64,000 bases of DNA. Origin: Bacteroidota bacterium. Lineage in GTDB: Bacteria > Bacteroidota > Bacteroidia > Bacteroidales > JACABE01. The notes under the pieces are model-generated. The model searched no databases. It was not told where the DNA came from and was given only the letters and a program-made list of their open reading frames with translations. The translations under genes and the position numbers were made by a program. Location: assembly GCA_013377005.1 (NCBI GenBank), contig JACABE010000001.1:149307-213306 (forward strand), read 5' to 3'. Below, one piece after another: positions 1 to 64,000 of the stretch. Each line of letters begins with the position of its first letter. Within the stretch, counting starts at the first letter, position 1.

Positions 1-85
1 TACCATTTAAACCATCAACACCGTTTACTCCGTTCAAACCATTTACTCCGTCTTTGCCATTTGCACCGGCAGGACCTACTGCTCC
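1..85 (-). repeat. Collagen-like Gly-X-Y triplet tract
   Basis: Degenerate 9-nt repeats, each coding a Gly-X-Y triplet, at least nine in a row and continuing past the edge. Asn/Asp and small hydrophobic residues fill X and Y. Such tracts in bacterial lipoproteins usually act as a stalk or linker between the lipid anchor and a surface domain. Confidence 0.7.
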
Positions 86-169
86 TTCTTTAGTACAGGA
101 AACAAAAACTAAACATACTGCTGCAATCATCAATGTAGCAGTAAAAAAGATTTTTTGTAATTTTTTCAT
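1..169 (-). CDS. Lipoprotein with collagen-like Gly-X-Y repeats (partial, runs off left edge)
   Basis: The 5' end of a gene truncated by the window edge; 56 codons are visible. Residues 1-25 form a lipoprotein signal with lipobox VFVSC, lipidated Cys25. From residue 29 the chain is made of Gly-X-Y triplets (GAV, GPA, GAN, GKD, GVN, GLN, GVN, GVD, GLN). The segment GPAGANGKD is identical to one at the N-terminus of the multihaem cytochrome at 1680-3029, although 5 of the 9 codons differ synonymously, so this is an old protein-level resemblance and not a recent copy. The upstream regions are also alike (FNR-type box, -7 element, leader). By analogy the missing part may carry haem motifs; this is inference, as the visible part shows only the signal and linker. 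Confidence 0.8.
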   Translation of the reverse strand, partial: MKKLQKIFFTATLMIAAVCLVFVSCTKEGAVGPAGANGKDGVNGLNGVNGVDGLNG

Positions 170-234
170 ACATTCATTTTTTTGTTAAAAATATTTTTTA
201 TTATCACAAGTTTTACAACTTCAATAAATCAAAA

Positions 235-242
235 CAAATGTA
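235..242 (-). promoter_or_regulatory. Candidate -7 element TACATTTG for the truncated lipoprotein gene
   Basis: Exact match to the Bacteroidota -7 consensus TAnnTTTG on the minus strand, 65 nt before the ATG at 169. No convincing -33 TTG was seen. The FNR-type palindrome at 320-333 lies 88 bp upstream, centre to centre. Confidence 0.5.
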
Positions 243-319
243 GAAAATATATGAATATGATTGTCTGTGCTTAAAGCTGATTTAAATTGACAATACAGTG
301 TAAATTAATCATATTGGCA

Positions 320-333
320 TTGACAAATATCAA
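320..333. promoter_or_regulatory. FNR/CRP-type palindrome TTGAC-AAAT-ATCAA
   Basis: Differs by one base from the classical FNR consensus TTGAT-N4-ATCAA and by the same one base from the site at 3175-3188 (13 of 14 identical, including the spacer). It lies about 157 bp before the start of the collagen-linker lipoprotein gene. A regulator of the CRP/FNR family is the expected binder; none is encoded in this window. Confidence 0.5.
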
Positions 334-528
334 CGCAAATACTTTAAAAGCATTAATATCAGCAATTTAAAAATTAATTAAAAACATCTTTAAATTTATC
401 ACAATTATTTCTTATAAGGAAAACACGAAGCGAAGCCTTACAAACCCCCTTTGTGTTCGTGAAAAAATCATAAAAAATCATAAAAATATTTAATCAATTT
501 AGGAGGTAATTTGTGCGTAAGCTTTTTA

Positions 529-1533
529 TTAAAAAAGATAACTAACCCCTAATACAAAATCAATACCAGATCCATTGGGGCTATAAAGAGCATTGCCAGA
601 TCCTGGATACTTAATATCACTTGATTTGAATTTATAAGTGACATTATAATATTTAAAACCGTAATTCATTAAAATCTTTTTACTCATATTCATTTCAAAA
701 TTCAGACAAGCATGAAACCCAGAAACGTTTTCATATTTCCAGGTATCATCCCAGCCCTCAGAAATCTTACTGCTTTTAATTTGCAATATCGGACTCCAAT
801 AGTAACTATAACCGCCTCCAATTTTAAAACGCATCGTTTCGCCTTTTTTAAAAGGAATTATTAATGAGGGGGTTATAGAAATATAATATCTCTGAAAGGA
901 TGAGCTCGCATTATCCAGATATGGTATTAACATACTATACTGGTAATTTGCATCTATTGCAATATCTAATAATTTATTAACTTCATATCCATATTTAAGA
1001 CCAATACCATAGCCTCCTCCAAAACTTATACATGATTCGTCGCCATTAGCCATTGCAAACATAATAATTTTTGTAAAACCACCACCTATATTAAAATTTA
1101 AACCGATTCTGTGTTGAGGACGGGAAAAGGAAATTTTATTTTCGCTGATTTCTTTCATTGTACTTTTTTTAATTCTTGAACTTGCCATAGCATTATCAAC
1201 CATTAATATTTCCGGTGAATTAGACCAAAATCCTGTGTTAATTCCTAAGCGTATATAATAAGTCTTAGCTGCTTCTGTATTTATTACAATTCTGTTATTT
1301 GTATCATTGTTGACCGAAATTGAATATTTCCCTGGCAAACAATTATATTGGAAATATGAATTATTCATTAATCTTACAATTAAACTATCGTTTGCATAAA
1401 TCTTATAATTGATTAAAGATCCATAATAACTATTTTCACGAAAAATAATTATTTTACTTGTAAGGGTATCGTTACTAAATGAATAATGAGCACAGCCCAA
1501 AAATAAAAAGAGAATGATAAAAATTTTCTTCAT
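529..1533 (-). CDS. Outer membrane beta-barrel protein with N-terminal DUF2846-like domain
   Basis: 334 residues. An N-terminal signal (about residues 1-20) is followed by a small domain (about 25-110) whose pattern, a substrate-like strand then LPGKYSISV, resembles DUF2846-type proteins. The second half (about 140-334) alternates polar and hydrophobic residues, is rich in Gly/Tyr, and ends GVSYLF; the terminal Phe is typical of outer membrane barrels folded by BAM. A Cys at residue 14 in FLGC could make it a lipoprotein, but a signal peptidase I site after SFS is as likely. It is transcribed alone: a -7 element lies at 1560-1567, and the terminator of the gene upstream separates the two. Specific function unknown. 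Confidence 0.75.
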   Translation of the reverse strand: MKKIFIILFLFLGCAHYSFSNDTLTSKIIIFRENSYYGSLINYKIYANDSLIVRLMNNSYFQYNCLPGKYSISVNNDTNNRIVINTEAAKTYYIRLGINTGFWSNSPEILMVDNAMASSRIKKSTMKEISENKISFSRPQHRIGLNFNIGGGFTKIIMFAMANGDESCISFGGGYGIGLKYGYEVNKLLDIAIDANYQYSMLIPYLDNASSSFQRYYISITPSLIIPFKKGETMRFKIGGGYSYYWSPILQIKSSKISEGWDDTWKYENVSGFHACLNFEMNMSKKILMNYGFKYYNVTYKFKSSDIKYPGSGNALYSPNGSGIDFVLGVSYLF

Positions 1534-1559
1534 TTTTATTGATTTAATAAATTGTGTTA

Positions 1560-1567
1560 CAAAATTA
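1560..1567 (-). promoter_or_regulatory. Candidate -7 element TAATTTTG for the beta-barrel gene
   Basis: Exact TAnnTTTG match on the minus strand, 26 nt before the ATG at 1533 and downstream of the terminator of the preceding gene. Confidence 0.45.
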
Positions 1568-1617
1568 AAGATATTTCAATAACAGCAGTTGTTAATTACT
1601 ATATTATGAATTAAATT

Positions 1618-1652
1618 GAAAAAAGGCTGCCTCTTATGAGGCAGCCTTTTTT
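1618..1652 (-). terminator. Intrinsic terminator after the multihaem cytochrome gene
   Basis: Perfect 9-bp GC-rich stem GGCTGCCTC / GAGGCAGCC (1625-1633 and 1638-1646) with a 4-nt loop, flanked by A and T runs, so it can work in both directions. It starts about 28 nt past the stop of the cytochrome gene. Confidence 0.9.
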
Positions 1653-1679
1653 ATTAATAAACAATTTCATTAAGCTATA

Positions 1680-3029
1680 TTAAGGTAATATAGCTAATGT
1701 ATTTGTAAGTAATGCATTTGTATATTTATAATTATGAACACCCAAACTATATTCTCTCAAGCATAATTGGAAATTGATAATAGCTCCCATTTGTGCATTG
1801 GTTAAAGAAATTGCAGGTAATGAGTTATTAGTTGTAATTTGAGCAGCAGTGAAGCCAGTAGTTGATGGGTTTTTGAACATAGTTGTATTATATGTACTAC
1901 CAGTAGGATTATTGACTGGATCATAAATATTCAGGTAACCATCATAATGATTAGCTGTAAGACTGTACCATAAATTAGTTGTGGCATCACCATTTCTGTT
2001 CAGAATTTCAACACCATTTATTTTTAACTTAGAAGCTATTGCTGTGAGTAATGCTTTGATACCAGATTGGTCAGAAACAAAATCAGCATTAGATGCACTC
2101 ATCAAACCACTTGATTGGCCAACTTTGTGACAGGTTGCGTTATTACATCCATTAAAATTACCTTTAGCTTTGAAAGAGTGTCCACCAGCTGCACCGGTCA
2201 TTGGAGCCATGTGGCAATTTTGGCAAGAAGCTGCGGTTGAATGTATAGATTGAGGATAAGGTTGTGTTCCAAATTCAACGCCACCTTTTCCTGCAAAAAT
2301 AGCACCTACAGTACCATAGTGAGTATGAGTTCTGTAACTTGGTTTAAGTACATTTAAAATATTAGAACGTGTAGGACTATAGAAAGTATCATTAGGTAAA
2401 CTTACCAATTGAGCATAGTTCAACACATTTTTATCTTGTCCTGTATTTGATTTAGTAAAAGGACGAGGTTGGTGACATTTTACACATAAATTACTTTTTC
2501 CACCGTCTTGGGTAAGATTAATGGTTTTTGCACCAGCCCACATAGTCATTGGAACAGGAGCAACAGTTGTTAATGGTGTAAAATCAGCATAGCCATAACT
2601 TGTATGTAAGCTACTATGGCAGGTAAAACAACCTAATTTTCCATAAGCTGTGGTAGCTGTTGTCATATAAAGATTGGTGTAAGTAGTATCAGTACCTACT
2701 TTTGCAAAAGTAGCAGGAATATTCATGTTACATACATATTTAAACCCTTCTTGTTCATGACATGGAGCACATGCTGTATTACCTGCTTCTCCATCAGCAG
2801 CTTCTCCAAATTCATGTTTTGATAATTGGAATTGTGTAGCAACGCTATCAACCACTGATGGGTTATGACATAACTTGCAAGTTACAATTGCATCTTTTCC
2901 ATTAGCACCTGCAGGTCCAACAAGACCAATGCCATCATTGCCGTCTTTTGCACATCCGGCTAAAATCATAGATGCAGCTGAAATAATAAGTGCACCTTTA
3001 AAAAACATTTGTAAAAAATTTCTTGTCAT
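1680..3029 (-). CDS. Multihaem c-type cytochrome lipoprotein (six haem motifs)
   Basis: 449 residues. Lipoprotein signal with lipobox LAGC (Cys26), then four Gly-X-Y triplets including GPAGANGKD. Five CXXCH motifs (CKLCH at 51-55, CAPCH, CFTCH, CVKCH, CQNCH) and one CX4CH (CNNATCH) predict six covalently bound haems; extra His residues could be distal ligands. The last third has no haem motif. It was not assignable to a named family such as NrfA, octahaem reductases or decahaem MtrC/OmcA. A role in periplasmic or surface electron transfer is inferred. It is preceded by a -7 element (3092-3099) and an FNR-type palindrome (3175-3188) and followed by a strong terminator, so it is probably transcribed alone. 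CX4CH sites sometimes need a dedicated haem lyase. Confidence 0.9.
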   Translation of the reverse strand: MTRNFLQMFFKGALIISAASMILAGCAKDGNDGIGLVGPAGANGKDAIVTCKLCHNPSVVDSVATQFQLSKHEFGEAADGEAGNTACAPCHEQEGFKYVCNMNIPATFAKVGTDTTYTNLYMTTATTAYGKLGCFTCHSSLHTSYGYADFTPLTTVAPVPMTMWAGAKTINLTQDGGKSNLCVKCHQPRPFTKSNTGQDKNVLNYAQLVSLPNDTFYSPTRSNILNVLKPSYRTHTHYGTVGAIFAGKGGVEFGTQPYPQSIHSTAASCQNCHMAPMTGAAGGHSFKAKGNFNGCNNATCHKVGQSSGLMSASNADFVSDQSGIKALLTAIASKLKINGVEILNRNGDATTNLWYSLTANHYDGYLNIYDPVNNPTGSTYNTTMFKNPSTTGFTAAQITTNNSLPAISLTNAQMGAIINFQLCLREYSLGVHNYKYTNALLTNTLAILP

Positions 3030-3073
3030 TGTAATTGTTTTTTGTTTATATATTTTTTATTACAAAATTTAGT

Positions 3074-3088
3074 TGACTTTTTAAGTCA
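3074..3088. promoter_or_regulatory. Palindrome TGACTT-TTT-AAGTCA at the predicted cytochrome transcription start
   Basis: Perfect 6-bp inverted repeat with a 3-nt spacer, directly downstream of the -7 element at 3092-3099. It could be an operator or a short 5' hairpin in the mRNA. No identical copy was seen elsewhere in the window. Confidence 0.35.
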
Positions 3089-3091
3089 TCA

Positions 3092-3099
3092 CAAAAATA
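3092..3099 (-). promoter_or_regulatory. Candidate -7 element TATTTTTG for the multihaem cytochrome gene
   Basis: Exact TAnnTTTG match on the minus strand, 62 nt before the ATG at 3029; the FNR-type palindrome is centred 86 bp further upstream. Confidence 0.5.
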
Positions 3100-3174
3100 A
3101 TAAGTTTATAAATATGTATTATAAAAAATGGCTGACATTTCTAAACTGTTACGAGAATAACAATCAAAAAAAGA

Positions 3175-3188
3175 TTGATAAATATCAA
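3175..3188. promoter_or_regulatory. FNR-type palindrome TTGAT-AAAT-ATCAA
   Basis: Exact match to the classical FNR box TTGAT-N4-ATCAA, about 152 bp before the multihaem cytochrome start. The near-identical site at 320-333 sits at almost the same distance from a gene with the same N-terminal design. Control by a CRP/FNR-family regulator is inferred. Confidence 0.55.
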
Positions 3189-3408
3189 TTTCTTTCTTAA
3201 TGCCTCAATTACAATTTTCTCTGTAAATATTTCGTGAGATATCAATGCACTTATTTTAGATAGTACTTGTAAAAGTAATATCTACGATGCAATATTGTGC
3301 AGTTAAATATAATGTTTTTAGTTGATGTAGCTATTTGATGTTATGTTTTGGCTTAGAGTAATAGTACACGTGGATAATGCTAATAGGGATTAATTAATCT
3401 TTACTTTC

Positions 3409-6099
3409 TTATTTTGTTAATATCAGTTTACCAGTAGATGCTTTATCTCCAACACAGATTTTATAGTAATAGATTCCTTCTCGTAACTTTTTATCTTCAA
3501 AAACAATACTATGTTCGCCATTTGTTTGTTTGCTATCGCACAATAATTTTATTTCTCTGCCAGTTACATCAAAAATACTTATCCGAACTTGTTCGGATTC
3601 TTTTATAGTATAAGTAAAAGTCGTTTTATCAGTAAATGGATTTGGAGAAATATTAATATTTAAATAGTTTGTCTCTTTTTCAATTATTCCTGTGTTGTCG
3701 AAATAAATAATATTAGATTTATTAAGTGATTCACAGTCGTTAATTGTAACAATTACAAAATAATTACCTGTTTGAGAAGGACTGTAAGAGCTTCCTGTTG
3801 CTCCAGATATATAACCTGTTGAAAGACTATACCATTGATTACCAATAGTCGCATCAGAAATCAGAGTATTGCCAATTTGTGTAATAACAGGCGTAGGTGG
3901 TGTTTGATTAATAATAAGGGATACTATATCTGAAGTATCTTTATTTAACGAATTACAATTACTTAGTTTACACCTGTATTGATGAGTATCTGCATTGGTT
4001 ATTTCAACTACAGACATTGTTGATGTATTTGTATTTGTATATATTGCACCTGTAGGAATTCCATTTGTTACATTAGCCCACGTTCCATTGTTATTATATT
4101 GCCATTTATAATTTATAGGTGTAGATCCTGTTGAAGCTACAGAAAAAGAAATGCTGGTTGATGGAGTACAAGAAGTTTGGGAAAAGATCGGTTGCGAAGT
4201 AATTGATAATGGAATACAAAAAGTAGTTGCATTTCCAGTTAAGGCGGGAGTTTGGTAGCATTTAGTTGTAGAATTATATTCAAATACTGCATAATAAAAT
4301 GTAGTACCTGATGAAAGTGATGACAAATGCACAACACTTCCTGTTCCTTTATAAACTACATAATTACCAGATCCTATTTGAATTCCATTTCCAAAAGAAG
4401 TATCGGCAGCATAAGAAATTCCGTTTACGGGCGTTGCATTTACAGGATTAGATGCTTTTGCAAGAATTAACACAGAATCACCATTGCCACGAGTAAATCC
4501 AATTGTCATTGAAAAATTGGTTAAAGCTGATGATGTAAAAACAGAAGCCTGAGTAGTAGGAGGAGAGCATGGTAAAGGAAAACTTACGTCAAATGAAATA
4601 GTAGTATCTGGATTCGTAATATTCGAAATGTTTAATCCTCCAATACCTCCTGTTTGTAAAAAACATTTTGGATTACTATTGTCGTTAATGGCTGTTCGCC
4701 CAACAGAAGATGAATAATGAGCAATATTTGTGTTTCCATTTACAGTCAAAGTTCCGCCTGGTCTGTAAAGATATACCCCATCAGGAGGTCCATTTGCATT
4801 ACCATTTAGCGTTGTGTCAATTCTATAAACTATCAAACCTGAACCAGGGATATTCGATTCAAAAGTTCCTGTTTTATTTCTGTATTCTACCATAAAAAAC
4901 TCATTGGTAGAATAAGGTGAGGCTATTTTATAGCAATTATTTATTGATGAAGTTAATGGTTTCAATGTATAAGTTCCAGATGTTGTAATTTCCGGTATCG
5001 AGTTAATCCATATATGATTTGAATATCTCCATTTCATGTATGCCAGCATATGCCCGCCTCCGCTTTCCATTAAATCCCAAGACCCAACAGGAGAAATAAC
5101 ACCCTGATTTGTATAATGATATAAGTCAGGGGCACCTAAAGCGTGAAACATTTCATGGCACAATGTTTCAACAGCTACCTGATTCTCTGGTTGAAAAGTA
5201 TAATCATAAACTTTTTTGTTATTAATATAAACATTTTGTGAAGACAAGAACCAACGATGAGCCCATAATAAACTACTCCATGCACCGCAATTTCCTTTTA
5301 CAATAAAACAGACATTATCAACATTATTATCACCATCACCATCTATATTTAATGATGATGGAATCGGAGAGTTTGTATTTATCCAATTTACAGCATCTGC
5401 AAGTAATTGATGTTCTCTGGCAGTTCTGTCAGAACCATTGTCAATACCTGTATATCCGATTGTATTTGTTGTAGCATTAAAAGGCTGGAAGTAACCACGA
5501 GGATGAGAATCCTGGTAAGATAGATTGGTAGTCATCGCACAATAGGGATAGTGCGAGCTATTAATTGTTAGATTACCATAAGATACTTCCGTATAATAAG
5601 ATTTAAGAGAAATACCTGAAGGCGGGTTAAAATCATTATCATAATCTTGTCTGGTAGTTGTAAATTCGTCATCATCCGAAAATCTGATATATATTACAAT
5701 ATTGTTCAGCACCCCCGAATGAGGAGCTTTAGGTGAAAAATTATTGCTAATATTTTCTTTCCCAAACATCTCTTCGCGTCTTCGTTGATATTCTGATTCT
5801 GAAATTTTAGCCCATTTAGCTAAACCAACACTTGCCGGATTCAAACTATTTACTAAATATTTTGATGGCTTAAGAATATCTCCATTAGGTACTGCATAAT
5901 AAAAATAGCCATTAGGGGCTTGAATAATTGTGTATCCTTCTGTGTCGTGTATCCAGTTAAAAAATTCATCTCCTGATACAAAACAACTAAATTTTTTGCC
6001 ATCAGGCTGTGTAATTGTATATGGAAGTCTTTCAAAATAAGCTGCTCTGGAAGTAAAAAATAATAAAAATAAGATAGAAATAAGAAATAATTTTTTCAT
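3409..6099 (-). CDS. Secreted M6-family metalloprotease with type A T9SS sorting domain
   Basis: 896 residues from the MKKLFLIS start; an in-frame ATG at 6138 is unlikely because the -7 element at 6136-6143 would put the mRNA start after it. Domains in order: signal peptide (1-20), propeptide region (to about 120), peptidase M6 domain (about 125-500) with the zinc motif HEMFHALGAPDLY near residue 315, a fibronectin-like region, one or two Ig-like segments (about 620-800), and a C-terminal type A sorting domain (about 815-896) starting at SPNPF and ending in the usual short basic tail. The sorting domain sends the protein through the type IX system, where it is normally cleaved and held on the surface. 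Known M6 enzymes degrade host or environmental proteins; the substrate here is unknown. Confidence 0.93.
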   Translation of the reverse strand: MKKLFLISILFLLFFTSRAAYFERLPYTITQPDGKKFSCFVSGDEFFNWIHDTEGYTIIQAPNGYFYYAVPNGDILKPSKYLVNSLNPASVGLAKWAKISESEYQRRREEMFGKENISNNFSPKAPHSGVLNNIVIYIRFSDDDEFTTTRQDYDNDFNPPSGISLKSYYTEVSYGNLTINSSHYPYCAMTTNLSYQDSHPRGYFQPFNATTNTIGYTGIDNGSDRTAREHQLLADAVNWINTNSPIPSSLNIDGDGDNNVDNVCFIVKGNCGAWSSLLWAHRWFLSSQNVYINNKKVYDYTFQPENQVAVETLCHEMFHALGAPDLYHYTNQGVISPVGSWDLMESGGGHMLAYMKWRYSNHIWINSIPEITTSGTYTLKPLTSSINNCYKIASPYSTNEFFMVEYRNKTGTFESNIPGSGLIVYRIDTTLNGNANGPPDGVYLYRPGGTLTVNGNTNIAHYSSSVGRTAINDNSNPKCFLQTGGIGGLNISNITNPDTTISFDVSFPLPCSPPTTQASVFTSSALTNFSMTIGFTRGNGDSVLILAKASNPVNATPVNGISYAADTSFGNGIQIGSGNYVVYKGTGSVVHLSSLSSGTTFYYAVFEYNSTTKCYQTPALTGNATTFCIPLSITSQPIFSQTSCTPSTSISFSVASTGSTPINYKWQYNNNGTWANVTNGIPTGAIYTNTNTSTMSVVEITNADTHQYRCKLSNCNSLNKDTSDIVSLIINQTPPTPVITQIGNTLISDATIGNQWYSLSTGYISGATGSSYSPSQTGNYFVIVTINDCESLNKSNIIYFDNTGIIEKETNYLNINISPNPFTDKTTFTYTIKESEQVRISIFDVTGREIKLLCDSKQTNGEHSIVFEDKKLREGIYYYKICVGDKASTGKLILTK

Positions 6100-6135
6100 A
6101 AAAATAATATATGAATCGCTTAATTTAATAAAATT

Positions 6136-6143
6136 CAAAATTA
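6136..6143 (-). promoter_or_regulatory. Candidate -7 element TAATTTTG for the M6 protease gene
   Basis: Exact TAnnTTTG match on the minus strand, 36 nt before the ATG at 6099; it overlaps the alternative ATG at 6138 and so argues against that start. Confidence 0.5.
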
Positions 6144-6195
6144 CAATTATTTTTGCTTTATCTGTTACTTTGTTAGAGTATATCCTATTTTGTAT

Positions 6196-8595
6196 TTAAA
6201 ATTCAACAATAATACCAATTGTTGGTAGTACATTTCCCGAATAATCAGTTATTTTTCTTAATACATATTTCGTATTATCATTAGGATCGACTGCAATGTT
6301 GCCATTGATATCAAGATTGGAATAAATAGGTTGTTGTTCAGATTTGTAAGCTAATAAATTTTGAATATCAAGATAAAAGTTCAAAGACCATTTTTTAAAG
6401 AAGTATTGTTTATCAACTCTAACATCTAATTGATTAAAATCGTTGAGTCTTTCCGAATTATAAGCATTATAATTTAAATATCCTCTTCCTTTTGAATCCC
6501 AGATTTCTCGATTTGAAGACTTAACAAAATCAATAGGTGTAAATGGAGCGCCGCCGACAAAACGCCATTTGGCTCCAATATCCCAATTTCTGCCTATATC
6601 TTTCTTTAATGTAATATTCAAAATATGCTTATTATCCCATGCTGATGGAATAAATTGATGTGTCTTTTCTTTAAACTCACTTCTTACAAAAGTATAGGAA
6701 AGGATTACATTAAAGCCTTTCAAATCAATGTTTCGATAGTACACCTCAAATCCGTAAGCCCTTCCTTCTGATGTAGATGTAACTTCTTCATCTCCGAATG
6801 TACCATAATCTGCGCCTTTACTTGCAATAGAAACAGAATCATTCACAGAAAAAGGATAATAATGATACCTTTTATAAAATCCTTCTAGTGTTATTTTCGA
6901 TTTTTCGGTAAACAAATAATCCAACCCGGTTACAAAGTGGTCAACTGCAATATAAGTAATGTTATTTTGTTTGTTGACGAGTTCTTCTTTGTTATTACGG
7001 AAGCCTAAAGTTGTATAAGTCGGGCGTTGATAATATCGACCTGTATTTGCGTTTAAAGACAATTTTTCTGTCAAATTATAAGAAACAGAAAAACGCGGTG
7101 AAAATTGATTGAGCAGATTTGACATCTCTTTATCAAAATTATTTGCATCCATTCTAATCCCGAGTGAAAGTGTAAGTCTATCAGCTAAAAAAGATTTACT
7201 GATTTGTCCAAAAGCATTCCATACAAACAAATCAAGTTTTGAATTATAATCAATGGTTGTCAAACTATCTCTTGCAAATATTTTTTGAAAAGTACTGTTT
7301 GTATACCGATTATATTCTAACCCTATTCCAAAATTCAATTTATAATCCAGAGTATGTTTATTTCTTTCGAATCTGAATTTATTTTCTATTTCATCTGACG
7401 TGTAATTCAATATTTTAGATTTCGATTCATCATTATTTGGATATTTATATGATGTATTTCTCAGCATATTTCGGCTAAATACATAAGTATCATAAGAATT
7501 AGTTCTGTAATGTTTATAAACGCCACCTATTGCATAATTCCATTGTTCAAAAACAGGTAAATATCCCAAAATATATTTTTGCCTTTCGTCAGGGTTTTTA
7601 ATACCAGTATTCAGTTTAAATTGGTCAATAGCGCCAATACCAATGATAGTTAGTTCATTTTTTAAGTCGAATTTTGTTTTAGATTTCCATTGAAAATCAT
7701 TGTAAGTAGGCAAAAATGGCAATCCTATTGCGCTAAACAAAAATTGCAGATAAGAACGTCGTGCCGAAAAAACAAAAGAAGTTTTTTTACCAATTGGACC
7801 ATCAAATGTTAAAGCCAGATCAGAAGCACCTACAGAACCTTTAAACTTTAGTTTATCTGGATTTCCATCAATTAAATACATATCTAATACAGAACTTAAT
7901 GCATTGCCTTTGTTGGCAGGGAAAGCACCGGAATAAAACTCAATTTCCCTGATAAAATCAACATTAACAATGCCTACCGGACCACCCGAAGCACCTTGTG
8001 TTGCAAAATGATTCAAGTTTGGTATTTCAATACCATCCAGATAAAACCTGTTTTCGCTGGAACCACCACCTCTTACTATTACATCATTGCGAAAAGCAGG
8101 AGTTGAAGCAACACCAGGTAATGATTGCAAAACTTTAGAGATATCTCGGTTTCCGCCAGGACTCTTTTCAATTTCTGCAATACCAATACTTTTCATAGAT
8201 AAAGGACTATCTTCATCTCGCCTGAATGTTGTATTTCTAATTTCAACTCCTGCCAGATTTATAGCAATTTCATGCATAGGAATATCAATATATTTGGTTT
8301 TTCCACTTATAATCATAAACTCTGTAGTTAGAATTCTTTCGAAACCAACGGTTGAAGCTGCTAGTTTTACATAGCCGGATTTTACATTGGTGAATTCAAA
8401 TTTTCCATCAATATCAGACGAAACACCAATATTAGTGCCATTAATAATGATGTTGACAAAGGGAATTGGCTCATTGTTTTTTGCATTATAAATTCTGCCT
8501 TTTATGTTGCCATTTTGAGCATTAGCAGATTCAGCAAACAAAACAATCAACAAAACAGATATAATTGAGAAATACAATTGATAGATTTTGTTCAT
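6196..8595 (-). CDS. TonB-dependent outer membrane receptor with carboxypeptidase-like domain
   Basis: 799 residues. Signal peptide (1-26, ending NAQ), carboxypeptidase regulatory-like beta-sandwich (about 30-115, starting GNIKGRIY), plug domain (about 130-240, with LPGVA and VRGGGSSENRFYLDG), and a barrel ending GIIVEF with a terminal Phe. At 799 residues it is a short receptor, well below SusC proteins, and no SusD-like partner is next to it. It shares overall design with the receptor at 41089-43446. The substrate cannot be read from sequence. No TAnnTTTG element was found directly upstream. Confidence 0.92.
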   Translation of the reverse strand: MNKIYQLYFSIISVLLIVLFAESANAQNGNIKGRIYNAKNNEPIPFVNIIINGTNIGVSSDIDGKFEFTNVKSGYVKLAASTVGFERILTTEFMIISGKTKYIDIPMHEIAINLAGVEIRNTTFRRDEDSPLSMKSIGIAEIEKSPGGNRDISKVLQSLPGVASTPAFRNDVIVRGGGSSENRFYLDGIEIPNLNHFATQGASGGPVGIVNVDFIREIEFYSGAFPANKGNALSSVLDMYLIDGNPDKLKFKGSVGASDLALTFDGPIGKKTSFVFSARRSYLQFLFSAIGLPFLPTYNDFQWKSKTKFDLKNELTIIGIGAIDQFKLNTGIKNPDERQKYILGYLPVFEQWNYAIGGVYKHYRTNSYDTYVFSRNMLRNTSYKYPNNDESKSKILNYTSDEIENKFRFERNKHTLDYKLNFGIGLEYNRYTNSTFQKIFARDSLTTIDYNSKLDLFVWNAFGQISKSFLADRLTLSLGIRMDANNFDKEMSNLLNQFSPRFSVSYNLTEKLSLNANTGRYYQRPTYTTLGFRNNKEELVNKQNNITYIAVDHFVTGLDYLFTEKSKITLEGFYKRYHYYPFSVNDSVSIASKGADYGTFGDEEVTSTSEGRAYGFEVYYRNIDLKGFNVILSYTFVRSEFKEKTHQFIPSAWDNKHILNITLKKDIGRNWDIGAKWRFVGGAPFTPIDFVKSSNREIWDSKGRGYLNYNAYNSERLNDFNQLDVRVDKQYFFKKWSLNFYLDIQNLLAYKSEQQPIYSNLDINGNIAVDPNDNTKYVLRKITDYSGNVLPTIGIIVEF

Positions 8596-8815
8596 AAATT
8601 TTAAAATTATGTCTAATTAGTAGATGTTCTAAAGAGATTATTAAACAAACCAAATGGCATTTTTACTTTAGGATGGATTAAATATTTTCTTAAATCCACC
8701 GTCAACTTTGATTTTACATTACAATAGGTTTATGTTTTTACACTTTATTTCATTTATACTAATGATATTAATAACAAAAAAACGCTTCTAATACAACCAT
8801 GTCAAAAAAAATATG

Positions 8816-8823
8816 TAGGTTTG
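8816..8823 (+). promoter_or_regulatory. Candidate -7 element TAGGTTTG for the aromatic amino-acid lyase gene
   Basis: Exact TAnnTTTG match in the context TGTAGGTTTG, which recurs before recG and the macroglobulin gene. It overlaps the in-frame TTG at 8821 and supports the ATG at 8866. Confidence 0.5.
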
Positions 8824-8865
8824 TATCAACAAACAAACTTATTTATTATCAAAAACAAAATACAA

Positions 8866-10389
8866 ATGACATTAATTATTAAAGGAAGTGGGCTTAGTAT
8901 TGAAAACGTGGTAAACGTTGCCCGTAACTATGAAAAAATAGAACTTCATCCCGATGCGATTGCCCGTATCAACAAATGTCGTGCGATGCTCGAACGTAAA
9001 ATTATTGCAGGCGAAATTATGTATGGTGTAAATACCGGAATCGGTGAATTCTCTGAAGTAGTACTCAATGATGAGCAGGTTAAAGAATTTCAAAAGTATC
9101 TGGTTTACAATCACGCTGCAGGTATTGGCAATCCAATGCCATTAGATCACGTTAGAGGTGCCATGCTGGGACGTATCAATGTTCATGCACATGGAAACTC
9201 GGGTGTTCGTTTGGAAATTACCCAAACTCTGGTTGATATGCTTAACAAAGGCGTTACCCCTTATGTTTGCGAAAAAGGTTCGGTAGGTGCCTGTGGTGAT
9301 TTAGCTCCTATGTCGCAAATAGCTTTGCTAATGATGGGTGAAGGTAAAGCATATTTTCAGGGTAATTTGTATGAAGGCAAAGAAGCCATGGAAAAAGCAG
9401 GAATACCTATTCCAGGCTTACAGGCAAGGGACGGATTGGCAACCATTAATGGTTCAAACGTATTAACAGCTATGAGTGCTTTGTTTCTTTACGATGCAAA
9501 CAACTGGCTGAAACAAGCAGAAATAGCCGCAGCGATGTCGTTGGAAGCAATGAAAGCAAATATGCGTCCTTACAATCCTAAATTACATGAAGTAAGAGGA
9601 TTTAAAGGAGCTATCAGAAGTGCAGCTTCTATTTTAAAACTCGTAAATGGTGGCGATTTACATTTAGGCAAAATTAAATGCAAGGTACAAGATGCTTATT
9701 CTATGCGTTCAACACCTCAGGTAATCGGTGCAGCTCATGATGCATTAGCTTATGCACGCTCACAAGTAGAAATTGAACTAAACGGTGTAGGTGATAATCC
9801 TATTTTCTTCCCTGATGAAGAATTACAACTCTCAGGAGCCAACTTCCAAGGTTCTCCTGTTTCTGTACCTATGGATATGGCTGGTTATTGCATCACTATG
9901 GTAAGTGTTATGTCTGAACGTAGGATGAATCGATTGAACAATCCTGCTTTAAGTGTTGGATTGCCATCATTTCTGACTAACGGTGCTGGAATGTTTTCAG
10001 GACTTATGTTAAGTCAATATACTGCAGATACCCTTATTGTTGAACAGCGCATTCTATCGATGCCTGCCTCTATTCAATCTATCCCTGCTGCTGCGGATCA
10101 GGAAGATTTTGTTTCAATGGGAATGAATACTGCTTTGAAAAACTTTCAGATTTTAGATAATGCTTATGGTATTTTAGGTATTGAATTGATGGCTGCAGCT
10201 CAGGCGCTAGATTTTAGAGATTATAATTTTGGAAAAGGTGTTCAGAAAGCCAAGGAAGTAGTTCGTCGTCATGTAGATTTTCTCGAAATTGACCGTCCAC
10301 TATATAATGATCACAATTCAATGAAAGCGTTGGTAAAATCATGCGAAATTCTTACTGAAGTTGAAAAAGAAGTAGGCAAGTTAGAATAA
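8866..10389 (+). CDS. hutH: Histidine ammonia-lyase-like aromatic amino-acid lyase with Cys in the MIO triad
   Basis: 507 residues. The family makes urocanate and ammonia from histidine with an MIO cofactor cyclised from Ala-Ser-Gly. Here the triad reads Ala142-Cys143-Gly144 (GSVGACGDLAP); the codon is TGT. The other active-site residues fit HutH of Pseudomonas putida at almost the same numbers: Tyr53 (YGVNTG), His83 (the imidazole-binding position), Asn195, Gln275, Tyr278, Arg281, Phe327 and Glu413 (DQED). His83 favours histidine over tyrosine or phenylalanine. An engineered Ser-to-Cys change in HutH is, as I recall, reported to keep activity, so the enzyme may well be active. No hutU, hutI or formiminotransferase gene is nearby; it stands alone between its own promoter and a strong terminator, so the symbol is tentative. 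Confidence 0.85.
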   Translation: MTLIIKGSGLSIENVVNVARNYEKIELHPDAIARINKCRAMLERKIIAGEIMYGVNTGIGEFSEVVLNDEQVKEFQKYLVYNHAAGIGNPMPLDHVRGAMLGRINVHAHGNSGVRLEITQTLVDMLNKGVTPYVCEKGSVGACGDLAPMSQIALLMMGEGKAYFQGNLYEGKEAMEKAGIPIPGLQARDGLATINGSNVLTAMSALFLYDANNWLKQAEIAAAMSLEAMKANMRPYNPKLHEVRGFKGAIRSAASILKLVNGGDLHLGKIKCKVQDAYSMRSTPQVIGAAHDALAYARSQVEIELNGVGDNPIFFPDEELQLSGANFQGSPVSVPMDMAGYCITMVSVMSERRMNRLNNPALSVGLPSFLTNGAGMFSGLMLSQYTADTLIVEQRILSMPASIQSIPAAADQEDFVSMGMNTALKNFQILDNAYGILGIELMAAAQALDFRDYNFGKGVQKAKEVVRRHVDFLEIDRPLYNDHNSMKALVKSCEILTEVEKEVGKLE

Positions 10390-10481
10390 TCCGGAGAAAA
10401 GATTACTATTATGACAAATCCCTTTCTTCCTATTATAATGAAAAAGAAATCACCTCATTTATAGTATACACTTTAATTTAT

Positions 10482-10523
10482 AAAGCGATTCCATTTCTTT
10501 TAGAGATGAAATCGCTTTTTTTC
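10482..10523 (+). terminator. Intrinsic terminator after the aromatic amino-acid lyase gene
   Basis: Stem AAAGCGATT (10482-10490) with AATCGCTTT (10510-10518), extended by an inner CATTTC/GAGATG pairing with one wobble around a 5-nt loop, followed by a run of T. Confidence 0.85.
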
Positions 10524-10644
10524 TTCTTACTGTTTTAAAAAAGAAAAACAATTATATAATAAGCATCGTTTTATGAAAAAAATCAGGTATTTAATAGTTT
10601 CTTAAAAAATCTAAATATTAATGCCTTGAAATCTTAAACATTTG

Positions 10645-10652
10645 TATTTTTG
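10645..10652 (+). promoter_or_regulatory. Candidate promoter (-7 TATTTTTG) for the Big_5-type lipoprotein gene
   Basis: Exact TAnnTTTG match with TTG 16 bp upstream at 10626-10628, about 140 nt before the likely start codon. Confidence 0.4.
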
Positions 10653-10792
10653 CATGATAATAAGATATTTATTTTGTTTATTTACTAAATGAGTAAATAG
10701 ATTTTTAATATACTAACACTCAAATAAAACAACAATTTCCTGCAAAAACTAAATTAAAAATTGCATCTTTGTATTTTATAAAATTAAAACTT

Positions 10793-12499
10793 TTGAACAA
10801 AAAACATAATATATCAATTACTTATGTTAGTATTTATGCTACAATAATTTTGTTATTAGCATCATGTGCACATATTGTCTCACCATCAGGAGGACCAAGA
10901 GATACTACACCTCCCAAGCCAATTAAATGCACACCTGCAAATTATTCATTTCAATTCAACAAAAATAAAATTGAAATTCTATTTGATGAATTTATTTTAC
11001 TCAAAGACGTCAAAAATCAAATGCTTATTTCGCCTCCACTTAATGAAATACCCGAAATTACGATCAAGGGTAAAACTGTTATTATTGAAATAAAAGAAAA
11101 ACTTAAAGAAAATACAACTTATACTATTTTTCTTGGAAATTGCATAGTTGATTTAACCGAAGGAAATGCCCTTTCGACCTATGAATATGTTTTTACAACA
11201 GGGAATACGATTGATACTATGTCGATGAATGGAAAAGTGGTGAACGCCTTTACCCAAAAACCTGAAAAAGATTTTTTTGTAATGCTGTATGACAAACCTG
11301 ACGATTCATTACCTTACAAAGAAAAACCCTACTATCTGGCAAAAACAAATGAAAATGGAGAATATACACTGAATAACCTGAGAAATATTCCTTATAAAAT
11401 CTTCGCATTAAAAGATGCCAATAATAACTTTCAATTTGATCAACGAATCGAAAGAATTGCATTTGCAGACTCTCTGGTTACACCACATTTTAAACCCATC
11501 ATAAAGATGGACTCTACGCATAAGGACAGTTTGCAAAAAGACAGTTTAAAACCCAACCAAGATGTTTTTAAAAAATTATCATTAAGCGACTTAAGAACTT
11601 TTCAGGAAATAGATTCAACACAACGGCTTTTAAGAGTCGAGTTTGTTAAAAAAGGACAAGTTTTGTTTGCTTTTCGCTATCCTGTAAAAGATTTACATAT
11701 TACTTTTGTTGATAAAATTAAAGATAATAGGTGGAAAATGGAAGAATGGAATGCAACAAAAGATACCCTCATTTACTGGATTTTAAATCCCGGTATTGAT
11801 TCTTTAAATATGATTGTTAATGATAACAATCAATTTAGCGATACCTTAAGCCTTCGTGTGAAGCAAAAAACTACCAAAGCTAGTTCCAATACAATTGCTA
11901 AAACCTATCCTGTTTTTAATTTATCCCCCACTTTTGATTTTTATAAGAGTATAAATTTTGTTTTCCCCAATCCAATGCTGAAACACGATTCTATAGCAGT
12001 TATGCTTATTGAAGCTAAAGATTCGATAAATACTTTTGCTTTTTGTACAGATACTATTCATCGAAAATTTCAGATTAAAAAAGAATTACAACAAGCAAAA
12101 GATTATAAATTACTTATTAAAGAAAATACACTTACTGATATTTTTGGATTAACTAACGATAGCCTGGTGTATTATTTCAGAACAAATATGATTGATGATT
12201 TGGGAAATTTTAATTTAAATGTAAATATTAAAGATACAGCTAATTCGTATATTATTCAATTGCTCACCGAAGCTGAAGATGTTTTTGAACAGCGATTTAT
12301 TGATAAAAGTGCTAAACTGAATTTTAAGCACTTAGCACCCGGTAATTATCTTATTAAAGCTATTATTGATAAAAACAGAAACAAAAGATGGGATACCGGT
12401 AACTATTTAAAAAGAATTCAACCCGAAAAAGTAATATATTATCCCAACAAAATTACAATAAGGGCAAATTGGGATTTGGAAGAAAACTGGGATATGTAA
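10793..12499 (+). CDS. Lipoprotein with N-terminal bacterial Ig-like (Big_5) domain
   Basis: About 568 residues from a TTG start at 10793; an in-frame TTG at 10769 is the alternative, and no ATG fits. From 10793 the signal is MNKKHNIS followed by a hydrophobic stretch and lipobox LASC, a normal length for a lipoprotein signal. After the Cys comes PSGGPRDTTPP, which opens a conserved Bacteroidota lipoprotein family, and then a Big_5-like domain (about 45-140) holding TYTIFLGN and ending in YVFTTG. A carboxypeptidase-like segment (about 150-225) and a long C-terminal part closing with RNKRWDTG and NWDLEENWDM follow. Function is not known for the family; an outer membrane or periplasmic lipid-anchored role is inferred. 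It has its own promoter candidate and faces a convergent neighbour. Confidence 0.8.
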   Translation: MNKKHNISITYVSIYATIILLLASCAHIVSPSGGPRDTTPPKPIKCTPANYSFQFNKNKIEILFDEFILLKDVKNQMLISPPLNEIPEITIKGKTVIIEIKEKLKENTTYTIFLGNCIVDLTEGNALSTYEYVFTTGNTIDTMSMNGKVVNAFTQKPEKDFFVMLYDKPDDSLPYKEKPYYLAKTNENGEYTLNNLRNIPYKIFALKDANNNFQFDQRIERIAFADSLVTPHFKPIIKMDSTHKDSLQKDSLKPNQDVFKKLSLSDLRTFQEIDSTQRLLRVEFVKKGQVLFAFRYPVKDLHITFVDKIKDNRWKMEEWNATKDTLIYWILNPGIDSLNMIVNDNNQFSDTLSLRVKQKTTKASSNTIAKTYPVFNLSPTFDFYKSINFVFPNPMLKHDSIAVMLIEAKDSINTFAFCTDTIHRKFQIKKELQQAKDYKLLIKENTLTDIFGLTNDSLVYYFRTNMIDDLGNFNLNVNIKDTANSYIIQLLTEAEDVFEQRFIDKSAKLNFKHLAPGNYLIKAIIDKNRNKRWDTGNYLKRIQPEKVIYYPNKITIRANWDLEENWDM

Positions 12500-12559
12500 C
12501 TTCTTTTATCAAACCAGCTTAAAATTAAATTAGTTATAAATTATATTTCTTTTTTGAAG

Positions 12560-12578
12560 TCCTCTCTTTTGGAGAGGA
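12560..12578. terminator. Hairpin between convergent genes (weak terminator)
   Basis: Stem TCCTCTC / GAGAGGA with a 5-nt loop, between the ends of two convergent genes. There is no good T run on either side, so it may act as an mRNA 3' end stabiliser and not as a full terminator. Confidence 0.45.
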
Positions 12579-12589
12579 TTTAGGTGAGG

Positions 12590-13783
12590 TTATTGAACCA
12601 CCGTAACCCTTCCGCTATATACTTTCTGTATTTTTCCTATCCTATCCATAGCTTCTATCGTATAGGCATAAACGCCTAAAGGAACTAACTTGCCTTTGAA
12701 TGTACCATTCCAAAAATTAGTATTTTCTCCTTCAAATACCATTTGCCCCCAGCGGTTGTAAATATAGGTTTTTATGATGTAGTTTTCTGCATTGGCATAC
12801 TCAAATTTATCGTTTAAACCATCACCATTGGGTGTAAAACTATTGGGTATCCATAGCGTGGGTGATGTGCAATCTGCATAATTTACCGTTATGCTATCGG
12901 TTACGGTTATATTATAATCGCCTATGTGTATGCTTACACTGTAAATGCCGGGCTGGCTTACCAAAAAACTGGCATCTGTGCTTCCATTCTGCCATTGGTA
13001 GGTGGTATTGCTATTGGGTATGGTGGCAGGTGCAAGCAGCAAGGTTTTGCCATTGCATAATGTAGTATCATTTCCCAATATATGCTCAAAACTACACTCA
13101 CATACTAAAACATCGTCTATTAAATACCGCGAATTTGTATTGCTCCCAACTGTTATATAATTTACATACTGGCTCGAATCGAAATTGCCAATAACCAGGT
13201 ATTGTTCGCCACCAGTAGCAATAAAGCTACCATTTACTTTCATCCAATTGATGGTGTCTTTAAGTATCCCATTGGTGTTTTTTATTTGTGGAATATATGG
13301 TATTGGAGCTGCCAAAGATGTTTGTATTACCTCTATTTGTGAAAAATACATACCAATATTTGCAGAAGCATAACTACCAAAATCGGGAAATGAAATGTAA
13401 AACTCACCACAATACTTTTTATCTTTTTTAAAAATATCTTTTAACTCAACCTCAAGATACTCCCTACAATTTAAACATGTAGAATATTCAAATAAAGCAA
13501 TTCCAGCATAAGCTTTGCCAGATTTTGGTTGTTGAACACTTGATAGCATAAATTGAATACCAAAATCACTTGAACAAGCATTTATATAGTCAGAAGAACC
13601 TGTATGTCCACTACCAGTACATGCAGTCCAAGGAAAAGCCAAATATATTTCACCTTGACCAGAAGAAGGACATTGAGTAAACTCCTCAAAGCTTGCATTT
13701 GGTACTAGGTTAATAACTTGTGCTCTTGTATTTGTAAAAGAAATTACGGTTAAAAATAACAATATGTAGCTTTTTATATTCAT
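12590..13783 (-). CDS. Surface protein with type B (gliding-motility-associated, CHU_C) T9SS sorting domain
   Basis: 397 residues. Signal peptide (1-21, ending TRAQ), a beta-rich N-terminal domain (about 25-230) that begins NLVPNASFEE, an opening common to surface proteins with a jelly-roll-like fold, then an Ig/PKD-like segment (about 235-300), and the type B C-terminal domain (about 310-397) with IPNSFTPNGDGLND and YNRWGQ. The latter domain marks export by the type IX system; type B proteins often need a PorP/SprF-like partner, none of which is in view. Many Cys residues lie in the N-terminal half. The predicted mRNA starts with a hairpin (13802-13839). Ligand or role unknown. Confidence 0.88.
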   Translation of the reverse strand: MNIKSYILLFLTVISFTNTRAQVINLVPNASFEEFTQCPSSGQGEIYLAFPWTACTGSGHTGSSDYINACSSDFGIQFMLSSVQQPKSGKAYAGIALFEYSTCLNCREYLEVELKDIFKKDKKYCGEFYISFPDFGSYASANIGMYFSQIEVIQTSLAAPIPYIPQIKNTNGILKDTINWMKVNGSFIATGGEQYLVIGNFDSSQYVNYITVGSNTNSRYLIDDVLVCECSFEHILGNDTTLCNGKTLLLAPATIPNSNTTYQWQNGSTDASFLVSQPGIYSVSIHIGDYNITVTDSITVNYADCTSPTLWIPNSFTPNGDGLNDKFEYANAENYIIKTYIYNRWGQMVFEGENTNFWNGTFKGKLVPLGVYAYTIEAMDRIGKIQKVYSGRVTVVQ

Positions 13784-13801
13784 TGTTATACTTGTTCAAC
13801 T

Positions 13802-13839
13802 AAACGGGGTTGAGGTTTAATAGATTCCTCAGTCCGTTT
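13802..13839 (-). promoter_or_regulatory. 5'-terminal mRNA hairpin in the leader of the type B-sorted protein gene
   Basis: Arms 13802-13815 (AAACGGGGTTGAGG) and 13827-13839 (CCTCAGTCCGTTT) pair with a small internal bulge around an 11-nt loop. It lies between the -7 element at 13847-13854 and the ATG at 13783, so it would form the very start of the transcript. The right arm with its flank, reading GATTCCTCAG ... GGAATGAC, resembles motifs that are dispersed in many environmental bacterial genomes, so it may instead be a repeat remnant. Confidence 0.4.
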
Positions 13840-13846
13840 GGAATGA

Positions 13847-13854
13847 CAAAAATA
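13847..13854 (-). promoter_or_regulatory. Candidate -7 element TATTTTTG for the type B-sorted protein gene
   Basis: Exact TAnnTTTG match on the minus strand, 63 nt before the ATG at 13783. Confidence 0.4.
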
Positions 13855-13977
13855 CAATTATTTAACAACTATACACATTTTTTAAGATGAAACCATATCA
13901 TAATCAATAAGCTCGAAATATGAATAAGATGTAGTTAAAGTACTGAATAACAAAAATGAAATCACTTTAATATATAG

Positions 13978-13990
13978 TTGAATCGTTCAA
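13978..13990. other. Palindrome TTGAA-TCG-TTCAA
   Basis: Perfect 5-bp inverted repeat with a 3-nt centre in a gene-free stretch, about 200 bp upstream of the type B-sorted protein start. The spacer length does not fit an FNR box. Possible operator, or chance. Confidence 0.2.
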
Positions 13991-14124
13991 TACCCAAAAT
14001 GAATTATTTATGGTATTAGCAACTACTAAACACAGGCAAAATACAAAAAAAGATGTATATAAATGAGCAATATTAATTTTTATACAGCATTAAAATTGGT
14101 ATTTTAGTGCTTTCGTGGGATATT

Positions 14125-14173
14125 AAAAAACACACAAAACAATACAATAAATCGCATTGACTTGTGTGTTTTT
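14125..14173 (-). terminator. Intrinsic terminator after the citrate lyase operon
   Basis: Perfect 12-bp inverted repeat AAAAACACACAA (14126-14137) / TTGTGTGTTTTT (14162-14173) with a 24-nt loop, so a T run follows the stem on the minus strand. It lies about 70 nt past the citF stop. Confidence 0.7.
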
Positions 14174-14242
14174 AAGAGGTTTGAAAAACGCAGGAACAAT
14201 TAGTGTTGAAAAACAAACTTTTTGTTTACAGTGTTCAGATTT

Positions 14243-15805
14243 TTACTTTTCTACTTTTCTAATAGAGTCAATAATGGTTCCATCCACCCATTTTACTACA
14301 GCAACAATTTCATCACTCAGTTTGGGTTTAGCTGCTTTGCCACAAATTCTCTCAGCTTCTTCTTTTAATTCTTGAATAGTTCTGATTGGTAATTTTGAAT
14401 TTTTCATTTTCTCAATCAAATCTGTTCTTTTCGGATTAATAGCTATTCCCCTTTCTGTAACAATAACATCTATCAATTCTCCTGGGCCGCAGATGGTAGT
14501 AACTTCGTCTAAAATTACAGGAATTCTATCACGGAATAATGGAACAGGAATTATTGTACATTTTGCATGTAAGCAGTTTTGCCAGCCACCTATACCATGC
14601 AATAAATATCCATCGGAATGGGTTACAACGTTGGCGTTAAAGTTAACATCCACTTCGGTTGCACCTAAAATAACAACATCCACCATTGATGAAAAATTTC
14701 CTTTACCATGATAGTTGTAACTTGTAAAAGGGCTTGTATTCACATGTCCTTCGTTTTCTCGCATCGAACGTACACCTTCCAAATCAAAGGTTTGTCCATC
14801 AAGTATATAATCAAGCAGACCGTCTTCTAGCATTTTAACTAAATATTTATTGCTTCCTCCTCTTGCCCATCTTGATTTCATGCCACGTTCCTTAAGGATT
14901 TCTGCAAAATAAATACCTATCGAAAGGGCTGTACCTCCAGCTCCTGCTTGAAAAGAAAACCCATCTTTGATAATTCCTGCTTCATCGCAAAATTGAGCTG
15001 TCCATTCTGCTAACAATAATCTATCGGGACTTTTAGTAACTTCTGTTGTGCCTGAAACAATTTTTTCGGGAATGCCAACTTTATCAACAACTACTACATA
15101 ATCTACATAATTACCTTGTATTTGCCATGGAATACATGGAAATGGAACTAAATTGTCGGTTACCACTACCACTTTGTTTGCATATTGAGAATCAGCCAGT
15201 GCAAATCCTAACAAACCACATGCAGCAGGTCCACGATCACCGGTCGCATTACCAAAAGCATCAGCAGTGGGAGCTGCAATAACAGCAATATCAATAACCA
15301 CTTCCCCATCCTGAATTGCCTGATAACGACCACCATGAGAACGCAAAATCCCCAATCCTTTCATCTTTCCTTCTGAAGTAAATCGGCCTAATGAGCCATT
15401 CATACTTCCTTCGATATGATGAATAGTTCCATCTGCTAAATATTCTGTTAAAACCGATTGGCATTCAAAAGAAGCGGATGGAACCCAAACCAAATCTTTT
15501 ATTCCCAATTCTTTTGCGATTTCAAAAATCTGAATTGCAATCAAATCTCCGTTGCGAAAATGATGATGAGTGGAAATGACCATCCCATCACGTAAACCCG
15601 ATTTTATCAATGCATCTTTTAGTGTAGGAATAGTTTTGTTTCCATCAGCAGGATAATCGGCGCAAGAAGCAATTTGTGGTGCATATTTTCGCCCAACAGG
15701 TTTATATTTGCCTATGCCCATAAAAGGATGTTGCGCAACTCCGTTGACTTCTGTAGGAACTAAACGACCTACTGCATTTTTAACTACTTTATCGTATTTT
15801 TTCAT
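14243..15805 (-). CDS. citF: Citrate lyase alpha subunit (citrate:acetyl-ACP transferase)
   Basis: 520 residues, the usual CitF length, with family-typical segments throughout (opening with GRLVP and GKYKP; STHHHFRNGD; GSMNGSLGRFTSEG; GAGGTALSIGIYF; WARGGSNKY; ICGPGELIDVIVTERGIA). It exchanges the acetyl group on the acyl carrier domain for citrate, forming citryl-ACP, which the beta subunit then splits into oxaloacetate and acetyl-ACP. Its start overlaps the stop of the upstream citD-citE fusion by 4 nt (ATGA), so the two are translationally coupled. This operation normally serves anaerobic citrate fermentation. The genes for prosthetic group synthesis and acetylation (citC, citX, citG) are not in the window and must lie elsewhere if the enzyme works. 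Confidence 0.96.
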   Translation of the reverse strand: MKKYDKVVKNAVGRLVPTEVNGVAQHPFMGIGKYKPVGRKYAPQIASCADYPADGNKTIPTLKDALIKSGLRDGMVISTHHHFRNGDLIAIQIFEIAKELGIKDLVWVPSASFECQSVLTEYLADGTIHHIEGSMNGSLGRFTSEGKMKGLGILRSHGGRYQAIQDGEVVIDIAVIAAPTADAFGNATGDRGPAACGLLGFALADSQYANKVVVVTDNLVPFPCIPWQIQGNYVDYVVVVDKVGIPEKIVSGTTEVTKSPDRLLLAEWTAQFCDEAGIIKDGFSFQAGAGGTALSIGIYFAEILKERGMKSRWARGGSNKYLVKMLEDGLLDYILDGQTFDLEGVRSMRENEGHVNTSPFTSYNYHGKGNFSSMVDVVILGATEVDVNFNANVVTHSDGYLLHGIGGWQNCLHAKCTIIPVPLFRDRIPVILDEVTTICGPGELIDVIVTERGIAINPKRTDLIEKMKNSKLPIRTIQELKEEAERICGKAAKPKLSDEIVAVVKWVDGTIIDSIRKVEK

Positions 15806-17025
15806 GCTTCATTCCTCCAATCTTTAGATAATTTTCCCATATTTATTGCTAAATCTATTGTTTTTATTGCTCTTTTTACAACAGGTGGGTCAATCATTTT
15901 AGTTCCTAGTGATACTACGCCTAATCCTTTGGCAGTAGCTTCATCAAATGCCAGTACTATTTTTTTTGCTTTATCAATTTCAACACTATCAGGTGCAAAA
16001 TATTCGTGTATAACTTTTATTTGTCTTGGATGGATACATCCCATTCCATCAAATCCCAATGCTTTTGATTTCAAAACATTTTCTTTTAGGGCATCCATGT
16101 CAGCTATATCAGAAAAAACAGAATCAATCGGTTGTAACCCTGCTGCACGACAAGCATTAACCAAAACAGAACGTGCAAAAAATGATTCTGTAGCTTCGTT
16201 GGTTCTTCTGGTGCCTAAATCGGCAGTGTAATCTTCTAAACCTATTGCCATTGAAACAATATTTGGTGCTGAAAGTGCTATTTGATAAGCATTCATGACG
16301 CCTTTAGCGCTTTCTATAATTGGCATCAGCCAAATTTCATTGGTAATATTAAATTGTTTCTTTAATTCGTTGATACGATTATTTAAGGTGTGAATTTGTT
16401 CTGCATCTTCGCATTTAGGAACTAAAATCAAATTAACATTGTTTGGAACAATATAATCAAGATCTTCCAACCCTTGTGGAATTTGATTGATACGAACCAT
16501 GCGCTCTGCACCATAAAAATCTATTGCTCTAAGTGCATTTCTAACCAAGAATCTTGCTTCAAATTTTTTATCAGCAGCTACAGCATCTTCTAAATCAAGA
16601 ATAATACCATTAGGCTTATGAATTCCTGCATTCAACATCAAACTAGGGGAGTTACCCGGCAAATAAAGCCTTGAAAATCGGTTTCTATCTTTAGTGGTTG
16701 AATAATTATTTTCTGCATACATTTCAGGAAGGTATACTTTATCTGTCTTTATTAGCATTTTGATTGCAGCTTCTATTCTTGCTGTTATCACACAGTCAAT
16801 TGCTCCAGTATCTTCAATTAAAAGTTTAGCATTTTTAATATTGAAGTAATTTAAAACAGAGACGACTGTTTTTTTTATTTCATCCCCGAAAAAAACTGCT
16901 ACTTTGCTTTGAATTTCAATCTGCAAGCCATCAGTATTTGTAAGCTCAAGGGTAACAAAGCAATCGGAACGAATTCCTTTTCCTTTGTTCCCGGAGATTG
17001 CTATTTTTTCATTGCTAAATTCCAT
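15802..17025 (-). CDS. citDE: Citrate lyase fused gamma (acyl carrier) and beta (citryl-ACP lyase) subunits
   Basis: 407 residues joining two normally separate subunits. Residues 1-92 match CitD, including the segments FFGDEIKKTVVSVL and GAIDCVITARIEAA; Ser20 (GIRSDCF) aligns with the Ser of CitD that carries the phosphoribosyl-dephospho-CoA arm. A linker (about 93-115) leads to CitE, an HpcH/HpaI-type aldolase (about 116-405) with SRLYLPGNSP, LDLEDAV, MVRIN, AIGLEDYTADLG and GCIHPRQ. The reading frame is open and continuous, with no sign of a frameshift error. In Klebsiella-type operons citD, citE and citF are three genes; here the fusion fixes a 1:1 ratio. A -7 element is at 17049-17056, 23 nt before the ATG. 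Confidence 0.93.
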   Translation of the reverse strand: MEFSNEKIAISGNKGKGIRSDCFVTLELTNTDGLQIEIQSKVAVFFGDEIKKTVVSVLNYFNIKNAKLLIEDTGAIDCVITARIEAAIKMLIKTDKVYLPEMYAENNYSTTKDRNRFSRLYLPGNSPSLMLNAGIHKPNGIILDLEDAVAADKKFEARFLVRNALRAIDFYGAERMVRINQIPQGLEDLDYIVPNNVNLILVPKCEDAEQIHTLNNRINELKKQFNITNEIWLMPIIESAKGVMNAYQIALSAPNIVSMAIGLEDYTADLGTRRTNEATESFFARSVLVNACRAAGLQPIDSVFSDIADMDALKENVLKSKALGFDGMGCIHPRQIKVIHEYFAPDSVEIDKAKKIVLAFDEATAKGLGVVSLGTKMIDPPVVKRAIKTIDLAINMGKLSKDWRNEA

Positions 17026-17048
17026 ATTATTATAATGTTTTTTTGTTC

Positions 17049-17056
17049 CAAAATTA
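17049..17056 (-). promoter_or_regulatory. Candidate -7 element TAATTTTG for the citrate lyase operon
   Basis: Exact TAnnTTTG match on the minus strand, 23 nt before the citDE start. Confidence 0.45.
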
Positions 17057-17100
17057 AAGCATTTTATTTGATGTTTCGGTTGATTTCAAAAAAAATGATA

Positions 17101-17131
17101 AAAAAAAAGAGGTAAAAATACCTCTTTTTTT
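17101..17131 (-). terminator. Intrinsic terminator after the 55-residue lipoprotein gene
   Basis: Stem AGAGGTA / TACCTCT (17108-17114 and 17119-17125) with a 4-nt loop, lengthened by A and T runs on both sides, about 17 nt past the stop. It also insulates the citDE promoter. Confidence 0.88.
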
Positions 17132-17147
17132 ATCTGTGTTTGCAAAA

Positions 17148-17315
17148 TTATTTTACAGGAGCTGTTGTAGTGTCAGCTACTACTGCTGCAGAGTCAGCAG
17201 GAGCTTGCATAACTGCAGTTGAATCAGTTGTTTTTGCTTCTTCTTTAGCACCTGAACCACAAGCAGAAATTACTAACATTCCTGCAATCAAAAATAATCC
17301 AAAAATTTTTTTCAT
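17148..17315 (-). CDS. Tiny lipoprotein (55 residues)
   Basis: Lipoprotein signal MKKIFGLFLIAGMLVISAC with lipidated Cys19, then GSG and about 33 residues rich in Ala, Thr, Asp, Ser and Val, low in complexity and without aromatic residues. The mature part looks disordered. It has its own -7 element (17356-17363) and terminator (17101-17131), which supports a real, separately transcribed gene. It is next to another tiny lipoprotein (17440-17697) of similar style but without clear sequence identity beyond the signal. No family was recognised; an abundant small envelope lipoprotein is one possibility. Confidence 0.8.
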   Translation of the reverse strand: MKKIFGLFLIAGMLVISACGSGAKEEAKTTDSTAVMQAPADSAAVVADTTTAPVK

Positions 17316-17355
17316 GATGTATTGATATTAAGTTATTGATTAATTAATTAACGTG

Positions 17356-17363
17356 CAAAACTA
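17356..17363 (-). promoter_or_regulatory. Candidate -7 element TAGTTTTG for the 55-residue lipoprotein gene
   Basis: Exact TAnnTTTG match on the minus strand, 40 nt before the ATG at 17315 and just after the terminator of the upstream gene. Confidence 0.45.
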
Positions 17364-17386
17364 CACATAAAAACAATATAAAAAAC

Positions 17387-17420
17387 AAAAAAGGGAAAAT
17401 ATTTCTATTTTCCCTTTTTT
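17387..17420 (-). terminator. Intrinsic terminator after the 85-residue lipoprotein gene
   Basis: Perfect 15-bp stem (17387-17401 and 17406-17420) with GGGA/TCCC at its core, a TTTC loop and A/T runs at both ends, 20 nt past the stop. Confidence 0.88.
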
Positions 17421-17439
17421 GTTTTCGAAAAAGGATAAA

Positions 17440-17697
17440 TTATTTTTTACCTTTTTTTGCAGGTTTTGCTTCAGCAGCAGCAATTGAATCTTGAATTCTT
17501 TTTGCTTCAACTTGTGCTAATGAATCATTAACAACTTTTTCAGCATTAGCAATAGAATCTGCGATTCTTGTTTGTTCTACTTGTGCAATTGAATCTTGAA
17601 TTTTTTGTTCAGCAGCAGCTTTTTCTTCTGCGCTTGGTCCGCAAGCTACGAATGTAAACATTCCAGCAACTGCGATTACAGATAATAATTTTTTCAT
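17440..17697 (-). CDS. Small coiled-coil lipoprotein (85 residues)
   Basis: Lipoprotein signal ending FVAC (Cys19). The mature part (20-85) holds four imperfect repeats of 11-12 residues built on D-S-[IL]-A-x-[AV]-E (positions about 35, 47, 58 and 69), an alternating Ala/Glu/Lys/Gln pattern that fits a helix or coiled coil, and a Lys-rich tail (KKGKK). The helix plus basic tail brings to mind peptidoglycan-associated small lipoproteins such as Lpp by general character only; no homology is claimed. It is transcribed alone between a -7 element at 17726-17733 and the terminator at 17387-17420. Confidence 0.85.
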   Translation of the reverse strand: MKKLLSVIAVAGMFTFVACGPSAEEKAAAEQKIQDSIAQVEQTRIADSIANAEKVVNDSLAQVEAKRIQDSIAAAEAKPAKKGKK

Positions 17698-17725
17698 TTG
17701 TTTTTACTATTATTAAAATTTGATG

Positions 17726-17733
17726 CAAAAGTA
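17726..17733 (-). promoter_or_regulatory. Candidate -7 element TACTTTTG for the 85-residue lipoprotein gene
   Basis: Exact TAnnTTTG match on the minus strand, 28 nt before the ATG at 17697. Confidence 0.45.
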
Positions 17734-17875
17734 TATAAAATTTCCATAAAAAAAATATTTTTTTTGTTTTTTTTAAACAAGTCGCTGTTAGTAAATTCTT
17801 TCAACTCATTTGTTTTCCTAAAATAACAATAAAATCAAGCAAAATAAAAAGAATAAATTATTGAACTCTATTTTG

Positions 17876-17883
17876 TATTTTTG
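17876..17883 (+). promoter_or_regulatory. Candidate -7 element TATTTTTG for the LtaS-like gene
   Basis: Exact TAnnTTTG match only 7 nt before the ATG at 17891, which would give an almost leaderless mRNA. An in-frame TTG at 17861 lies upstream of the element and is unlikely to be used. Confidence 0.4.
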
Positions 17884-17890
17884 CATCGGT

Positions 17891-19828
17891 ATGATTAAGA
17901 AATTACATTATCTATTCAAACAAAGAAGCTATCATAGCTTAGTAGTAGTTTTATTGAATGTTCTAATTCTCATTTTTCTTTTTACAATTTCCCGTGTTAT
18001 TTTTTATGTTGCCAATTCACAATTTTTCAAAGAAATTAGTTTTTTTGATTTCTTAAAAATATTTATAGGGGGAATTCGCTTTGATATAGCTTCAATATTC
18101 ATGGTGAATTTTGTTTATATTCTATTACAATTAATTCCGTTACAATTAAGATTTAAGAACTGGTATCAAAAAATATTGAAAATACTATTTTATACAACAA
18201 ATAGTATTGCATTGATATCTAATTTTATAGACGTTGTCTATTTTAGGTTTACTTTAAAAAGAACAACGAGTGACATTTTTAACTTTTTATCGGTAGGCGG
18301 CGATTTCAAGAAATTAATTCCAAAATTTATTGCTGACTTTTGGTATATACCTCTTATCAGCATTGTTTTTATCATTGCGCTTATCAGAATATCAAGTTTT
18401 ATTAAAGTAAAAGATGTTGTTGCTCCAACATTTAAATACTATTTATCTCAAAGTATATTTTTTGTTTTTACAATGATTGTGCTTGTATTAGGAATCCGAG
18501 GTGGTTTGCAATTAAAGCCATTAGAAATTATAAATGCAAGCAAATATGCTGAAAACAAAAATGTTCCATTGGTATTAAATACGCCTTTTACTATTATCAA
18601 AACAATTGGGCTTCCTGCATTGAGTAATAAAATTTATTTTAAAAATACCATCGAGCTATGCAAAACATATAACCCAATATTTGTAGCTAGTTCAAATGAT
18701 AGTGTAAATGATTTTAGAAAGTTAAATGTGGTAATTATTATCTTGGAGAGTTTCTCACAGGAACATATTGGAGCATTGAATGACATAAAAGGATATTCTG
18801 GATTTACGCCATTTTTAGATTCATTGATTAAAAAAAGTGTGTATGTAAAAGGTTTTGCAAATGGGAAGCGTTCAATAGAAGGTATTCCTGCTATTTTGGC
18901 TGGTATTCCTACATTGATGAATGAAGCATACATTACCTCAATGTATTCCGGAAATAAAATTAATAGTTTAGCAAGTTTATTAAAGACCAAAGGCTACAAT
19001 ACATCATTTTATCATGGTGGGAGCAATGGTACTATGGGTTTTGAAGCTTTCACAAAAATTGCCGGGTTTGACACTTATTATGGACGGAGTCAATATAATA
19101 ACGAAAAAGATTATGATGGGAAATGGGGTATTTGGGATGAACCTTTCTTGCAAAACTATGCAAAACAACTAAACACAATACCTCAACCTTTTTTATCATC
19201 TGTTTTTACTCTCTCTTCTCATCATCCATATAAAGTACCCGATAAATATAAAGGAAAGTTCAAAAAAGGGCATCTTGAAATTCAAGAAAGTATTATGTAT
19301 GCAGATTATTCTTTGGAAAAATTCTTTGAAACAGCCTGTAAAATGACTTGGTATGATAGTACTTTGTTTGTAATAACAGCCGATCATACTTCAGAGGCTT
19401 ATTTAGATTATTATCAAAATAATGTTGGAATGTATGCTGTTCCAATAATTTTTTATATGCCGAATAATAACTTAAAACTAGATTCTAGTCAAATCGGACA
19501 ACAAATTGATATTATGCCATCTGTACTGGGTTTTCTTAATTTCGACAAACCGTATTTTTCTTATGGAAACAGTGTGTTTGACAAAAAAAAGTCACATTTT
19601 AATATTACTTATATTAATAGTGAATATCAATTAATTAAAGATGATTATGTGTTGAAGTTTGATGGAGAGCATGCAATATCATTATATCAGATAACGAAAG
19701 ATCCGTTGCTAAAGAATAACCTGATGAATAAGGAAATGTCAAAGGCTAGGGAAATGGAATCTTTCATCAAAGCAGTTATCCAACAATACAACAATAGTTT
19801 AATAAACAATAAAATGATAGTTGAATAA
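17891..19828 (+). CDS. LtaS-like membrane phosphoglycerol/phosphoethanolamine transferase (sulfatase fold)
   Basis: 645 residues, near the usual LtaS length. Five hydrophobic segments occupy about residues 16-42, 55-87, 95-120, 150-170 and 185-205; the extracytoplasmic sulfatase-fold domain follows (about 275-620). Motifs: IIILESFSQEH with metal-binding Glu286, GKRSIEGIPA with Ser328 at the nucleophile position (Thr in LtaS), WGIWDEPF, SSHHPY and TADHTSE for the remaining metal ligands. Bacteroidota make no lipoteichoic acid, so it probably moves a phospholipid-derived group onto an envelope glycan or lipid; this is inference. It is followed after 11 nt by a lipid kinase gene, which fits recycling of the diacylglycerol such enzymes release. 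Confidence 0.88.
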   Translation: MIKKLHYLFKQRSYHSLVVVLLNVLILIFLFTISRVIFYVANSQFFKEISFFDFLKIFIGGIRFDIASIFMVNFVYILLQLIPLQLRFKNWYQKILKILFYTTNSIALISNFIDVVYFRFTLKRTTSDIFNFLSVGGDFKKLIPKFIADFWYIPLISIVFIIALIRISSFIKVKDVVAPTFKYYLSQSIFFVFTMIVLVLGIRGGLQLKPLEIINASKYAENKNVPLVLNTPFTIIKTIGLPALSNKIYFKNTIELCKTYNPIFVASSNDSVNDFRKLNVVIIILESFSQEHIGALNDIKGYSGFTPFLDSLIKKSVYVKGFANGKRSIEGIPAILAGIPTLMNEAYITSMYSGNKINSLASLLKTKGYNTSFYHGGSNGTMGFEAFTKIAGFDTYYGRSQYNNEKDYDGKWGIWDEPFLQNYAKQLNTIPQPFLSSVFTLSSHHPYKVPDKYKGKFKKGHLEIQESIMYADYSLEKFFETACKMTWYDSTLFVITADHTSEAYLDYYQNNVGMYAVPIIFYMPNNNLKLDSSQIGQQIDIMPSVLGFLNFDKPYFSYGNSVFDKKKSHFNITYINSEYQLIKDDYVLKFDGEHAISLYQITKDPLLKNNLMNKEMSKAREMESFIKAVIQQYNNSLINNKMIVE

Positions 19829-19839
19829 ATAATAAATCA

Positions 19840-20718
19840 TTGGAAAAGCAAAAAATCATTTTTATTATTAATCCAATTTCTGGAATTGTAAAGAAAGCGG
19901 ATATTGAAAATCAAATTGCTTTGTTCATCGACAAAGATAAATATGAAATTCATATAGTTAAAACTGAATACGCATCACATGCAATTCTGTTAACCGAAAA
20001 AGCTATTAATGAGGGAGCAGATATTATTGTTGCCGTTGGCGGAGATGGTTCTGTAAATGAAGTTGTAAATGGTATTAAAGGGAGCAATGTAAAATTAGGT
20101 ATTATTCCTTTAGGTTCCGGCAATGGGTTGGCAAGATTCTTAAAAATCCCCTTTCCAATCAAGGACGCTATTGAGGTATTAAATAAAGGCAATTATACGG
20201 TTGTAGATACTGTAAATGTAAATGATAGAGTTTTTTTAAGCATTGCCGGTATTGGTTTTGATGCCTTGGTTGCCAAACGTTTTGCAAAGTATCACAAAAG
20301 AGGTTTTTGGTCTTATTTTACAATAGCTACCAAAGAATATAGAATGTATCGGCCTAAAAAATATATGATAAAATTAAACGGTGATACTATAATAAGAAAA
20401 GCATTAATGGTTGTTTTTGCTAATTCAGATCAATTTGGATATAACACGTCTATTGCACCTCATGCGTCTATAAATGATGGATTGATAGATGTTTGTATAG
20501 TTAAAAAAATACCTGCTTATAAAATGTTGTTTTTTATACAATTATTATTTTTAAAACAATTGTATAAAACTAATTATCTTGAAATTATTAAAACCAATGA
20601 ATTGTGGATAGAACGCAAACGAAATAAAGTTGTAAATATTGATGGAGAGCCTGTAAAACTTACAAAAAACTTACACATAAAAGTAAATCATTTAGCATTA
20701 AACGTTATAATTCCTTAA
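19840..20718 (+). CDS. YegS/DgkB-family lipid kinase
   Basis: 292 residues from a TTG start (no ATG fits). Diacylglycerol kinase catalytic domain: FIINPISG at the N-terminus, the nucleotide-binding GGDGSVNEV near residue 66, GSGNGLARFL, and the C-terminal beta-sandwich with DGEPV. It phosphorylates a lipid such as diacylglycerol. It starts 11 nt after the LtaS-like gene and ends 3 nt before the SUI1-family gene, so the three are probably one operon. In Gram-positive bacteria DgkB recycles diacylglycerol left by LtaS; the pairing here suggests the same link. Confidence 0.92.
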   Translation: MEKQKIIFIINPISGIVKKADIENQIALFIDKDKYEIHIVKTEYASHAILLTEKAINEGADIIVAVGGDGSVNEVVNGIKGSNVKLGIIPLGSGNGLARFLKIPFPIKDAIEVLNKGNYTVVDTVNVNDRVFLSIAGIGFDALVAKRFAKYHKRGFWSYFTIATKEYRMYRPKKYMIKLNGDTIIRKALMVVFANSDQFGYNTSIAPHASINDGLIDVCIVKKIPAYKMLFFIQLLFLKQLYKTNYLEIIKTNELWIERKRNKVVNIDGEPVKLTKNLHIKVNHLALNVIIP

Positions 20719-20721
20719 TTT

Positions 20722-21063
20722 ATGTCGAAAAAAAAGAATACAATTGGAATTGTGTATTCAACCAATCCCGATTTTCAATATCAATATGATGAAGAAGAAA
20801 AACAGGAAACCTTGCCTTCGCAACAACAAAATTTAAAAATTATGCTTGACAAAAAGCAAAGAGGAGGTAAAATGGTAACACTAATTACAGGGTTTGTTGG
20901 TTCTGAAAATGATTTGAGTGATTTAGGTAAAATGCTTAAAACAAAATGTGGTGTTGGGGGTACTGCTAAAGATAATGAAATTTTAATACAAGGTGATTTT
21001 AGAGATAAAGTATTGGATTTATTGTTGATGGCTGGCTATAAAGCTAAAAAAGCAGGAGGATGA
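20722..21063 (+). CDS. SUI1/eIF1-family translation factor (YciH-like)
   Basis: 113 residues. The SUI1 domain occupies about residues 35-110: a basic loop [12 protein letters not shown], then [20 protein letters not shown] and IQGDF, which are the hallmarks of the family. The N-terminal 35 residues are charged and likely flexible. Relatives bind the small ribosomal subunit and affect start-codon choice in archaea and eukaryotes; the bacterial role is poorly known. It is the last gene of a tight cluster with the lipid kinase. An independent start site was not seen. Confidence 0.93.
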
Positions 21064-21152
21064 CATTTTTTTACAAAAAATTTTTCTGGAATAAGAATTC
21101 CAAATCTTTCTCAAGTTTTATTTTACTCATAAATTGTTTCCTAATTATTTTG

Positions 21153-21160
21153 TAGGTTTG
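21153..21160 (+). promoter_or_regulatory. Candidate promoter (-7 TAGGTTTG) for recG
   Basis: Exact TAnnTTTG match in the TGTAGGTTTG context, 12 nt before the recG ATG, with TTG 16 bp upstream at 21134-21136. Confidence 0.5.
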
Positions 21161-21172
21161 CAATAAAAAGCG

Positions 21173-23278
21173 ATGTCATACAGTTTTGCCGATACAGCTA
21201 TTGAATACCTTAAAGGAGTAGGTCCCAAACGGGCTGAATTACTCCGGAAGGAGTTGAATATACGCTGTTTTGGCGATTTGTTGCAGTATTATCCTTTTCG
21301 CTATATCGATAGAAGCAAGTTTCATAAAGCCAATGAAATTACCAGCGATTTGGTGTATGTACAAATGAAAGGTAAAGTTGTGTCAACCGAAACCGTTGGA
21401 AAAATGAGAGCCAGCCGTTTTATTGCTACTTTTCAGGACGAAACAGGCAGCATTGAGTTGGTGTGGTTTCAAGGGGTAAAATGGATCAAAGAAAAAATAC
21501 ACATAGGTGAAGAATATATTGTTTTCGGAAAACCTTCTCTTTTCAACAAAACATACAATATTCTACATCCCGATATAGAATCTGTTTCGGAAAACCAAAG
21601 CGAAATTACCGAAGGTTTATATCCTTTTTATAGTTCATCGGAAAAGCTGAAAGCATTGGGTTTTACCTCAAGAGGTATCAGTAAGATTACAAAAACATTG
21701 GTGGGTATTACCAAAAGCAGTATTCCCGAAACACTGACACCCGAAATTATCAATAAATTCAAGTTTATTTCGAGAGAAGAAGCCCTGATTAATATTCATT
21801 TTCCTGCTAATACCGAGCTACTGCAAAAAGCTCAGTTGCGGATAAAATTTGAAGAATTGTTTTATCTCCAGTTAAGTTTGCTGATGATGAAGCAAATCCG
21901 ACTTACTAAAACTGAAGGTCATCGTTTTGGAACAGTAGGCAATTATTTCAATACCTTTTATTCCAAAAATCTTCCTTTCGAGCTCACCAATGCTCAAAAA
22001 AGGGTGATAAAAGAAATCCGTATCGATCTGGGTTCAGGCAAACAGATGAACCGTTTGCTGCAGGGGGATGTAGGCAGCGGGAAAACATTGGTTGCCCTTA
22101 TGTGTATGCTGATTGCCGTTGATAACAACTTCCAGTCGTGTTTGATGGTTCCCACCGAAATATTGGCCAACCAGCATTTCGAAACCATCGGCCGAATGCT
22201 TAACGGAATGGGAGTTACAGTTGAATTGTTAACTGGTTCTACTAAAAAAGCAAAGCGTAAACTGATTGACGAAGGTTTGCAATCATCCAATATCCATATT
22301 TTAATCGGCACCCATGCCTTGATAGAAGATACCGTGCAATTTGCCAATTTAGGATTAGTAATTATTGACGAACAACATCGTTTTGGCGTTGAGCAACGAT
22401 CCAAATTATGGGAAAAGAACGAGAAACAACCCCATATATTGGTCATGACTGCCACACCTATTCCCCGTACCTTAGCAATGACATTGTATGGCGACCTGGA
22501 TTATTCTGCCATCGACGAAATGCCTCCGGGACGGAAACTTATTAAGACCTATCATTACTTTGATTCCGCAAGACTGAAGGTTTTTAGTTTTCTAAAGCAA
22601 CAGGTATGCGCCGGACGACAGGTGTATGTGGTATATCCGCTTATCAACGAATCGGAAACTTTGGATTTGAAAGATCTGATGGATGGTTACAACAGCATTA
22701 CCCGCGAATTTCCTTTGCCGGAATATGCCGTAAGCATCGTACACGGACAAATGAAAGCTGCCGATAAAGATTACGAAATGCAACGCTTTGTAAAAGGCGA
22801 AACTCAGCTTATGGTTTCCACTACCGTAATTGAAGTAGGTGTGGATGTTCCCAATGCTTCGGTAATGGTAATAGAAAATGCCGAACGCTTTGGCTTATCT
22901 CAGTTGCACCAACTCAGAGGCAGGGTTGGACGGGGTGCCGAGCAATCCTATTGTATTTTGATGACGGGCAATAAGCTTACCTCCGATGGCAGAAAACGCA
23001 TAGAAACCATGGTGCGGACTACCGATGGTTTTGAAATTGCCGAAGCCGATTTAAAACTCCGCGGACCCGGAGATATGCAGGGTACTCAGCAAAGCGGCAT
23101 GCTCGACCTCCACTTAGCCGATATTGTAAAGGATGAAAAGCTGATAAAAATTGCCCGCGGCCTGGCTATAGACATCTTAAATGAAGACCCATTGATAAGC
23201 ACTGCCAAAAATCAAAAACTCAAAGAACAACTCCTTGGGATGAAGAAAGTAAAAGGGAGTTGGGAAAAGATAAGTTAG
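21173..23278 (+). CDS. recG: ATP-dependent DNA helicase RecG
   Basis: 701 residues, normal for RecG. The wedge OB-fold domain (about 50-160) is followed by the superfamily 2 helicase core: Walker A GDVGSGKT near residue 300, the DEQH box (IIDEQHRFG), TATPIPRT, and motif VI (QLRGRVGRG). The ADLKLRGPGDMQGTQQSG segment near the end is typical. RecG reverses stalled replication forks and branch-migrates Holliday junctions. The gene is visibly richer in G+C at third codon positions than its flanks; vertical inheritance is the simplest reading because recG is a universal core gene. Confidence 0.97.
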   Translation: MSYSFADTAIEYLKGVGPKRAELLRKELNIRCFGDLLQYYPFRYIDRSKFHKANEITSDLVYVQMKGKVVSTETVGKMRASRFIATFQDETGSIELVWFQGVKWIKEKIHIGEEYIVFGKPSLFNKTYNILHPDIESVSENQSEITEGLYPFYSSSEKLKALGFTSRGISKITKTLVGITKSSIPETLTPEIINKFKFISREEALINIHFPANTELLQKAQLRIKFEELFYLQLSLLMMKQIRLTKTEGHRFGTVGNYFNTFYSKNLPFELTNAQKRVIKEIRIDLGSGKQMNRLLQGDVGSGKTLVALMCMLIAVDNNFQSCLMVPTEILANQHFETIGRMLNGMGVTVELLTGSTKKAKRKLIDEGLQSSNIHILIGTHALIEDTVQFANLGLVIIDEQHRFGVEQRSKLWEKNEKQPHILVMTATPIPRTLAMTLYGDLDYSAIDEMPPGRKLIKTYHYFDSARLKVFSFLKQQVCAGRQVYVVYPLINESETLDLKDLMDGYNSITREFPLPEYAVSIVHGQMKAADKDYEMQRFVKGETQLMVSTTVIEVGVDVPNASVMVIENAERFGLSQLHQLRGRVGRGAEQSYCILMTGNKLTSDGRKRIETMVRTTDGFEIAEADLKLRGPGDMQGTQQSGMLDLHLADIVKDEKLIKIARGLAIDILNEDPLISTAKNQKLKEQLLGMKKVKGSWEKIS

Positions 23279-23370
23279 GGAGGAAGGATTTTTTTGAAAG
23301 TGCTGTGAAGTTAATCAGTTCTAAATACTAGAAATAAGATAAAGAAGCAGCATCTATTCAAGAAATCTTA

Positions 23371-23395
23371 CCCTGTCATAGATTTGCTCACAGGG
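23371..23395. terminator. Hairpin between convergent recG and ABC permease genes (weak)
   Basis: Stem CCCTGT / ACAGGG with a 13-nt loop and no T run. It may mark the 3' ends of both transcripts; evidence is modest. Confidence 0.3.
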
Positions 23396-23431
23396 AATGC
23401 AAAATTAATTGATGAATTTCTCATCCCACTA

Positions 23432-24571
23432 TTAATACCATTTAAAATACCTTATCCCTGCAATAAAAAACAATATACCTGTTACAGAAAGAATGAGGCA
23501 GTGGATAAAAGTTTCGGCAAATCCTGCACCTTCAATAAATATACCCCTGATGTCATCAGCCATAATGGTAAGCGGGAATTTTTGAATAATGGGAATAAAC
23601 CAATCGGGGAAATTATGATAACTAAAAAAAATGCCAGAGAGTATCATCATGGGCATAACCACCACATTAATTAATGCATTACCTACTTCGGTTTTGGAAG
23701 TGTTACTCGAAATAAAAACGGCAATACCCGAAAATGCAATGTTTCCTGCCAAAAATATAGTAATCAATGCAGGAATGCTTCCCTGAATATGTATTCCGAA
23801 TGCAAAATATGCAAACAAAAACAGCAATCCAGCTTCAATAAAATTCATCACAAACCGAACCGTTATAATTGAGATAAGGAAATACGATTTTTTCATAGGT
23901 GTAGAAACCATTCGTCGCAATAATTTTTTTGACCTTCTTTCTATAATTGTATAACTAATTCCCCACATTGATGACATCATTACCCCCATAGCCATTAGTC
24001 CCGGAATTAAGAAATCTATATAACGGGTTCCATCCAATGTTAATAATTTAATATTGTCAGTGTTTTCTTGTGAAACATAAGTGTTGTTGGAAGGGAAAAA
24101 CTTTGTAAGTTTAATATAAGTCAGTTGTGCATCTGGGTTGCTCGGGTCGAAAGAATAAGAAATTTGCTTATTCTTTTCTTCCATTACTACGTTTATTTTT
24201 CCACGTTTTAGTGAAACAATGGCATCTTTCCAATTAATTTCCTGAAAAAGGAAAATACTATTGCCCAATTTTTCGTTTTTTATTTTGTAAGAATAATAAG
24301 TAGTTTTTTCGTTGGCATGATATTCTTTGCATGCGTTTTTTAGAAGGAAATTTTTTATGGCTGGCGTATCAGATGCAATGCTGTCAGTGGTTCTGATAAT
24401 CCCAACTTTTCTGATTACATCCTGCTTGGTACTGAATGCCGCTCCTAACCCCAACGACATCAGTATCGGAAAAAGAATACCCCAGAAAAGTACCGCAGGT
24501 TCTCGCATTAATTCGCGAAAATTGGCTTCAATGAGCTGTAAAAGTTGCTTTGCTTTAAAAAATTTATTCAT
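23432..24571 (-). CDS. ABC-2-type transporter permease
   Basis: 379 residues. One membrane segment near the N-terminus (about 25-45), a large soluble domain (about 50-180), then five hydrophobic segments (about 190-370), the layout of ABC-2 exporters of the NatB/YhgE type. The segment RRMVSTPMKKS between membrane helices is family-typical. It overlaps the ATPase gene by 8 nt and is translated with it. The pair forms an exporter; the cargo (drug, Na+ or lipid) cannot be told. Confidence 0.9.
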   Translation of the reverse strand: MNKFFKAKQLLQLIEANFRELMREPAVLFWGILFPILMSLGLGAAFSTKQDVIRKVGIIRTTDSIASDTPAIKNFLLKNACKEYHANEKTTYYSYKIKNEKLGNSIFLFQEINWKDAIVSLKRGKINVVMEEKNKQISYSFDPSNPDAQLTYIKLTKFFPSNNTYVSQENTDNIKLLTLDGTRYIDFLIPGLMAMGVMMSSMWGISYTIIERRSKKLLRRMVSTPMKKSYFLISIITVRFVMNFIEAGLLFLFAYFAFGIHIQGSIPALITIFLAGNIAFSGIAVFISSNTSKTEVGNALINVVVMPMMILSGIFFSYHNFPDWFIPIIQKFPLTIMADDIRGIFIEGAGFAETFIHCLILSVTGILFFIAGIRYFKWY

Positions 24572-25481
24572 CTAAATGCTTTCCTGTTAGTGACGTAAAT
24601 AAATCGTCCAGAGATTTCCTCCTAATCTCTATGTTTTTCAATCGCAGCTTATTCCTTTCGAGTAAAGCCAAAAACGCTTTCATGTCTTTTTCTATATCAT
24701 TCAACAACACCATTCCTTGTTGTGAGGTTTGATTCCAATGAATTTTGGGTAGCATCCCATCAGAATCAATAGATTCATAAATCCCATCGAGAGTAAATTC
24801 AACTGTTTTGCTGCCATTATCATCATTGAGTAATTGTTCCACTGTGCCTTCTTTTAAAATACTCCCATTATCCATAATAATTACATAGTCGCACAATTGC
24901 TCTGCCTCTTCCATGTAATGTGTGGTAAGTAGCAGAGATGTGTTCGATTGCTTTTTCAATTCGAGTAATATTCGCCAGATATCTCTGCGTGCATTAGGAT
25001 CCAAGCCTGTAGTAGGTTCGTCAAGTATGAGTACATTTGGGTGATTTAACAGTGCAATGCCGAGTGCAAGTCGTTGGCGTTGTCCTCCTGAAAGGTTGAC
25101 TACATAAGATTTTTTCTTCTCTTCCAGATTAATGAGTTGAATAACTTCAGCAACTCTTCCTTTTTTTTCGCCATAAAAACTTGCAAACAATCTTAGGGTT
25201 TCCTGTACGGTTAGTTTATCGATAAAATAAGTCTCTTGAAGCGACAGCCCAATAAGATGATGCAACTCATCCTCATTTCCTTTCCAGTTTTTTCCTGCAA
25301 TCAAAATTTCTCCTTTATCAGGTTTCTGAATGCCTTCAATCATTTCAACCATGGTTGTTTTTCCGGCTCCGTTAGGACCCAACAAAGCAACAAATTGTCC
25401 TTGAGCAATATTTAGGCTAATACCCTTAACTGCTTGTACTGCTTTAAAAGATTTAAAAACCTTACGAGCTTCAATAATCAT
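24564..25481 (-). CDS. ABC transporter ATP-binding protein
   Basis: 305 residues from the ATG at 25481; an upstream in-frame ATG at 25517 lies before the -7 element (25495-25502) and is unlikely. Walker A GPNGAGKTT, Q-loop (SLQET), signature LSGGQRQR, Walker B with LILDEPTTGLD, and the switch His (TTHYMEEAEQ) are all intact. The C-terminal 80 residues form the extra domain typical of ATPases for ABC-2 permeases. It is first in a two-gene operon with the permease. Confidence 0.95.
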   Translation of the reverse strand: MIIEARKVFKSFKAVQAVKGISLNIAQGQFVALLGPNGAGKTTMVEMIEGIQKPDKGEILIAGKNWKGNEDELHHLIGLSLQETYFIDKLTVQETLRLFASFYGEKKGRVAEVIQLINLEEKKKSYVVNLSGGQRQRLALGIALLNHPNVLILDEPTTGLDPNARRDIWRILLELKKQSNTSLLLTTHYMEEAEQLCDYVIIMDNGSILKEGTVEQLLNDDNGSKTVEFTLDGIYESIDSDGMLPKIHWNQTSQQGMVLLNDIEKDMKAFLALLERNKLRLKNIEIRRKSLDDLFTSLTGKHLDE

Positions 25482-25494
25482 GGTTGTTTTTTTG

Positions 25495-25502
25495 CAAAAA
25501 TA
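25495..25502 (-). promoter_or_regulatory. Candidate -7 element TATTTTTG for the ABC exporter operon
   Basis: Exact TAnnTTTG match on the minus strand, 13 nt before the ATG at 25481. Confidence 0.45.
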
Positions 25503-25658
25503 AGGGATTCTTATCAAAAATAATAAAATATCGTGCTGAATTTTATTTTCTTTTACGACAACAAATATTTTCTTCTACATAAGCCTTTACAGATTAGTTA
25601 ATATCATTCAATAAAATAAAAAATCAGCAATTTATGCTGATTGAATAAAAAAAATTAA

Positions 25659-25666
25659 TACTTTTG
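25659..25666 (+). promoter_or_regulatory. Candidate -7 element TACTTTTG for the beta-barrel gene at 25707
   Basis: Exact TAnnTTTG match 40 nt before the ATG, with TTG 15 bp upstream at 25641-25643. Confidence 0.4.
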
Positions 25667-25706
25667 GATAAAATTTTAAAAAGCATAAAACAAAAATTAA
25701 TAACAC

Positions 25707-26441
25707 ATGAAAAAACTATTCTTTTTCATCATCGTAGCTTTTCTGATAATTGAAACAAGTCATGCTCAAATGAGCTATTCTTCTTTTGAATTAAATATAA
25801 ATTCGCCCAACGAAACTGCAGTTTATAAAAAGTACATGGAAGGAAAAACTTATATAGGTGCATCTGGAGGTATATCTATTCCAATTGGAAGCGATTACAG
25901 CAAAAATGTTAACCTTGGCATCGGAGCCGGAATGCAGGGAAAATATTTTATCTCAGATCATTTTGCATTTGGTGCAAGTTTTAATTTTTACCGTTCTAGT
26001 TTTAAAGATGCTTATCTTCAACAAATAGATACTATGTTTACATACATTGCTTTTCAGGATTCTTCTCTTAAAGTGTTATCTGTAAGTGGTGCTTCAACGC
26101 TTTATCCGTTTAGCTTGAATTTTGAATATTATTTATCACCAATGCAAAAATTTAAACCTTATTTTGGTTTAGGTTTAGGGTTTTACGTAATCAATCATAA
26201 TGTTGAAATTTCAATTAATAAAGAAAAACCACAGTTTTTTAGAGATGAAGAAACATTGTTTGCAGGATCTTCTTTAACTTCTAATTTTGGATTTACACCT
26301 TATGCAGGTTTTATGCTTGATTTTAATGAGTTGATAAGTGCAAATTTTGAGGTAAAATACAATCAAATAATTTCAAAACCAGTATGTTCTGCATTAACTA
26401 TTAATATTGGTATTATGTTTAATTTAGCATATAAATATTAA
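25707..26441 (+). CDS. Outer membrane beta-barrel protein
   Basis: 244 residues. Signal peptide ending SHAQ (1-21), then a short linker and an eight-strand-like barrel pattern (about 45-244) with glycine-rich strands (GASGGISIPIG, LGIGAGMQGKYF, YFGLGLGFYV). The chain ends NLAYKY, not Phe. It resembles small porin-like or OmpW/PorT-like barrels in general pattern only. It is flanked by its own -7 element and a strong terminator, so it is transcribed alone. Function unknown. Confidence 0.75.
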   Translation: MKKLFFFIIVAFLIIETSHAQMSYSSFELNINSPNETAVYKKYMEGKTYIGASGGISIPIGSDYSKNVNLGIGAGMQGKYFISDHFAFGASFNFYRSSFKDAYLQQIDTMFTYIAFQDSSLKVLSVSGASTLYPFSLNFEYYLSPMQKFKPYFGLGLGFYVINHNVEISINKEKPQFFRDEETLFAGSSLTSNFGFTPYAGFMLDFNELISANFEVKYNQIISKPVCSALTINIGIMFNLAYKY

Positions 26442-26464
26442 CAAAAATTTTTTATTATATTATC

Positions 26465-26498
26465 GACGGATTGTGACAAACAATCCGTCTTTTTTTTA
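26465..26498 (+). terminator. Intrinsic terminator after the beta-barrel gene
   Basis: Perfect 9-bp stem GACGGATTG / CAATCCGTC (26465-26473 and 26481-26489), 7-nt loop, followed by nine T. Confidence 0.92.
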
Positions 26499-26519
26499 TT
26501 TACTTTCCTAGAATAACAT

Positions 26520-26527
26520 TAATTTTG
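26520..26527 (+). promoter_or_regulatory. Candidate -7 element TAATTTTG for the DUF4271-hemD unit
   Basis: Exact TAnnTTTG match 13 nt before the ATG at 26541. Confidence 0.45.
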
Positions 26528-26540
26528 CAAAAAATAATTG

Positions 26541-27479
26541 ATGCAGGGCGATACCATTTCATATAACTTAACACATGATACAAATAGCACATATTTTGTT
26601 TTCTGTAAGCCCTGCAATTTCCCTGTTATCAATAAAGCAGATTCTCTTCAACTTCAAAATGATTCATTAAGCTTCAAATATTTTTTTGATTATAGCTTTA
26701 AACATCCTGTAAGTAAAAGTCCTTCATCATATGTAGTAACAAGAGAATCAATATTTACATCTCATCAGTTACAGCTAGCACACACAAAACCTATTATAAG
26801 ACAAGAATACTCGAATGATTGGATAGCTTTGTTGCTATTGATTTGTTTTTCGTTATTGGCATGGATACTTATTTTTTCACACAAAAGAGTTAAGCAAATA
26901 TTCAAAGCCACCTATTCAAATAGAACGATTAATCAACTAATTAGAGATGGTGATTTATTTAAAGAGCGAATTGCTATAAGTTTTACTTTTATTTACTATC
27001 TGAGTTTCTCCCTTTTTGTTTTTCAATTATGTCATTACTATTTCAATTTAAAATTGTTAGGTCTTTATTCTCTTATTTTCTTTTTAAAACTTATAGTTGG
27101 AATCACTGTACTTCATATTCTGAAGCAAAGAGCCACAAGACTTATTGGTACTATATTCAAAAATAATACTGCATCCTATGTTTACCAGTTAAATGGATTT
27201 GTTTTCAACATTATTATAGGAATTGTATTACTTCCTTTATTGCTTTTTATGGTGTATTCGAAGGGTGCAATTTGTTCATTTACAATTATATTTGGTATTA
27301 TATTTGTTGTCATGTTAAGCCTGTTAAGGTATATTAGATATTTTATAATTGGAGTAAGTTATTCAAAATTTTCTCAGTTCTATTTATTTTTGTATCTTTG
27401 CACCCTCGAAATATTACCAATACTAATCATTGTAAAAATTATTATTGGATTGATTGACAGCAAAATGCAGATTTTTTAA
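26541..27479 (+). CDS. DUF4271 membrane protein
   Basis: 312 residues from ATG. A hydrophilic N-terminus (1-90) is followed by about seven hydrophobic segments (about 93-113, 145-170, 175-195, 225-245, 250-270, 285-305). The layout and the position directly before hemD match the DUF4271 family of Bacteroidota, whose role is not known. Context with hemD is conserved in the phylum, but a link to haem synthesis has not been shown. Confidence 0.82.
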   Translation: MQGDTISYNLTHDTNSTYFVFCKPCNFPVINKADSLQLQNDSLSFKYFFDYSFKHPVSKSPSSYVVTRESIFTSHQLQLAHTKPIIRQEYSNDWIALLLLICFSLLAWILIFSHKRVKQIFKATYSNRTINQLIRDGDLFKERIAISFTFIYYLSFSLFVFQLCHYYFNLKLLGLYSLIFFLKLIVGITVLHILKQRATRLIGTIFKNNTASYVYQLNGFVFNIIIGIVLLPLLLFMVYSKGAICSFTIIFGIIFVVMLSLLRYIRYFIIGVSYSKFSQFYLFLYLCTLEILPILIIVKIIIGLIDSKMQIF

Positions 27480-27514
27480 TTAATATTGCTGAAATAAATA
27501 ATCTTATTTCAATT

Positions 27515-28270
27515 ATGAAAGTAAAAAATATCCTTATCTCTCAACCACCTCCAGCAGATACCGAAAAATCACCTTACCGTGATTTAGCCGAAAAGTATAA
27601 TTTAAAAATGGATTTCCATAAATTTTTCAAAATAGAAGGCATTCCAGGTAGAGAGTTTCGTTTAGACAGAATAAATTTAGCAGATTATAGTGCAGTAATA
27701 TTTACAAGTCGGCATGCAGTCGATCATTACTTTAGAATTGCAAAAGAAGTTCGGTTTGATGTACCTGATATCACAAAATATTTTTGCATTTCAGAAGCAA
27801 TAGCACTTTATCTTCAAAAATATGTTCAATATCGTAAAAGGAAAATTTTTCACGGAAAGCAAACTTTTCCTGAATTAATGGATATTATTTTAAAACACAG
27901 AGAAGATAAATTTCTACTTCCTTGCTCTGATATTCACAAACAAGATATGCCCGAATTGCTGGAGAAGCATGAAATAAAATATGCAAAGGCAATCATTTAT
28001 AGAACAGCAGATAGTGATTTGAAATCAGTTATTGATATCAATAAATATGATATGTTGGTTATTTTTAGTCCATCCGGAGTAAAATCATTATTTAATAATT
28101 TCCCCGATTTTCAGCAGGGTGAAAAAATTATAGCTGGATTTGGGCCTACGACTGCTACTGCTATTACCGAAAGAGGTTTAAATCTAACTATTTGTGCTCC
28201 TACAAAAACTTCACCATCAATGACAATGGCAATTGAAGAATTTTTGATAAAACTTGCAAAGAAGAAATAA
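27515..28270 (+). CDS. hemD: Uroporphyrinogen-III synthase
   Basis: 251 residues. The protein shows the two-lobed HemD pattern: ILISQPPP at the start, VIFTSRHAVDHYF (Ser/Thr of the first lobe), and VIFSPSGVKSLF plus FGPTTATAITERG in the second lobe. It closes the linear tetrapyrrole hydroxymethylbilane into uroporphyrinogen III. HemD is poorly conserved in sequence, but these segments are diagnostic. It follows the DUF4271 gene by 35 nt, and a terminator separates it from rnpA. Haem supply fits the multihaem cytochrome in the window. Confidence 0.92.
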   Translation: MKVKNILISQPPPADTEKSPYRDLAEKYNLKMDFHKFFKIEGIPGREFRLDRINLADYSAVIFTSRHAVDHYFRIAKEVRFDVPDITKYFCISEAIALYLQKYVQYRKRKIFHGKQTFPELMDIILKHREDKFLLPCSDIHKQDMPELLEKHEIKYAKAIIYRTADSDLKSVIDINKYDMLVIFSPSGVKSLFNNFPDFQQGEKIIAGFGPTTATAITERGLNLTICAPTKTSPSMTMAIEEFLIKLAKKK

Positions 28271-28292
28271 AATCTAATTGAAAATCAATAAT

Positions 28293-28325
28293 AAGAGACG
28301 TTGAAATTCAGCGTCTCTTTATTTT
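28293..28325 (+). terminator. Intrinsic terminator after hemD
   Basis: Perfect 8-bp stem AAGAGACG / CGTCTCTT (28293-28300 and 28312-28319), extended inward by weaker TTGAA/TTCAG pairing, then a T-rich tail that reaches to within 10 nt of rnpA. Confidence 0.85.
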
Positions 28326-28334
28326 TATATATAA

Positions 28335-28703
28335 ATGCAAACATTTAAAAAAGAAGAGCGATTATGTAGTAAAAAATCCATTGACTTTTTATTTGCAAAT
28401 GGTAAATCTTTTTATTTTACTCCTTTTAAGATTAAATGGCTATATCAGGATTTTGAAACCGATTACCCTGTTCAAATAATGATTGTTGTGCCAAAAAGAT
28501 ATTTCAAAAAAGCCCACGAACGTAATAAAATTAAAAGACAAATTAGAGAAGCTTACAGAATAAATAAGTTTATTTTATACGATTCGTTGAAAATCAAAGA
28601 AAAAAAGATTTCTTTGGCAATTATTTATAATGGAAAAGAAATTTCTTCTTACAAATTGATAGAAGAGAAAATAATCTTAATTTTACAACGTTTAATACTG
28701 TAA
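28335..28703 (+). CDS. rnpA: Ribonuclease P protein component
   Basis: 122 residues, typical length. The family signature RNKIKRQIREAYR (about 64-76) is intact, with a basic, central-cleft composition and KEERLCSKKSIDFLF at the start, which is the usual RnpA opening. It helps the RNase P RNA cleave the 5' leader of pre-tRNA. As in many bacteria it is next to yidD; rpmH is not adjacent here. Confidence 0.96.
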   Translation: MQTFKKEERLCSKKSIDFLFANGKSFYFTPFKIKWLYQDFETDYPVQIMIVVPKRYFKKAHERNKIKRQIREAYRINKFILYDSLKIKEKKISLAIIYNGKEISSYKLIEEKIILILQRLIL

Positions 28704-28761
28704 ATATTATTCATCAAAATTTGGTTAACTGATTAAAACATTTATTTGTATAGTTGAAAAG

Positions 28762-28983
28762 ATGAAAAAGATATTGGGAAATTTATTTATTATCATTATA
28801 AGATTCTATCAATATGTTATTTCTCCATATTTTCCCGCTTCTTGTCGCTATACACCAACTTGTTCGGTTTATAGTATAGAAGCATTAAAGAAACATGGTC
28901 CCTTTAAAGGTGGATGGCTTACTATTAAACGAATTCTTTCTTGTAATCCATGGGGTGGAAACGGTTATGATCCTGTTCCTTAA
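28762..28983 (+). CDS. yidD: Membrane protein insertion efficiency factor YidD
   Basis: 73 residues. Family-specific core: [33 protein letters not shown] and [15 protein letters not shown], with three conserved Cys residues. It is a small amphipathic protein at the inner face of the membrane and aids YidC-dependent insertion. It follows rnpA by 58 nt, the standard order. Confidence 0.96.
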
Positions 28984-29009
28984 AATTAATAAATTATAAA
29001 AGTAAAAAA

Positions 29010-30680
29010 ATGATACATTCCAAGTCTTTAAAAATAAAATTCTTACTTATTTTTTTTGTAATATTCAATTTTTCAGGATTTTCACAAAAGAATAATGATT
29101 TTGAAATTTCAAAAAATCTTGAGATATTTACGACACTTTATCGCCAATTACACTTAAATTACGTAGATGAAATAAATTCAGGCGATTTGATGAAGAAAGG
29201 CATTGATGCAATGCTTGATAATTTAGATCCTTATACAGTTTATATTCCAGAATCTGATATTGAAGATTATAAATTAATGACTACCGGACAATATGGCGGT
29301 GTGGGAGCTTTAATTCACCAAAAAGGTGACTATGTGATAATTTCTGACCCTTACGAAGGATTTCCTGCTTTTAAAGCAGGTTTAATTCCAGGAGATAAAA
29401 TTATAGAAGTAAACAAGCAATCAGCTAAAGGGAAATCGCAGAGTGACATAAGTTCTATTTTCAAAGGACAACCCGGAACAACTCTAACTGTTTTGATTGA
29501 AAGGGAAGGCGAAACCAAACCTATTGAAAAGGTGTTGACTCGCGAAGAAATAAAACTATTGAATGTTCCATACTATGGTGTTGTGGGAAAGGATGTAGGC
29601 TATATTAAGTTAAGTAGTTTTACAATGGATGCAGGGAAAGATGTAAAAGATGCTTTCCTTAAACTGAGAGACAAAGATAAAGTAAAATCAATTATTATTG
29701 ATTTGAGAGGAAACGGTGGTGGATTGCTCCAGGAGGCTGTTAATATTGTAAATATTTTTGTTGATAAAGGACAACTTGTTGTAAGTACAAAAGGAAAAGT
29801 AAGTGAACGTAATTTTTCTCACAAAACAATGGAACAAGCTATTGACAACAATATACCCTTGGTTATTTTAGTTGATAGAAGCAGTGCTTCAGCTTCAGAA
29901 ATTGTATCGGGAGCTATTCAGGATTTAGATAGAGGTTTGATTGTAGGACAAAAAACTTATGGAAAAGGTCTGGTGCAAAATGTATTTCCTGTAAGCTATA
30001 ATGCACAGGTAAAAATCACCATCGCCAAATATTATATTCCAAGTGGTAGATGTATCCAGGTTATTGATTATGCTCATAAAGACGAAGATGGAAATCCTGG
30101 CAAAATTCCAGATTCATTAAAAACTGCTTTTAAAACTAAAGGGGGAAGAACTGTATATGATGGCGGTGGAATTGAGCCAGATATTACATTGGAAGCTGAA
30201 AAAACAAGCAATATTGTCATAAGCTTATTAACTAAATTTTTAATTTTCGATTATGCAAACTATTTTAAAAGAAAAAATGTCAGTATAAATTCTCCAAGAG
30301 AATTTATTGTAACAGACGCTATTTATGATGACTTTTTGAAATACTTAAACGGAAAAGATTATGATTATATTACAAGAAGTGAAAAAAATCTCGCTGAATT
30401 AAAAGCAATTGCAGAAAAAGAAAATTATTTTGATGCTATAAAGATTGAATATCAAGCATTAAAAGATAAACTTATACATGATAAAAATGCAGACCTCGTT
30501 AAGAATAAAGCTGAGATAAAAACTTTATTGAAAATGGAAATCGTAAATAGGTATTTTTATCAAAAAGGAAGTATAGAGGCATCACTTTCAGATGATAATG
30601 AAATTTTAAAAGCTGTTGAATTACTAAATGATACAACTAAATACAAAAAAATTCTTAGCAAATCCGGAGATCAAAAATAG
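29010..30680 (+). CDS. S41-family C-terminal processing peptidase
   Basis: 556 residues. Signal peptide (about 1-25), an N-terminal helical segment, PDZ domain (about 85-170; GVGALI, GFPAFKAGLIPGDKI), and the S41 protease domain (about 190-360) with the catalytic pair Ser294 (RSSASASE) and Lys319 (TYGKGLVQ), 25 residues apart as in Prc/CtpA. The C-terminal 170 residues are helical and family-typical. It acts in the periplasm on unfolded or tagged protein C-termini. It follows yidD by 26 nt. Confidence 0.94.
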   Translation: MIHSKSLKIKFLLIFFVIFNFSGFSQKNNDFEISKNLEIFTTLYRQLHLNYVDEINSGDLMKKGIDAMLDNLDPYTVYIPESDIEDYKLMTTGQYGGVGALIHQKGDYVIISDPYEGFPAFKAGLIPGDKIIEVNKQSAKGKSQSDISSIFKGQPGTTLTVLIEREGETKPIEKVLTREEIKLLNVPYYGVVGKDVGYIKLSSFTMDAGKDVKDAFLKLRDKDKVKSIIIDLRGNGGGLLQEAVNIVNIFVDKGQLVVSTKGKVSERNFSHKTMEQAIDNNIPLVILVDRSSASASEIVSGAIQDLDRGLIVGQKTYGKGLVQNVFPVSYNAQVKITIAKYYIPSGRCIQVIDYAHKDEDGNPGKIPDSLKTAFKTKGGRTVYDGGGIEPDITLEAEKTSNIVISLLTKFLIFDYANYFKRKNVSINSPREFIVTDAIYDDFLKYLNGKDYDYITRSEKNLAELKAIAEKENYFDAIKIEYQALKDKLIHDKNADLVKNKAEIKTLLKMEIVNRYFYQKGSIEASLSDDNEILKAVELLNDTTKYKKILSKSGDQK

Positions 30681-30761
30681 CAATTAATGTTATATATTTC
30701 TAACTAGCTTCGTGATTAAAAATAGCACACTCTTGATTTGCATTCATTGAATATCTTTAAA

Positions 30762-32321
30762 ATGCCTACAAAAAAAACTATTAATCGCAACGATATTTAC
30801 CTTTTCGGTTTAATTTTATTGGCTATTGGCATACCTCTTTCAAATGTTTTAATGAGTGTTTCGCAAATAATTTTATTTGCAAATTGGTTATTTGATAAAA
30901 ATATACTTAAGAAAATTAAAACTTTTTTTTATAATAAACCAGCATTAATATTTTCATTAATATTTCTATTACATCTGATTGGTTTGCTTTATACATCTGA
31001 TTTTAATTATGCTTTTAAAGATTTACGCACAAAGATTCCCATTTTATTATTGCCGCTTCTAATAAGTACATCGCCATTAATTGACGAAAAAAAATTCAGA
31101 TTAGTTTTATCTTTTTTTGTTGGTTCTGTTTTATTTGCATCTATTGTTTGTTATTCCGTGTATCTTAAACAAGAATATGAAGACATCCGTCAAATATCAA
31201 TATTTATATCACATATCCGGTTTAGTCTGAATATTTGTTTAGCTATCTGCATTTTATTTTATTTTGTTTATAAAGAATATATATCAATACAAAAAAGATG
31301 GATTATTATTGCATCCATTCTTTGGCTTATATATTTTCTATTTATACTGCAATCGGCTACCGGAATAATCATATTGTTCCTCTTTTTTCTGATGTTTCTG
31401 GTTTATTCTATTATTTGTTTAAAAAAACGGGTATATAAATTATTTATACTATTAATATTAGTAGCTTTACCGGTTTCACTTTTTATATTTATAAAAACTA
31501 CCATTCATTCTTATTTTAATGTTGAAAATAAAAATATTACAAGCTTAGAAAAATTTACACCAAGAGGTAATTTATATTATCATGATACAATAAATTCTGG
31601 CGTTGAAAATGGTAATTATATTGGATTATACGTTTGCCCTGATGAACTCAAACAATCATGGGAAGAAAGGAGCATGATAAATATAGACAGTAATGACAGA
31701 ATCGGGCAACGTCTATCAAATACTTTAATTCGTTTTTTAAATTCAAAGGGATTGCGAAAAGATGCAGATGGAGTGAAAGCTTTAACTGATTTAGAAATAA
31801 AAGCTATAGAGAAAGGGTGTGCAAATATTATATATCTTCTGCATCCGGGTTTACAGGCAAGGTTATATAATGTGTTGTTTGAGTATGAGTCGTACAAAAT
31901 TTCAAGGAATACACGTGGACACTCAATATTTCAGCGTTTTGAACTCTGGAGGGCTGCAGTAGGGATAATTAAAAACAATTTTTGGTTTGGTGTCGGAACC
32001 GGTGATATGGTTGTTGTTTACGAGAATCAATTAAAAGAAATGAAATCAGATTTAGCAGGAGAAAAATTAAGAGCTCACAACCAGTATTTATCAATATTTT
32101 CTGCATTTGGAATCGTTGGATTTATTGTTTTTTTGCTGGCTTTGATTTCCCCAGCACTTTTAAACCATTCTTTCAGAGATTTTTACTTCCTTTCTTTTTT
32201 TATAATTCTTTGTTTATCTATGATTAATGAGGATACAATTGAATCACAAGCAGGAGTTACTTTTTTTGCCTTTTTCTATTCTTTTTTATTACTATCAAGA
32301 GAAATAGACTCAAAACAGTAA
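30762..32321 (+). CDS. O-antigen ligase-like (Wzy_C) membrane protein
   Basis: 519 residues from ATG at 30762 (an in-frame TTG at 30738 is less likely). About eleven hydrophobic segments; a periplasmic loop of some 150 residues (about 245-410) divides them, ending in HSIFQRFELWRAAVGIIKNNFWFGVGTGD and followed by HNQYLSIFSAFGIVGF, both typical of the O-antigen ligase/polymerase superfamily. These proteins join or polymerise glycans at the outer face of the inner membrane. With no glycosyltransferase cluster nearby the exact substrate is open. Confidence 0.85.
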   Translation: MPTKKTINRNDIYLFGLILLAIGIPLSNVLMSVSQIILFANWLFDKNILKKIKTFFYNKPALIFSLIFLLHLIGLLYTSDFNYAFKDLRTKIPILLLPLLISTSPLIDEKKFRLVLSFFVGSVLFASIVCYSVYLKQEYEDIRQISIFISHIRFSLNICLAICILFYFVYKEYISIQKRWIIIASILWLIYFLFILQSATGIIILFLFFLMFLVYSIICLKKRVYKLFILLILVALPVSLFIFIKTTIHSYFNVENKNITSLEKFTPRGNLYYHDTINSGVENGNYIGLYVCPDELKQSWEERSMINIDSNDRIGQRLSNTLIRFLNSKGLRKDADGVKALTDLEIKAIEKGCANIIYLLHPGLQARLYNVLFEYESYKISRNTRGHSIFQRFELWRAAVGIIKNNFWFGVGTGDMVVVYENQLKEMKSDLAGEKLRAHNQYLSIFSAFGIVGFIVFLLALISPALLNHSFRDFYFLSFFIILCLSMINEDTIESQAGVTFFAFFYSFLLLSREIDSKQ

Positions 32322-32352
32322 TAATTTTTAATGATGACTTAAATATTATTTG

Positions 32353-32360
32353 TATTTTTG
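32353..32360 (+). promoter_or_regulatory. Candidate -7 element TATTTTTG for the cytidine deaminase gene
   Basis: Exact TAnnTTTG match 26 nt before the ATG at 32387. Confidence 0.4.
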
Positions 32361-32386
32361 AATTTCATAAACTGAAAACGAAAGTT

Positions 32387-32884
32387 ATGGAAGAAAAAGA
32401 AGTGAAAATTCGTTATACGATTTATCAAACTATCGAAGAATTATCAAAAGAAGAACAACTTTTGCTCGAAAAAGCTAAAATTGCAACAAAATCAGCCTAT
32501 GCTCCTTATTCTGGTTTTAATGTAGGTGCAGCTATTTTGCTTGAAAACGGAATAATAGTTACAGGTAATAATCAGGAAAATGCAGCTTATCCATCAGGTT
32601 TATGCGCAGAAAGGGTTGCTATGTTTGCTGCATCATCCCATTACCCGGATATTCCTATGAAAATAATTGCCATTACTGCTAATTCCGAAAAATTTGAAGT
32701 TAACTTTCCAATTTCGCCATGTGGTTCTTGTCGTCAGGTTATGTCGGAATATGAAACTAAACAAAATCAGCCAATGAAAGTAATTTTAATGGGTTCTAAA
32801 GGGGATATTCAAGTAATTAATACTATTTCCGGTTTGTTGCCATTTATGTTTCATGCCGATGAATTAAAACAAAAAAATATATGA
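32387..32884 (+). CDS. cdd: Cytidine deaminase
   Basis: 165 residues. Zinc and catalytic residues are present: CAE (Cys73, Glu75) and PCGSCRQ (Cys112, Cys115), with YSGFNVGAA earlier, so it is the tetrameric short-chain class that deaminates cytidine and deoxycytidine for pyrimidine salvage. It is about 25-30 residues longer than Bacillus Cdd, mostly at the N-terminus. Its stop overlaps the next start by 4 nt. Confidence 0.95.
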   Translation: MEEKEVKIRYTIYQTIEELSKEEQLLLEKAKIATKSAYAPYSGFNVGAAILLENGIIVTGNNQENAAYPSGLCAERVAMFAASSHYPDIPMKIIAITANSEKFEVNFPISPCGSCRQVMSEYETKQNQPMKVILMGSKGDIQVINTISGLLPFMFHADELKQKNI

Positions 32885-33756
32885 AGACTAAGTTGATGGC
32901 AATCCTTTTAATAATATTAACTTGTGCAATGGTAAAAGATAAACCGGCTTATGTACTTTATGATAAAAAAGGAAATCTTACGTCTTACGAAAAATTGTTG
33001 AATGAGGCTAATGAAGCTGATATTGTCTTTTTTGGTGAATTGCATGACAACCCAATTTGTCATTGGCTTCAGCTTGAACTTACAAAGGATTTATTCAAAA
33101 CAAAAAAAGACGAATTAGTGTTAGGTGCTGAAATGTTTGAGGCTGATAACCAACTTTTATTAGATGAATATATGTCAGGAATCATTAAGGGATCTAATTT
33201 TGAAACAGAAGTAAAATTATGGCCCAATTACAAAACCGATTATAAACCTCTGCTAGAATTTTCACGTAAAAATAAAATTTCGTTTATTGCCACTAACATT
33301 CCCCGCCGTTATGCATCTCTGGTTAACAAAGCTGGATTTGAAGCTCTGGATGCTTTAAGTAAAGAAGCAAAGTCTTTCATTGCGCCCTTACCTTTCAAAT
33401 ATAATGCTGATTTGAATTGCTATAAACAGATGTTGAAACCAGATAGTAGCGGAATGGGTGGAGCTTCTCATATATCTTCTAATTTACCTAAAGCCCAAGC
33501 AGCAAAAGATGCAACAATGGCTCATTTTATTCTACAAAACTGGAGCAAAGGAAAAGTTTTTTTACATTTCAATGGAACGTATCATTCCGATGATTTTGAA
33601 AGTATTGTCTGGTATCTTAAAGATGCTAAACCTAAGTTAAAGATACTTACTATTGCCAGTATAGAACAAGCTACAATGGATACATTATCTAAAGAAAATT
33701 ACAATAAAGCAGATTATATTTTATGCATACCTGCGGATATGTGTAAAACACACTAA
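32881..33756 (+). CDS. ChaN-like haem-binding envelope protein
   Basis: 291 residues. N-terminal hydrophobic signal (1-17) with a Cys after ILT; the lipobox is imperfect, so lipidation is uncertain. The body matches the ChaN/PF04187 family: VFFGELHDNPICHWLQLEL near residue 50, ATNIPRRYASLV, and HFNGTYHSDDFESIVWYL. Characterised relatives bind haem and are tied to iron uptake. It overlaps cdd by 4 nt (ATGA), so the two are translationally coupled. Confidence 0.88.
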   Translation: MKTKLMAILLIILTCAMVKDKPAYVLYDKKGNLTSYEKLLNEANEADIVFFGELHDNPICHWLQLELTKDLFKTKKDELVLGAEMFEADNQLLLDEYMSGIIKGSNFETEVKLWPNYKTDYKPLLEFSRKNKISFIATNIPRRYASLVNKAGFEALDALSKEAKSFIAPLPFKYNADLNCYKQMLKPDSSGMGGASHISSNLPKAQAAKDATMAHFILQNWSKGKVFLHFNGTYHSDDFESIVWYLKDAKPKLKILTIASIEQATMDTLSKENYNKADYILCIPADMCKTH

Positions 33757-33835
33757 ATACAATTTATATTAAACGTTCTAAAAAGTTAATGAAACAGTTT
33801 GTATATTTGAATTATACAAGAGAGGAGAAAGTAAT

Positions 33836-33866
33836 AAAAAAGACGCCCTACAAGGCGTCTTTTTTA
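33836..33866. terminator. Bidirectional intrinsic terminator between ChaN-like and PpiD-like genes
   Basis: Perfect 12-bp stem AAAAAAGACGCC / GGCGTCTTTTTT (33836-33847 and 33854-33865) with a 6-nt loop, between two convergent genes. Confidence 0.93.
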
Positions 33867-33890
33867 TTTATATAATAGAAGGGGATTTGT

Positions 33891-36017
33891 TTAGTAGAAG
33901 AAGATTCTATTGTCTTCTATTTTAGCTTTGTCCTGTATTGCCTTGTAAGCATCGTTTCCTGCTCTTTGTTGGAACATTCCTTGCATCTGCATTTTAACCA
34001 TTGTATAATCTTTAGCTGCAGGTGCTTTAACAATATCATCAACACAAACTACATACACTCCACTATAGCCTTTAATTGGTTTTGAAACAGCATCTTTTTT
34101 CATCGAAAAAGTCGTACCAATAACTTCTGGTTCATACCCTTTTCTTCCAACATTATAAGCTGCAAAATTTAATTGAGCAACTGTATCAACTTGTGTGTTA
34201 AATTTAACGGCTAATTGGTTCAGATCTTTGTTAGAGGCCAATGCTGTTTTTAATTTCTCCTGAATTATTAATGCTTTTTTGTCTCTTTTAACAACAAATT
34301 CAAGTCTTTGTTTTAATTGAGCTAATGGAGCAATCCCTTTTTCGCGAACTTCTTTAACTACAGCTACTACAAATTTATTGTCAAATTCAAAAACTTGTTT
34401 TGAAATATCATTCTTTTTAGTATCTTCATTAAATGACCATCTAACTAATTCTCTTGCGTTTTCAATGCCAGGAATATTATCAGCCATTGGTTGGATATAT
34501 TCAGCTGTACGTTTGTTTAAGCCTTCTTTTTTGATAGTAGCTTCAAATTGTTCTACTGTAGTATTTTCGCTTGCAAATTTATTAGCCTGAGCAAATACAT
34601 TTTTATATGTTTGATTACTTGCTTCCAGACTACGTGAAATTAAAGCAACACGAACTTTCTTTTCAGGTGCTTTTTTCCCGGTAATATTTATAATATGAAA
34701 TCCAAATGGAGACTCAACCACTACAGTTTCTCCAACCTTTCCTTTAAGAACAGCCTCGTTAAAAGAAGAAATCATTTTTTGGTCTTCAAACCAACCTAAA
34801 TCACCTTTGTTTTCTTTTGCAGAAGGATCATCTGAAGTTGATGCAGCAAACACAGAGAATTTTGCTGTATCCTTTTGGATTATAATTTTTAAGCTATCTG
34901 CAATTTTTTTTGCTTCGTCTTTTGTTCTTTTTACAGTTTCTGCAGCGCCATAAGCACCTTGAAATGAAAGAAGTATATGTCTTGCTTTCATTGAGTCAGG
35001 ACGCATCTGAACATCCATTAATTTAGCCATTTTAAATGAACCCTTGTCCATAAATGGAGGGAAAATTGCACCTACACTTGCATTAAAAACAGCAGAATCA
35101 ATACTATAAGGTAATACACCTCTTTTTTTGAAAGTACTGTCGTAACGAGTATCAGAAAAAGAATTTACGTATTCTGGAATATTGTCAGAAGTTTGAAAAT
35201 CGGCAAATACATTGTTAACTATTTTTGTGGTAGCTTCAACATCTTCTTTTGATGGAAGCACTTCGAACATCACATAATCAATATCCCTTGATGGTTCTTG
35301 TTCAAATTCCTGTTTATGTTCTTCGTAGTAAGCTTCATAATCTTTATCAGTTAGTTTAACTGTACTGTCAGAAACTGTTGAATAGTCAACTGATACCAAA
35401 CGACATTTTGCAAAATCATTTTGAGCTTCATATGCTTTTTTTGCAAATGCTTTTGGCATATAAAAACTTTTTGCAATTAAATTATTATATTTTGTACGAA
35501 TTCTTTCAGTTTTAATATATTCTTCAATTGATTTCCAATTTTTTTGTTCTTCTGGTTTCATTTGGTCAAAACCATTAATAATAGACATTACTCTTTGTCT
35601 ATCAACTTGTCCTGTTTTGGGGTTTGTGAAATTCTGAATAATAAATTGGTGTAAAAATTTACCGTAGAACATGTCATTCATTTCTTCAGTAGAAACTTCA
35701 ATGGAAAGTTCTTCATATTCTTTTCCCATCAAAATATCACTTACTAATTGATTCCATACATTTTGACGTACTTGAAATAATTCCTGAGAAGTAAGATTTT
35801 CCTTACGTTGTTGTTGCTTCATTTGAGCAACCTGGTCTTCCATTTTTCTTTCGAATTCGGTATAGGTAATGTCTGTGCCATTAATAATACCTAATTTTTT
35901 ATTTTTGAACCCTTTAGTGCTTTTAAATGCATCTTGCAATACAAATCCAGCAATAGCAATACCAATTAAAATAATTAGTAAACCTGATCTTTTTCTTATT
36001 GTTCCTATAATAGCCAT
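33891..36017 (-). CDS. PpiD-like membrane-anchored peptidyl-prolyl isomerase/chaperone
   Basis: 708 residues. One N-terminal membrane helix (about 12-30, GLLIILIGIAIAGFVL), a SurA_N-like chaperone domain (about 40-330), a parvulin domain (about 340-445) with the family-typical ARHILLSF, GDLGWFEDQKM and GFHIINI segments, and a long C-terminal part with a possible second, degenerate isomerase domain. It would assist folding of exported proteins at the periplasmic face. It has its own -7 element at 36041-36048. Confidence 0.93.
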   Translation of the reverse strand: MAIIGTIRKRSGLLIILIGIAIAGFVLQDAFKSTKGFKNKKLGIINGTDITYTEFERKMEDQVAQMKQQQRKENLTSQELFQVRQNVWNQLVSDILMGKEYEELSIEVSTEEMNDMFYGKFLHQFIIQNFTNPKTGQVDRQRVMSIINGFDQMKPEEQKNWKSIEEYIKTERIRTKYNNLIAKSFYMPKAFAKKAYEAQNDFAKCRLVSVDYSTVSDSTVKLTDKDYEAYYEEHKQEFEQEPSRDIDYVMFEVLPSKEDVEATTKIVNNVFADFQTSDNIPEYVNSFSDTRYDSTFKKRGVLPYSIDSAVFNASVGAIFPPFMDKGSFKMAKLMDVQMRPDSMKARHILLSFQGAYGAAETVKRTKDEAKKIADSLKIIIQKDTAKFSVFAASTSDDPSAKENKGDLGWFEDQKMISSFNEAVLKGKVGETVVVESPFGFHIINITGKKAPEKKVRVALISRSLEASNQTYKNVFAQANKFASENTTVEQFEATIKKEGLNKRTAEYIQPMADNIPGIENARELVRWSFNEDTKKNDISKQVFEFDNKFVVAVVKEVREKGIAPLAQLKQRLEFVVKRDKKALIIQEKLKTALASNKDLNQLAVKFNTQVDTVAQLNFAAYNVGRKGYEPEVIGTTFSMKKDAVSKPIKGYSGVYVVCVDDIVKAPAAKDYTMVKMQMQGMFQQRAGNDAYKAIQDKAKIEDNRIFFY

Positions 36018-36040
36018 AGTTCTTTTTTTTAAATAGTTGG

Positions 36041-36048
36041 CAAATTTA
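36041..36048 (-). promoter_or_regulatory. Candidate -7 element TAAATTTG for the PpiD-like gene
   Basis: Exact TAnnTTTG match on the minus strand, 23 nt before the ATG at 36017. Confidence 0.45.
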
Positions 36049-36208
36049 CATTTTTTTTTGTAATTTATAATGTTTTTTGTGCAAATTTTGTAAAATCAGG
36101 ATTTCTTACTATTGATTTTATAGTGACAATAGCAATATCTTTACTTTAAGTGAGGCTGTGATTAGGTATTATTTGATAGAAAAAACTTACTGTTTTCTTT
36201 AATCTAAA

Positions 36209-37477
36209 CTAGTCAATATTTATTTTTACATTCACTTTTTCGATACGGGTTTCACAGGCTTCAAGAATAGTGAATATAAAATTACCTATAATTATTTCGT
36301 CGTTCAAATTGGGAATGCTTTCATGGGAATGAATAATTAATCCTGCCAGTGTTTCAAAATCATCTGTTTTTGGTAAACCTAACTGATACTTATCATTCAG
36401 GAAATCTATTTCTAGTCTTCCCGAGAAAATATATTCATTTTCGGAAATTTGTTTTTCGATGTGATCTTCTGTATCATACTCGTCATTTATTTCTCCAAAA
36501 ATTTCTTCTATAACGTCTTCAAGTGTTAGCATTCCTGACGTTCCTCCGAATTCATCAACCACTAAAGCAACGTTCTTTCTTTGCTCGATAAAAGTTGACA
36601 AAAGCTTATTGGCAAGCATAGTTTCGGGAACTATTATTATAGGTTTAATAATCTGATTGATGCTCTGAGGTTTTTTGAGCATATCGTGAGAATGCACATA
36701 TCCAATAATTACATCAATTGTATTTTCGTATATAAGTATTTTTGAGAGATTAGTTTCAATAAATAATGCTATCAAATCTTGAATATTTGTATTTATTTCT
36801 GTAGCAATTATTTCGGTACGAGGAATCATACATTCACGTAACTTCACTTCTCTAAAATCAATTGCATTTTGAAACATTTGCAATTCTTGCTGAATTTCGT
36901 TATTTTCATTGTTGTCACTTGAAAATTCATTGATAAAATTATCTACATCAACAGGTGTAAATACTTGATTTTGGTGATGAAAATTTACTTTAAATAGTCG
37001 TTTAAGCAAAAATTCTGAAAATGCTATAAATAAAAATGTAATTGGAAAAAGTAAATAGTAAAAAATTAAAGCAGGAATTGTAAAAAAACGCAAAGTAGTA
37101 TTTGCATTTATTTTGAAAAGAATTTTAGGCAAGAATTCAGCCGTAATCAATATTATTAGGGTTGCAATAATTGTTTGAATCAGGAGTATAAGAGACTCGG
37201 AATGAAAATTAGCAGGAAGGATATTAATAATTTGTGGTTGAAGTATTCTTACGATAACAATACCATAAATAACTAAAGCTATATTATTTCCGAGCAATAA
37301 TGCACTTATAAATTTCCATGGAGTTTTAGAAAAATTTGAGAGAATAACCGCAGAGAAAGAGCCTTTGTTTTTGTCAACTTCAATTTTCAATTTATTAGCA
37401 GTAATAAAAGCAATCTCCATTCCTGAAAAAAAAGCAGATAACAATAGCATTGTTAATATTATAAGCAAATCATTCAT
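36209..37477 (-). CDS. CorC/HlyC-type CNNM and CBS domain membrane protein
   Basis: 422 residues. N-terminal CNNM (DUF21) domain with four hydrophobic segments (about 1-150), a CBS pair (about 205-330; MIPRTEI, FGGTSGMLTLEDVIEEIFGEI), and the C-terminal CorC_HlyC domain (about 340-420). Relatives take part in Mg2+ or Co2+ efflux. It lies 6 nt after lptC, in one operon with it. In flavobacteria a similar protein (GldE) is tied to gliding; the neighbours here do not match that locus. Confidence 0.92.
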   Translation of the reverse strand: MNDLLIILTMLLLSAFFSGMEIAFITANKLKIEVDKNKGSFSAVILSNFSKTPWKFISALLLGNNIALVIYGIVIVRILQPQIINILPANFHSESLILLIQTIIATLIILITAEFLPKILFKINANTTLRFFTIPALIFYYLLFPITFLFIAFSEFLLKRLFKVNFHHQNQVFTPVDVDNFINEFSSDNNENNEIQQELQMFQNAIDFREVKLRECMIPRTEIIATEINTNIQDLIALFIETNLSKILIYENTIDVIIGYVHSHDMLKKPQSINQIIKPIIIVPETMLANKLLSTFIEQRKNVALVVDEFGGTSGMLTLEDVIEEIFGEINDEYDTEDHIEKQISENEYIFSGRLEIDFLNDKYQLGLPKTDDFETLAGLIIHSHESIPNLNDEIIIGNFIFTILEACETRIEKVNVKINID

Positions 37478-37483
37478 TCTGAA

Positions 37484-38077
37484 TTATTCTTTATCAACAT
37501 TAAAACCTCCTCTTACATGTCGAAGTTCATATTTATTAAAACTTTGGTCAGCATCAAAACCATCTCCGTACAAAACATTGTCTTTGTTAACACGTTTTAC
37601 AGCTACATTAGAAGATATTGTTTTTCTGTTTTGATCCCAAAGAATACTTTCCGTATAAATAGTATCTCCTTTTTTATAATCAATAATTACTACATTGTTT
37701 TTAGCTTCCATTATCTTTCTTTCCTCATAATTAACTGCGTAGTTAGCGGAAAGTTTCATCTTTTCTTTTCTGTTTTCATCATAGAAAACAACACTCAAAC
37801 CTTTGGGATATTTAGAATAAGATTGTTCGCCTTGATAGCGGTCTAATTGAGGGCTGGTCATGAAAAATTGTAATTTGCCTGAATCGCTTGCTATTACAGT
37901 AATATCTTTAGCTGATTCAACAGGTGATTTTGCAAAATCTGTTAATGATTTTATTTTCTCCATATCGTTCTGGCAAGAAGCAATAAGCAAAACTAATAAA
38001 ATCGCAGCACCCAGTTTCATAACATGATGCCAATGTAGTTTTTCTAAATATAAATCGAATCTATGTTTATTTATCAA
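37484..38077 (-). CDS. lptC: LPS export ABC transporter periplasmic protein LptC
   Basis: 197 residues from the ATG at 38077, which has the A-rich context usual in this phylum; an internal ATG at 38020 would start a compact lipoprotein signal (lipobox LIASC) and is a good alternative. The remainder is an LptC/OstA-like beta-jellyroll with LSANYAVNYEERKIMEAKNNVVI and GDGFDADQSFNKY. It passes LPS from LptBFG to LptA in the periplasm. It sits in the run coaX - outer membrane protein - lptC - corC. Confidence 0.88.
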   Translation of the reverse strand: MINKHRFDLYLEKLHWHHVMKLGAAILLVLLIASCQNDMEKIKSLTDFAKSPVESAKDITVIASDSGKLQFFMTSPQLDRYQGEQSYSKYPKGLSVVFYDENRKEKMKLSANYAVNYEERKIMEAKNNVVIIDYKKGDTIYTESILWDQNRKTISSNVAVKRVNKDNVLYGDGFDADQSFNKYELRHVRGGFNVDKE

Positions 38078-38116
38078 TTTTACAAAGTGTTGTAATTATA
38101 TCAACTTTTATCGTTT

Positions 38117-39406
38117 TTAGTCAAATTTTCTTTTAAAGAACCAGAAATCATAAGCCGAAAATCCAATAGTAATTTTTGTAAAATTCTCTTTAATTAAATT
38201 ATTATCAACTGTACCTCTTTTCCCGTATTCAATTCCTAAGTTAACAGTTGATTTGCTTTTTCTTAGAGGCAATCCTAATCCAAAACTTATGCCAAATTCA
38301 TCAATCTGGTTATTATCAATTTTTAAATTTGTGGTTGTATATCTAAATCCAGCCCTGTAAGTTACTCTTTTGAAATATTTTGATGAATAATAATCAGGTT
38401 TCATTTCTCCTCCAACAGATATTCTCATACTATTTGTTAAAGAAGGGTCTGTTAAATCATTGTAAGAATATTTTGCCCAATTTTGCCAGTTAAAATCAGC
38501 ACCTATGAGCCATTTATTAGCTTTTTCTAAAGTAAAACCTATTCCTGCACTCATTGGAATATGAATTTTTCCATCAGTACTTTGGGTGAAATTTGTGGAA
38601 GTGTCATGTACATATTCATAACCAGTGGTGCTTTCTGAAAAGCTATAAACCAACTTATCTTCTGTAGTTTTTGCATTCATTGCATTGCTAAAAACAATTC
38701 CTGTTCCAAGAGTTAAATCATTTCCGATTTTTTTAGTGTATTGCAGCCCAAAATTGAAATTAAAGATACCAATATTGGTTGATAATACATCTTTGATATT
38801 ATAAGTATATAAAGAATCAGGAAAATAGACTTTTTGAATTCTGTCAATAAAGCCAAATAAGTAAGAAACATTTACTCCTAAAGATAAATTTTGATTAATT
38901 TTAAAAGCTTGTCCAATAAAAAACTGATTGATACCGCCTTGGCCTTCGGATTTGTATTTTACATTCCCAAGCCCTGAAACTACTGAGTTTTCAGAAACAT
39001 TGTATCCAACACTACTATAGGGTATTAAACCGAAACTTCCTTTCCACCATTTATTTATTGGGAAACCGAAAGTAATATATGCCAATGAAGTATAATTGGA
39101 TTTTTGACTTAAAGTGCTTGTTTCTAGTTTTGTAAAATTACTCAATAAACCCCCTTCGAAAACGAAAGATAGTGAGTCAAAACTTGTGTATGATGCAGGA
39201 TTGAGCACATTTACGGAAGTAGGATTTCTAACAGCATACCCAATTCCTCCCATTGCGGTGTATCTGTTATTGTTATAGGATTGAAGTTCACCAATCCCAA
39301 AGCGGGAATATGGGGAATGAATCCTGTTTTGAGCATTTAAATCCAAGATTGACATAATAAAAATCACAATAAGGACTGATATTATTTTTCTGTTAACTTT
39401 TAGCAT
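38117..39406 (-). CDS. Outer membrane beta-barrel protein, conserved neighbour of coaX
   Basis: 429 residues. Signal peptide ending LNAQ (1-25), then RIHSPYSRFGIGELQ, an opening common to this Bacteroidota family, and a barrel-like sequence with FadL/PorV-like features (NPAS near residue 69). The chain ends WFFKRKFD. It overlaps the coaX end by 14 nt and precedes lptC, so it is in the same transcript. A role in the outer membrane, perhaps tied to LPS transport by context, is inferred; none is established. Confidence 0.8.
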   Translation of the reverse strand: MLKVNRKIISVLIVIFIMSILDLNAQNRIHSPYSRFGIGELQSYNNNRYTAMGGIGYAVRNPTSVNVLNPASYTSFDSLSFVFEGGLLSNFTKLETSTLSQKSNYTSLAYITFGFPINKWWKGSFGLIPYSSVGYNVSENSVVSGLGNVKYKSEGQGGINQFFIGQAFKINQNLSLGVNVSYLFGFIDRIQKVYFPDSLYTYNIKDVLSTNIGIFNFNFGLQYTKKIGNDLTLGTGIVFSNAMNAKTTEDKLVYSFSESTTGYEYVHDTSTNFTQSTDGKIHIPMSAGIGFTLEKANKWLIGADFNWQNWAKYSYNDLTDPSLTNSMRISVGGEMKPDYYSSKYFKRVTYRAGFRYTTTNLKIDNNQIDEFGISFGLGLPLRKSKSTVNLGIEYGKRGTVDNNLIKENFTKITIGFSAYDFWFFKRKFD

Positions 39407-40118
39407 TAAAATCGAGTATTATGTTTAGTCCAATTAAAACAATATTTGAAACTGCAAAGATGCTATTTTTTAATATTTTATCAAAATATTTCATATCACC
39501 TCCGCTTAGAATTATTTTTAAATTTTTATAATCTTCTGAATATTTATATGTTATGCCTTTATATTCATATAAAATCCCATTGATTACGCCTGATAAAATT
39601 GAATTTTCAGTAGAATCTCCAATAATGGGTGTCTTGGTTCTTTTTTCTATTAACGGCAGTTTTCCTGTAAAAGTATGTAAAGCTTTAAATCGTATTGAAA
39701 TACCGGGAGAAATAGCTCCACCAAGATATTCTGCCTCTTTGTTGACAAATTCATAGGTAATACATGTTCCAGCAATAATAACTAATACATTTTGCTTTGG
39801 GAATAAGTGATTTCCCGCAATTGCTGCAGCCAATCTGTCTTTACCCAGTGATTGTGGGGTTGTGTATTTATTAGATATCGGAATCGGAGTGTTTTCTGTA
39901 AATTCTATAAAATTAAAATTATCATTGAGAAAGGTTTTAATTGCAACAGGATAATCAATTACTGAAGAAAGAATTGCTGATTTAATTGGCAGATTAACAA
40001 TTGCTTGCTGTATTTTCTCCAATGTTATTTTTTTATATGCATGCATTTTCAACATTTGATTACCTTCAAAAATTGCAATTTTTTGTAATGTATTACCAAA
40101 GTCTAAAACCAATTTCAT
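39393..40118 (-). CDS. coaX: Type III pantothenate kinase
   Basis: 241 residues from ATG at 40118; an upstream ATG at 40148 lies before the -7 element (40136-40143) and is rejected. DFGNT near the N-terminus binds phosphate; PQSLGKDRLAAA, AGTCITYE and YLGGAISPGISIRFKALH are CoaX signatures. It catalyses the first step of CoA synthesis and needs a monovalent cation. First gene of the coaX - OMP - lptC - corC operon. Confidence 0.95.
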   Translation of the reverse strand: MKLVLDFGNTLQKIAIFEGNQMLKMHAYKKITLEKIQQAIVNLPIKSAILSSVIDYPVAIKTFLNDNFNFIEFTENTPIPISNKYTTPQSLGKDRLAAAIAGNHLFPKQNVLVIIAGTCITYEFVNKEAEYLGGAISPGISIRFKALHTFTGKLPLIEKRTKTPIIGDSTENSILSGVINGILYEYKGITYKYSEDYKNLKIILSGGDMKYFDKILKNSIFAVSNIVLIGLNIILDFNAKS

Positions 40119-40135
40119 ATTAAATATTTGAACTG

Positions 40136-40143
40136 CAAAGTTA
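40136..40143 (-). promoter_or_regulatory. Candidate -7 element TAACTTTG for the coaX operon
   Basis: Exact TAnnTTTG match on the minus strand, 17 nt before the ATG at 40118. Confidence 0.45.
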
Positions 40144-40280
40144 ATCAAAATTAATAGAATAGCGGTATTTGATTTTTTGTTAAAAATGCATAATTAAAAT
40201 TTCAACAACAAAATAACAGCTTTCAAATTCTTTTTTGTGGCATTCAACGAAAGTATTTTTTATGCTTGAATAATCTATTC

Positions 40281-40288
40281 TACTTTTG
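40281..40288 (+). promoter_or_regulatory. Candidate -7 element TACTTTTG for the beta-barrel gene at 40336
   Basis: Exact TAnnTTTG match 47 nt before the ATG. It may also serve the receptor genes downstream, for which no closer element was found. Confidence 0.4.
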
Positions 40289-40335
40289 CACATTATTTGT
40301 ACAAAAAATCGTTTAATAAATAAAAAATTAGATAC

Positions 40336-41010
40336 ATGAAAGAAATATTTTTAACAACAGTAATTGCATTTAGTGTTTTTATGTTAAATGCTCAAAATGA
40401 AAAACCCACACAATATATATTTGGGAATAATGGGAAAATCACTGTAAATGGGTTTGGTGCACCTATTGTAGAATTTTCATCAAAAGGTGGAAGTATTGCA
40501 GTTTCAACAGGTGGCGGTGGTGCAGTTTTGTTAAATCAAACATTTTATATTGGAGCTTATGGCATGGGATTGGCTACAGAACATGATTTAGAAGGCCTAA
40601 AGGTAATGCAATCAAACGGAGAAATTATTAATTATCCAACCATGCGTACTTCTTTTGGTCATGGTGGTTTTTGGCTTGGTTATATTCACAATAGAAAAGA
40701 TGCTTTTCACTGGGTTGTTAGTACTAAAATTGGTTGGGGTTCAATTGACTTAGTGGATGCAGACTTTGAAAAAGATTCGCATACAAAAGTTGGTTTAGAT
40801 CAGGTATTTGTACTTACACCACAAATAGAAATGGAAATGAACCTAACCAGATGGTTTAAAATAAATATAGGAGCTGGTTATCGTTATGTAAGTGGTGTGG
40901 ACAAAACATATTTAAATGAAAAAGGAGAAACACTTTCATTTTACAAATCATCTGACTTTAACAGCCCTCAAGCTTCTATAAGCTTTTTGTTTGGAGGATT
41001 TGGACGATAA
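40336..41010 (+). CDS. Outer membrane beta-barrel protein
   Basis: 224 residues. Signal peptide ending LNAQ (1-20); then a glycine-rich run (SSKGGSIAVSTGGGGAVLL, about 49-67) and barrel-like strands to the C-terminus, which ends FLFGGFGR. Family not recognised. It lies 78 nt before a TonB-dependent receptor gene on the same strand and could share its transcript. Confidence 0.7.
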   Translation: MKEIFLTTVIAFSVFMLNAQNEKPTQYIFGNNGKITVNGFGAPIVEFSSKGGSIAVSTGGGGAVLLNQTFYIGAYGMGLATEHDLEGLKVMQSNGEIINYPTMRTSFGHGGFWLGYIHNRKDAFHWVVSTKIGWGSIDLVDADFEKDSHTKVGLDQVFVLTPQIEMEMNLTRWFKINIGAGYRYVSGVDKTYLNEKGETLSFYKSSDFNSPQASISFLFGGFGR

Positions 41011-41088
41011 TACTTTTATAATCCACAAACATTAAAAGCCATTAAATTTTAATATTAAATATTAAAAAGAGTCTCAATAAATCCACAC

Positions 41089-43446
41089 ATGAAACATAAT
41101 AATTTACTATTACTTTGTTTGTTTTTTATAATTACTATCACATTTGTTAAAGCATCAAATCCAATAACTGATTTAGATAAAAAGCCAATTGTAAGCGGAA
41201 GTGTAAAAGATGCCAAAACAGGAGAGCAACTCCTTGGTGCAACATTATATATTAAAGAATTAAAATCTGGAGTAGCTACCAATATGTATGGATTTTATTC
41301 TTTAAGTATTCCTGCAGGAAAATACACATTAGTTTATTCATACGTTGGATATGAAAACTTTGTGAAAGAAATAAATATTAAGGAGAATATGACACTTAAC
41401 GTGGAGTTACAACCAAAGCAACAAGAACTGAAAGAAATTGTAATTAAAGAAAAGCGAAATAATGAAAATGTTACAAAAAATGAAATGAGTGTTGTTCGTA
41501 TGGATGCTAAAACGATTCGAAAGATTCCTGCTTTTATGGGTGAAGTGGATGTTATAAAAGCTTTACAATTATTACCAGGCATTCAAACTACAAGCGAAGG
41601 TTCTTCTGGTTTTAGTGTAAGAGGTGGTAGCCCTGATCAAAATCTTATTTTACTGGACGAAGCAACTGTTTATAATGCTTCTCACTTATTGGGTTTCTTT
41701 TCAGTATTCAACAATGATGCTATTAAAGATGTAAAAATATACAAAGGTGATATTCCTATGAATTATGGTGGAAGATTATCTTCTGTGTTGGATGTGAGAA
41801 TGAATGATGGAAATCAAAAGAATTTTTCGGCAACAGGAGGAATAGGTACAATATCAAGTAGGTTAACCATTGAAGCACCTTTAATTAAAGACAAAACATC
41901 GTTTATAATGTCGGGAAGAAGAACTTATTTTGATTTATTTTTACCTTTATCTTCTGATAAAAATGTAAGAGATAACGTTTTGTATTTTTATGATTTCAAT
42001 GCAAAAATATCACATACAATTAATGAGAATAACAGATTATACCTTTCTGGATATTTTGGAAGAGATGTTTTTAATAATAGCTTTTCAAAATTAACATCAG
42101 GAAACCAAACATTTACATTGAGATGGAATCATTTGTTTTCAAAGAAGTTGTTTTCAAACTTTATGTTTGTTTATAGCAAATACGATTATTATTTAGGAAC
42201 TCCTGAAGGTGAAGCATATTCTTTTGATTGGAATTCAAGAATGAGGGATTATGGCTTAAAAGCGGATTTTACTTTATATTCAAATCCTAAAAATACGATT
42301 AAATTTGGTGTAAGCAGTATTTATCATATTTTCCAACCCGGAAGTGCTAAAGGAACAGGTTCCCAAAGTATGTTTAATGAATTTACTGTTCCTTCATCTT
42401 ATGCACTTGAAAATGGTTTGTATTTGGGTAACGATCAAAAAATTAATAATAAAATTACCATGAAATATGGCTTGAGGTTTTCTATGTTTCAAAATGTAGG
42501 ACCTGCAACCATTTATAATTACAATAGTAATTTCGAATCAATTGATTCAACAGTTTATAAATCCGGTGATTTTTACAAAACATTCAGCGGTCTTGAACCT
42601 CGCTTTGGAATTAGTTATAATATTAATGAGGAGTCTTCCATAAAAGCAAACTATTCAAGGACATTCCAATATATTCAGTTGGCTCAGAATTCTACTTCAG
42701 GCACACCACTGGATGTATGGTTTCCTGCCAGCAAGAATGTGAAACCACAACGTTGTGATCAAATAGCAATCGGCTATTTTAGAAATTTTATGGGAAACTA
42801 TATTGAAACTTCTATAGAAACATACTATAAAGAAATGAATAATTCTATTGATTTTAAAGATCATGCAGAATTATTGCTTAATGAAAAACTTGATGGGGAA
42901 CTCCGTTTTGGCAATTCCACTTCAAAAGGATTGGAAGTTTTGGTTAAAATTCCTGAAGGGAAAATCAATGGATGGGTAAGTTATACTTTATCGAAAACAG
43001 ATAGGAGTTTTGCGGATATAAATAATGGGAATACATACTTAGCGTATTATGATAAACCTCATAATATTGCTATAGTCTTGAATTATGAAATCAGCCAAAG
43101 AACTACATTGTCGGCTAATTGGGTTTATTATACTGGTTCACCTGTTACATTTCCAACAGGAAGAGCCGAAATTGGAGGCAAAATTGTTCCGATTTATTCT
43201 GACAGAAATGCATATCGTATGCCGGATTATCATCGATTAGATTTATCGTTAACCATAAAGAGCAAACCAAAACCTAATCGTAAATGGAGTTCGGAATGGA
43301 ATTTCTCAATATATAATGCTTACGGACGAAAAAATGCTTGGGCTATTAGTTTTAAACAAGATGAAAATAATCCACAAATTACTTATGCCGAAAAAACATA
43401 TTTATTTAGTTTTATTCCGGCAATTACTTACAATTTCAAATTTTAA
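41089..43446 (+). CDS. TonB-dependent receptor with carboxypeptidase-like domain
   Basis: 785 residues. Signal peptide (1-22), carboxypeptidase regulatory-like domain (about 32-115; VSGSVKDAKTGEQLLGATLYI), plug (about 130-240; LPGIQTTSEGSSGFSVRGGSPDQNLILLDE split over two strands) and a barrel ending TYNFKF. Followed after 4 nt by a DUF4249 lipoprotein gene. This pairing is common in Bacteroidota and usually marks import of an undefined ligand, distinct from SusCD glycan systems. Confidence 0.93.
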   Translation: MKHNNLLLLCLFFIITITFVKASNPITDLDKKPIVSGSVKDAKTGEQLLGATLYIKELKSGVATNMYGFYSLSIPAGKYTLVYSYVGYENFVKEINIKENMTLNVELQPKQQELKEIVIKEKRNNENVTKNEMSVVRMDAKTIRKIPAFMGEVDVIKALQLLPGIQTTSEGSSGFSVRGGSPDQNLILLDEATVYNASHLLGFFSVFNNDAIKDVKIYKGDIPMNYGGRLSSVLDVRMNDGNQKNFSATGGIGTISSRLTIEAPLIKDKTSFIMSGRRTYFDLFLPLSSDKNVRDNVLYFYDFNAKISHTINENNRLYLSGYFGRDVFNNSFSKLTSGNQTFTLRWNHLFSKKLFSNFMFVYSKYDYYLGTPEGEAYSFDWNSRMRDYGLKADFTLYSNPKNTIKFGVSSIYHIFQPGSAKGTGSQSMFNEFTVPSSYALENGLYLGNDQKINNKITMKYGLRFSMFQNVGPATIYNYNSNFESIDSTVYKSGDFYKTFSGLEPRFGISYNINEESSIKANYSRTFQYIQLAQNSTSGTPLDVWFPASKNVKPQRCDQIAIGYFRNFMGNYIETSIETYYKEMNNSIDFKDHAELLLNEKLDGELRFGNSTSKGLEVLVKIPEGKINGWVSYTLSKTDRSFADINNGNTYLAYYDKPHNIAIVLNYEISQRTTLSANWVYYTGSPVTFPTGRAEIGGKIVPIYSDRNAYRMPDYHRLDLSLTIKSKPKPNRKWSSEWNFSIYNAYGRKNAWAISFKQDENNPQITYAEKTYLFSFIPAITYNFKF

Positions 43447-43450
43447 AACC

Positions 43451-44293
43451 ATGAACAGAATTATATATCTTATCCTGCTGAGTATTGTAACAATGCTTTT
43501 TAGCTGTACCGAAAAAATGGACATTCAGTTAGACGACACCTATACTCGTTTGGTTGTTGAAGGCAGATTTTCCACCGATACTACAGTTCATAAAGTAAGA
43601 CTTACCAAAACTTCGAGTTATTTCTATAATAACACTGCACTTCCAGTAAGTGGAGCTATTGTAACAATAAGCGATGGTGTTAATACAATTTTGTTAACTG
43701 AGAATCCTTTGCACCTAGGTGTTTACGAAACACCTGCTAGCACTTATGGAATGATTGGTAAAACTTATCATTTGTTGATTAAAAATGTGGATATTGATGG
43801 GGATGGTGTTAAAGAAGAATATTCTGCAAATTCAACAATTTATCCTATAAATAAAGTTGATTCGATTGCGATGAAATACGACCCGCATTTTGAATCTTGG
43901 GAAGTAAAATGCTATGTTTTAGATCCGCCCACCGAAGATTATTATTTATTCAATATTTATAAAAACCATGTTTTGTTAACAGATACTATTACAGAACCAT
44001 TAGTTGTTGACGATAAAATGTATAACGGAAATTACACCAATGGAATAGGAGTTGGGTATTTGAGAGATGAAAAACCCGACGAAAAAGCATTTCCTGGTGA
44101 TACTATTGAACTGGAAATTTGGAGAATAACTAAAGAATTTCAAAAATTTGTTATGGAATTACAGGATGCTACACGTCCATCCACTCCACTTTTTAGCGGA
44201 CCTCCGGCAAATGTAAAAGGAAATATCAGCAACGGTGCCGTTGGATATTTTACTGCATATTCTATTTCGAGATGCAAAGGGGTAATAAGATAA
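43451..44293 (+). CDS. DUF4249 lipoprotein, partner of the TonB receptor
   Basis: 280 residues. The start is the ATG 4 nt after the receptor stop; it yields a lipoprotein signal with lipobox LFSC (Cys19). DUF4249 features follow: YTRLVVEGRFSTD, VSGAIVTISDG, YEEYSANSTIYP-like segment and the end NISNGAVGYFTAYS. A DIDGDGVKEEY stretch looks like a calcium-binding loop. The lipoprotein probably caps or assists the receptor at the cell surface. Confidence 0.9.
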   Translation: MNRIIYLILLSIVTMLFSCTEKMDIQLDDTYTRLVVEGRFSTDTTVHKVRLTKTSSYFYNNTALPVSGAIVTISDGVNTILLTENPLHLGVYETPASTYGMIGKTYHLLIKNVDIDGDGVKEEYSANSTIYPINKVDSIAMKYDPHFESWEVKCYVLDPPTEDYYLFNIYKNHVLLTDTITEPLVVDDKMYNGNYTNGIGVGYLRDEKPDEKAFPGDTIELEIWRITKEFQKFVMELQDATRPSTPLFSGPPANVKGNISNGAVGYFTAYSISRCKGVIR

Positions 44294-44316
44294 TGTGATT
44301 AGAAAGTGATATAAAT

Positions 44317-44372
44317 CCAGTCAGATTAAAGATTTGTTTTTACGATAAACATCCTCTAATCTGACTGGTTTT
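44317..44372. terminator. Intrinsic terminator between DUF4249 and M3 peptidase genes
   Basis: Perfect 12-bp stem CCAGTCAGATTA / TAATCTGACTGG (44317-44328 and 44357-44368) with a 28-nt loop and TTTTAT after it; flanking A residues on the other side allow some function for the convergent gene. Confidence 0.8.
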
Positions 44373-44377
44373 ATAAA

Positions 44378-46492
44378 CTATTTTTTCAATCCACTGCGAA
44401 TTAAAAGTGCATCATTTGTAGGTTCTTGTCCTCTGAAACGTATGTAGAGTGTCATTGGATGTTCTGTACCACCGCGTGAAAGTATATTTTTTCTGAAAGA
44501 ATCAGCTGTAGCTTTATTAAAGATTCCATTCTTTTTGAAAACAGAAAAAGCATCTGCATCCAAAACCTCTGCCCATTTATAACTATAATAGCCTGCGGCA
44601 TATCCACCATCGAAAATATGACTAAATGAGGTACTTATATTGGTGCCTTCAATATAAGGAAGTAATTCTGAAGATTCAATAGATTTTCTTTCAAATTCTT
44701 TCACAGAGATATTAATTGGCTGTGTAATGGAATGCCATGCCATATCGCTCATTGCATAAGTAATTTGTCGCATTGAACTGTATCCTGCCTGAAAATTATT
44801 ATAGTCGTTGATACGTTTGATTAAGTCAGCAGGAATTAATTCATTGGTTTTATAATGACGGGCGAACATATCTAAAAATTGTTTTTCAACTGCAAAATTT
44901 TCCATGATTTGTGAAGGTAATTCTACAAAATCGCGATAAACACTTGTTCCGGATAAGCTTCCGTAAGTTGAATTGGATAACATTCCATGTAATGCATGTC
45001 CAAATTCATGTAAGAAAGTTGTAACCTCATCAAATGTTAATAAGGATGGTTTGTCATCTGTAGGTTTTGTAAAATTACAAACTACCTGAATCAATGGACG
45101 ATGATCGATACCATTCATTTTATATTGTTCATGTAATGAAGTCATCCAAGCACCGTTGCTTTTGGTTTCGCGTGGGAAAAAATCCAGATATAAAATTGCT
45201 AAGAATTTCCCTTTTTCATCTGTAACTTCGTATGTTTTAACATCTTGTTGATAAATTGGAATTTTTGTATTAGCTTTAAAATTCAAACCATAAAGTGTAT
45301 TTGCTAATTTGAAGATTCCTAACTTTACTTTTTCTAATTCAAAGTACGGCTTCATCATTTCATCATCAATTTTGAATTTTTCGTTTTTCATTTTTTCAGA
45401 ATAAAAAGCCCAGTCCCAACGTTGAAGAGATTCTTCCAATCCATTTTTAGCAGCAAATTCCTGCATTTCTTTTACTTCTTCTTTAGCAGCAGGCATAGAA
45501 GCTGTTTCTAATTCTTCCAGAAAACTAGTTACTTTTGCTGCTGATTTTGCCATACGTTCTTCCAATACATAGTCAGCATAAGTTTTATAACCAAGTAAAT
45601 TAGCCATTTTTAAACGCAGTTCAGCGAAACGAAGAACAATTTTAGAATTGTCATTTTCATTGCCTTTGAAACATCTGGAAGCATAAGCAAAAGACATCTG
45701 CTTACGCAAATCTCTTCTTTCGGAATATTTCATAAATGCACCAATACTAGGCCCTGATAAATCAAAAGCCCAGCCCTGTTTGCCTTTTTCTTTAGCAGTT
45801 ATAGCTCCCATAGCAATAGCACTTTCCGGAAGACCTGCTAAGTCAGCCTTGTCCGTAATTTCTAATAAAAACGCATTGGTTTCTTTCAATAAATTGTCTT
45901 TATATTTTAATGAAATATCTGATAATTCCTTTGAGATTTCTCTGTATTCTTTTTTCTGAGTTTCATCCAAATTGGCTCCATTGCGGACAAAGCCACGATA
46001 AGATTTTTCTAAGAGCATTTGTTGCTCTGTATTTAATTTTAAAGCTTCTTTTTGTTTATAAACGGCATTAACTCTTTCAAATAAAATGGGATCTAAACTT
46101 ACATCATTACCGTATTCAGTAACCAAAGGCATTACATCATACGCAATTTTTTGAAGTTCTTCTGTAGAGTTAGCTTCGAGAAGATTAAAGAATACATTGC
46201 TAACACGGGAAAGAAGCATCCCGCTATGTTCTATTGCTTCAATTGTATTTTCAAATGTTGCCGCATTTTTATTTTTTTTAATTACATTAATTTCCTCCTT
46301 AGCAACAAGAATTGCGTATTTAAAAGCTGGTAAATAATGTTCGGGCTTAATCTTATTGAATGGAGGTGTTTCATAAGGTGTATCCCATTTTGTTAGCAGT
46401 GGATTGCTAGCTATGCTTTCTTTTTGAGCCGAAAGCTTTGTTGTTCCAACAAAAATTGTCATAATTAAAATACTTAATAAATGTTTTTTCAT
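44378..46492 (-). CDS. Exported M3-family oligopeptidase (Dcp/PrlC-like)
   Basis: 704 residues from the ATG at 46492; the upstream ATG at 46513 lies inside the -7 element (46511-46518). A signal peptide ending LSAQ (1-22) puts it in the periplasm or outer membrane, unlike cytoplasmic OpdA. The M3 zinc site FLHEFGHALHG is near residue 490; MDGIDHRPL-like and GGYAAGYYSYKWAEV segments are family-typical. It is a metallopeptidase removing dipeptides or cutting short peptides, most likely the Dcp type given its export. Confidence 0.94.
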   Translation of the reverse strand: MKKHLLSILIMTIFVGTTKLSAQKESIASNPLLTKWDTPYETPPFNKIKPEHYLPAFKYAILVAKEEINVIKKNKNAATFENTIEAIEHSGMLLSRVSNVFFNLLEANSTEELQKIAYDVMPLVTEYGNDVSLDPILFERVNAVYKQKEALKLNTEQQMLLEKSYRGFVRNGANLDETQKKEYREISKELSDISLKYKDNLLKETNAFLLEITDKADLAGLPESAIAMGAITAKEKGKQGWAFDLSGPSIGAFMKYSERRDLRKQMSFAYASRCFKGNENDNSKIVLRFAELRLKMANLLGYKTYADYVLEERMAKSAAKVTSFLEELETASMPAAKEEVKEMQEFAAKNGLEESLQRWDWAFYSEKMKNEKFKIDDEMMKPYFELEKVKLGIFKLANTLYGLNFKANTKIPIYQQDVKTYEVTDEKGKFLAILYLDFFPRETKSNGAWMTSLHEQYKMNGIDHRPLIQVVCNFTKPTDDKPSLLTFDEVTTFLHEFGHALHGMLSNSTYGSLSGTSVYRDFVELPSQIMENFAVEKQFLDMFARHYKTNELIPADLIKRINDYNNFQAGYSSMRQITYAMSDMAWHSITQPINISVKEFERKSIESSELLPYIEGTNISTSFSHIFDGGYAAGYYSYKWAEVLDADAFSVFKKNGIFNKATADSFRKNILSRGGTEHPMTLYIRFRGQEPTNDALLIRSGLKK

Positions 46493-46510
46493 TTTGATAA
46501 ATGTTTTTTG

Positions 46511-46518
46511 CAAAGATA
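46511..46518 (-). promoter_or_regulatory. Candidate -7 element TATCTTTG for the M3 peptidase gene
   Basis: Exact TAnnTTTG match on the minus strand, 18 nt before the ATG at 46492. Confidence 0.45.
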
Positions 46519-46657
46519 AAAGCTTTGATTAGACAAAAGTATTATGGTTGATGATATTTAATTTTTTTTCGACAAAAGTGTTTTTTTCGATAATAACAAG
46601 AAATATTAAGCCTGAAAATTATTTTAAGGTTTTTGAGATTTCTTGTCAAAATTAATG

Positions 46658-46665
46658 TAGGTTTG
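46658..46665 (+). promoter_or_regulatory. Candidate promoter (-7 TAGGTTTG) for the macroglobulin-pbpC unit
   Basis: Exact TAnnTTTG match in the TGTAGGTTTG-like context, with TTG at 46633-46635 (22-bp spacer), 79 nt before the ATG. Confidence 0.5.
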
Positions 46666-46744
46666 TAAAATAATTGCTATTACATAACAATTTCGTAAAC
46701 AACTACGTTACATAGTAATTTTCACTTTAACCACATCTATTTTT

Positions 46745-49700
46745 ATGAAAAAAAGAACCATTCAGATTGCTGCTACAGTAATTACTGTGTTGGTGCTTGC
46801 ATTTGTAGTTTATAAAGTAGCTACTCAAAAGCATCATTTTAAAAGAGTTAATCCTGCATTTAAGGAGTATGTTCAGGCATTTACGTCGGGTGTGGTTTCA
46901 ACCCATACTACTGTAAAAGTAAGGCTTGCCAACGATTATGCAGATTCCTCATTGTTCGGATCAGAAATCAAAGAAAGTCTTTTTAGTTTCAAACCTTCCA
47001 TTAAAGGGAAAGCAATATGGATGGATAGCCGTACCATTGCATTTTATCCGTACGAAAAATTACCACCCAAAAAGTTTTATGAAGCAGAATTTTATTTGTC
47101 AAAACTGATAAAAGTACCTGATTCTTTGAAGACACTGGAATTTCAATTTCAAACTCTACAACAGGATTATGAGGTAAAAGTTGAAAATCATAAAGCCTAT
47201 AACAAATTAAATTTGTCATTGGAGAAACTATATGGAACAATTCATACTGCTGATATTGCCGAAGATTTACAAGTTGAAAAAGTATTAATTGCCGAACAAA
47301 GCGGGAAGCAATTACCGATAACATGGGTTCATGACGGACAAAAAAAAATACATTATTTCCAAATAGATTCTGTAAAAAGAGGATCGTTGAAAAGCTTTGT
47401 AACACTTAAATATAAGGGCAAACCCATTGAAGCAAAAACAAAAGGTGAACAAAATATAGAGATTCCATCTTTGGGGGATTTCAAATTAACAAATGTTAGA
47501 CTTGTGCAAGGATCTGAACAATATATATTGGCACAGTTTTCTGATCCGTTAATGGAGAATCAAAACCTTGATGGATTAATTAAAATTGCTAAATCAATGG
47601 ATTTGCGTTATGCAGTTGAAGACAATGAACTTAGGATTTATCCTCCATTGAAAAAAACAGGAGATGCTACTTTAACAATAGAATCTTCTATTAGAAATGC
47701 CAATGGAGATGATTTGAACCTTACTGTAAATAAAAAAATTACATTTGAAGACAGCAAACCCAATGTTCGTTTTATCGGAAATGGAACTATAATGCCATCT
47801 TCCAATGGTTTATTGCTGCCGTTTGAAGCAGTAAATTTAAAAGCGATTGATATCAAAGTTTGTAAAATTTACGAAAACAATATCATTCAGTTTTTACAGA
47901 TAAATGATTTGAGTGGGCAAAGTGAATTGACAAGGGTTGGGAAAACTGTACTAAAAAAGACCTTTCCGTTAACAAATGTATTGGATTATGGAAAGTGGAA
48001 TCGCTTTTCTATTGACTTGTCACAGCTAATAAAAACAGAACCCGGAGCTATATATTCGGTTCGTTTAAGTTTTAAAAAAGATTACTCTTCCTATCCATGT
48101 GATGGAGAATCAGATGTGAAAGAAGATATTGACCTTGTAACGTGGAATGAAGACAATGAAAGAGAAGATGGCTGGTATTATGAAAATTACTATTACGATG
48201 ATTATTATGATGAAGACGGATATTATTACTATAACTGGGAAGAACGTGATGATCCTTGTAAAAAATCCTATTACAATAATAAATCCATTACCCGTAATGT
48301 GTTGGCATCTGATTTGGGAATAATTGCAAAAGCAGGAAGTTCAGGCAATTTTAATATATATGTTACTAATCTGGTATCTGCCAAGCCTATTTCTAACGTA
48401 AGCATTGAGTTTTATGATTATCAGCAGCAATTACTTGGTAAAGTGAATACTAACGAAGACGGGATGGCTGAAATAAAACTTAAAAGACGACCTTTCGTTA
48501 TTGTTGCAAAGAAAGATGATCAGCGGGGCTATTTGAAAATGATAGAAGGTTCATCTTTATCGTTGAGTATGTTTGATGTAAGTGGAGAAACGGTACAGAA
48601 AGGGTTGAAGGGCTTTATTTATGGAGAGCGCGGTGTATGGCGCCCTGGTGATTCATTGTATCTGACTTTTATATTAGAGGATAAGGAAAAAGTACTTCCG
48701 GGAAATCACCCTGTAACTTTTGATTTAATCAACCCCAATGGTCAGATTGTGAGGCGGATGATCAAAACAAACAGTATAAATGGATTCTATGATTTCAGAA
48801 CTTCTACAGAAAAAAATGCTACTACGGGTAACTGGCAGGCTAAAGTAAAAGTAGGAGGTGTTGAGTTTCAAAAAAGTATTAAAATAGAAACGGTTAAACC
48901 CAATCGCTTGAAAATTAATCTTAGTTTTGGTAAAGAATACCTTGCCAAAAATGATCAGTCTAAAGGTAATCTGGAGGCTCACTGGCTTACAGGTGCAACG
49001 GCTAAAAGTCTAAAAGCAACTGTAAACTTAACACTTACACGTTCTGCTACTACTTTCAAAAAATATCCAGACTATGTTTTTGAAAATCCGACTTCAGGTT
49101 TTACTTCCGAAAATATAACTGTGTTCGCCGGCAATCTTGATGAAAAAGGAAAAGCTACAATAAATCCTAATATAAATATTACTTCAGCTGCTCCCGGAAT
49201 GCTGAAAGCTAATTTTGAAACTACTGTTTTTGAAAATGGTGGTGATTTTAGTGTCGATAGATTTCAGCTACCTTATTATCCTTTCCAGACTTATGCAGGG
49301 GTATCAGTTCCACAGAATGCTAATAATGACAGGATGTTATATACAGATAAGACTTATTCTGTCAATTTATTGAACTTGGATTACAATGGAATGATAGTTC
49401 CTTCTAATAAACTTAAAGTGGAGTTGTATAAAATTGAATGGCGCTGGTGGTGGGATAATTCAGAATCTGGATCACAGGCTGATTTTATCTCTACATCTTA
49501 TAGTCAGCTTAAAGACACTTTAACATTACCTACTACTGCAGGAAGAGCTGTTTATAAATTAAAAGTTGATAATGATAACTGGGGTCGTTATCTTATAAAA
49601 GTTACAGACCTTAAATCTGGTCATAGCTGTGGAAAAGTAGTTTATATAGATTGGTATGGATATTCCCGAGCTCCCGGAGGAGAAAAGCAAGCGGCTACTA

Positions 49701-52312
49701 TGCTCACTTTTACTGCAGATAAAGAAAAATACAATGTTGGTGAAAAAGTAAAAATTACAATTCCTACTTCAGCTGATGGCAGAGCTTTGCTTACCTTGGA
49801 AACAGGATCAAAAGTACTAAAGTCTTTCTGGATACCTACCAAACAGGGAAACACTGAATTTGTCTTTGATGTTACTACAGATATGGCTCCCAATTGTTAT
49901 GCTTATGTAACTTTAATCCAGCCGCATGCTCAGACTAAAAATGATCTTCCCATACGTTTGTACGGCATTATCCCGATAATGGTTGAAGATCCTAATACGC
50001 ATCTAACGCCTGTTATTACAATGAAAGATGTGTTACAGCCTGAGCAGAATGCAACCATTACTGTTAAAGAACAAAAAGGCAAAGCTATGACCTATACTCT
50101 GGCTGTTGTTGATGAAGGATTGCTGGATTTAACCCGTTTTAAAACACCCAATCCATGGTTCGTATTTTATGCACGTGAAGCATTAGGTGTAAAAACCTGG
50201 GATTTGTTTGATATGGTAATGGGTGCTTATACCGGAGAATTACAGCGAATCTTAAGCATTGGAGGCGATGGAGAAGGACTGAATAAAGGCAGCCTAAAAG
50301 CTAACCGCTTTATTCCAATGGTTAAATTTTTAGGTCCATTTGAGCTGATTAAGGGGCAATCAAAAACGCATACATTTAAAATGCCGCAATATATAGGTTC
50401 AGTTCGTGTGATGGTGGTTGCCGGAGACAATGGTAAGTATGGCTGTGCTGAAAAAGCTGTAGCAGTGAGGAAACCTTTAATGGTACTTGGAACTTTGCCA
50501 AGGGTTGTTGGTCCGGGTGAAACTGTTAATCTTCCAGTAAGTGTTTTTGCAATGGAAAAGTTTGTGAAGGATGTTAAAGTTCAAATTGTTGCTGACAATA
50601 TGTTTGCTGTAAATGGAAGTTCAAGCCGTAGCTTAACTTTTAAAACGCCAAGTGATGAAATGGTTAATTTTGAACTAAAAGTAAAAGAAATGACAGGCGT
50701 TGGTAAAATAAAAATCATAGCTACAAGCGGCAATCAGAAAGCTGTTCATGATATTGAGATTGATATTCGAAATCCAAATCCAAGGGTGACGGATGTGATT
50801 GAAAGTATTATTCAGCCTGAGAAATCATGGAATGCAAACTATCAGTTGGTGGGAATGCTGGGAACAAATAAAGCTGTACTGGAAGTTTCATCTGTTCCAC
50901 CATTGAACTTGGAAAAACGTCTGAATTATCTGATAGAATATCCTCATGGTTGTATAGAACAAACCACCTCATCTGTTTTTCCTCAATTGTACCTGTCAGA
51001 TTTACTCGAATTAACAACCAATCAAAAAGTAAGAACAGAACAAAATATTAAATCAGCTATTCAGCGATTGAAATCATTCCAGCTCTCCAATGGAGGATTA
51101 GGGTATTGGCAAGGTGCTCAATATGCTGATGATTGGGGGAGCAATTATGCCGGACATTTTATGTTGGAAGCAGAATTGAAAGGATACCAGCTGCCAATGG
51201 GTTTCATCGCAGCCTGGAAAAAATATCAAAAACAGAAAGCTGTTACCTGGTCTGTAAATGCCAGCTATTATAACGATGATCTCTTACAGGCATATCGTTT
51301 ATATACCTTAGCTTTAGCAAAATCACCTGAACTGGGTGCTATGAATAAATTGTATGAATTCAAAGGACTTTCTATAGCTGCACGATGGCAATTGGCTGCA
51401 ACTTATCAGTTGGCCGGAAAGCCCGAAGTTGCAAAAAATCTGATAAGTAGTGCATCAACTTACATCAAACCCTATCGGGAACTTTGGTATACCTACGGAT
51501 CCGATCTCAGAGATAAGGCTATGATTGTTCAGACATTATGTTTAATGAATCAAAAAGTGAAAGCCGCTGCACTTGTAAAAGAAATTTCATCTCAATTATG
51601 TAAAAGCGAATGGATGAGCACACAATCTACAGCTTATTGTTTGTTAGCAATTACAAAATATACAGGTTCTTCTACAGGTTCTGGAATCAATATCTCTTAT
51701 AAATCAGAAGGAAGTCAGGCAACAGCTGTTCAAACCAAAAAATCAATTTCAAAGCTTGATCTTGGGGTGAAACAGAATGCTAAAAATGGAAAAATTCTGA
51801 TAAACAATACAGGTAAAAACATATTGTATGCCCGAATCATAACACAGGGTATTCCTGTTGCCGGAGATAAGTCCTCGTCTCAGAATGACTTAAGAATGAC
51901 TGTTGATTATAAAACTATTAATGGTCAACGGCTGAATCCTTATAAATTGGAACAAGGTACTAATTTTATGGTTGAGGTAACCGTTACCAATCCCGGCAGC
52001 AGAGGGATTTATAAGCAACTTGCCTTAACCCAGATTTTTCCATCTGGATGGGAAATATTTAATGCAAGAATGAGTGAACTGGCTCAGTCAACAACCAATG
52101 CATCTTATTTTAATTATCAGGATGTAAGGGACGATAGGGTTAATACTTATTTCGACCTTAATCCTAATCAGTCAAAAACTTTTAAAATAATGCTCAACCC
52201 GAGTTATCTTGGAAAATTCTATTTACCAACAATAAGCTGTGAAGCCATGTATGATAATACTATAAATGCACGTATTGCTGGAAGTTGGGTGGAAGTTGTG
52301 GGTGTAAAATAA
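46745..52312 (+). CDS. Alpha-2-macroglobulin-like protein with thioester
   Basis: 1855 residues, the length of the long bacterial form. One N-terminal hydrophobic helix (about 8-26) serves as signal-anchor; no lipobox. Macroglobulin MG-type beta domains follow, including RGVWRPGDSLYL near residue 630, then the A2M core, and the thioester motif GCIEQT with Cys1403 and Gln1406 (family CxEQ), followed by the alpha-helical toroid (about 1420-1690) and a C-terminal receptor-like domain. It traps and covalently binds attacking proteases in the periplasm. An unusual Tyr/Asp/Glu-rich stretch spans about residues 460-506. The pbpC gene follows, as in the yfhM-pbpC pair of enterobacteria. Confidence 0.94.
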   Translation: MKKRTIQIAATVITVLVLAFVVYKVATQKHHFKRVNPAFKEYVQAFTSGVVSTHTTVKVRLANDYADSSLFGSEIKESLFSFKPSIKGKAIWMDSRTIAFYPYEKLPPKKFYEAEFYLSKLIKVPDSLKTLEFQFQTLQQDYEVKVENHKAYNKLNLSLEKLYGTIHTADIAEDLQVEKVLIAEQSGKQLPITWVHDGQKKIHYFQIDSVKRGSLKSFVTLKYKGKPIEAKTKGEQNIEIPSLGDFKLTNVRLVQGSEQYILAQFSDPLMENQNLDGLIKIAKSMDLRYAVEDNELRIYPPLKKTGDATLTIESSIRNANGDDLNLTVNKKITFEDSKPNVRFIGNGTIMPSSNGLLLPFEAVNLKAIDIKVCKIYENNIIQFLQINDLSGQSELTRVGKTVLKKTFPLTNVLDYGKWNRFSIDLSQLIKTEPGAIYSVRLSFKKDYSSYPCDGESDVKEDIDLVTWNEDNEREDGWYYENYYYDDYYDEDGYYYYNWEERDDPCKKSYYNNKSITRNVLASDLGIIAKAGSSGNFNIYVTNLVSAKPISNVSIEFYDYQQQLLGKVNTNEDGMAEIKLKRRPFVIVAKKDDQRGYLKMIEGSSLSLSMFDVSGETVQKGLKGFIYGERGVWRPGDSLYLTFILEDKEKVLPGNHPVTFDLINPNGQIVRRMIKTNSINGFYDFRTSTEKNATTGNWQAKVKVGGVEFQKSIKIETVKPNRLKINLSFGKEYLAKNDQSKGNLEAHWLTGATAKSLKATVNLTLTRSATTFKKYPDYVFENPTSGFTSENITVFAGNLDEKGKATINPNINITSAAPGMLKANFETTVFENGGDFSVDRFQLPYYPFQTYAGVSVPQNANNDRMLYTDKTYSVNLLNLDYNGMIVPSNKLKVELYKIEWRWWWDNSESGSQADFISTSYSQLKDTLTLPTTAGRAVYKLKVDNDNWGRYLIKVTDLKSGHSCGKVVYIDWYGYSRAPGGEKQAATMLTFTADKEKYNVGEKVKITIPTSADGRALLTLETGSKVLKSFWIPTKQGNTEFVFDVTTDMAPNCYAYVTLIQPHAQTKNDLPIRLYGIIPIMVEDPNTHLTPVITMKDVLQPEQNATITVKEQKGKAMTYTLAVVDEGLLDLTRFKTPNPWFVFYAREALGVKTWDLFDMVMGAYTGELQRILSIGGDGEGLNKGSLKANRFIPMVKFLGPFELIKGQSKTHTFKMPQYIGSVRVMVVAGDNGKYGCAEKAVAVRKPLMVLGTLPRVVGPGETVNLPVSVFAMEKFVKDVKVQIVADNMFAVNGSSSRSLTFKTPSDEMVNFELKVKEMTGVGKIKIIATSGNQKAVHDIEIDIRNPNPRVTDVIESIIQPEKSWNANYQLVGMLGTNKAVLEVSSVPPLNLEKRLNYLIEYPHGCIEQTTSSVFPQLYLSDLLELTTNQKVRTEQNIKSAIQRLKSFQLSNGGLGYWQGAQYADDWGSNYAGHFMLEAELKGYQLPMGFIAAWKKYQKQKAVTWSVNASYYNDDLLQAYRLYTLALAKSPELGAMNKLYEFKGLSIAARWQLAATYQLAGKPEVAKNLISSASTYIKPYRELWYTYGSDLRDKAMIVQTLCLMNQKVKAAALVKEISSQLCKSEWMSTQSTAYCLLAITKYTGSSTGSGINISYKSEGSQATAVQTKKSISKLDLGVKQNAKNGKILINNTGKNILYARIITQGIPVAGDKSSSQNDLRMTVDYKTINGQRLNPYKLEQGTNFMVEVTVTNPGSRGIYKQLALTQIFPSGWEIFNARMSELAQSTTNASYFNYQDVRDDRVNTYFDLNPNQSKTFKIMLNPSYLGKFYLPTISCEAMYDNTINARIAGSWVEVVGVK

Positions 52313-52321
52313 AATTTTATT

Positions 52322-52358
52322 AGTGATAGTTTTACGTCAAGTGAGGCTATCACTTTTT
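52322..52358 (+). terminator. Terminator-like hairpin between the macroglobulin and pbpC genes
   Basis: Perfect 8-bp stem AGTGATAG / CTATCACT (52322-52329 and 52347-52354) with a 17-nt loop and a short T run. No -7 element was seen before pbpC, so read-through from the macroglobulin promoter probably makes the pbpC mRNA at a reduced level. Confidence 0.65.
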
Positions 52359-52404
52359 ATTCTTAATCCAGAATAGATTGATTTAAAAGGTATTATAAGT
52401 ACAC

Positions 52405-54810
52405 ATGAAATTGAATAATAAAATAATAAAAAAATTATGGCAATGGTTTAAAAAGAAGAAAAAAAGGAATATTGGATTTACTGTGTTTGGAATTATTTTA
52501 ATTTTCTTTTGGTTTTCTTTGCCCAAACCTCTTTTTGTTGAACCCACTTCTACTGTATTGCGTGACCAAAATGGTGAATTATTGGGTGCTAAAATTGCCG
52601 CTGATGGTCAATGGCGGTTTCCTGAAACCACTCATGTGCCAGAAAAATTTGCAAAAGCCATTGTGCAGTTTGAAGATAAACATTTCTATCATCATCTGGG
52701 ATTTAATCCGGTTTCAATGATCAGAGCATTGTATTTGAATATTCGGAAAGGAAAGGTAGTTAGTGGCGGCAGTACAATCAGTATGCAGGTAATCAGGCTT
52801 TCAAGAAAAAATAAAAGCAGAACTGTTTTTGAAAAATTGATAGAAACCATACTTGCCATGAGACTGGAGCTTACTTACAGCAAAAGTGAAATCCTTAGGT
52901 TGTATGCTTCTCATGCTCCATTTGGAAGTAATGTAGTAGGAATAGATGCGGCTGCATGGCGATATTTTGGTGTTAGTGCTGATAATCTGTCCTGGGCAGA
53001 AATTTCAACCTTGGCTGTTTTACCCAATAGTCCGGCATTGATATATCCAGGAAAAAACCATAATAAACTTTTCGAAAAACGAAACCGCTTATTAAATAGT
53101 TTACAGAAAAAGGGAATTATTGACAATACTACATGCAGTCTTTCGAAAAATGAAGTCTTACCGGAGAAACCGTTTTCTCTTCCTCAATTTTCGCCACATT
53201 TGCTCGAAAGAGCCGTCAATGAAGGAAAAATAGGACAGGATATTCTTACAACCATTGATATTCATTTACAGGACAAAGTGAATGAAATTATAGCTTTGCA
53301 TCACCGCGTATTACAAGCCAATGAAATTCATAATGCAGCAGCACTTGTCCTCGATGTAAATACTGGTAATGTATTGGCATATACGGCAAATACACCTTCA
53401 GAAACAGGGAATGAACATAGTAATGATGTAGATATTATTCTTGCTCCCCGAAGCACAGGAAGTATTTTAAAACCTTATTTATATGCAGCCATGCTGAATG
53501 ATGGTTTGTTACTTCCAACTACACTTATACCTGATATTCCTATGCAAATTGGCGGATTTGTGCCTGAAAACTATAATCTTACTTATGATGGTGCTGTTCC
53601 TGCTAAGCAGGCATTATCTCGTTCACTCAATATTCCTGCTGTTAAAATGCTGCAAAGCTATGGTGTGGAACAGTTTTATGCTTTATTGAAAAAAATGGGG
53701 ATGAGTACTTTAACTAAATCGTCATCACATTATGGATTATCTCTCATTCTGGGTGGTGCCGAAGCCCGACTTTGGGATTTGGCTGGAATCTATGCATCAA
53801 TGGGAAGAACTTTAAATCATTTTTCTGCTTATCAGGGAAAATATGATAAAACGGATTTTCATCCGCCTTTATATATCAAAAGCGAATCTGTGGTTGAGAA
53901 AAAGGTTTTTTCTCAATCGTCTTATTTAGATGCGGCTTCAGTATGGTTAGCATTGGAAGCGATGGTTGAGGTTTCGCGCCCGGATGAGGAATTACAATGG
54001 CAGCAATTTTCATCTTCTGCCAGAGTTGCTTGGAAAACTGGTACAAGTTTTGGCAATCGCGATGCATGGTCCATTGGAATAACTCCTGATTATGTAGTAG
54101 CTGTATGGGTTGGAAATGCTTCAGGAGAAGGTCGTCCTGGCCTAACCGGTTTAGGATGTGCAGCTCCTATTTTGTTTGATATTTTCAAAGTATTAAAACC
54201 CCGCAATTGGTTTTTGATTCCTGAAAGTGAAATGGTTGAAATTCCCGTTTGCCGTTATAGTGGTTACAGAGCTTCTGCTATTTGTGAATCTCCTGTAAAA
54301 ATCAAGGTTCCCAAAAAAGTATTAAAAACACAGGTCTGTCCTTATCACCAAATTGTTCATCTGGATATGAGCGGAAATTGGCAGGTTACTTCCAATTGCG
54401 AATCTACAGACAATATGCAGCATATTTCATGGTTTGTATTACCACCGGTTATGGAATGGTATTTCAAAAACAAGAATCCTTTTTACAAAGTATTGCCACC
54501 CTTCAGAGCAGATTGTGCTCCCACTGCAGAATCCCGCTCTATGGAAATGATTTATCCGGCAAACAACAGCAAAATATATATCCCTGTTGATTTGGATGGT
54601 AAACCCGGAAATACGGTTTTTAAACTGGCTGTCCGAAATCCTCAAGCTATTGTTTTCTGGCATTTGGATGATAAATTTATAGGTTCTACTACTCAATTTC
54701 ATCAAAGAGCCATTGCACCAGAAGCAGGCATTCATCATCTTACTTTGGTTGACCAAAAAGGTGAAAATCTGAGTATAAAGTTTGAAATTATGAATAAAAG
54801 GAATGAATAA
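52405..54810 (+). CDS. pbpC: Penicillin-binding protein 1C
   Basis: 801 residues. Cytoplasmic basic N-terminus (1-22), membrane anchor (about 23-40), glycosyltransferase 51 domain (about 50-220) with catalytic Glu90 (FEDKHFYHH) and GGSTISMQ, transpeptidase domain (about 300-590) with Ser353-x-x-Lys356 (STGSILKP), SLN and Lys544-Thr-Gly (KTGTS), and the C-terminal BiPBP_C domain (about 700-795) that defines PBP1C. It polymerises and may cross-link peptidoglycan. Its macroglobulin partner precedes it. Confidence 0.96.
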   Translation: MKLNNKIIKKLWQWFKKKKKRNIGFTVFGIILIFFWFSLPKPLFVEPTSTVLRDQNGELLGAKIAADGQWRFPETTHVPEKFAKAIVQFEDKHFYHHLGFNPVSMIRALYLNIRKGKVVSGGSTISMQVIRLSRKNKSRTVFEKLIETILAMRLELTYSKSEILRLYASHAPFGSNVVGIDAAAWRYFGVSADNLSWAEISTLAVLPNSPALIYPGKNHNKLFEKRNRLLNSLQKKGIIDNTTCSLSKNEVLPEKPFSLPQFSPHLLERAVNEGKIGQDILTTIDIHLQDKVNEIIALHHRVLQANEIHNAAALVLDVNTGNVLAYTANTPSETGNEHSNDVDIILAPRSTGSILKPYLYAAMLNDGLLLPTTLIPDIPMQIGGFVPENYNLTYDGAVPAKQALSRSLNIPAVKMLQSYGVEQFYALLKKMGMSTLTKSSSHYGLSLILGGAEARLWDLAGIYASMGRTLNHFSAYQGKYDKTDFHPPLYIKSESVVEKKVFSQSSYLDAASVWLALEAMVEVSRPDEELQWQQFSSSARVAWKTGTSFGNRDAWSIGITPDYVVAVWVGNASGEGRPGLTGLGCAAPILFDIFKVLKPRNWFLIPESEMVEIPVCRYSGYRASAICESPVKIKVPKKVLKTQVCPYHQIVHLDMSGNWQVTSNCESTDNMQHISWFVLPPVMEWYFKNKNPFYKVLPPFRADCAPTAESRSMEMIYPANNSKIYIPVDLDGKPGNTVFKLAVRNPQAIVFWHLDDKFIGSTTQFHQRAIAPEAGIHHLTLVDQKGENLSIKFEIMNKRNE

Positions 54811-54907
54811 GTTTTAAGTTAATAGTGTAATGAATATGAATTTTATTATCTATTACTTCCCGCAAAATTTAATTTCACTCAATTTTCAATGGTAGCCTTT
54901 AGTTTTG

Positions 54908-54915
54908 TATTTTTG
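54908..54915 (+). promoter_or_regulatory. Candidate -7 element TATTTTTG for nadB
   Basis: Exact TAnnTTTG match 21 nt before the ATG at 54937; it lies downstream of the in-frame ATG at 54889 and so argues against that start. Confidence 0.45.
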
Positions 54916-54936
54916 CAGACTAATTTCATACATCAG

Positions 54937-56505
54937 ATGAGAAAGAAAGTTGATTTTCTGGTAATCGGTTCGGGTATAGCCGGATTGAGCTTTGCGTTGA
55001 AAGTGGCAGATTATGGTAAAGTGTGCATTATTACCAAGTCCAGTGCAGAAGAAGGTTCTACCAAGTATGCGCAGGGTGGCATTGCTGCGGTAATGTATAC
55101 GCCAGATACTTACGAAAAACACATCAAAGATACAATGATAGCTGGTGATGAACTGTCAGATGAAAAAATTGTTCGTATCACGATAACTGAATCTACTGAA
55201 AGGGTAAAAGAATTGATAGAATGGGGGGCTAATTTTGATAAAAACGCTTCAGGAAAATACGATCTGGCAAAGGAAGGTGGTCATTCCGAATTCAGAGTGT
55301 TGCATCATAAAGACAATACCGGTAATGAAATTGAAAGAGCATTGTTAAACAGCATTGCCAGTCATCCCAATATTGAAATTCTTGAAAATCATTTTACGGT
55401 GGATATTATCACTCAGCATCATTTAGGGATAGAAGTAAACCGCCGTACCAATGATATACGCTGTTTCGGAGCTTATGTGCTAAATGAAGCTACTCATGAG
55501 ATTGATACTTATTTATCAAAGGTAACTTTAATTGCCACAGGTGGCAATGGTAATGTTTATAATACAACTACCAATCCAGCCATTTCAACTGGCGACGGAA
55601 TTGCAATGGTATATAGAGCCAAAGGAAAAGTTGAAAATATGGAGTTTATTCAGTTTCATCCTACTTCTTTGTACAATCCCAACGAAAAACCAGCTTTTCT
55701 GATTACTGAAGCTTTAAGAGGAGCCGGCGCAATATTAAAAACCTATGATGGTAAAGAGTTTATGCAAAAATATGATCAGAGAGGTTCTCTTGCTTCTCGT
55801 GATATTGTTGCCAGAGCTATTGACAGTGAAATGAAAATCAACGGATGGGATTATGTTTACCTTGATGCCCGTCATCTTGAAAAACACAAACTGATTGATC
55901 ATTTTCCGACGATTTATGCAAAATGCCTGAGTATAGGTATTGATATTACCCGCGATATGATACCGGTTGTTCCTGCAGCACATTATAATTGCGGTGGTAT
56001 TAAAGTGGACGAATGGGGGAGGAGTTCTATACTGAATTTATACGCTTCAGGCGAAAGTGCTTCTACCGGATTGCATGGTGCCAATCGACTTGCCTCAAAT
56101 TCTCTGCTCGAATCTCTTGTTTTTTCTAACAGAGCAAGTATTGATGCATTGAAAGAGGTGAAAAATATCACTTATTGCAAAGAAATACCTGACTGGAATT
56201 CAGAAGGAATGGTTATGAATGAGGAAATGGTTCTTATTACACAGTCTTTGAAAGAGTTACAACTAATAATGTCTAATTATGTGGGTATTGTCAGGTCTAA
56301 TCTGCGTTTGAAAAGAGCATTCGACAGATTGGATATTTTATACAAGGAAACGGAAGATTTGTATGATAAATCAATATTAACAACCAAGCTTTGTGAACTG
56401 AGAAATTTAATCAATATTGGCTATTTGATTATAAAAATGGCGATGGAACGCAAAGAAAGTATAGGATTACATTATTCAATAGATTACCCGAGAAATAGAG
56501 ATTAG
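54937..56505 (+). CDS. nadB: L-aspartate oxidase
   Basis: 522 residues. FAD-binding GSGIAGL at 11-17, STKYAQGGIAAV, EGGHSEFRVLHHKDNTG (active-site His/Arg region), QFHPTSLY and HYNCGGIKVDEWGRSS, then ASGESASTGLHGANRLASNSLLE, all diagnostic of NadB over fumarate reductase. It oxidises aspartate to iminoaspartate for quinolinate synthesis, using O2 or fumarate. nadA and nadC are not adjacent. Confidence 0.96.
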   Translation: MRKKVDFLVIGSGIAGLSFALKVADYGKVCIITKSSAEEGSTKYAQGGIAAVMYTPDTYEKHIKDTMIAGDELSDEKIVRITITESTERVKELIEWGANFDKNASGKYDLAKEGGHSEFRVLHHKDNTGNEIERALLNSIASHPNIEILENHFTVDIITQHHLGIEVNRRTNDIRCFGAYVLNEATHEIDTYLSKVTLIATGGNGNVYNTTTNPAISTGDGIAMVYRAKGKVENMEFIQFHPTSLYNPNEKPAFLITEALRGAGAILKTYDGKEFMQKYDQRGSLASRDIVARAIDSEMKINGWDYVYLDARHLEKHKLIDHFPTIYAKCLSIGIDITRDMIPVVPAAHYNCGGIKVDEWGRSSILNLYASGESASTGLHGANRLASNSLLESLVFSNRASIDALKEVKNITYCKEIPDWNSEGMVMNEEMVLITQSLKELQLIMSNYVGIVRSNLRLKRAFDRLDILYKETEDLYDKSILTTKLCELRNLINIGYLIIKMAMERKESIGLHYSIDYPRNRD

Positions 56506-56694
56506 TTGTTGAAGACTAAGAAAATTGAAATTATTATTGACAGAAAAGCTTTTTCAATTTGCTTATTTTTCCTCTCGAAATAATGGGGTGAAACTCTGTT
56601 TTGTAAAGTATTTATTGTTAATGAGATACAGTTTTTTCAGCTTTAAAATGAGCAGTTTAAAGAAACAAAAAATCAGGAACTTAATAAAAGAACG

Positions 56695-57342
56695 ATGAAA
56701 AAATTCGCAGTTGTATTATCAGGATGCGGTGTTTATGATGGTGCTGAAATTCATGAAGCTGTTTTAACGATGCTTGCTATTGTAAAAAATGGAGGAAGCT
56801 ATCAGATTTTTGCTCCCGATATAGCTCAACACCATGTTATCAATCATTTCACTGGCAAAGAAGTCAATGAAAATCGCAATGTGTTGGTAGAATCTGCCCG
56901 TATTGCAAGAGGTAAAATTCAGACTTTGTCAGCATTTGATGCAAACCTGTATGATGCTCTGATTTTTCCAGGTGGTTTTGGCTGTGCTAAAAATTTATCT
57001 ACATTTGCTTTTAAGGGTGAAAATTGTGAAGTAAATAAAGATGTTGTTGAGGCTGTTAAAACTATGGTATCGGCCAACAAGCCCATAGGTGCATTGTGTA
57101 TTGCACCGGTGCTTTTTGCCAAAATACTAAAGAATATTGAAGTAAGTATTGGAAATGATGAGCAAACGGCAATTAAGATTGAAAAAATGGGGGCTCGTCA
57201 TTTTAAAACAAAACATAATCAGGTAATTAAGGATGCTAAATTAAAAGTATTTACTACTCCCTGTTATATGCTGGATGCTACGATTGCCCAGATTGCTGAA
57301 GGTGCTGAAAATATTGTTAAAGCAATGATAGATGCCATTTGA
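56695..57342 (+). CDS. elbB: ElbB-like glyoxalase (DJ-1/PfpI superfamily)
   Basis: 215 residues. LSGCGVYDGAEIHEA at 8-22 is the ElbB signature, PGGFGCAKNLSTFAFKG follows, and Cys135 in GALCIAP sits at the nucleophilic elbow of the DJ-1/PfpI fold. Escherichia coli ElbB shows weak glyoxalase activity and was tied to isoprenoid synthesis. Its last 11 nt overlap the next gene. Confidence 0.95.
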   Translation: MKKFAVVLSGCGVYDGAEIHEAVLTMLAIVKNGGSYQIFAPDIAQHHVINHFTGKEVNENRNVLVESARIARGKIQTLSAFDANLYDALIFPGGFGCAKNLSTFAFKGENCEVNKDVVEAVKTMVSANKPIGALCIAPVLFAKILKNIEVSIGNDEQTAIKIEKMGARHFKTKHNQVIKDAKLKVFTTPCYMLDATIAQIAEGAENIVKAMIDAI

Positions 57343-59686
57343 ATTTAAAATAAGCCGAAAGAAAATTTGGAATCTCATTTTTCCTATAGTGATTTTGCTT
57401 GTATTAACAAACACCGCATTTTCGCAAAGTTATGATTATGTTTTTGTAAAAGATAATAGCATTCAGGTTCAGGATAGCTCAGGAAATTCTTTACTTTACC
57501 CATGGACGGGAGGTATGAACAGTTGTCAGTTTTCTGCTATTGACTTAAACTTTGATGGTATTAAAGATCTCTTTGTTTTTGACAAAATAGGGAACAGAAT
57601 CCTTACGTTTATTAATACCGGTACTGCAAATACAGTAAGCTATACTTATGCCCCTGAATATGCGGTCCGATTTCCAAAAATGCAAAGCTGGGTGCAACTT
57701 ATCGATTATAATAATGATGATAAAGAAGATATTTTTACTTATTTTAATGGGGGCATAAAGATTTATAGAAATGCTTCAACTACTTCATTGGTTTTTAAAC
57801 TTGTAAAAAATCCTCTTTTGTCTTCTTACAACGGCAGTTATATCAATCTTTTCTGTCTTTCTGAAGATTTTCCTGCCATTACCGACATTGACAATGATGG
57901 CGATTTAGATATTCTCAATTTCTGGGTACTTGGTAAATATGTAAATTATCATAAAAATCTTTCGATGGAAAAATACGGAATACCTGATTCTCTTGATTTT
58001 CAGTTAGCAGATAACAGCTGGGGCTGTTTTGCCGAAAGCGAAGCTTCCAATGTTTTAATGCTTGATAGTTGTTATAATGGCTCAAAATCTTCTATGAATA
58101 AGGATAACATCCCCAAGCATTCGGGTTCTACTTTACTGGCAATGGATATGAATGGTGATGGCTTGAAAGATCTGCTTATTGGTGATGTTGATTATTCAAA
58201 TCTTATCAAACTTACCAATGGAGGCACATTGGATACAGCTTTTATGATAGCTCAGGATACCAATTTTCCTTCAGGTACCAATAAAATTAATCTGCCTTCT
58301 TTTCCTTCAGCACAGTATCTTGATATAAATAATGATGGCAAAAAAGATCTTCTTGTGTCTCCGTTTGAAGCTAATATGACTACTCCTGAAACTTTCAAAA
58401 GCTGTTGGCTATATAAAAACACAGGAACAAATTCAAATCCGGTTTTTCAGTTTCAAACCAAAGATTTTCTACAGCACGAAATGATAGATATGGGAACCGG
58501 AGCTTATCCTGTATTGTTTGATTATAATAATGACGGATTAACGGATCTCTTTATAAGTAATATTGGATATCTTGATTCGACTTATCTGCTGAATGGTATA
58601 TTACATTCTGTTTTTGTTTCTAAAATAGCGTTGTATAAGAATATAGGAACTGCTACGTCGCCTGTTTTTAAATTGATGACAAGAGATTTTGCCAATGTTT
58701 CGGCTTTGCATTTGCAGGCCGTTTATCCTACTTTTGGAGATATCAACAATGATGGAAAGGCCGAAATGATTATTGGCAATGCTGATGGAAAACTTTATCT
58801 GTTTGTAAATAATGCGAGCGTTGCAAGTCCCAATTTTGTTTTAAGTCAGGCTGATTACCAGAATATTGATGTGGATGATTATAGTACACCGCAATTGTTT
58901 GATCTGGATAAAGATGGATTGTTAGATTTGGTAATAGGAGAACGCCAGCAACTATGGAAAGACGCTTCCAACAATATTATTGCCCGTAAAGGTAATTTGA
59001 ATTATTATAAAAACACCGGAACGCAGACGATGCCTGTGTTTAGTTTAGTTACCGACAGTTTGGGAAGGGTAGATATTACCAATTATGATGTTTCCAATTA
59101 TGGTTACAGTACACCTTGTTTTTTCAGAACGGCTTCTGGCGAAACCCGCCTTATGGTTGGTAATGATGAAGGCAAAGTATATTACTATAAAAATATAGAT
59201 AATAATCTGAATGGTACTTTTGCCTTGATGGATACATTGTTTTATGTTTTGAATGCCACAAAATATCCTATTATTGAGGGTAGCAGATCAGGTGTTGCCA
59301 TAAGTGATATTAATAACGATGGATATCAGGATGTTTTTGTAGGGAATGCAGCCGGTGGGTTGGTTTTTTACAAAGGAAGTTCGCAAAGTATTACTGTTTC
59401 TGAAATCGAAAGAAATAATCCTATACAATTTTCTATTTACCCCAATCCCGCAAATAATTACATTCATATTTTTGCAACTGATAATGATGAAACTACTTCC
59501 TGCAAGATAGTTATTACCGATATACTAGGTAAACAATTAATTAACTTTAGTTTTGATAACTGCGACAGTAAGCAGATTTCTGTTTCTAATCTTAAAGATG
59601 GCGTGTATTTATGCAATTTTGAAATTTTCAACTCCAAAACCAAATCGACTGCGTTATTATGTAAAAAAATTATCATTTTGCATTAA
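57332..59686 (+). CDS. VCBS/FG-GAP repeat surface protein with type A T9SS sorting domain
   Basis: 784 residues. Signal peptide ending AFSQ (about 1-32). The body consists of beta-propeller-like FG-GAP/VCBS repeats, with nine calcium-type loops of the form D-x-[DN]-x-D-[GD]-x-x-[DE]: DLNFDGIKD, DYNNDDKED, DIDNDGDLD, DMNGDGLKD, DINNDGKKD, DYNNDGLTD, DINNDGKAE, DLDKDGLLD, DINNDGYQD. The type A sorting domain (about 705-784) starts at YPNPANN. No enzymatic domain was seen; a calcium-stabilised adhesin or binding protein is inferred. It overlaps elbB by 11 nt in another frame. Confidence 0.92.
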   Translation: MPFEFKISRKKIWNLIFPIVILLVLTNTAFSQSYDYVFVKDNSIQVQDSSGNSLLYPWTGGMNSCQFSAIDLNFDGIKDLFVFDKIGNRILTFINTGTANTVSYTYAPEYAVRFPKMQSWVQLIDYNNDDKEDIFTYFNGGIKIYRNASTTSLVFKLVKNPLLSSYNGSYINLFCLSEDFPAITDIDNDGDLDILNFWVLGKYVNYHKNLSMEKYGIPDSLDFQLADNSWGCFAESEASNVLMLDSCYNGSKSSMNKDNIPKHSGSTLLAMDMNGDGLKDLLIGDVDYSNLIKLTNGGTLDTAFMIAQDTNFPSGTNKINLPSFPSAQYLDINNDGKKDLLVSPFEANMTTPETFKSCWLYKNTGTNSNPVFQFQTKDFLQHEMIDMGTGAYPVLFDYNNDGLTDLFISNIGYLDSTYLLNGILHSVFVSKIALYKNIGTATSPVFKLMTRDFANVSALHLQAVYPTFGDINNDGKAEMIIGNADGKLYLFVNNASVASPNFVLSQADYQNIDVDDYSTPQLFDLDKDGLLDLVIGERQQLWKDASNNIIARKGNLNYYKNTGTQTMPVFSLVTDSLGRVDITNYDVSNYGYSTPCFFRTASGETRLMVGNDEGKVYYYKNIDNNLNGTFALMDTLFYVLNATKYPIIEGSRSGVAISDINNDGYQDVFVGNAAGGLVFYKGSSQSITVSEIERNNPIQFSIYPNPANNYIHIFATDNDETTSCKIVITDILGKQLINFSFDNCDSKQISVSNLKDGVYLCNFEIFNSKTKSTALLCKKIIILH

Positions 59687-59696
59687 TATTTATTAT

Positions 59697-59704
59697 TACT
59701 TTTG
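59697..59704 (+). promoter_or_regulatory. Candidate promoter (-7 TACTTTTG) for the lipoprotein gene at 59824
   Basis: Exact TAnnTTTG match with TTG 16 bp upstream (59678-59680), 119 nt before the ATG. Confidence 0.4.
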
Positions 59705-59823
59705 TTAGTTGGCTGATATGTAGCAAATTAATAAAGATATTTACACTTCATCTAAATTGAAAATAAACGCAATGGTGTTTATAAATACGTTAACATCATG
59801 TTTTAAAACATAACCTTTGAAGT

Positions 59824-60561
59824 ATGAAAACATTAAATAGAATTATATTTACTTATTTAATTCTACTATTTTTTGTTTCTTGTATTAATAAAACATACAA
59901 TCCTGAAAATAATAAGATCAATAAAAAAAAATCTTTTATACTAAAGATTAATTTAATAGATTCACTTAATAGATTTTCAAATCTTGATGAAGCTTTATTG
60001 AGAGGAGATAGTTCAGATTATGTGTTATATATAAAAGAAATTAATGAAAATAAAATAGCTGTTATTGCAATTACTGATAGTTTATTGTTCATATTTCAAC
60101 AAATTAACGGAAATTGGATTCAAAAAGACAGTATTCTTTTTAAAGATTATGCTGAATCATTTGAAATTACTGATATAAATGGTGATTTTCATGATGACTT
60201 ACTTATTTATGGTCATCCTAATATGCATGGACAAAATGCCCCATACGTCTTTTTAAGTGACAAGAATAAAAATCTTCATTATCGACCAGATATTCATTTG
60301 TTCAATATTAAGTTTGATAAAGAAAAACAACTTATTAAAAGTTTTTATGAAGGGAATGCCTACGGTGAAAATAATAAAGAATATTATCAATGGAAAAATG
60401 ATAGTCTTTATTTAGTTAGAGGAGTAATGTCGATTATGTTTGCAAACGGAGACAATGAGGTTACCTTTTACAAATTAAAAAATGGGAAACGGTTCAATTA
60501 TAAAATTTTAAATTGCCCAAAAGAAATTGTTTATGATACAGCTTTATGGACAGACAAATAA
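59824..60561 (+). CDS. Lipoprotein of unknown function with a VCBS-like strand
   Basis: 245 residues. Lipoprotein signal with lipobox FVSC (Cys20), a Lys/Asn-rich linker (21-35), then a beta-rich domain. FEITDINGDFHDDLLIYG near residue 117 resembles the calcium-loop strand of XAC2610-like and FG-GAP proteins. No other motif was recognised. The gene is more AT-rich than its left and right neighbours. Confidence 0.75.
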   Translation: MKTLNRIIFTYLILLFFVSCINKTYNPENNKINKKKSFILKINLIDSLNRFSNLDEALLRGDSSDYVLYIKEINENKIAVIAITDSLLFIFQQINGNWIQKDSILFKDYAESFEITDINGDFHDDLLIYGHPNMHGQNAPYVFLSDKNKNLHYRPDIHLFNIKFDKEKQLIKSFYEGNAYGENNKEYYQWKNDSLYLVRGVMSIMFANGDNEVTFYKLKNGKRFNYKILNCPKEIVYDTALWTDK

Positions 60562-61003
60562 TTTTAAATAAAAAAACCTGCCGTTAACAGCACCTTGCTT
60601 CAAGCGGAATTTAATAACAAAGTGAAATTAACAACAAGTAATTAACTAATTTAGCACTCTGCTGAAAATCAGCGCGTCTAATAACCTCCGTTTAATTTTA
60701 AAATCTTCATCAAAAACAAGCTTTTTTCATATCGAATTCATTGAAAATTTGTAAGTTACTACAAGTATTCAAGGCGCTCTAAGTACTAATTAAAATTTGA
60801 TACCAAAATTTCAACCCTTGATTTGTATTGCATGTGGCTTATATTCTGTGCTGATATTTATCATTTATAATTCATTATTCATCATTCTTTTAGCGATAAA
60901 CTTTTTCACGCTTTTGATGTTTATTACTTTGCACAATTTCAGGCATTACGTATGCCTTTGAATTCAAACTAAACAATACAATCTTGCTATTAAATATTTA
61001 CGA
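60562..61003. other. Intergenic region before the leucine-degradation genes
   Basis: No gene of credible length was found. A short perfect hairpin GCTGA-AAA-TCAGC lies at 60661-60673. Base composition is mixed, with several GC-richer words just after the lipoprotein gene (60580-60615) that look like a degraded repeat. No exact TAnnTTTG element was found close to the 61004 start. Confidence 0.45.
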
Positions 61004-62611
61004 ATGTATAGAATCGAATCGAAAATAGATACGTCATCGGAAGATTTTAAGAAAAACAAGGAGGAATATCTTAAAATTCTCAACGAATACAGGGAAATCC
61101 TTGGTCGAATGAAGCAAGGTGGTCCGGCACAAGCTATCGAAAAACACAAGGAAAGAGGCAAATTGCTCGTTCGCGAACGCATTGATTTGCTTATTGATGC
61201 CAATACACCTTTTTTGGAACTTTCGCCTTTGGCTTCTTACAATCAGTATGATAATCAGTTTCCTTCATCAGGTATTGTTACCGGCATTGGTGTTATTCAT
61301 GGCAAGGAAACCATCATTATTGCCAATGATGCAACGGTAAAGGGCGGTACTTATATTAAAGAATCCATCAAGAAACACATCCGTGCTCAGGAAATAGCTA
61401 TGGAAAACCATTTGCCCTGTGTATATCTGGTTGATTCGGGCGGTGTGTTTTTACCCGAACAGGCCAATGTTTTTCCCGATAAATATCATTTCGGAAGATT
61501 TTTCTTTAATCAGGCACAAATGTCGGCAATGGGGCTGCCTCAGATTTCGATAGTCATGGGAAGCTGTACTGCTGGTGGAGCTTATGTTCCGGCTATGAGC
61601 GACGAAACTATTATTGTGAAGGATCAGGGAACTATTTTTATAGGTGGACCGCCATTGGTAAAAGCGGCAACAGGAGAAGAAGTTACCGCAGAAGAATTGG
61701 GTGGAGCCGATGTACATACCGCTATTTCGGGAGTTTCCGATCATTTTGCAGTAAATGATGTACATGCCATTCAGATATGCCGCAATATTTTTGAAACTTT
61801 AAAATACAGAGAAAAAGCAAATCTTGATATTACCGAACCCGAAGAACCTTATTATGACCCTGAAGAATTGTATGGCATAGCACCCATTGATTTAAAGCAG
61901 CAGGTTGATTCGCACGAAATCATTGCCCGTATGGTAGATGGTAGTAAGTTTCACGAATTTAAAACTCGTTATGCACCAACACTGGTTTGTGGTTTTGCCC
62001 GTATTATGGGTTATCCTGTTGGGATATTAGCCAATAATGGTGTATTGTTTTCAGAAACTGCATTGAAAGGCGCTCATTTTATCGAACTCTGTACGTCGCG
62101 TAATACGCCCATATTGTTTTTGCAGAATATTACCGGATTTATTGTAGGTAAACAATACGAACATGGAGGTATAGCCCGCGATGGTGCTAAGTTTGTACAT
62201 GCAGTTGCCAATGCCAATGTACCAAAGTTTACCGTAGTGTTCGGAGGTAGTTTCGGCGCAGGTAATTATGCTATGGCTGGCAGGGCATTCGATCCTCGCT
62301 TGCTATTTATGTGGCCCAATGCCAAAATTTCGGTTATGGGCGGAGAACAGGCAGCTAATGTTTTGATTACGGTTAAAGAAGATCAACTGAAAGCCAAAGG
62401 ACAAACGTTGTCAACGGAAGAAAGAGATAAGTTATATCAGAGCATCATTCAGAAATACGACGAAGAAGGTTCAGCTTATTACAGTACTTCAAGGCTTTGG
62501 GACGATGGTATTATTGATCCGGTAAACACCCGTAAAATAATTGCCATGGGAATTGCCACCGCTTTAAATAAGAAAGATATGGAAACCAAATACGGTGTTT
62601 TCAGAATGTAA
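61004..62611 (+). CDS. Methylcrotonyl-CoA carboxylase beta (carboxyltransferase) subunit
   Basis: 535 residues, the size of MCC beta. The N-terminal and C-terminal crotonase-like halves of a carboxyltransferase are present. Segments close to MCC beta are FPDKYHFGRFFFNQAQMSA, MGSCTAGGAYVPAMSDE and GGPPLVKAATGEEV in the first half, and GFIVGKQYEHGGIARDGAK and FGGSFGAGNYAMAGRAFDPR in the second. It moves carboxyl from biotin to 3-methylcrotonyl-CoA in leucine breakdown. A hydratase gene and the biotin carboxylase follow, which supports MCC over propionyl-CoA carboxylase. Confidence 0.92.
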   Translation: MYRIESKIDTSSEDFKKNKEEYLKILNEYREILGRMKQGGPAQAIEKHKERGKLLVRERIDLLIDANTPFLELSPLASYNQYDNQFPSSGIVTGIGVIHGKETIIIANDATVKGGTYIKESIKKHIRAQEIAMENHLPCVYLVDSGGVFLPEQANVFPDKYHFGRFFFNQAQMSAMGLPQISIVMGSCTAGGAYVPAMSDETIIVKDQGTIFIGGPPLVKAATGEEVTAEELGGADVHTAISGVSDHFAVNDVHAIQICRNIFETLKYREKANLDITEPEEPYYDPEELYGIAPIDLKQQVDSHEIIARMVDGSKFHEFKTRYAPTLVCGFARIMGYPVGILANNGVLFSETALKGAHFIELCTSRNTPILFLQNITGFIVGKQYEHGGIARDGAKFVHAVANANVPKFTVVFGGSFGAGNYAMAGRAFDPRLLFMWPNAKISVMGGEQAANVLITVKEDQLKAKGQTLSTEERDKLYQSIIQKYDEEGSAYYSTSRLWDDGIIDPVNTRKIIAMGIATALNKKDMETKYGVFRM

Positions 62612-62674
62612 GATATCAAAATGAGCTGATGACCCGAAGTCATCCACTCACTAAAATAATGAATAGCAATTAAT

Positions 62675-63463
62675 ATGAAGAAATATCAAACAATAGAACT
62701 CGAAATTAAAGACAGAGTATGCCACATTTGGCTTAACAGACCATGGGTTCACAATGCTTTCGACAATGTGATGATTGCCGAACTTACTGATGTTTTTGAA
62801 GCAGTAAATGAAATGAGTGAAATGATTGCTGTGGTTTTAAGAGGTAGGGAAAAATCATTTTGTGCAGGTGTTGATTTAAATTGGATGCGCGATGTTACAA
62901 AAAATTCTTACCAGGAAAATCTGGATGAAAGCAAGAAGTTAGCTCAGTGTTTTCTGAAGATATATACCTGTAAAAAACCAACGATAGCCATGGTTCATGG
63001 CGTTGCATTGGGCGGTGCCAATGGTTTGCTTGCTGCTTGTGATATGGCATATTGCGACGATAATGCAACATTCTCATTAAGTGAAGTTAAAATCGGTATA
63101 GTACCTGCTTGTATTTCACCTTATGTTATCAAAAGAATAGGTGAATACGGAGCTAAGGATTTGATGCTTACCGGAAAAAGAATAAAGGGAAAGGAAGCTG
63201 AGGAATATAAACTTGTAAATAAATCATTGGAAACTTATGAGGAAATGGAAGAATATGTTCAATCCATTGTTGATTTATTAAAAACCAGCGGACCCAATGC
63301 AGTAACCCAATGCAAAGATTTAATTTACAACATATCAAATGTATTGCCTTTTGATGAAATGCATGATTATACCGCTAAAATGATAGCCGATATACGTGCT
63401 TCTGAAGAAGGACAGGAGGGAATGGCAGCATTTTTAGAAAAACGTAAACCAAACTGGATTTAA
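62675..63463 (+). CDS. Enoyl-CoA hydratase family, probable methylglutaconyl-CoA hydratase
   Basis: 262 residues of crotonase fold. Oxyanion-hole segments SFCAGVDLNWM (61-71) and HGVALGGANGL (108-118) are intact, with the catalytic Glu137 in LSEVKIG. DLNWM is typical of LiuC/AUH-type methylglutaconyl-CoA hydratases, the step after methylcrotonyl-CoA carboxylase. It lies between the two carboxylase subunit genes, the usual liuB-liuC-liuD order. Confidence 0.88.
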   Translation: MKKYQTIELEIKDRVCHIWLNRPWVHNAFDNVMIAELTDVFEAVNEMSEMIAVVLRGREKSFCAGVDLNWMRDVTKNSYQENLDESKKLAQCFLKIYTCKKPTIAMVHGVALGGANGLLAACDMAYCDDNATFSLSEVKIGIVPACISPYVIKRIGEYGAKDLMLTGKRIKGKEAEEYKLVNKSLETYEEMEEYVQSIVDLLKTSGPNAVTQCKDLIYNISNVLPFDEMHDYTAKMIADIRASEEGQEGMAAFLEKRKPNWI

Positions 63464-63495
63464 TAAAAGTACGAATTAATAATTAATACTTACGA

Positions 63496-64000
63496 ATGAA
63501 CATCATCAATAAAATATTAATTGCAAACCGTGGAGAGATTGCGGTAAGGGTAATGAAAACAGCCCAAAAGCTTGGTATAAAAACCGTGGCAGTTTATTCC
63601 GAAATAGATAAAGATTCCCTCCATGTTTCTTTTGCCGATGAATCGCATTGTATCGGAGATTCAGATCTTAGCGATACTTATCTGAATATTGAGAAAATTA
63701 TCGGAATTGCAAAAAAGGCTAATTGTGATGCTATTCATCCCGGTTATGGTTTTATGGCTGAAAATTCCCGTTTTGTAGATGCCTGCAACGAAGCCGGAAT
63801 TATATTTATCGGACCTACTACGAATTCGATGAAAGTAATGGGTAACAAGATAGAAGCCCGTGAATTTGTTAGTAAACTAGATATTCCGATGACCAAAGGC
63901 GTTACCGGAAACAAAGAAACACTGCTTGAAGCCAGCAAAAGTATCGCTTTCCCACTTTTGTTGAAAGCTGCTGCAGGTGGTGGTGGCAAAGGAATGCGTA
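63496..64000 (+). CDS. Biotin carboxylase subunit of methylcrotonyl-CoA carboxylase (partial, runs off right edge)
   Basis: 168 codons are visible. Biotin carboxylase N-terminal domain: KILIANRGEIAVRVMKTA, HPGYGFMAEN, FIGPTTNSMKVMGNKIEAR, and the glycine-rich ATP loop AAAGGGGKGM at the very edge. The subunit carboxylates biotin with ATP and bicarbonate. By position it is the alpha subunit (LiuD-like) of the carboxylase at 61004; whether a biotin-carrier domain follows is not visible. Confidence 0.92.
   Translation, partial: MNIINKILIANRGEIAVRVMKTAQKLGIKTVAVYSEIDKDSLHVSFADESHCIGDSDLSDTYLNIEKIIGIAKKANCDAIHPGYGFMAENSRFVDACNEAGIIFIGPTTNSMKVMGNKIEAREFVSKLDIPMTKGVTGNKETLLEASKSIAFPLLLKAAAGGGGKGMR

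Follow-up and report, generated by a model that had tools for sequence, protein, structure and literature searches.

Conserved FNR-type palindromes upstream of two hexahaem cytochrome lipoprotein genes as candidate operators of a Crp/Fnr-family regulator in environmental Bacteroidales

FNR of Escherichia coli is a Crp/Fnr-family regulator with a CxxC motif and a central cysteine that acts on electron-transfer targets of the anaerobic type, and ExxSR is the FNR specificity pattern. The promoters of its regulon carry the palindrome TTGATN4ATCAA, usually as one site at -61.5 or -41.5 (PMC4886647). DNR, NnrR and HcpR are local, NO-responsive Crp/Fnr regulators that adjoin their target reductase genes; the DNR box is FNR-like, and HcpR2 is reported to have the motif GTAACnnnnGTTAC and in most Bacteroides a regulon of hcp only (PMC1274295). 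Among the cytochromes, the NrfA/octahaem superfamily shares C-terminal haem motifs and the sequence S-x-GxHN, and MtrCAB-type conduits encode together an inner-membrane quinol-linked multihaem protein, a soluble cytochrome, a beta-barrel and an outer-membrane lipoprotein cytochrome. The control of gene expression by oxygen or redox state is poorly described in Bacteroidota, where the literature that we found names the Crp/Fnr members HcpR, PgRsp and CrpPg of Porphyromonas, and searches for DUF5777 together with a cytochrome, or for porin-cytochrome lipoproteins in Prolixibacteraceae or Bacteroidetes, returned nothing relevant.

Here, we describe two FNR-type palindromes in a window of 64,000 nucleotides (the whole stretch of DNA that was analysed) from a Bacteroidota bacterium of the order Bacteroidales (GCA_013377005.1, contig JACABE010000001.1, positions 149,307 to 213,306), for which an initial annotation had proposed a co-regulated redox-responsive pair of genes and possibly a larger regulon. 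The core palindrome is identical to that of the E. coli FNR regulon, and the likeness extends to a Crp/Fnr-family regulator with CxxC and central Cys and to the kind of electron-transfer target. In contrast to E. coli, three boxes about 21.5 bp apart lie far upstream of a Bacteroidetes -7 element, the spacer is A/T-rich and oriented (ATTGAT-WTWT-ATCAAT), the recognition helix reads ExxIR, and the regulator is a local one with a gene linked to the target. The last feature is shared with DNR, NnrR and HcpR, from which the locus differs in that its targets are cytochromes. These resemble the NrfA/octahaem superfamily in their C-terminal haem motifs and S-x-GxHN, but they contain six haems, are lipoproteins with a collagen-like linker and have CxxCH for the catalytic CxxCK. 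As in MtrCAB-type conduits, predicted counterparts of all four kinds of component, among them a barrel and cytochromes, are encoded together; however, the barrel is DUF5777 and not MtrB, the terminal cytochrome is NrfA-like, and any conduit function would be putative. It is very probable that the palindromes are operators of a dedicated Crp/Fnr regulator, which most likely activates both cytochromes and a mono-haem operon encoded elsewhere in the genome.

Cytochrome genes and boxes in the window

The features are collected in Table 1. The start codons of the two cytochrome genes lie on the minus strand at 169 (left) and 3029 (right), and a lipobox and a GPAGANGKD linker are found in both, as had been annotated. 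The accompanying claim of a single six-haem cytochrome holds for the right gene, with five CXXCH motifs and one CX4CH, but not as to their number, for the left gene, which is cut by the window edge and complete in the flanking DNA (C1:148132-149475), also encodes six CXXCH. The two proteins are paralogues with 28% identity, and the reading frame between their genes lies, within the limits of the tests made, outside the conserved module. The profile of the hexahaem cytochromes matches NrfA (6v0a, E 2e-14, the best match) and octahaem nitrite reductases in the PDB, and the C-terminal haems and the C-terminal S-x-GxHN motif align with both types of enzyme. Since CxxCH stands in the place of the catalytic CxxCK of NrfA, the similarity to NrfA covers the overall profile and not the catalytic haem, and nitrite reductase should not be claimed for these proteins. 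An AlphaFold model of the cytochrome has a mean pLDDT of 59 and gave no usable Foldseek match.

Table 1. Coordinates of the features discussed; positions refer to the window unless preceded by C1 or L005.
Feature	Position	Strand	Description
Hexahaem cytochrome lipoprotein gene (left), 5' part	1..169	-	447 aa in full; runs on to C1:148132; whole gene at L005:4826-6169
Predicted -7 element, left promoter	235..242	-	TACATTTG; 88 bp from box centre
Degenerate third box, left promoter, +43	277..290	-	second half-site ATCAG; array offsets and alignment
Degenerate second box, left promoter, +21	299..312	-	ATGAT-TAAT-TTACA; array offsets and homologue alignment
FNR-type box 1, left cytochrome promoter	320..333	-	TTGATATTTGTCAA on gene strand; 157 nt 5' of ATG
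ORF between the two cytochromes	529..1533	-	DUF2846 and outer-membrane barrel-like
Hexahaem cytochrome lipoprotein (right)	1680..3029	-	449 aa; collagen-like GPAGANGKD linker; NrfA/octahaem-reductase-like core
Predicted -7 element, right promoter	3092..3099	-	TATTTTTG; 86 bp from box centre
Degenerate third box, right promoter, +43	3132..3145	-	second half-site GTCAG; array offsets and alignment
Degenerate second box, right promoter, +21	3154..3167	-	TTGAT-TGTT-ATTCT; array offsets and alignment
FNR-type box 1, right cytochrome promoter	3175..3188	-	TTGATATTTATCAA on gene strand; 152 nt 5' of ATG
Own regulator orthologue	C1:89701-90396		231 aa; 58 kb from left window gene; divergent from mono-haem operon

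Rechecking of the coordinates reproduced both 14-mers of the initial annotation, TTGACAAATATCAA at 320-333 and TTGATAAATATCAA at 3175-3188, as well as the two TAnnTTTG elements on the minus strand and their distances from the box centres. The leaders of 65 and 62 nt that had been given are correct as distances from the -7 element to the ATG, but the actual leaders would be shorter by a few nt. A 13-nt block shared by both promoters is present where it had been placed (191-203 and 3050-3062), but its proposed role as a shared element found no support: upon comparison of orthologues it is conserved in a congener only (nearly intact in L015) and not kept in more distant orthologues, and this A/T-rich stretch of leader was rejected as a regulatory element.

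Conservation in homologues and frequency in the genome

Within the window alone, the 14-mer with two mismatches occurs at chance level (7 found, 6.96 expected). In the 3.69-Mb draft genome of the host (92 contigs), TTGAY-N4-RTCAA is present in 53 copies compared to 20 for a reversed-pattern control, and as most of the 53 lie inside coding sequence, neither the bare 14-mer nor this pattern was retained as a regulon finder; the 14-mer by itself is no marker of a large regulon. The initial annotation had made its reading depend on the genome-wide rate, and in this respect the bare motif is not discriminating, but a scan of the genome for exact and one-mismatch copies of the extended motif ATTGAYWTWTRTCAAT showed that this form is rare, with three exact copies. 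The evidence against chance comes from the comparison of orthologous upstream regions and not from window or genome counts.

For this comparison, genome contigs were scanned with a profile made from six close orthologues, and 124 distinct homologues, each with at least 230 nt of upstream sequence, were collected from 98 relatives, 393 genomes of the order and GTDB contigs; the relatives are mostly uncultured Bacteroidales from freshwater, fen and sediment. The strict palindrome TTGAY-N4-RTCAA is present within 350 nt upstream of the ATG in 69 of the 124 homologues, mostly at 120-200 nt, whereas 19 palindromes with permuted half-sites gave 9, 6, 2 and otherwise 0-1 hits in the same upstream regions. 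Sites that match at 9 or more of 10 positions within 90-240 nt were found for 77/124 homologues (control mean 2.7, maximum 6), and although 55/124 are without a strict box, 98/124 have a match of at least 8/10 compared to about 28 for the controls. The density of sites amounts to 1.63/kb in the cytochrome upstream regions and to 0.018/kb elsewhere in the same loci, a difference of about 90 times. Redundant sequences were removed (39 or 100 non-redundant promoters), but the p-values correct only in part for shared ancestry. Conservation upstream of orthologues, on which the initial annotation had also staked its reading, is thus found, and judged from these upstream sequences both palindromes are real, conserved sites of predicted control, which confirms the observation.

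Two points could be taken to suggest that the palindromes arose by chance and that the common promoter layout stems only from a recent duplication of the cytochrome gene, namely that the two cytochromes are paralogues and that such palindromes are common genome-wide, mostly in coding sequence. This explanation is extremely improbable, as it is contradicted by the conservation over 124 homologues and dozens of families, by the fixed phasing described below and by the permuted controls; moreover, the paralogues share only 28% of their residues, and the same array precedes the mono-haem operon, which is unrelated.

A phased array of three sites

The box of 39 non-redundant promoters has the longer consensus A-TTGAT-WTWT-ATCAA-T, in which the spacer is oriented. 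Downstream of this box 1, two weaker boxes follow at +21/22 (z 5.7/4.2) and at +43 (z 6.0), and shuffles never attained the values at +21 and +43. Of these promoters, 20 have an element similar to TAnnTTTG (at least 5/6 positions) at a distance of 86-88 bp from the box centre, compared to 1.8 expected, and a further peak lies at 109 bp, again 22 bp away. When the promoters were anchored on TAnnTTTG without reference to the box, the FNR score peaked at 87, 66 and 44 bp (z 8.1, 6.6 and 4.6). From these alignments, box 1 is the predicted outermost of three phased sites that lie 44, 66 and 87 bp upstream of the putative -7 element and two DNA turns apart, an arrangement which is new here; the outermost box is also the best match to the consensus within the array. 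The array is seen in both window promoters, where TGAT occurs at +22 and RTCAG at +52. The promoter of the mono-haem operon has the +21/+43 array as well, but no TAnnTTTG at 87 bp, the nearest being 136 bp away.

TAnnTTTG is the -7 consensus of Bacteroidetes sigma-ABfr promoters (PMC7366714), and it is found in both window promoters at a distance that is fixed across homologues. When it is taken at -7, the site centres would fall near -94, -73 and -51 from the predicted start, and not at the -61.5 or -41.5 of class I and class II FNR promoters. Far-upstream sites can accompany repression, and a distal FNR site at -126.5 represses in ompW (PMC4886647); that the regulator represses these promoters is nevertheless improbable, since the three sites are all found upstream of the predicted core promoter and show the helical phasing expected for activators, and none overlaps the -7 element. 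Activation by the regulator is the preferred reading.

Linked regulator, split gene cluster and proposed function

The initial annotation had advised to look for a CRP/FNR-family gene, and a matching regulator was found that adjoins the cytochrome in most relatives: 76 of the 124 homologues have a tandem or divergent Crp/Fnr-family gene no more than 900 bp upstream, in 51 cases together with the strict box. Over 98 genomes, cytochrome and close regulator occur together in 17, singly in 4 and 5, and in 72 neither is present (Fisher p 2.7e-11). In the host, where the HTH_Crp_2 domain is above cut-off in six genes, the orthologue encoded on C1 (Table 1) groups with the cytochrome-adjacent regulators of G002, G003 and L294 with support of 100/100, while four other full-length Crp/Fnr paralogues of the host that were tested fall in a separate clade of the same tree. 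In G043 the regulator is also unlinked, and a box is kept 161 nt before the regulator gene, as in the host. The C1 regulator has the domain pair of the Crp/Fnr superfamily, PF00027 (cNMP_binding, E 1.1e-15) and PF13545 (HTH_Crp_2, E 3.2e-11), which both pass their cut-offs; among solved structures it matches those of FNR (5cvr, E 3.2e-8). Its recognition helix SKESAIRIIKEL (KESAIR) reads ExxIR, in which Glu and Arg of FNR are kept and Ser is not; ExxSR of FNR proper is likewise absent from most adjacent homologues, 68/71 of which have I or V at the Ser position. The candidate operator at the target promoters has the TTGATN4ATCAA of FNR proper.

A different member of the six Crp/Fnr proteins could bind the boxes; for the likeliest candidate, encoded at C13:46762-47439, this would fit the helix RESCSR, which carries the ExxSR pattern of E. 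coli FNR, and the overlapping specificities that are usual in the family. Linkage and tree downgrade this protein to an improbable binder, as its orthologues are not those adjoining the cytochrome. Moreover, in the same genus G003 contains cytochrome and box with a best match to the C13 protein of only 1.6e-29 (about 29% identity), and G001 contains a 93% orthologue, yet neither the cytochrome nor a close C1-type regulator. Direct binding by the C1 regulator is the reading followed here.

Two of the three exact ATTGAYWTWTRTCAAT copies lie in the cytochrome/regulator module, namely right box 1 and a site between the regulator and its divergent operon; the third precedes an enoyl-CoA hydratase-like gene by 92 nt. 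Among the copies with one mismatch are the left cytochrome box, a further box of the mono-haem operon, 168 nt ahead of it, and a site that precedes nuoA by 120 nt. The divergent operon encodes the mono-haem lipoprotein, a DUF5777 barrel, a cytochrome c and two multihaem-cytochrome b561 fusions. In relatives its homologues neighbour the hexahaem cytochrome (among 44 full-length loci, DUF5777 in 33 and the regulator in 37), which suggests that an ancestral cluster came apart in the host genome, each part keeping the operator. The larger regulon that had been suspected is real, in a compact form that comprises two hexahaem cytochromes, the regulator and a five-gene operon for electron transfer.

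In the proposed mechanism, dimers of the C1 regulator would bind the boxes directly and sit on the same side of the helix, centred near -51, -73 and -94 behind TAnnTTTG, and would activate transcription of the cytochromes and the mono-haem operon. The initial proposal of a co-regulated redox-responsive pair is supported as to co-regulation by the conserved sites and the linked regulator, while low oxygen, redox state or NO, acting via an Fe-S cluster, is a signal that we infer. CxxC and a central Cys are present in 59/71 adjacent regulators, with a third N-terminal Cys at varying places, and make an Fe-S sensor plausible; as an N-terminal CxxC and a central Cys are equally common in other Bacteroidales Crp/Fnr proteins (65/79), they do not single out the C1-type regulator as an oxygen sensor. 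That the regulator is Dnr/NnrR-like and senses NO or nitrite instead of oxygen, the hexahaem lipoprotein reducing or detoxifying a nitrogen oxide, would agree with the NrfA and octahaem matches (best E 2e-14) and with the motif like TTGATnnnnATCAA that DNR also binds (PMC1274295). This alternative is rather unlikely given CxxCH at the position of CxxCK, a set of conserved cytochrome neighbours in which no nitrate or NO genes were recognised, and regulator cysteines that fit Fe-S more than haem, although not uniquely.

The simplest reading of a cluster that combines a b561-linked multihaem protein with a cytochrome c and a barrel is an envelope electron-transfer chain, in which electrons would pass from quinol (b561) via the cytochromes to a lipoprotein of the NrfA superfamily in the outer membrane. 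One regulator clade appears tied to a single operator, promoter layout and electron-transfer cluster in dozens of families of Bacteroidales from lakes, fens and sediments, and the three sites two turns apart, unlike E. coli FNR promoters, offer a testable geometry. The findings point to an unexplored NrfA-like lipoprotein cytochrome system. More tentatively, and with somewhat less than even confidence, environmental Bacteroidales may possess a widespread, undescribed respiratory pathway, in which multihaem-b561 proteins would oxidize quinol and pass electrons via cytochrome c and the DUF5777 barrel to the outer-membrane hexahaem lipoprotein, under its own FNR-like regulator that would cooperate along the phased three-site array.

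Promoter arrays and box strength

The promoter of the mono-haem electron-transfer operon, which diverges from a Crp/Fnr-family regulator gene, also carries the array of three FNR-type boxes, and its sole TAnnTTTG element is separated from the box by 136 bp, a distance some 49 bp greater than that seen at the cytochrome promoters, where this element is the predicted -7 element. In some relatives the usual pattern of one strong and two weak boxes is replaced by two near-perfect boxes spaced 21 or 42-43 bp apart (upstream regions L025, L033, L016, and L028), which suggests that box strength shifts among the array positions over evolution.

The hexahaem cytochrome genes

The two cytochrome genes flank an ORF on the same strand encoding a DUF2846 and barrel-like protein; a box belonging to this ORF itself was not found. 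Two hexahaem cytochrome homologues contain in-frame stops, and the gene therefore seems to be decaying in some lineages.

Further boxes in the genome

Location of the features described
Feature	Coordinates	Detail
Promoter, mono-haem operon	L325 6614-6874 (C1:90613-90873)	
DUF2846/barrel-like ORF	window 529-1533	
Cytochrome homologue	G243:C5:5705-6985	7 in-frame stops
Cytochrome homologue	G210:C1:1701375-1702397	1 in-frame stop
Extended motif	G000 C1:137710-137725 (L004, L305)	exact match
Symmetric box ATTGATAATTATCAAT	G000 C4:70468-70483 (L041, L310)	

The extended motif is located 92 nt upstream of an enoyl-CoA hydratase/hydroxyacyl-CoA dehydrogenase gene pair. The symmetric box lies between a divergent YebC-like gene, at a distance of 138 nt, and the start of nuoA, 120 nt downstream, and the NADH dehydrogenase (nuo) operon is a candidate additional member of the regulon.
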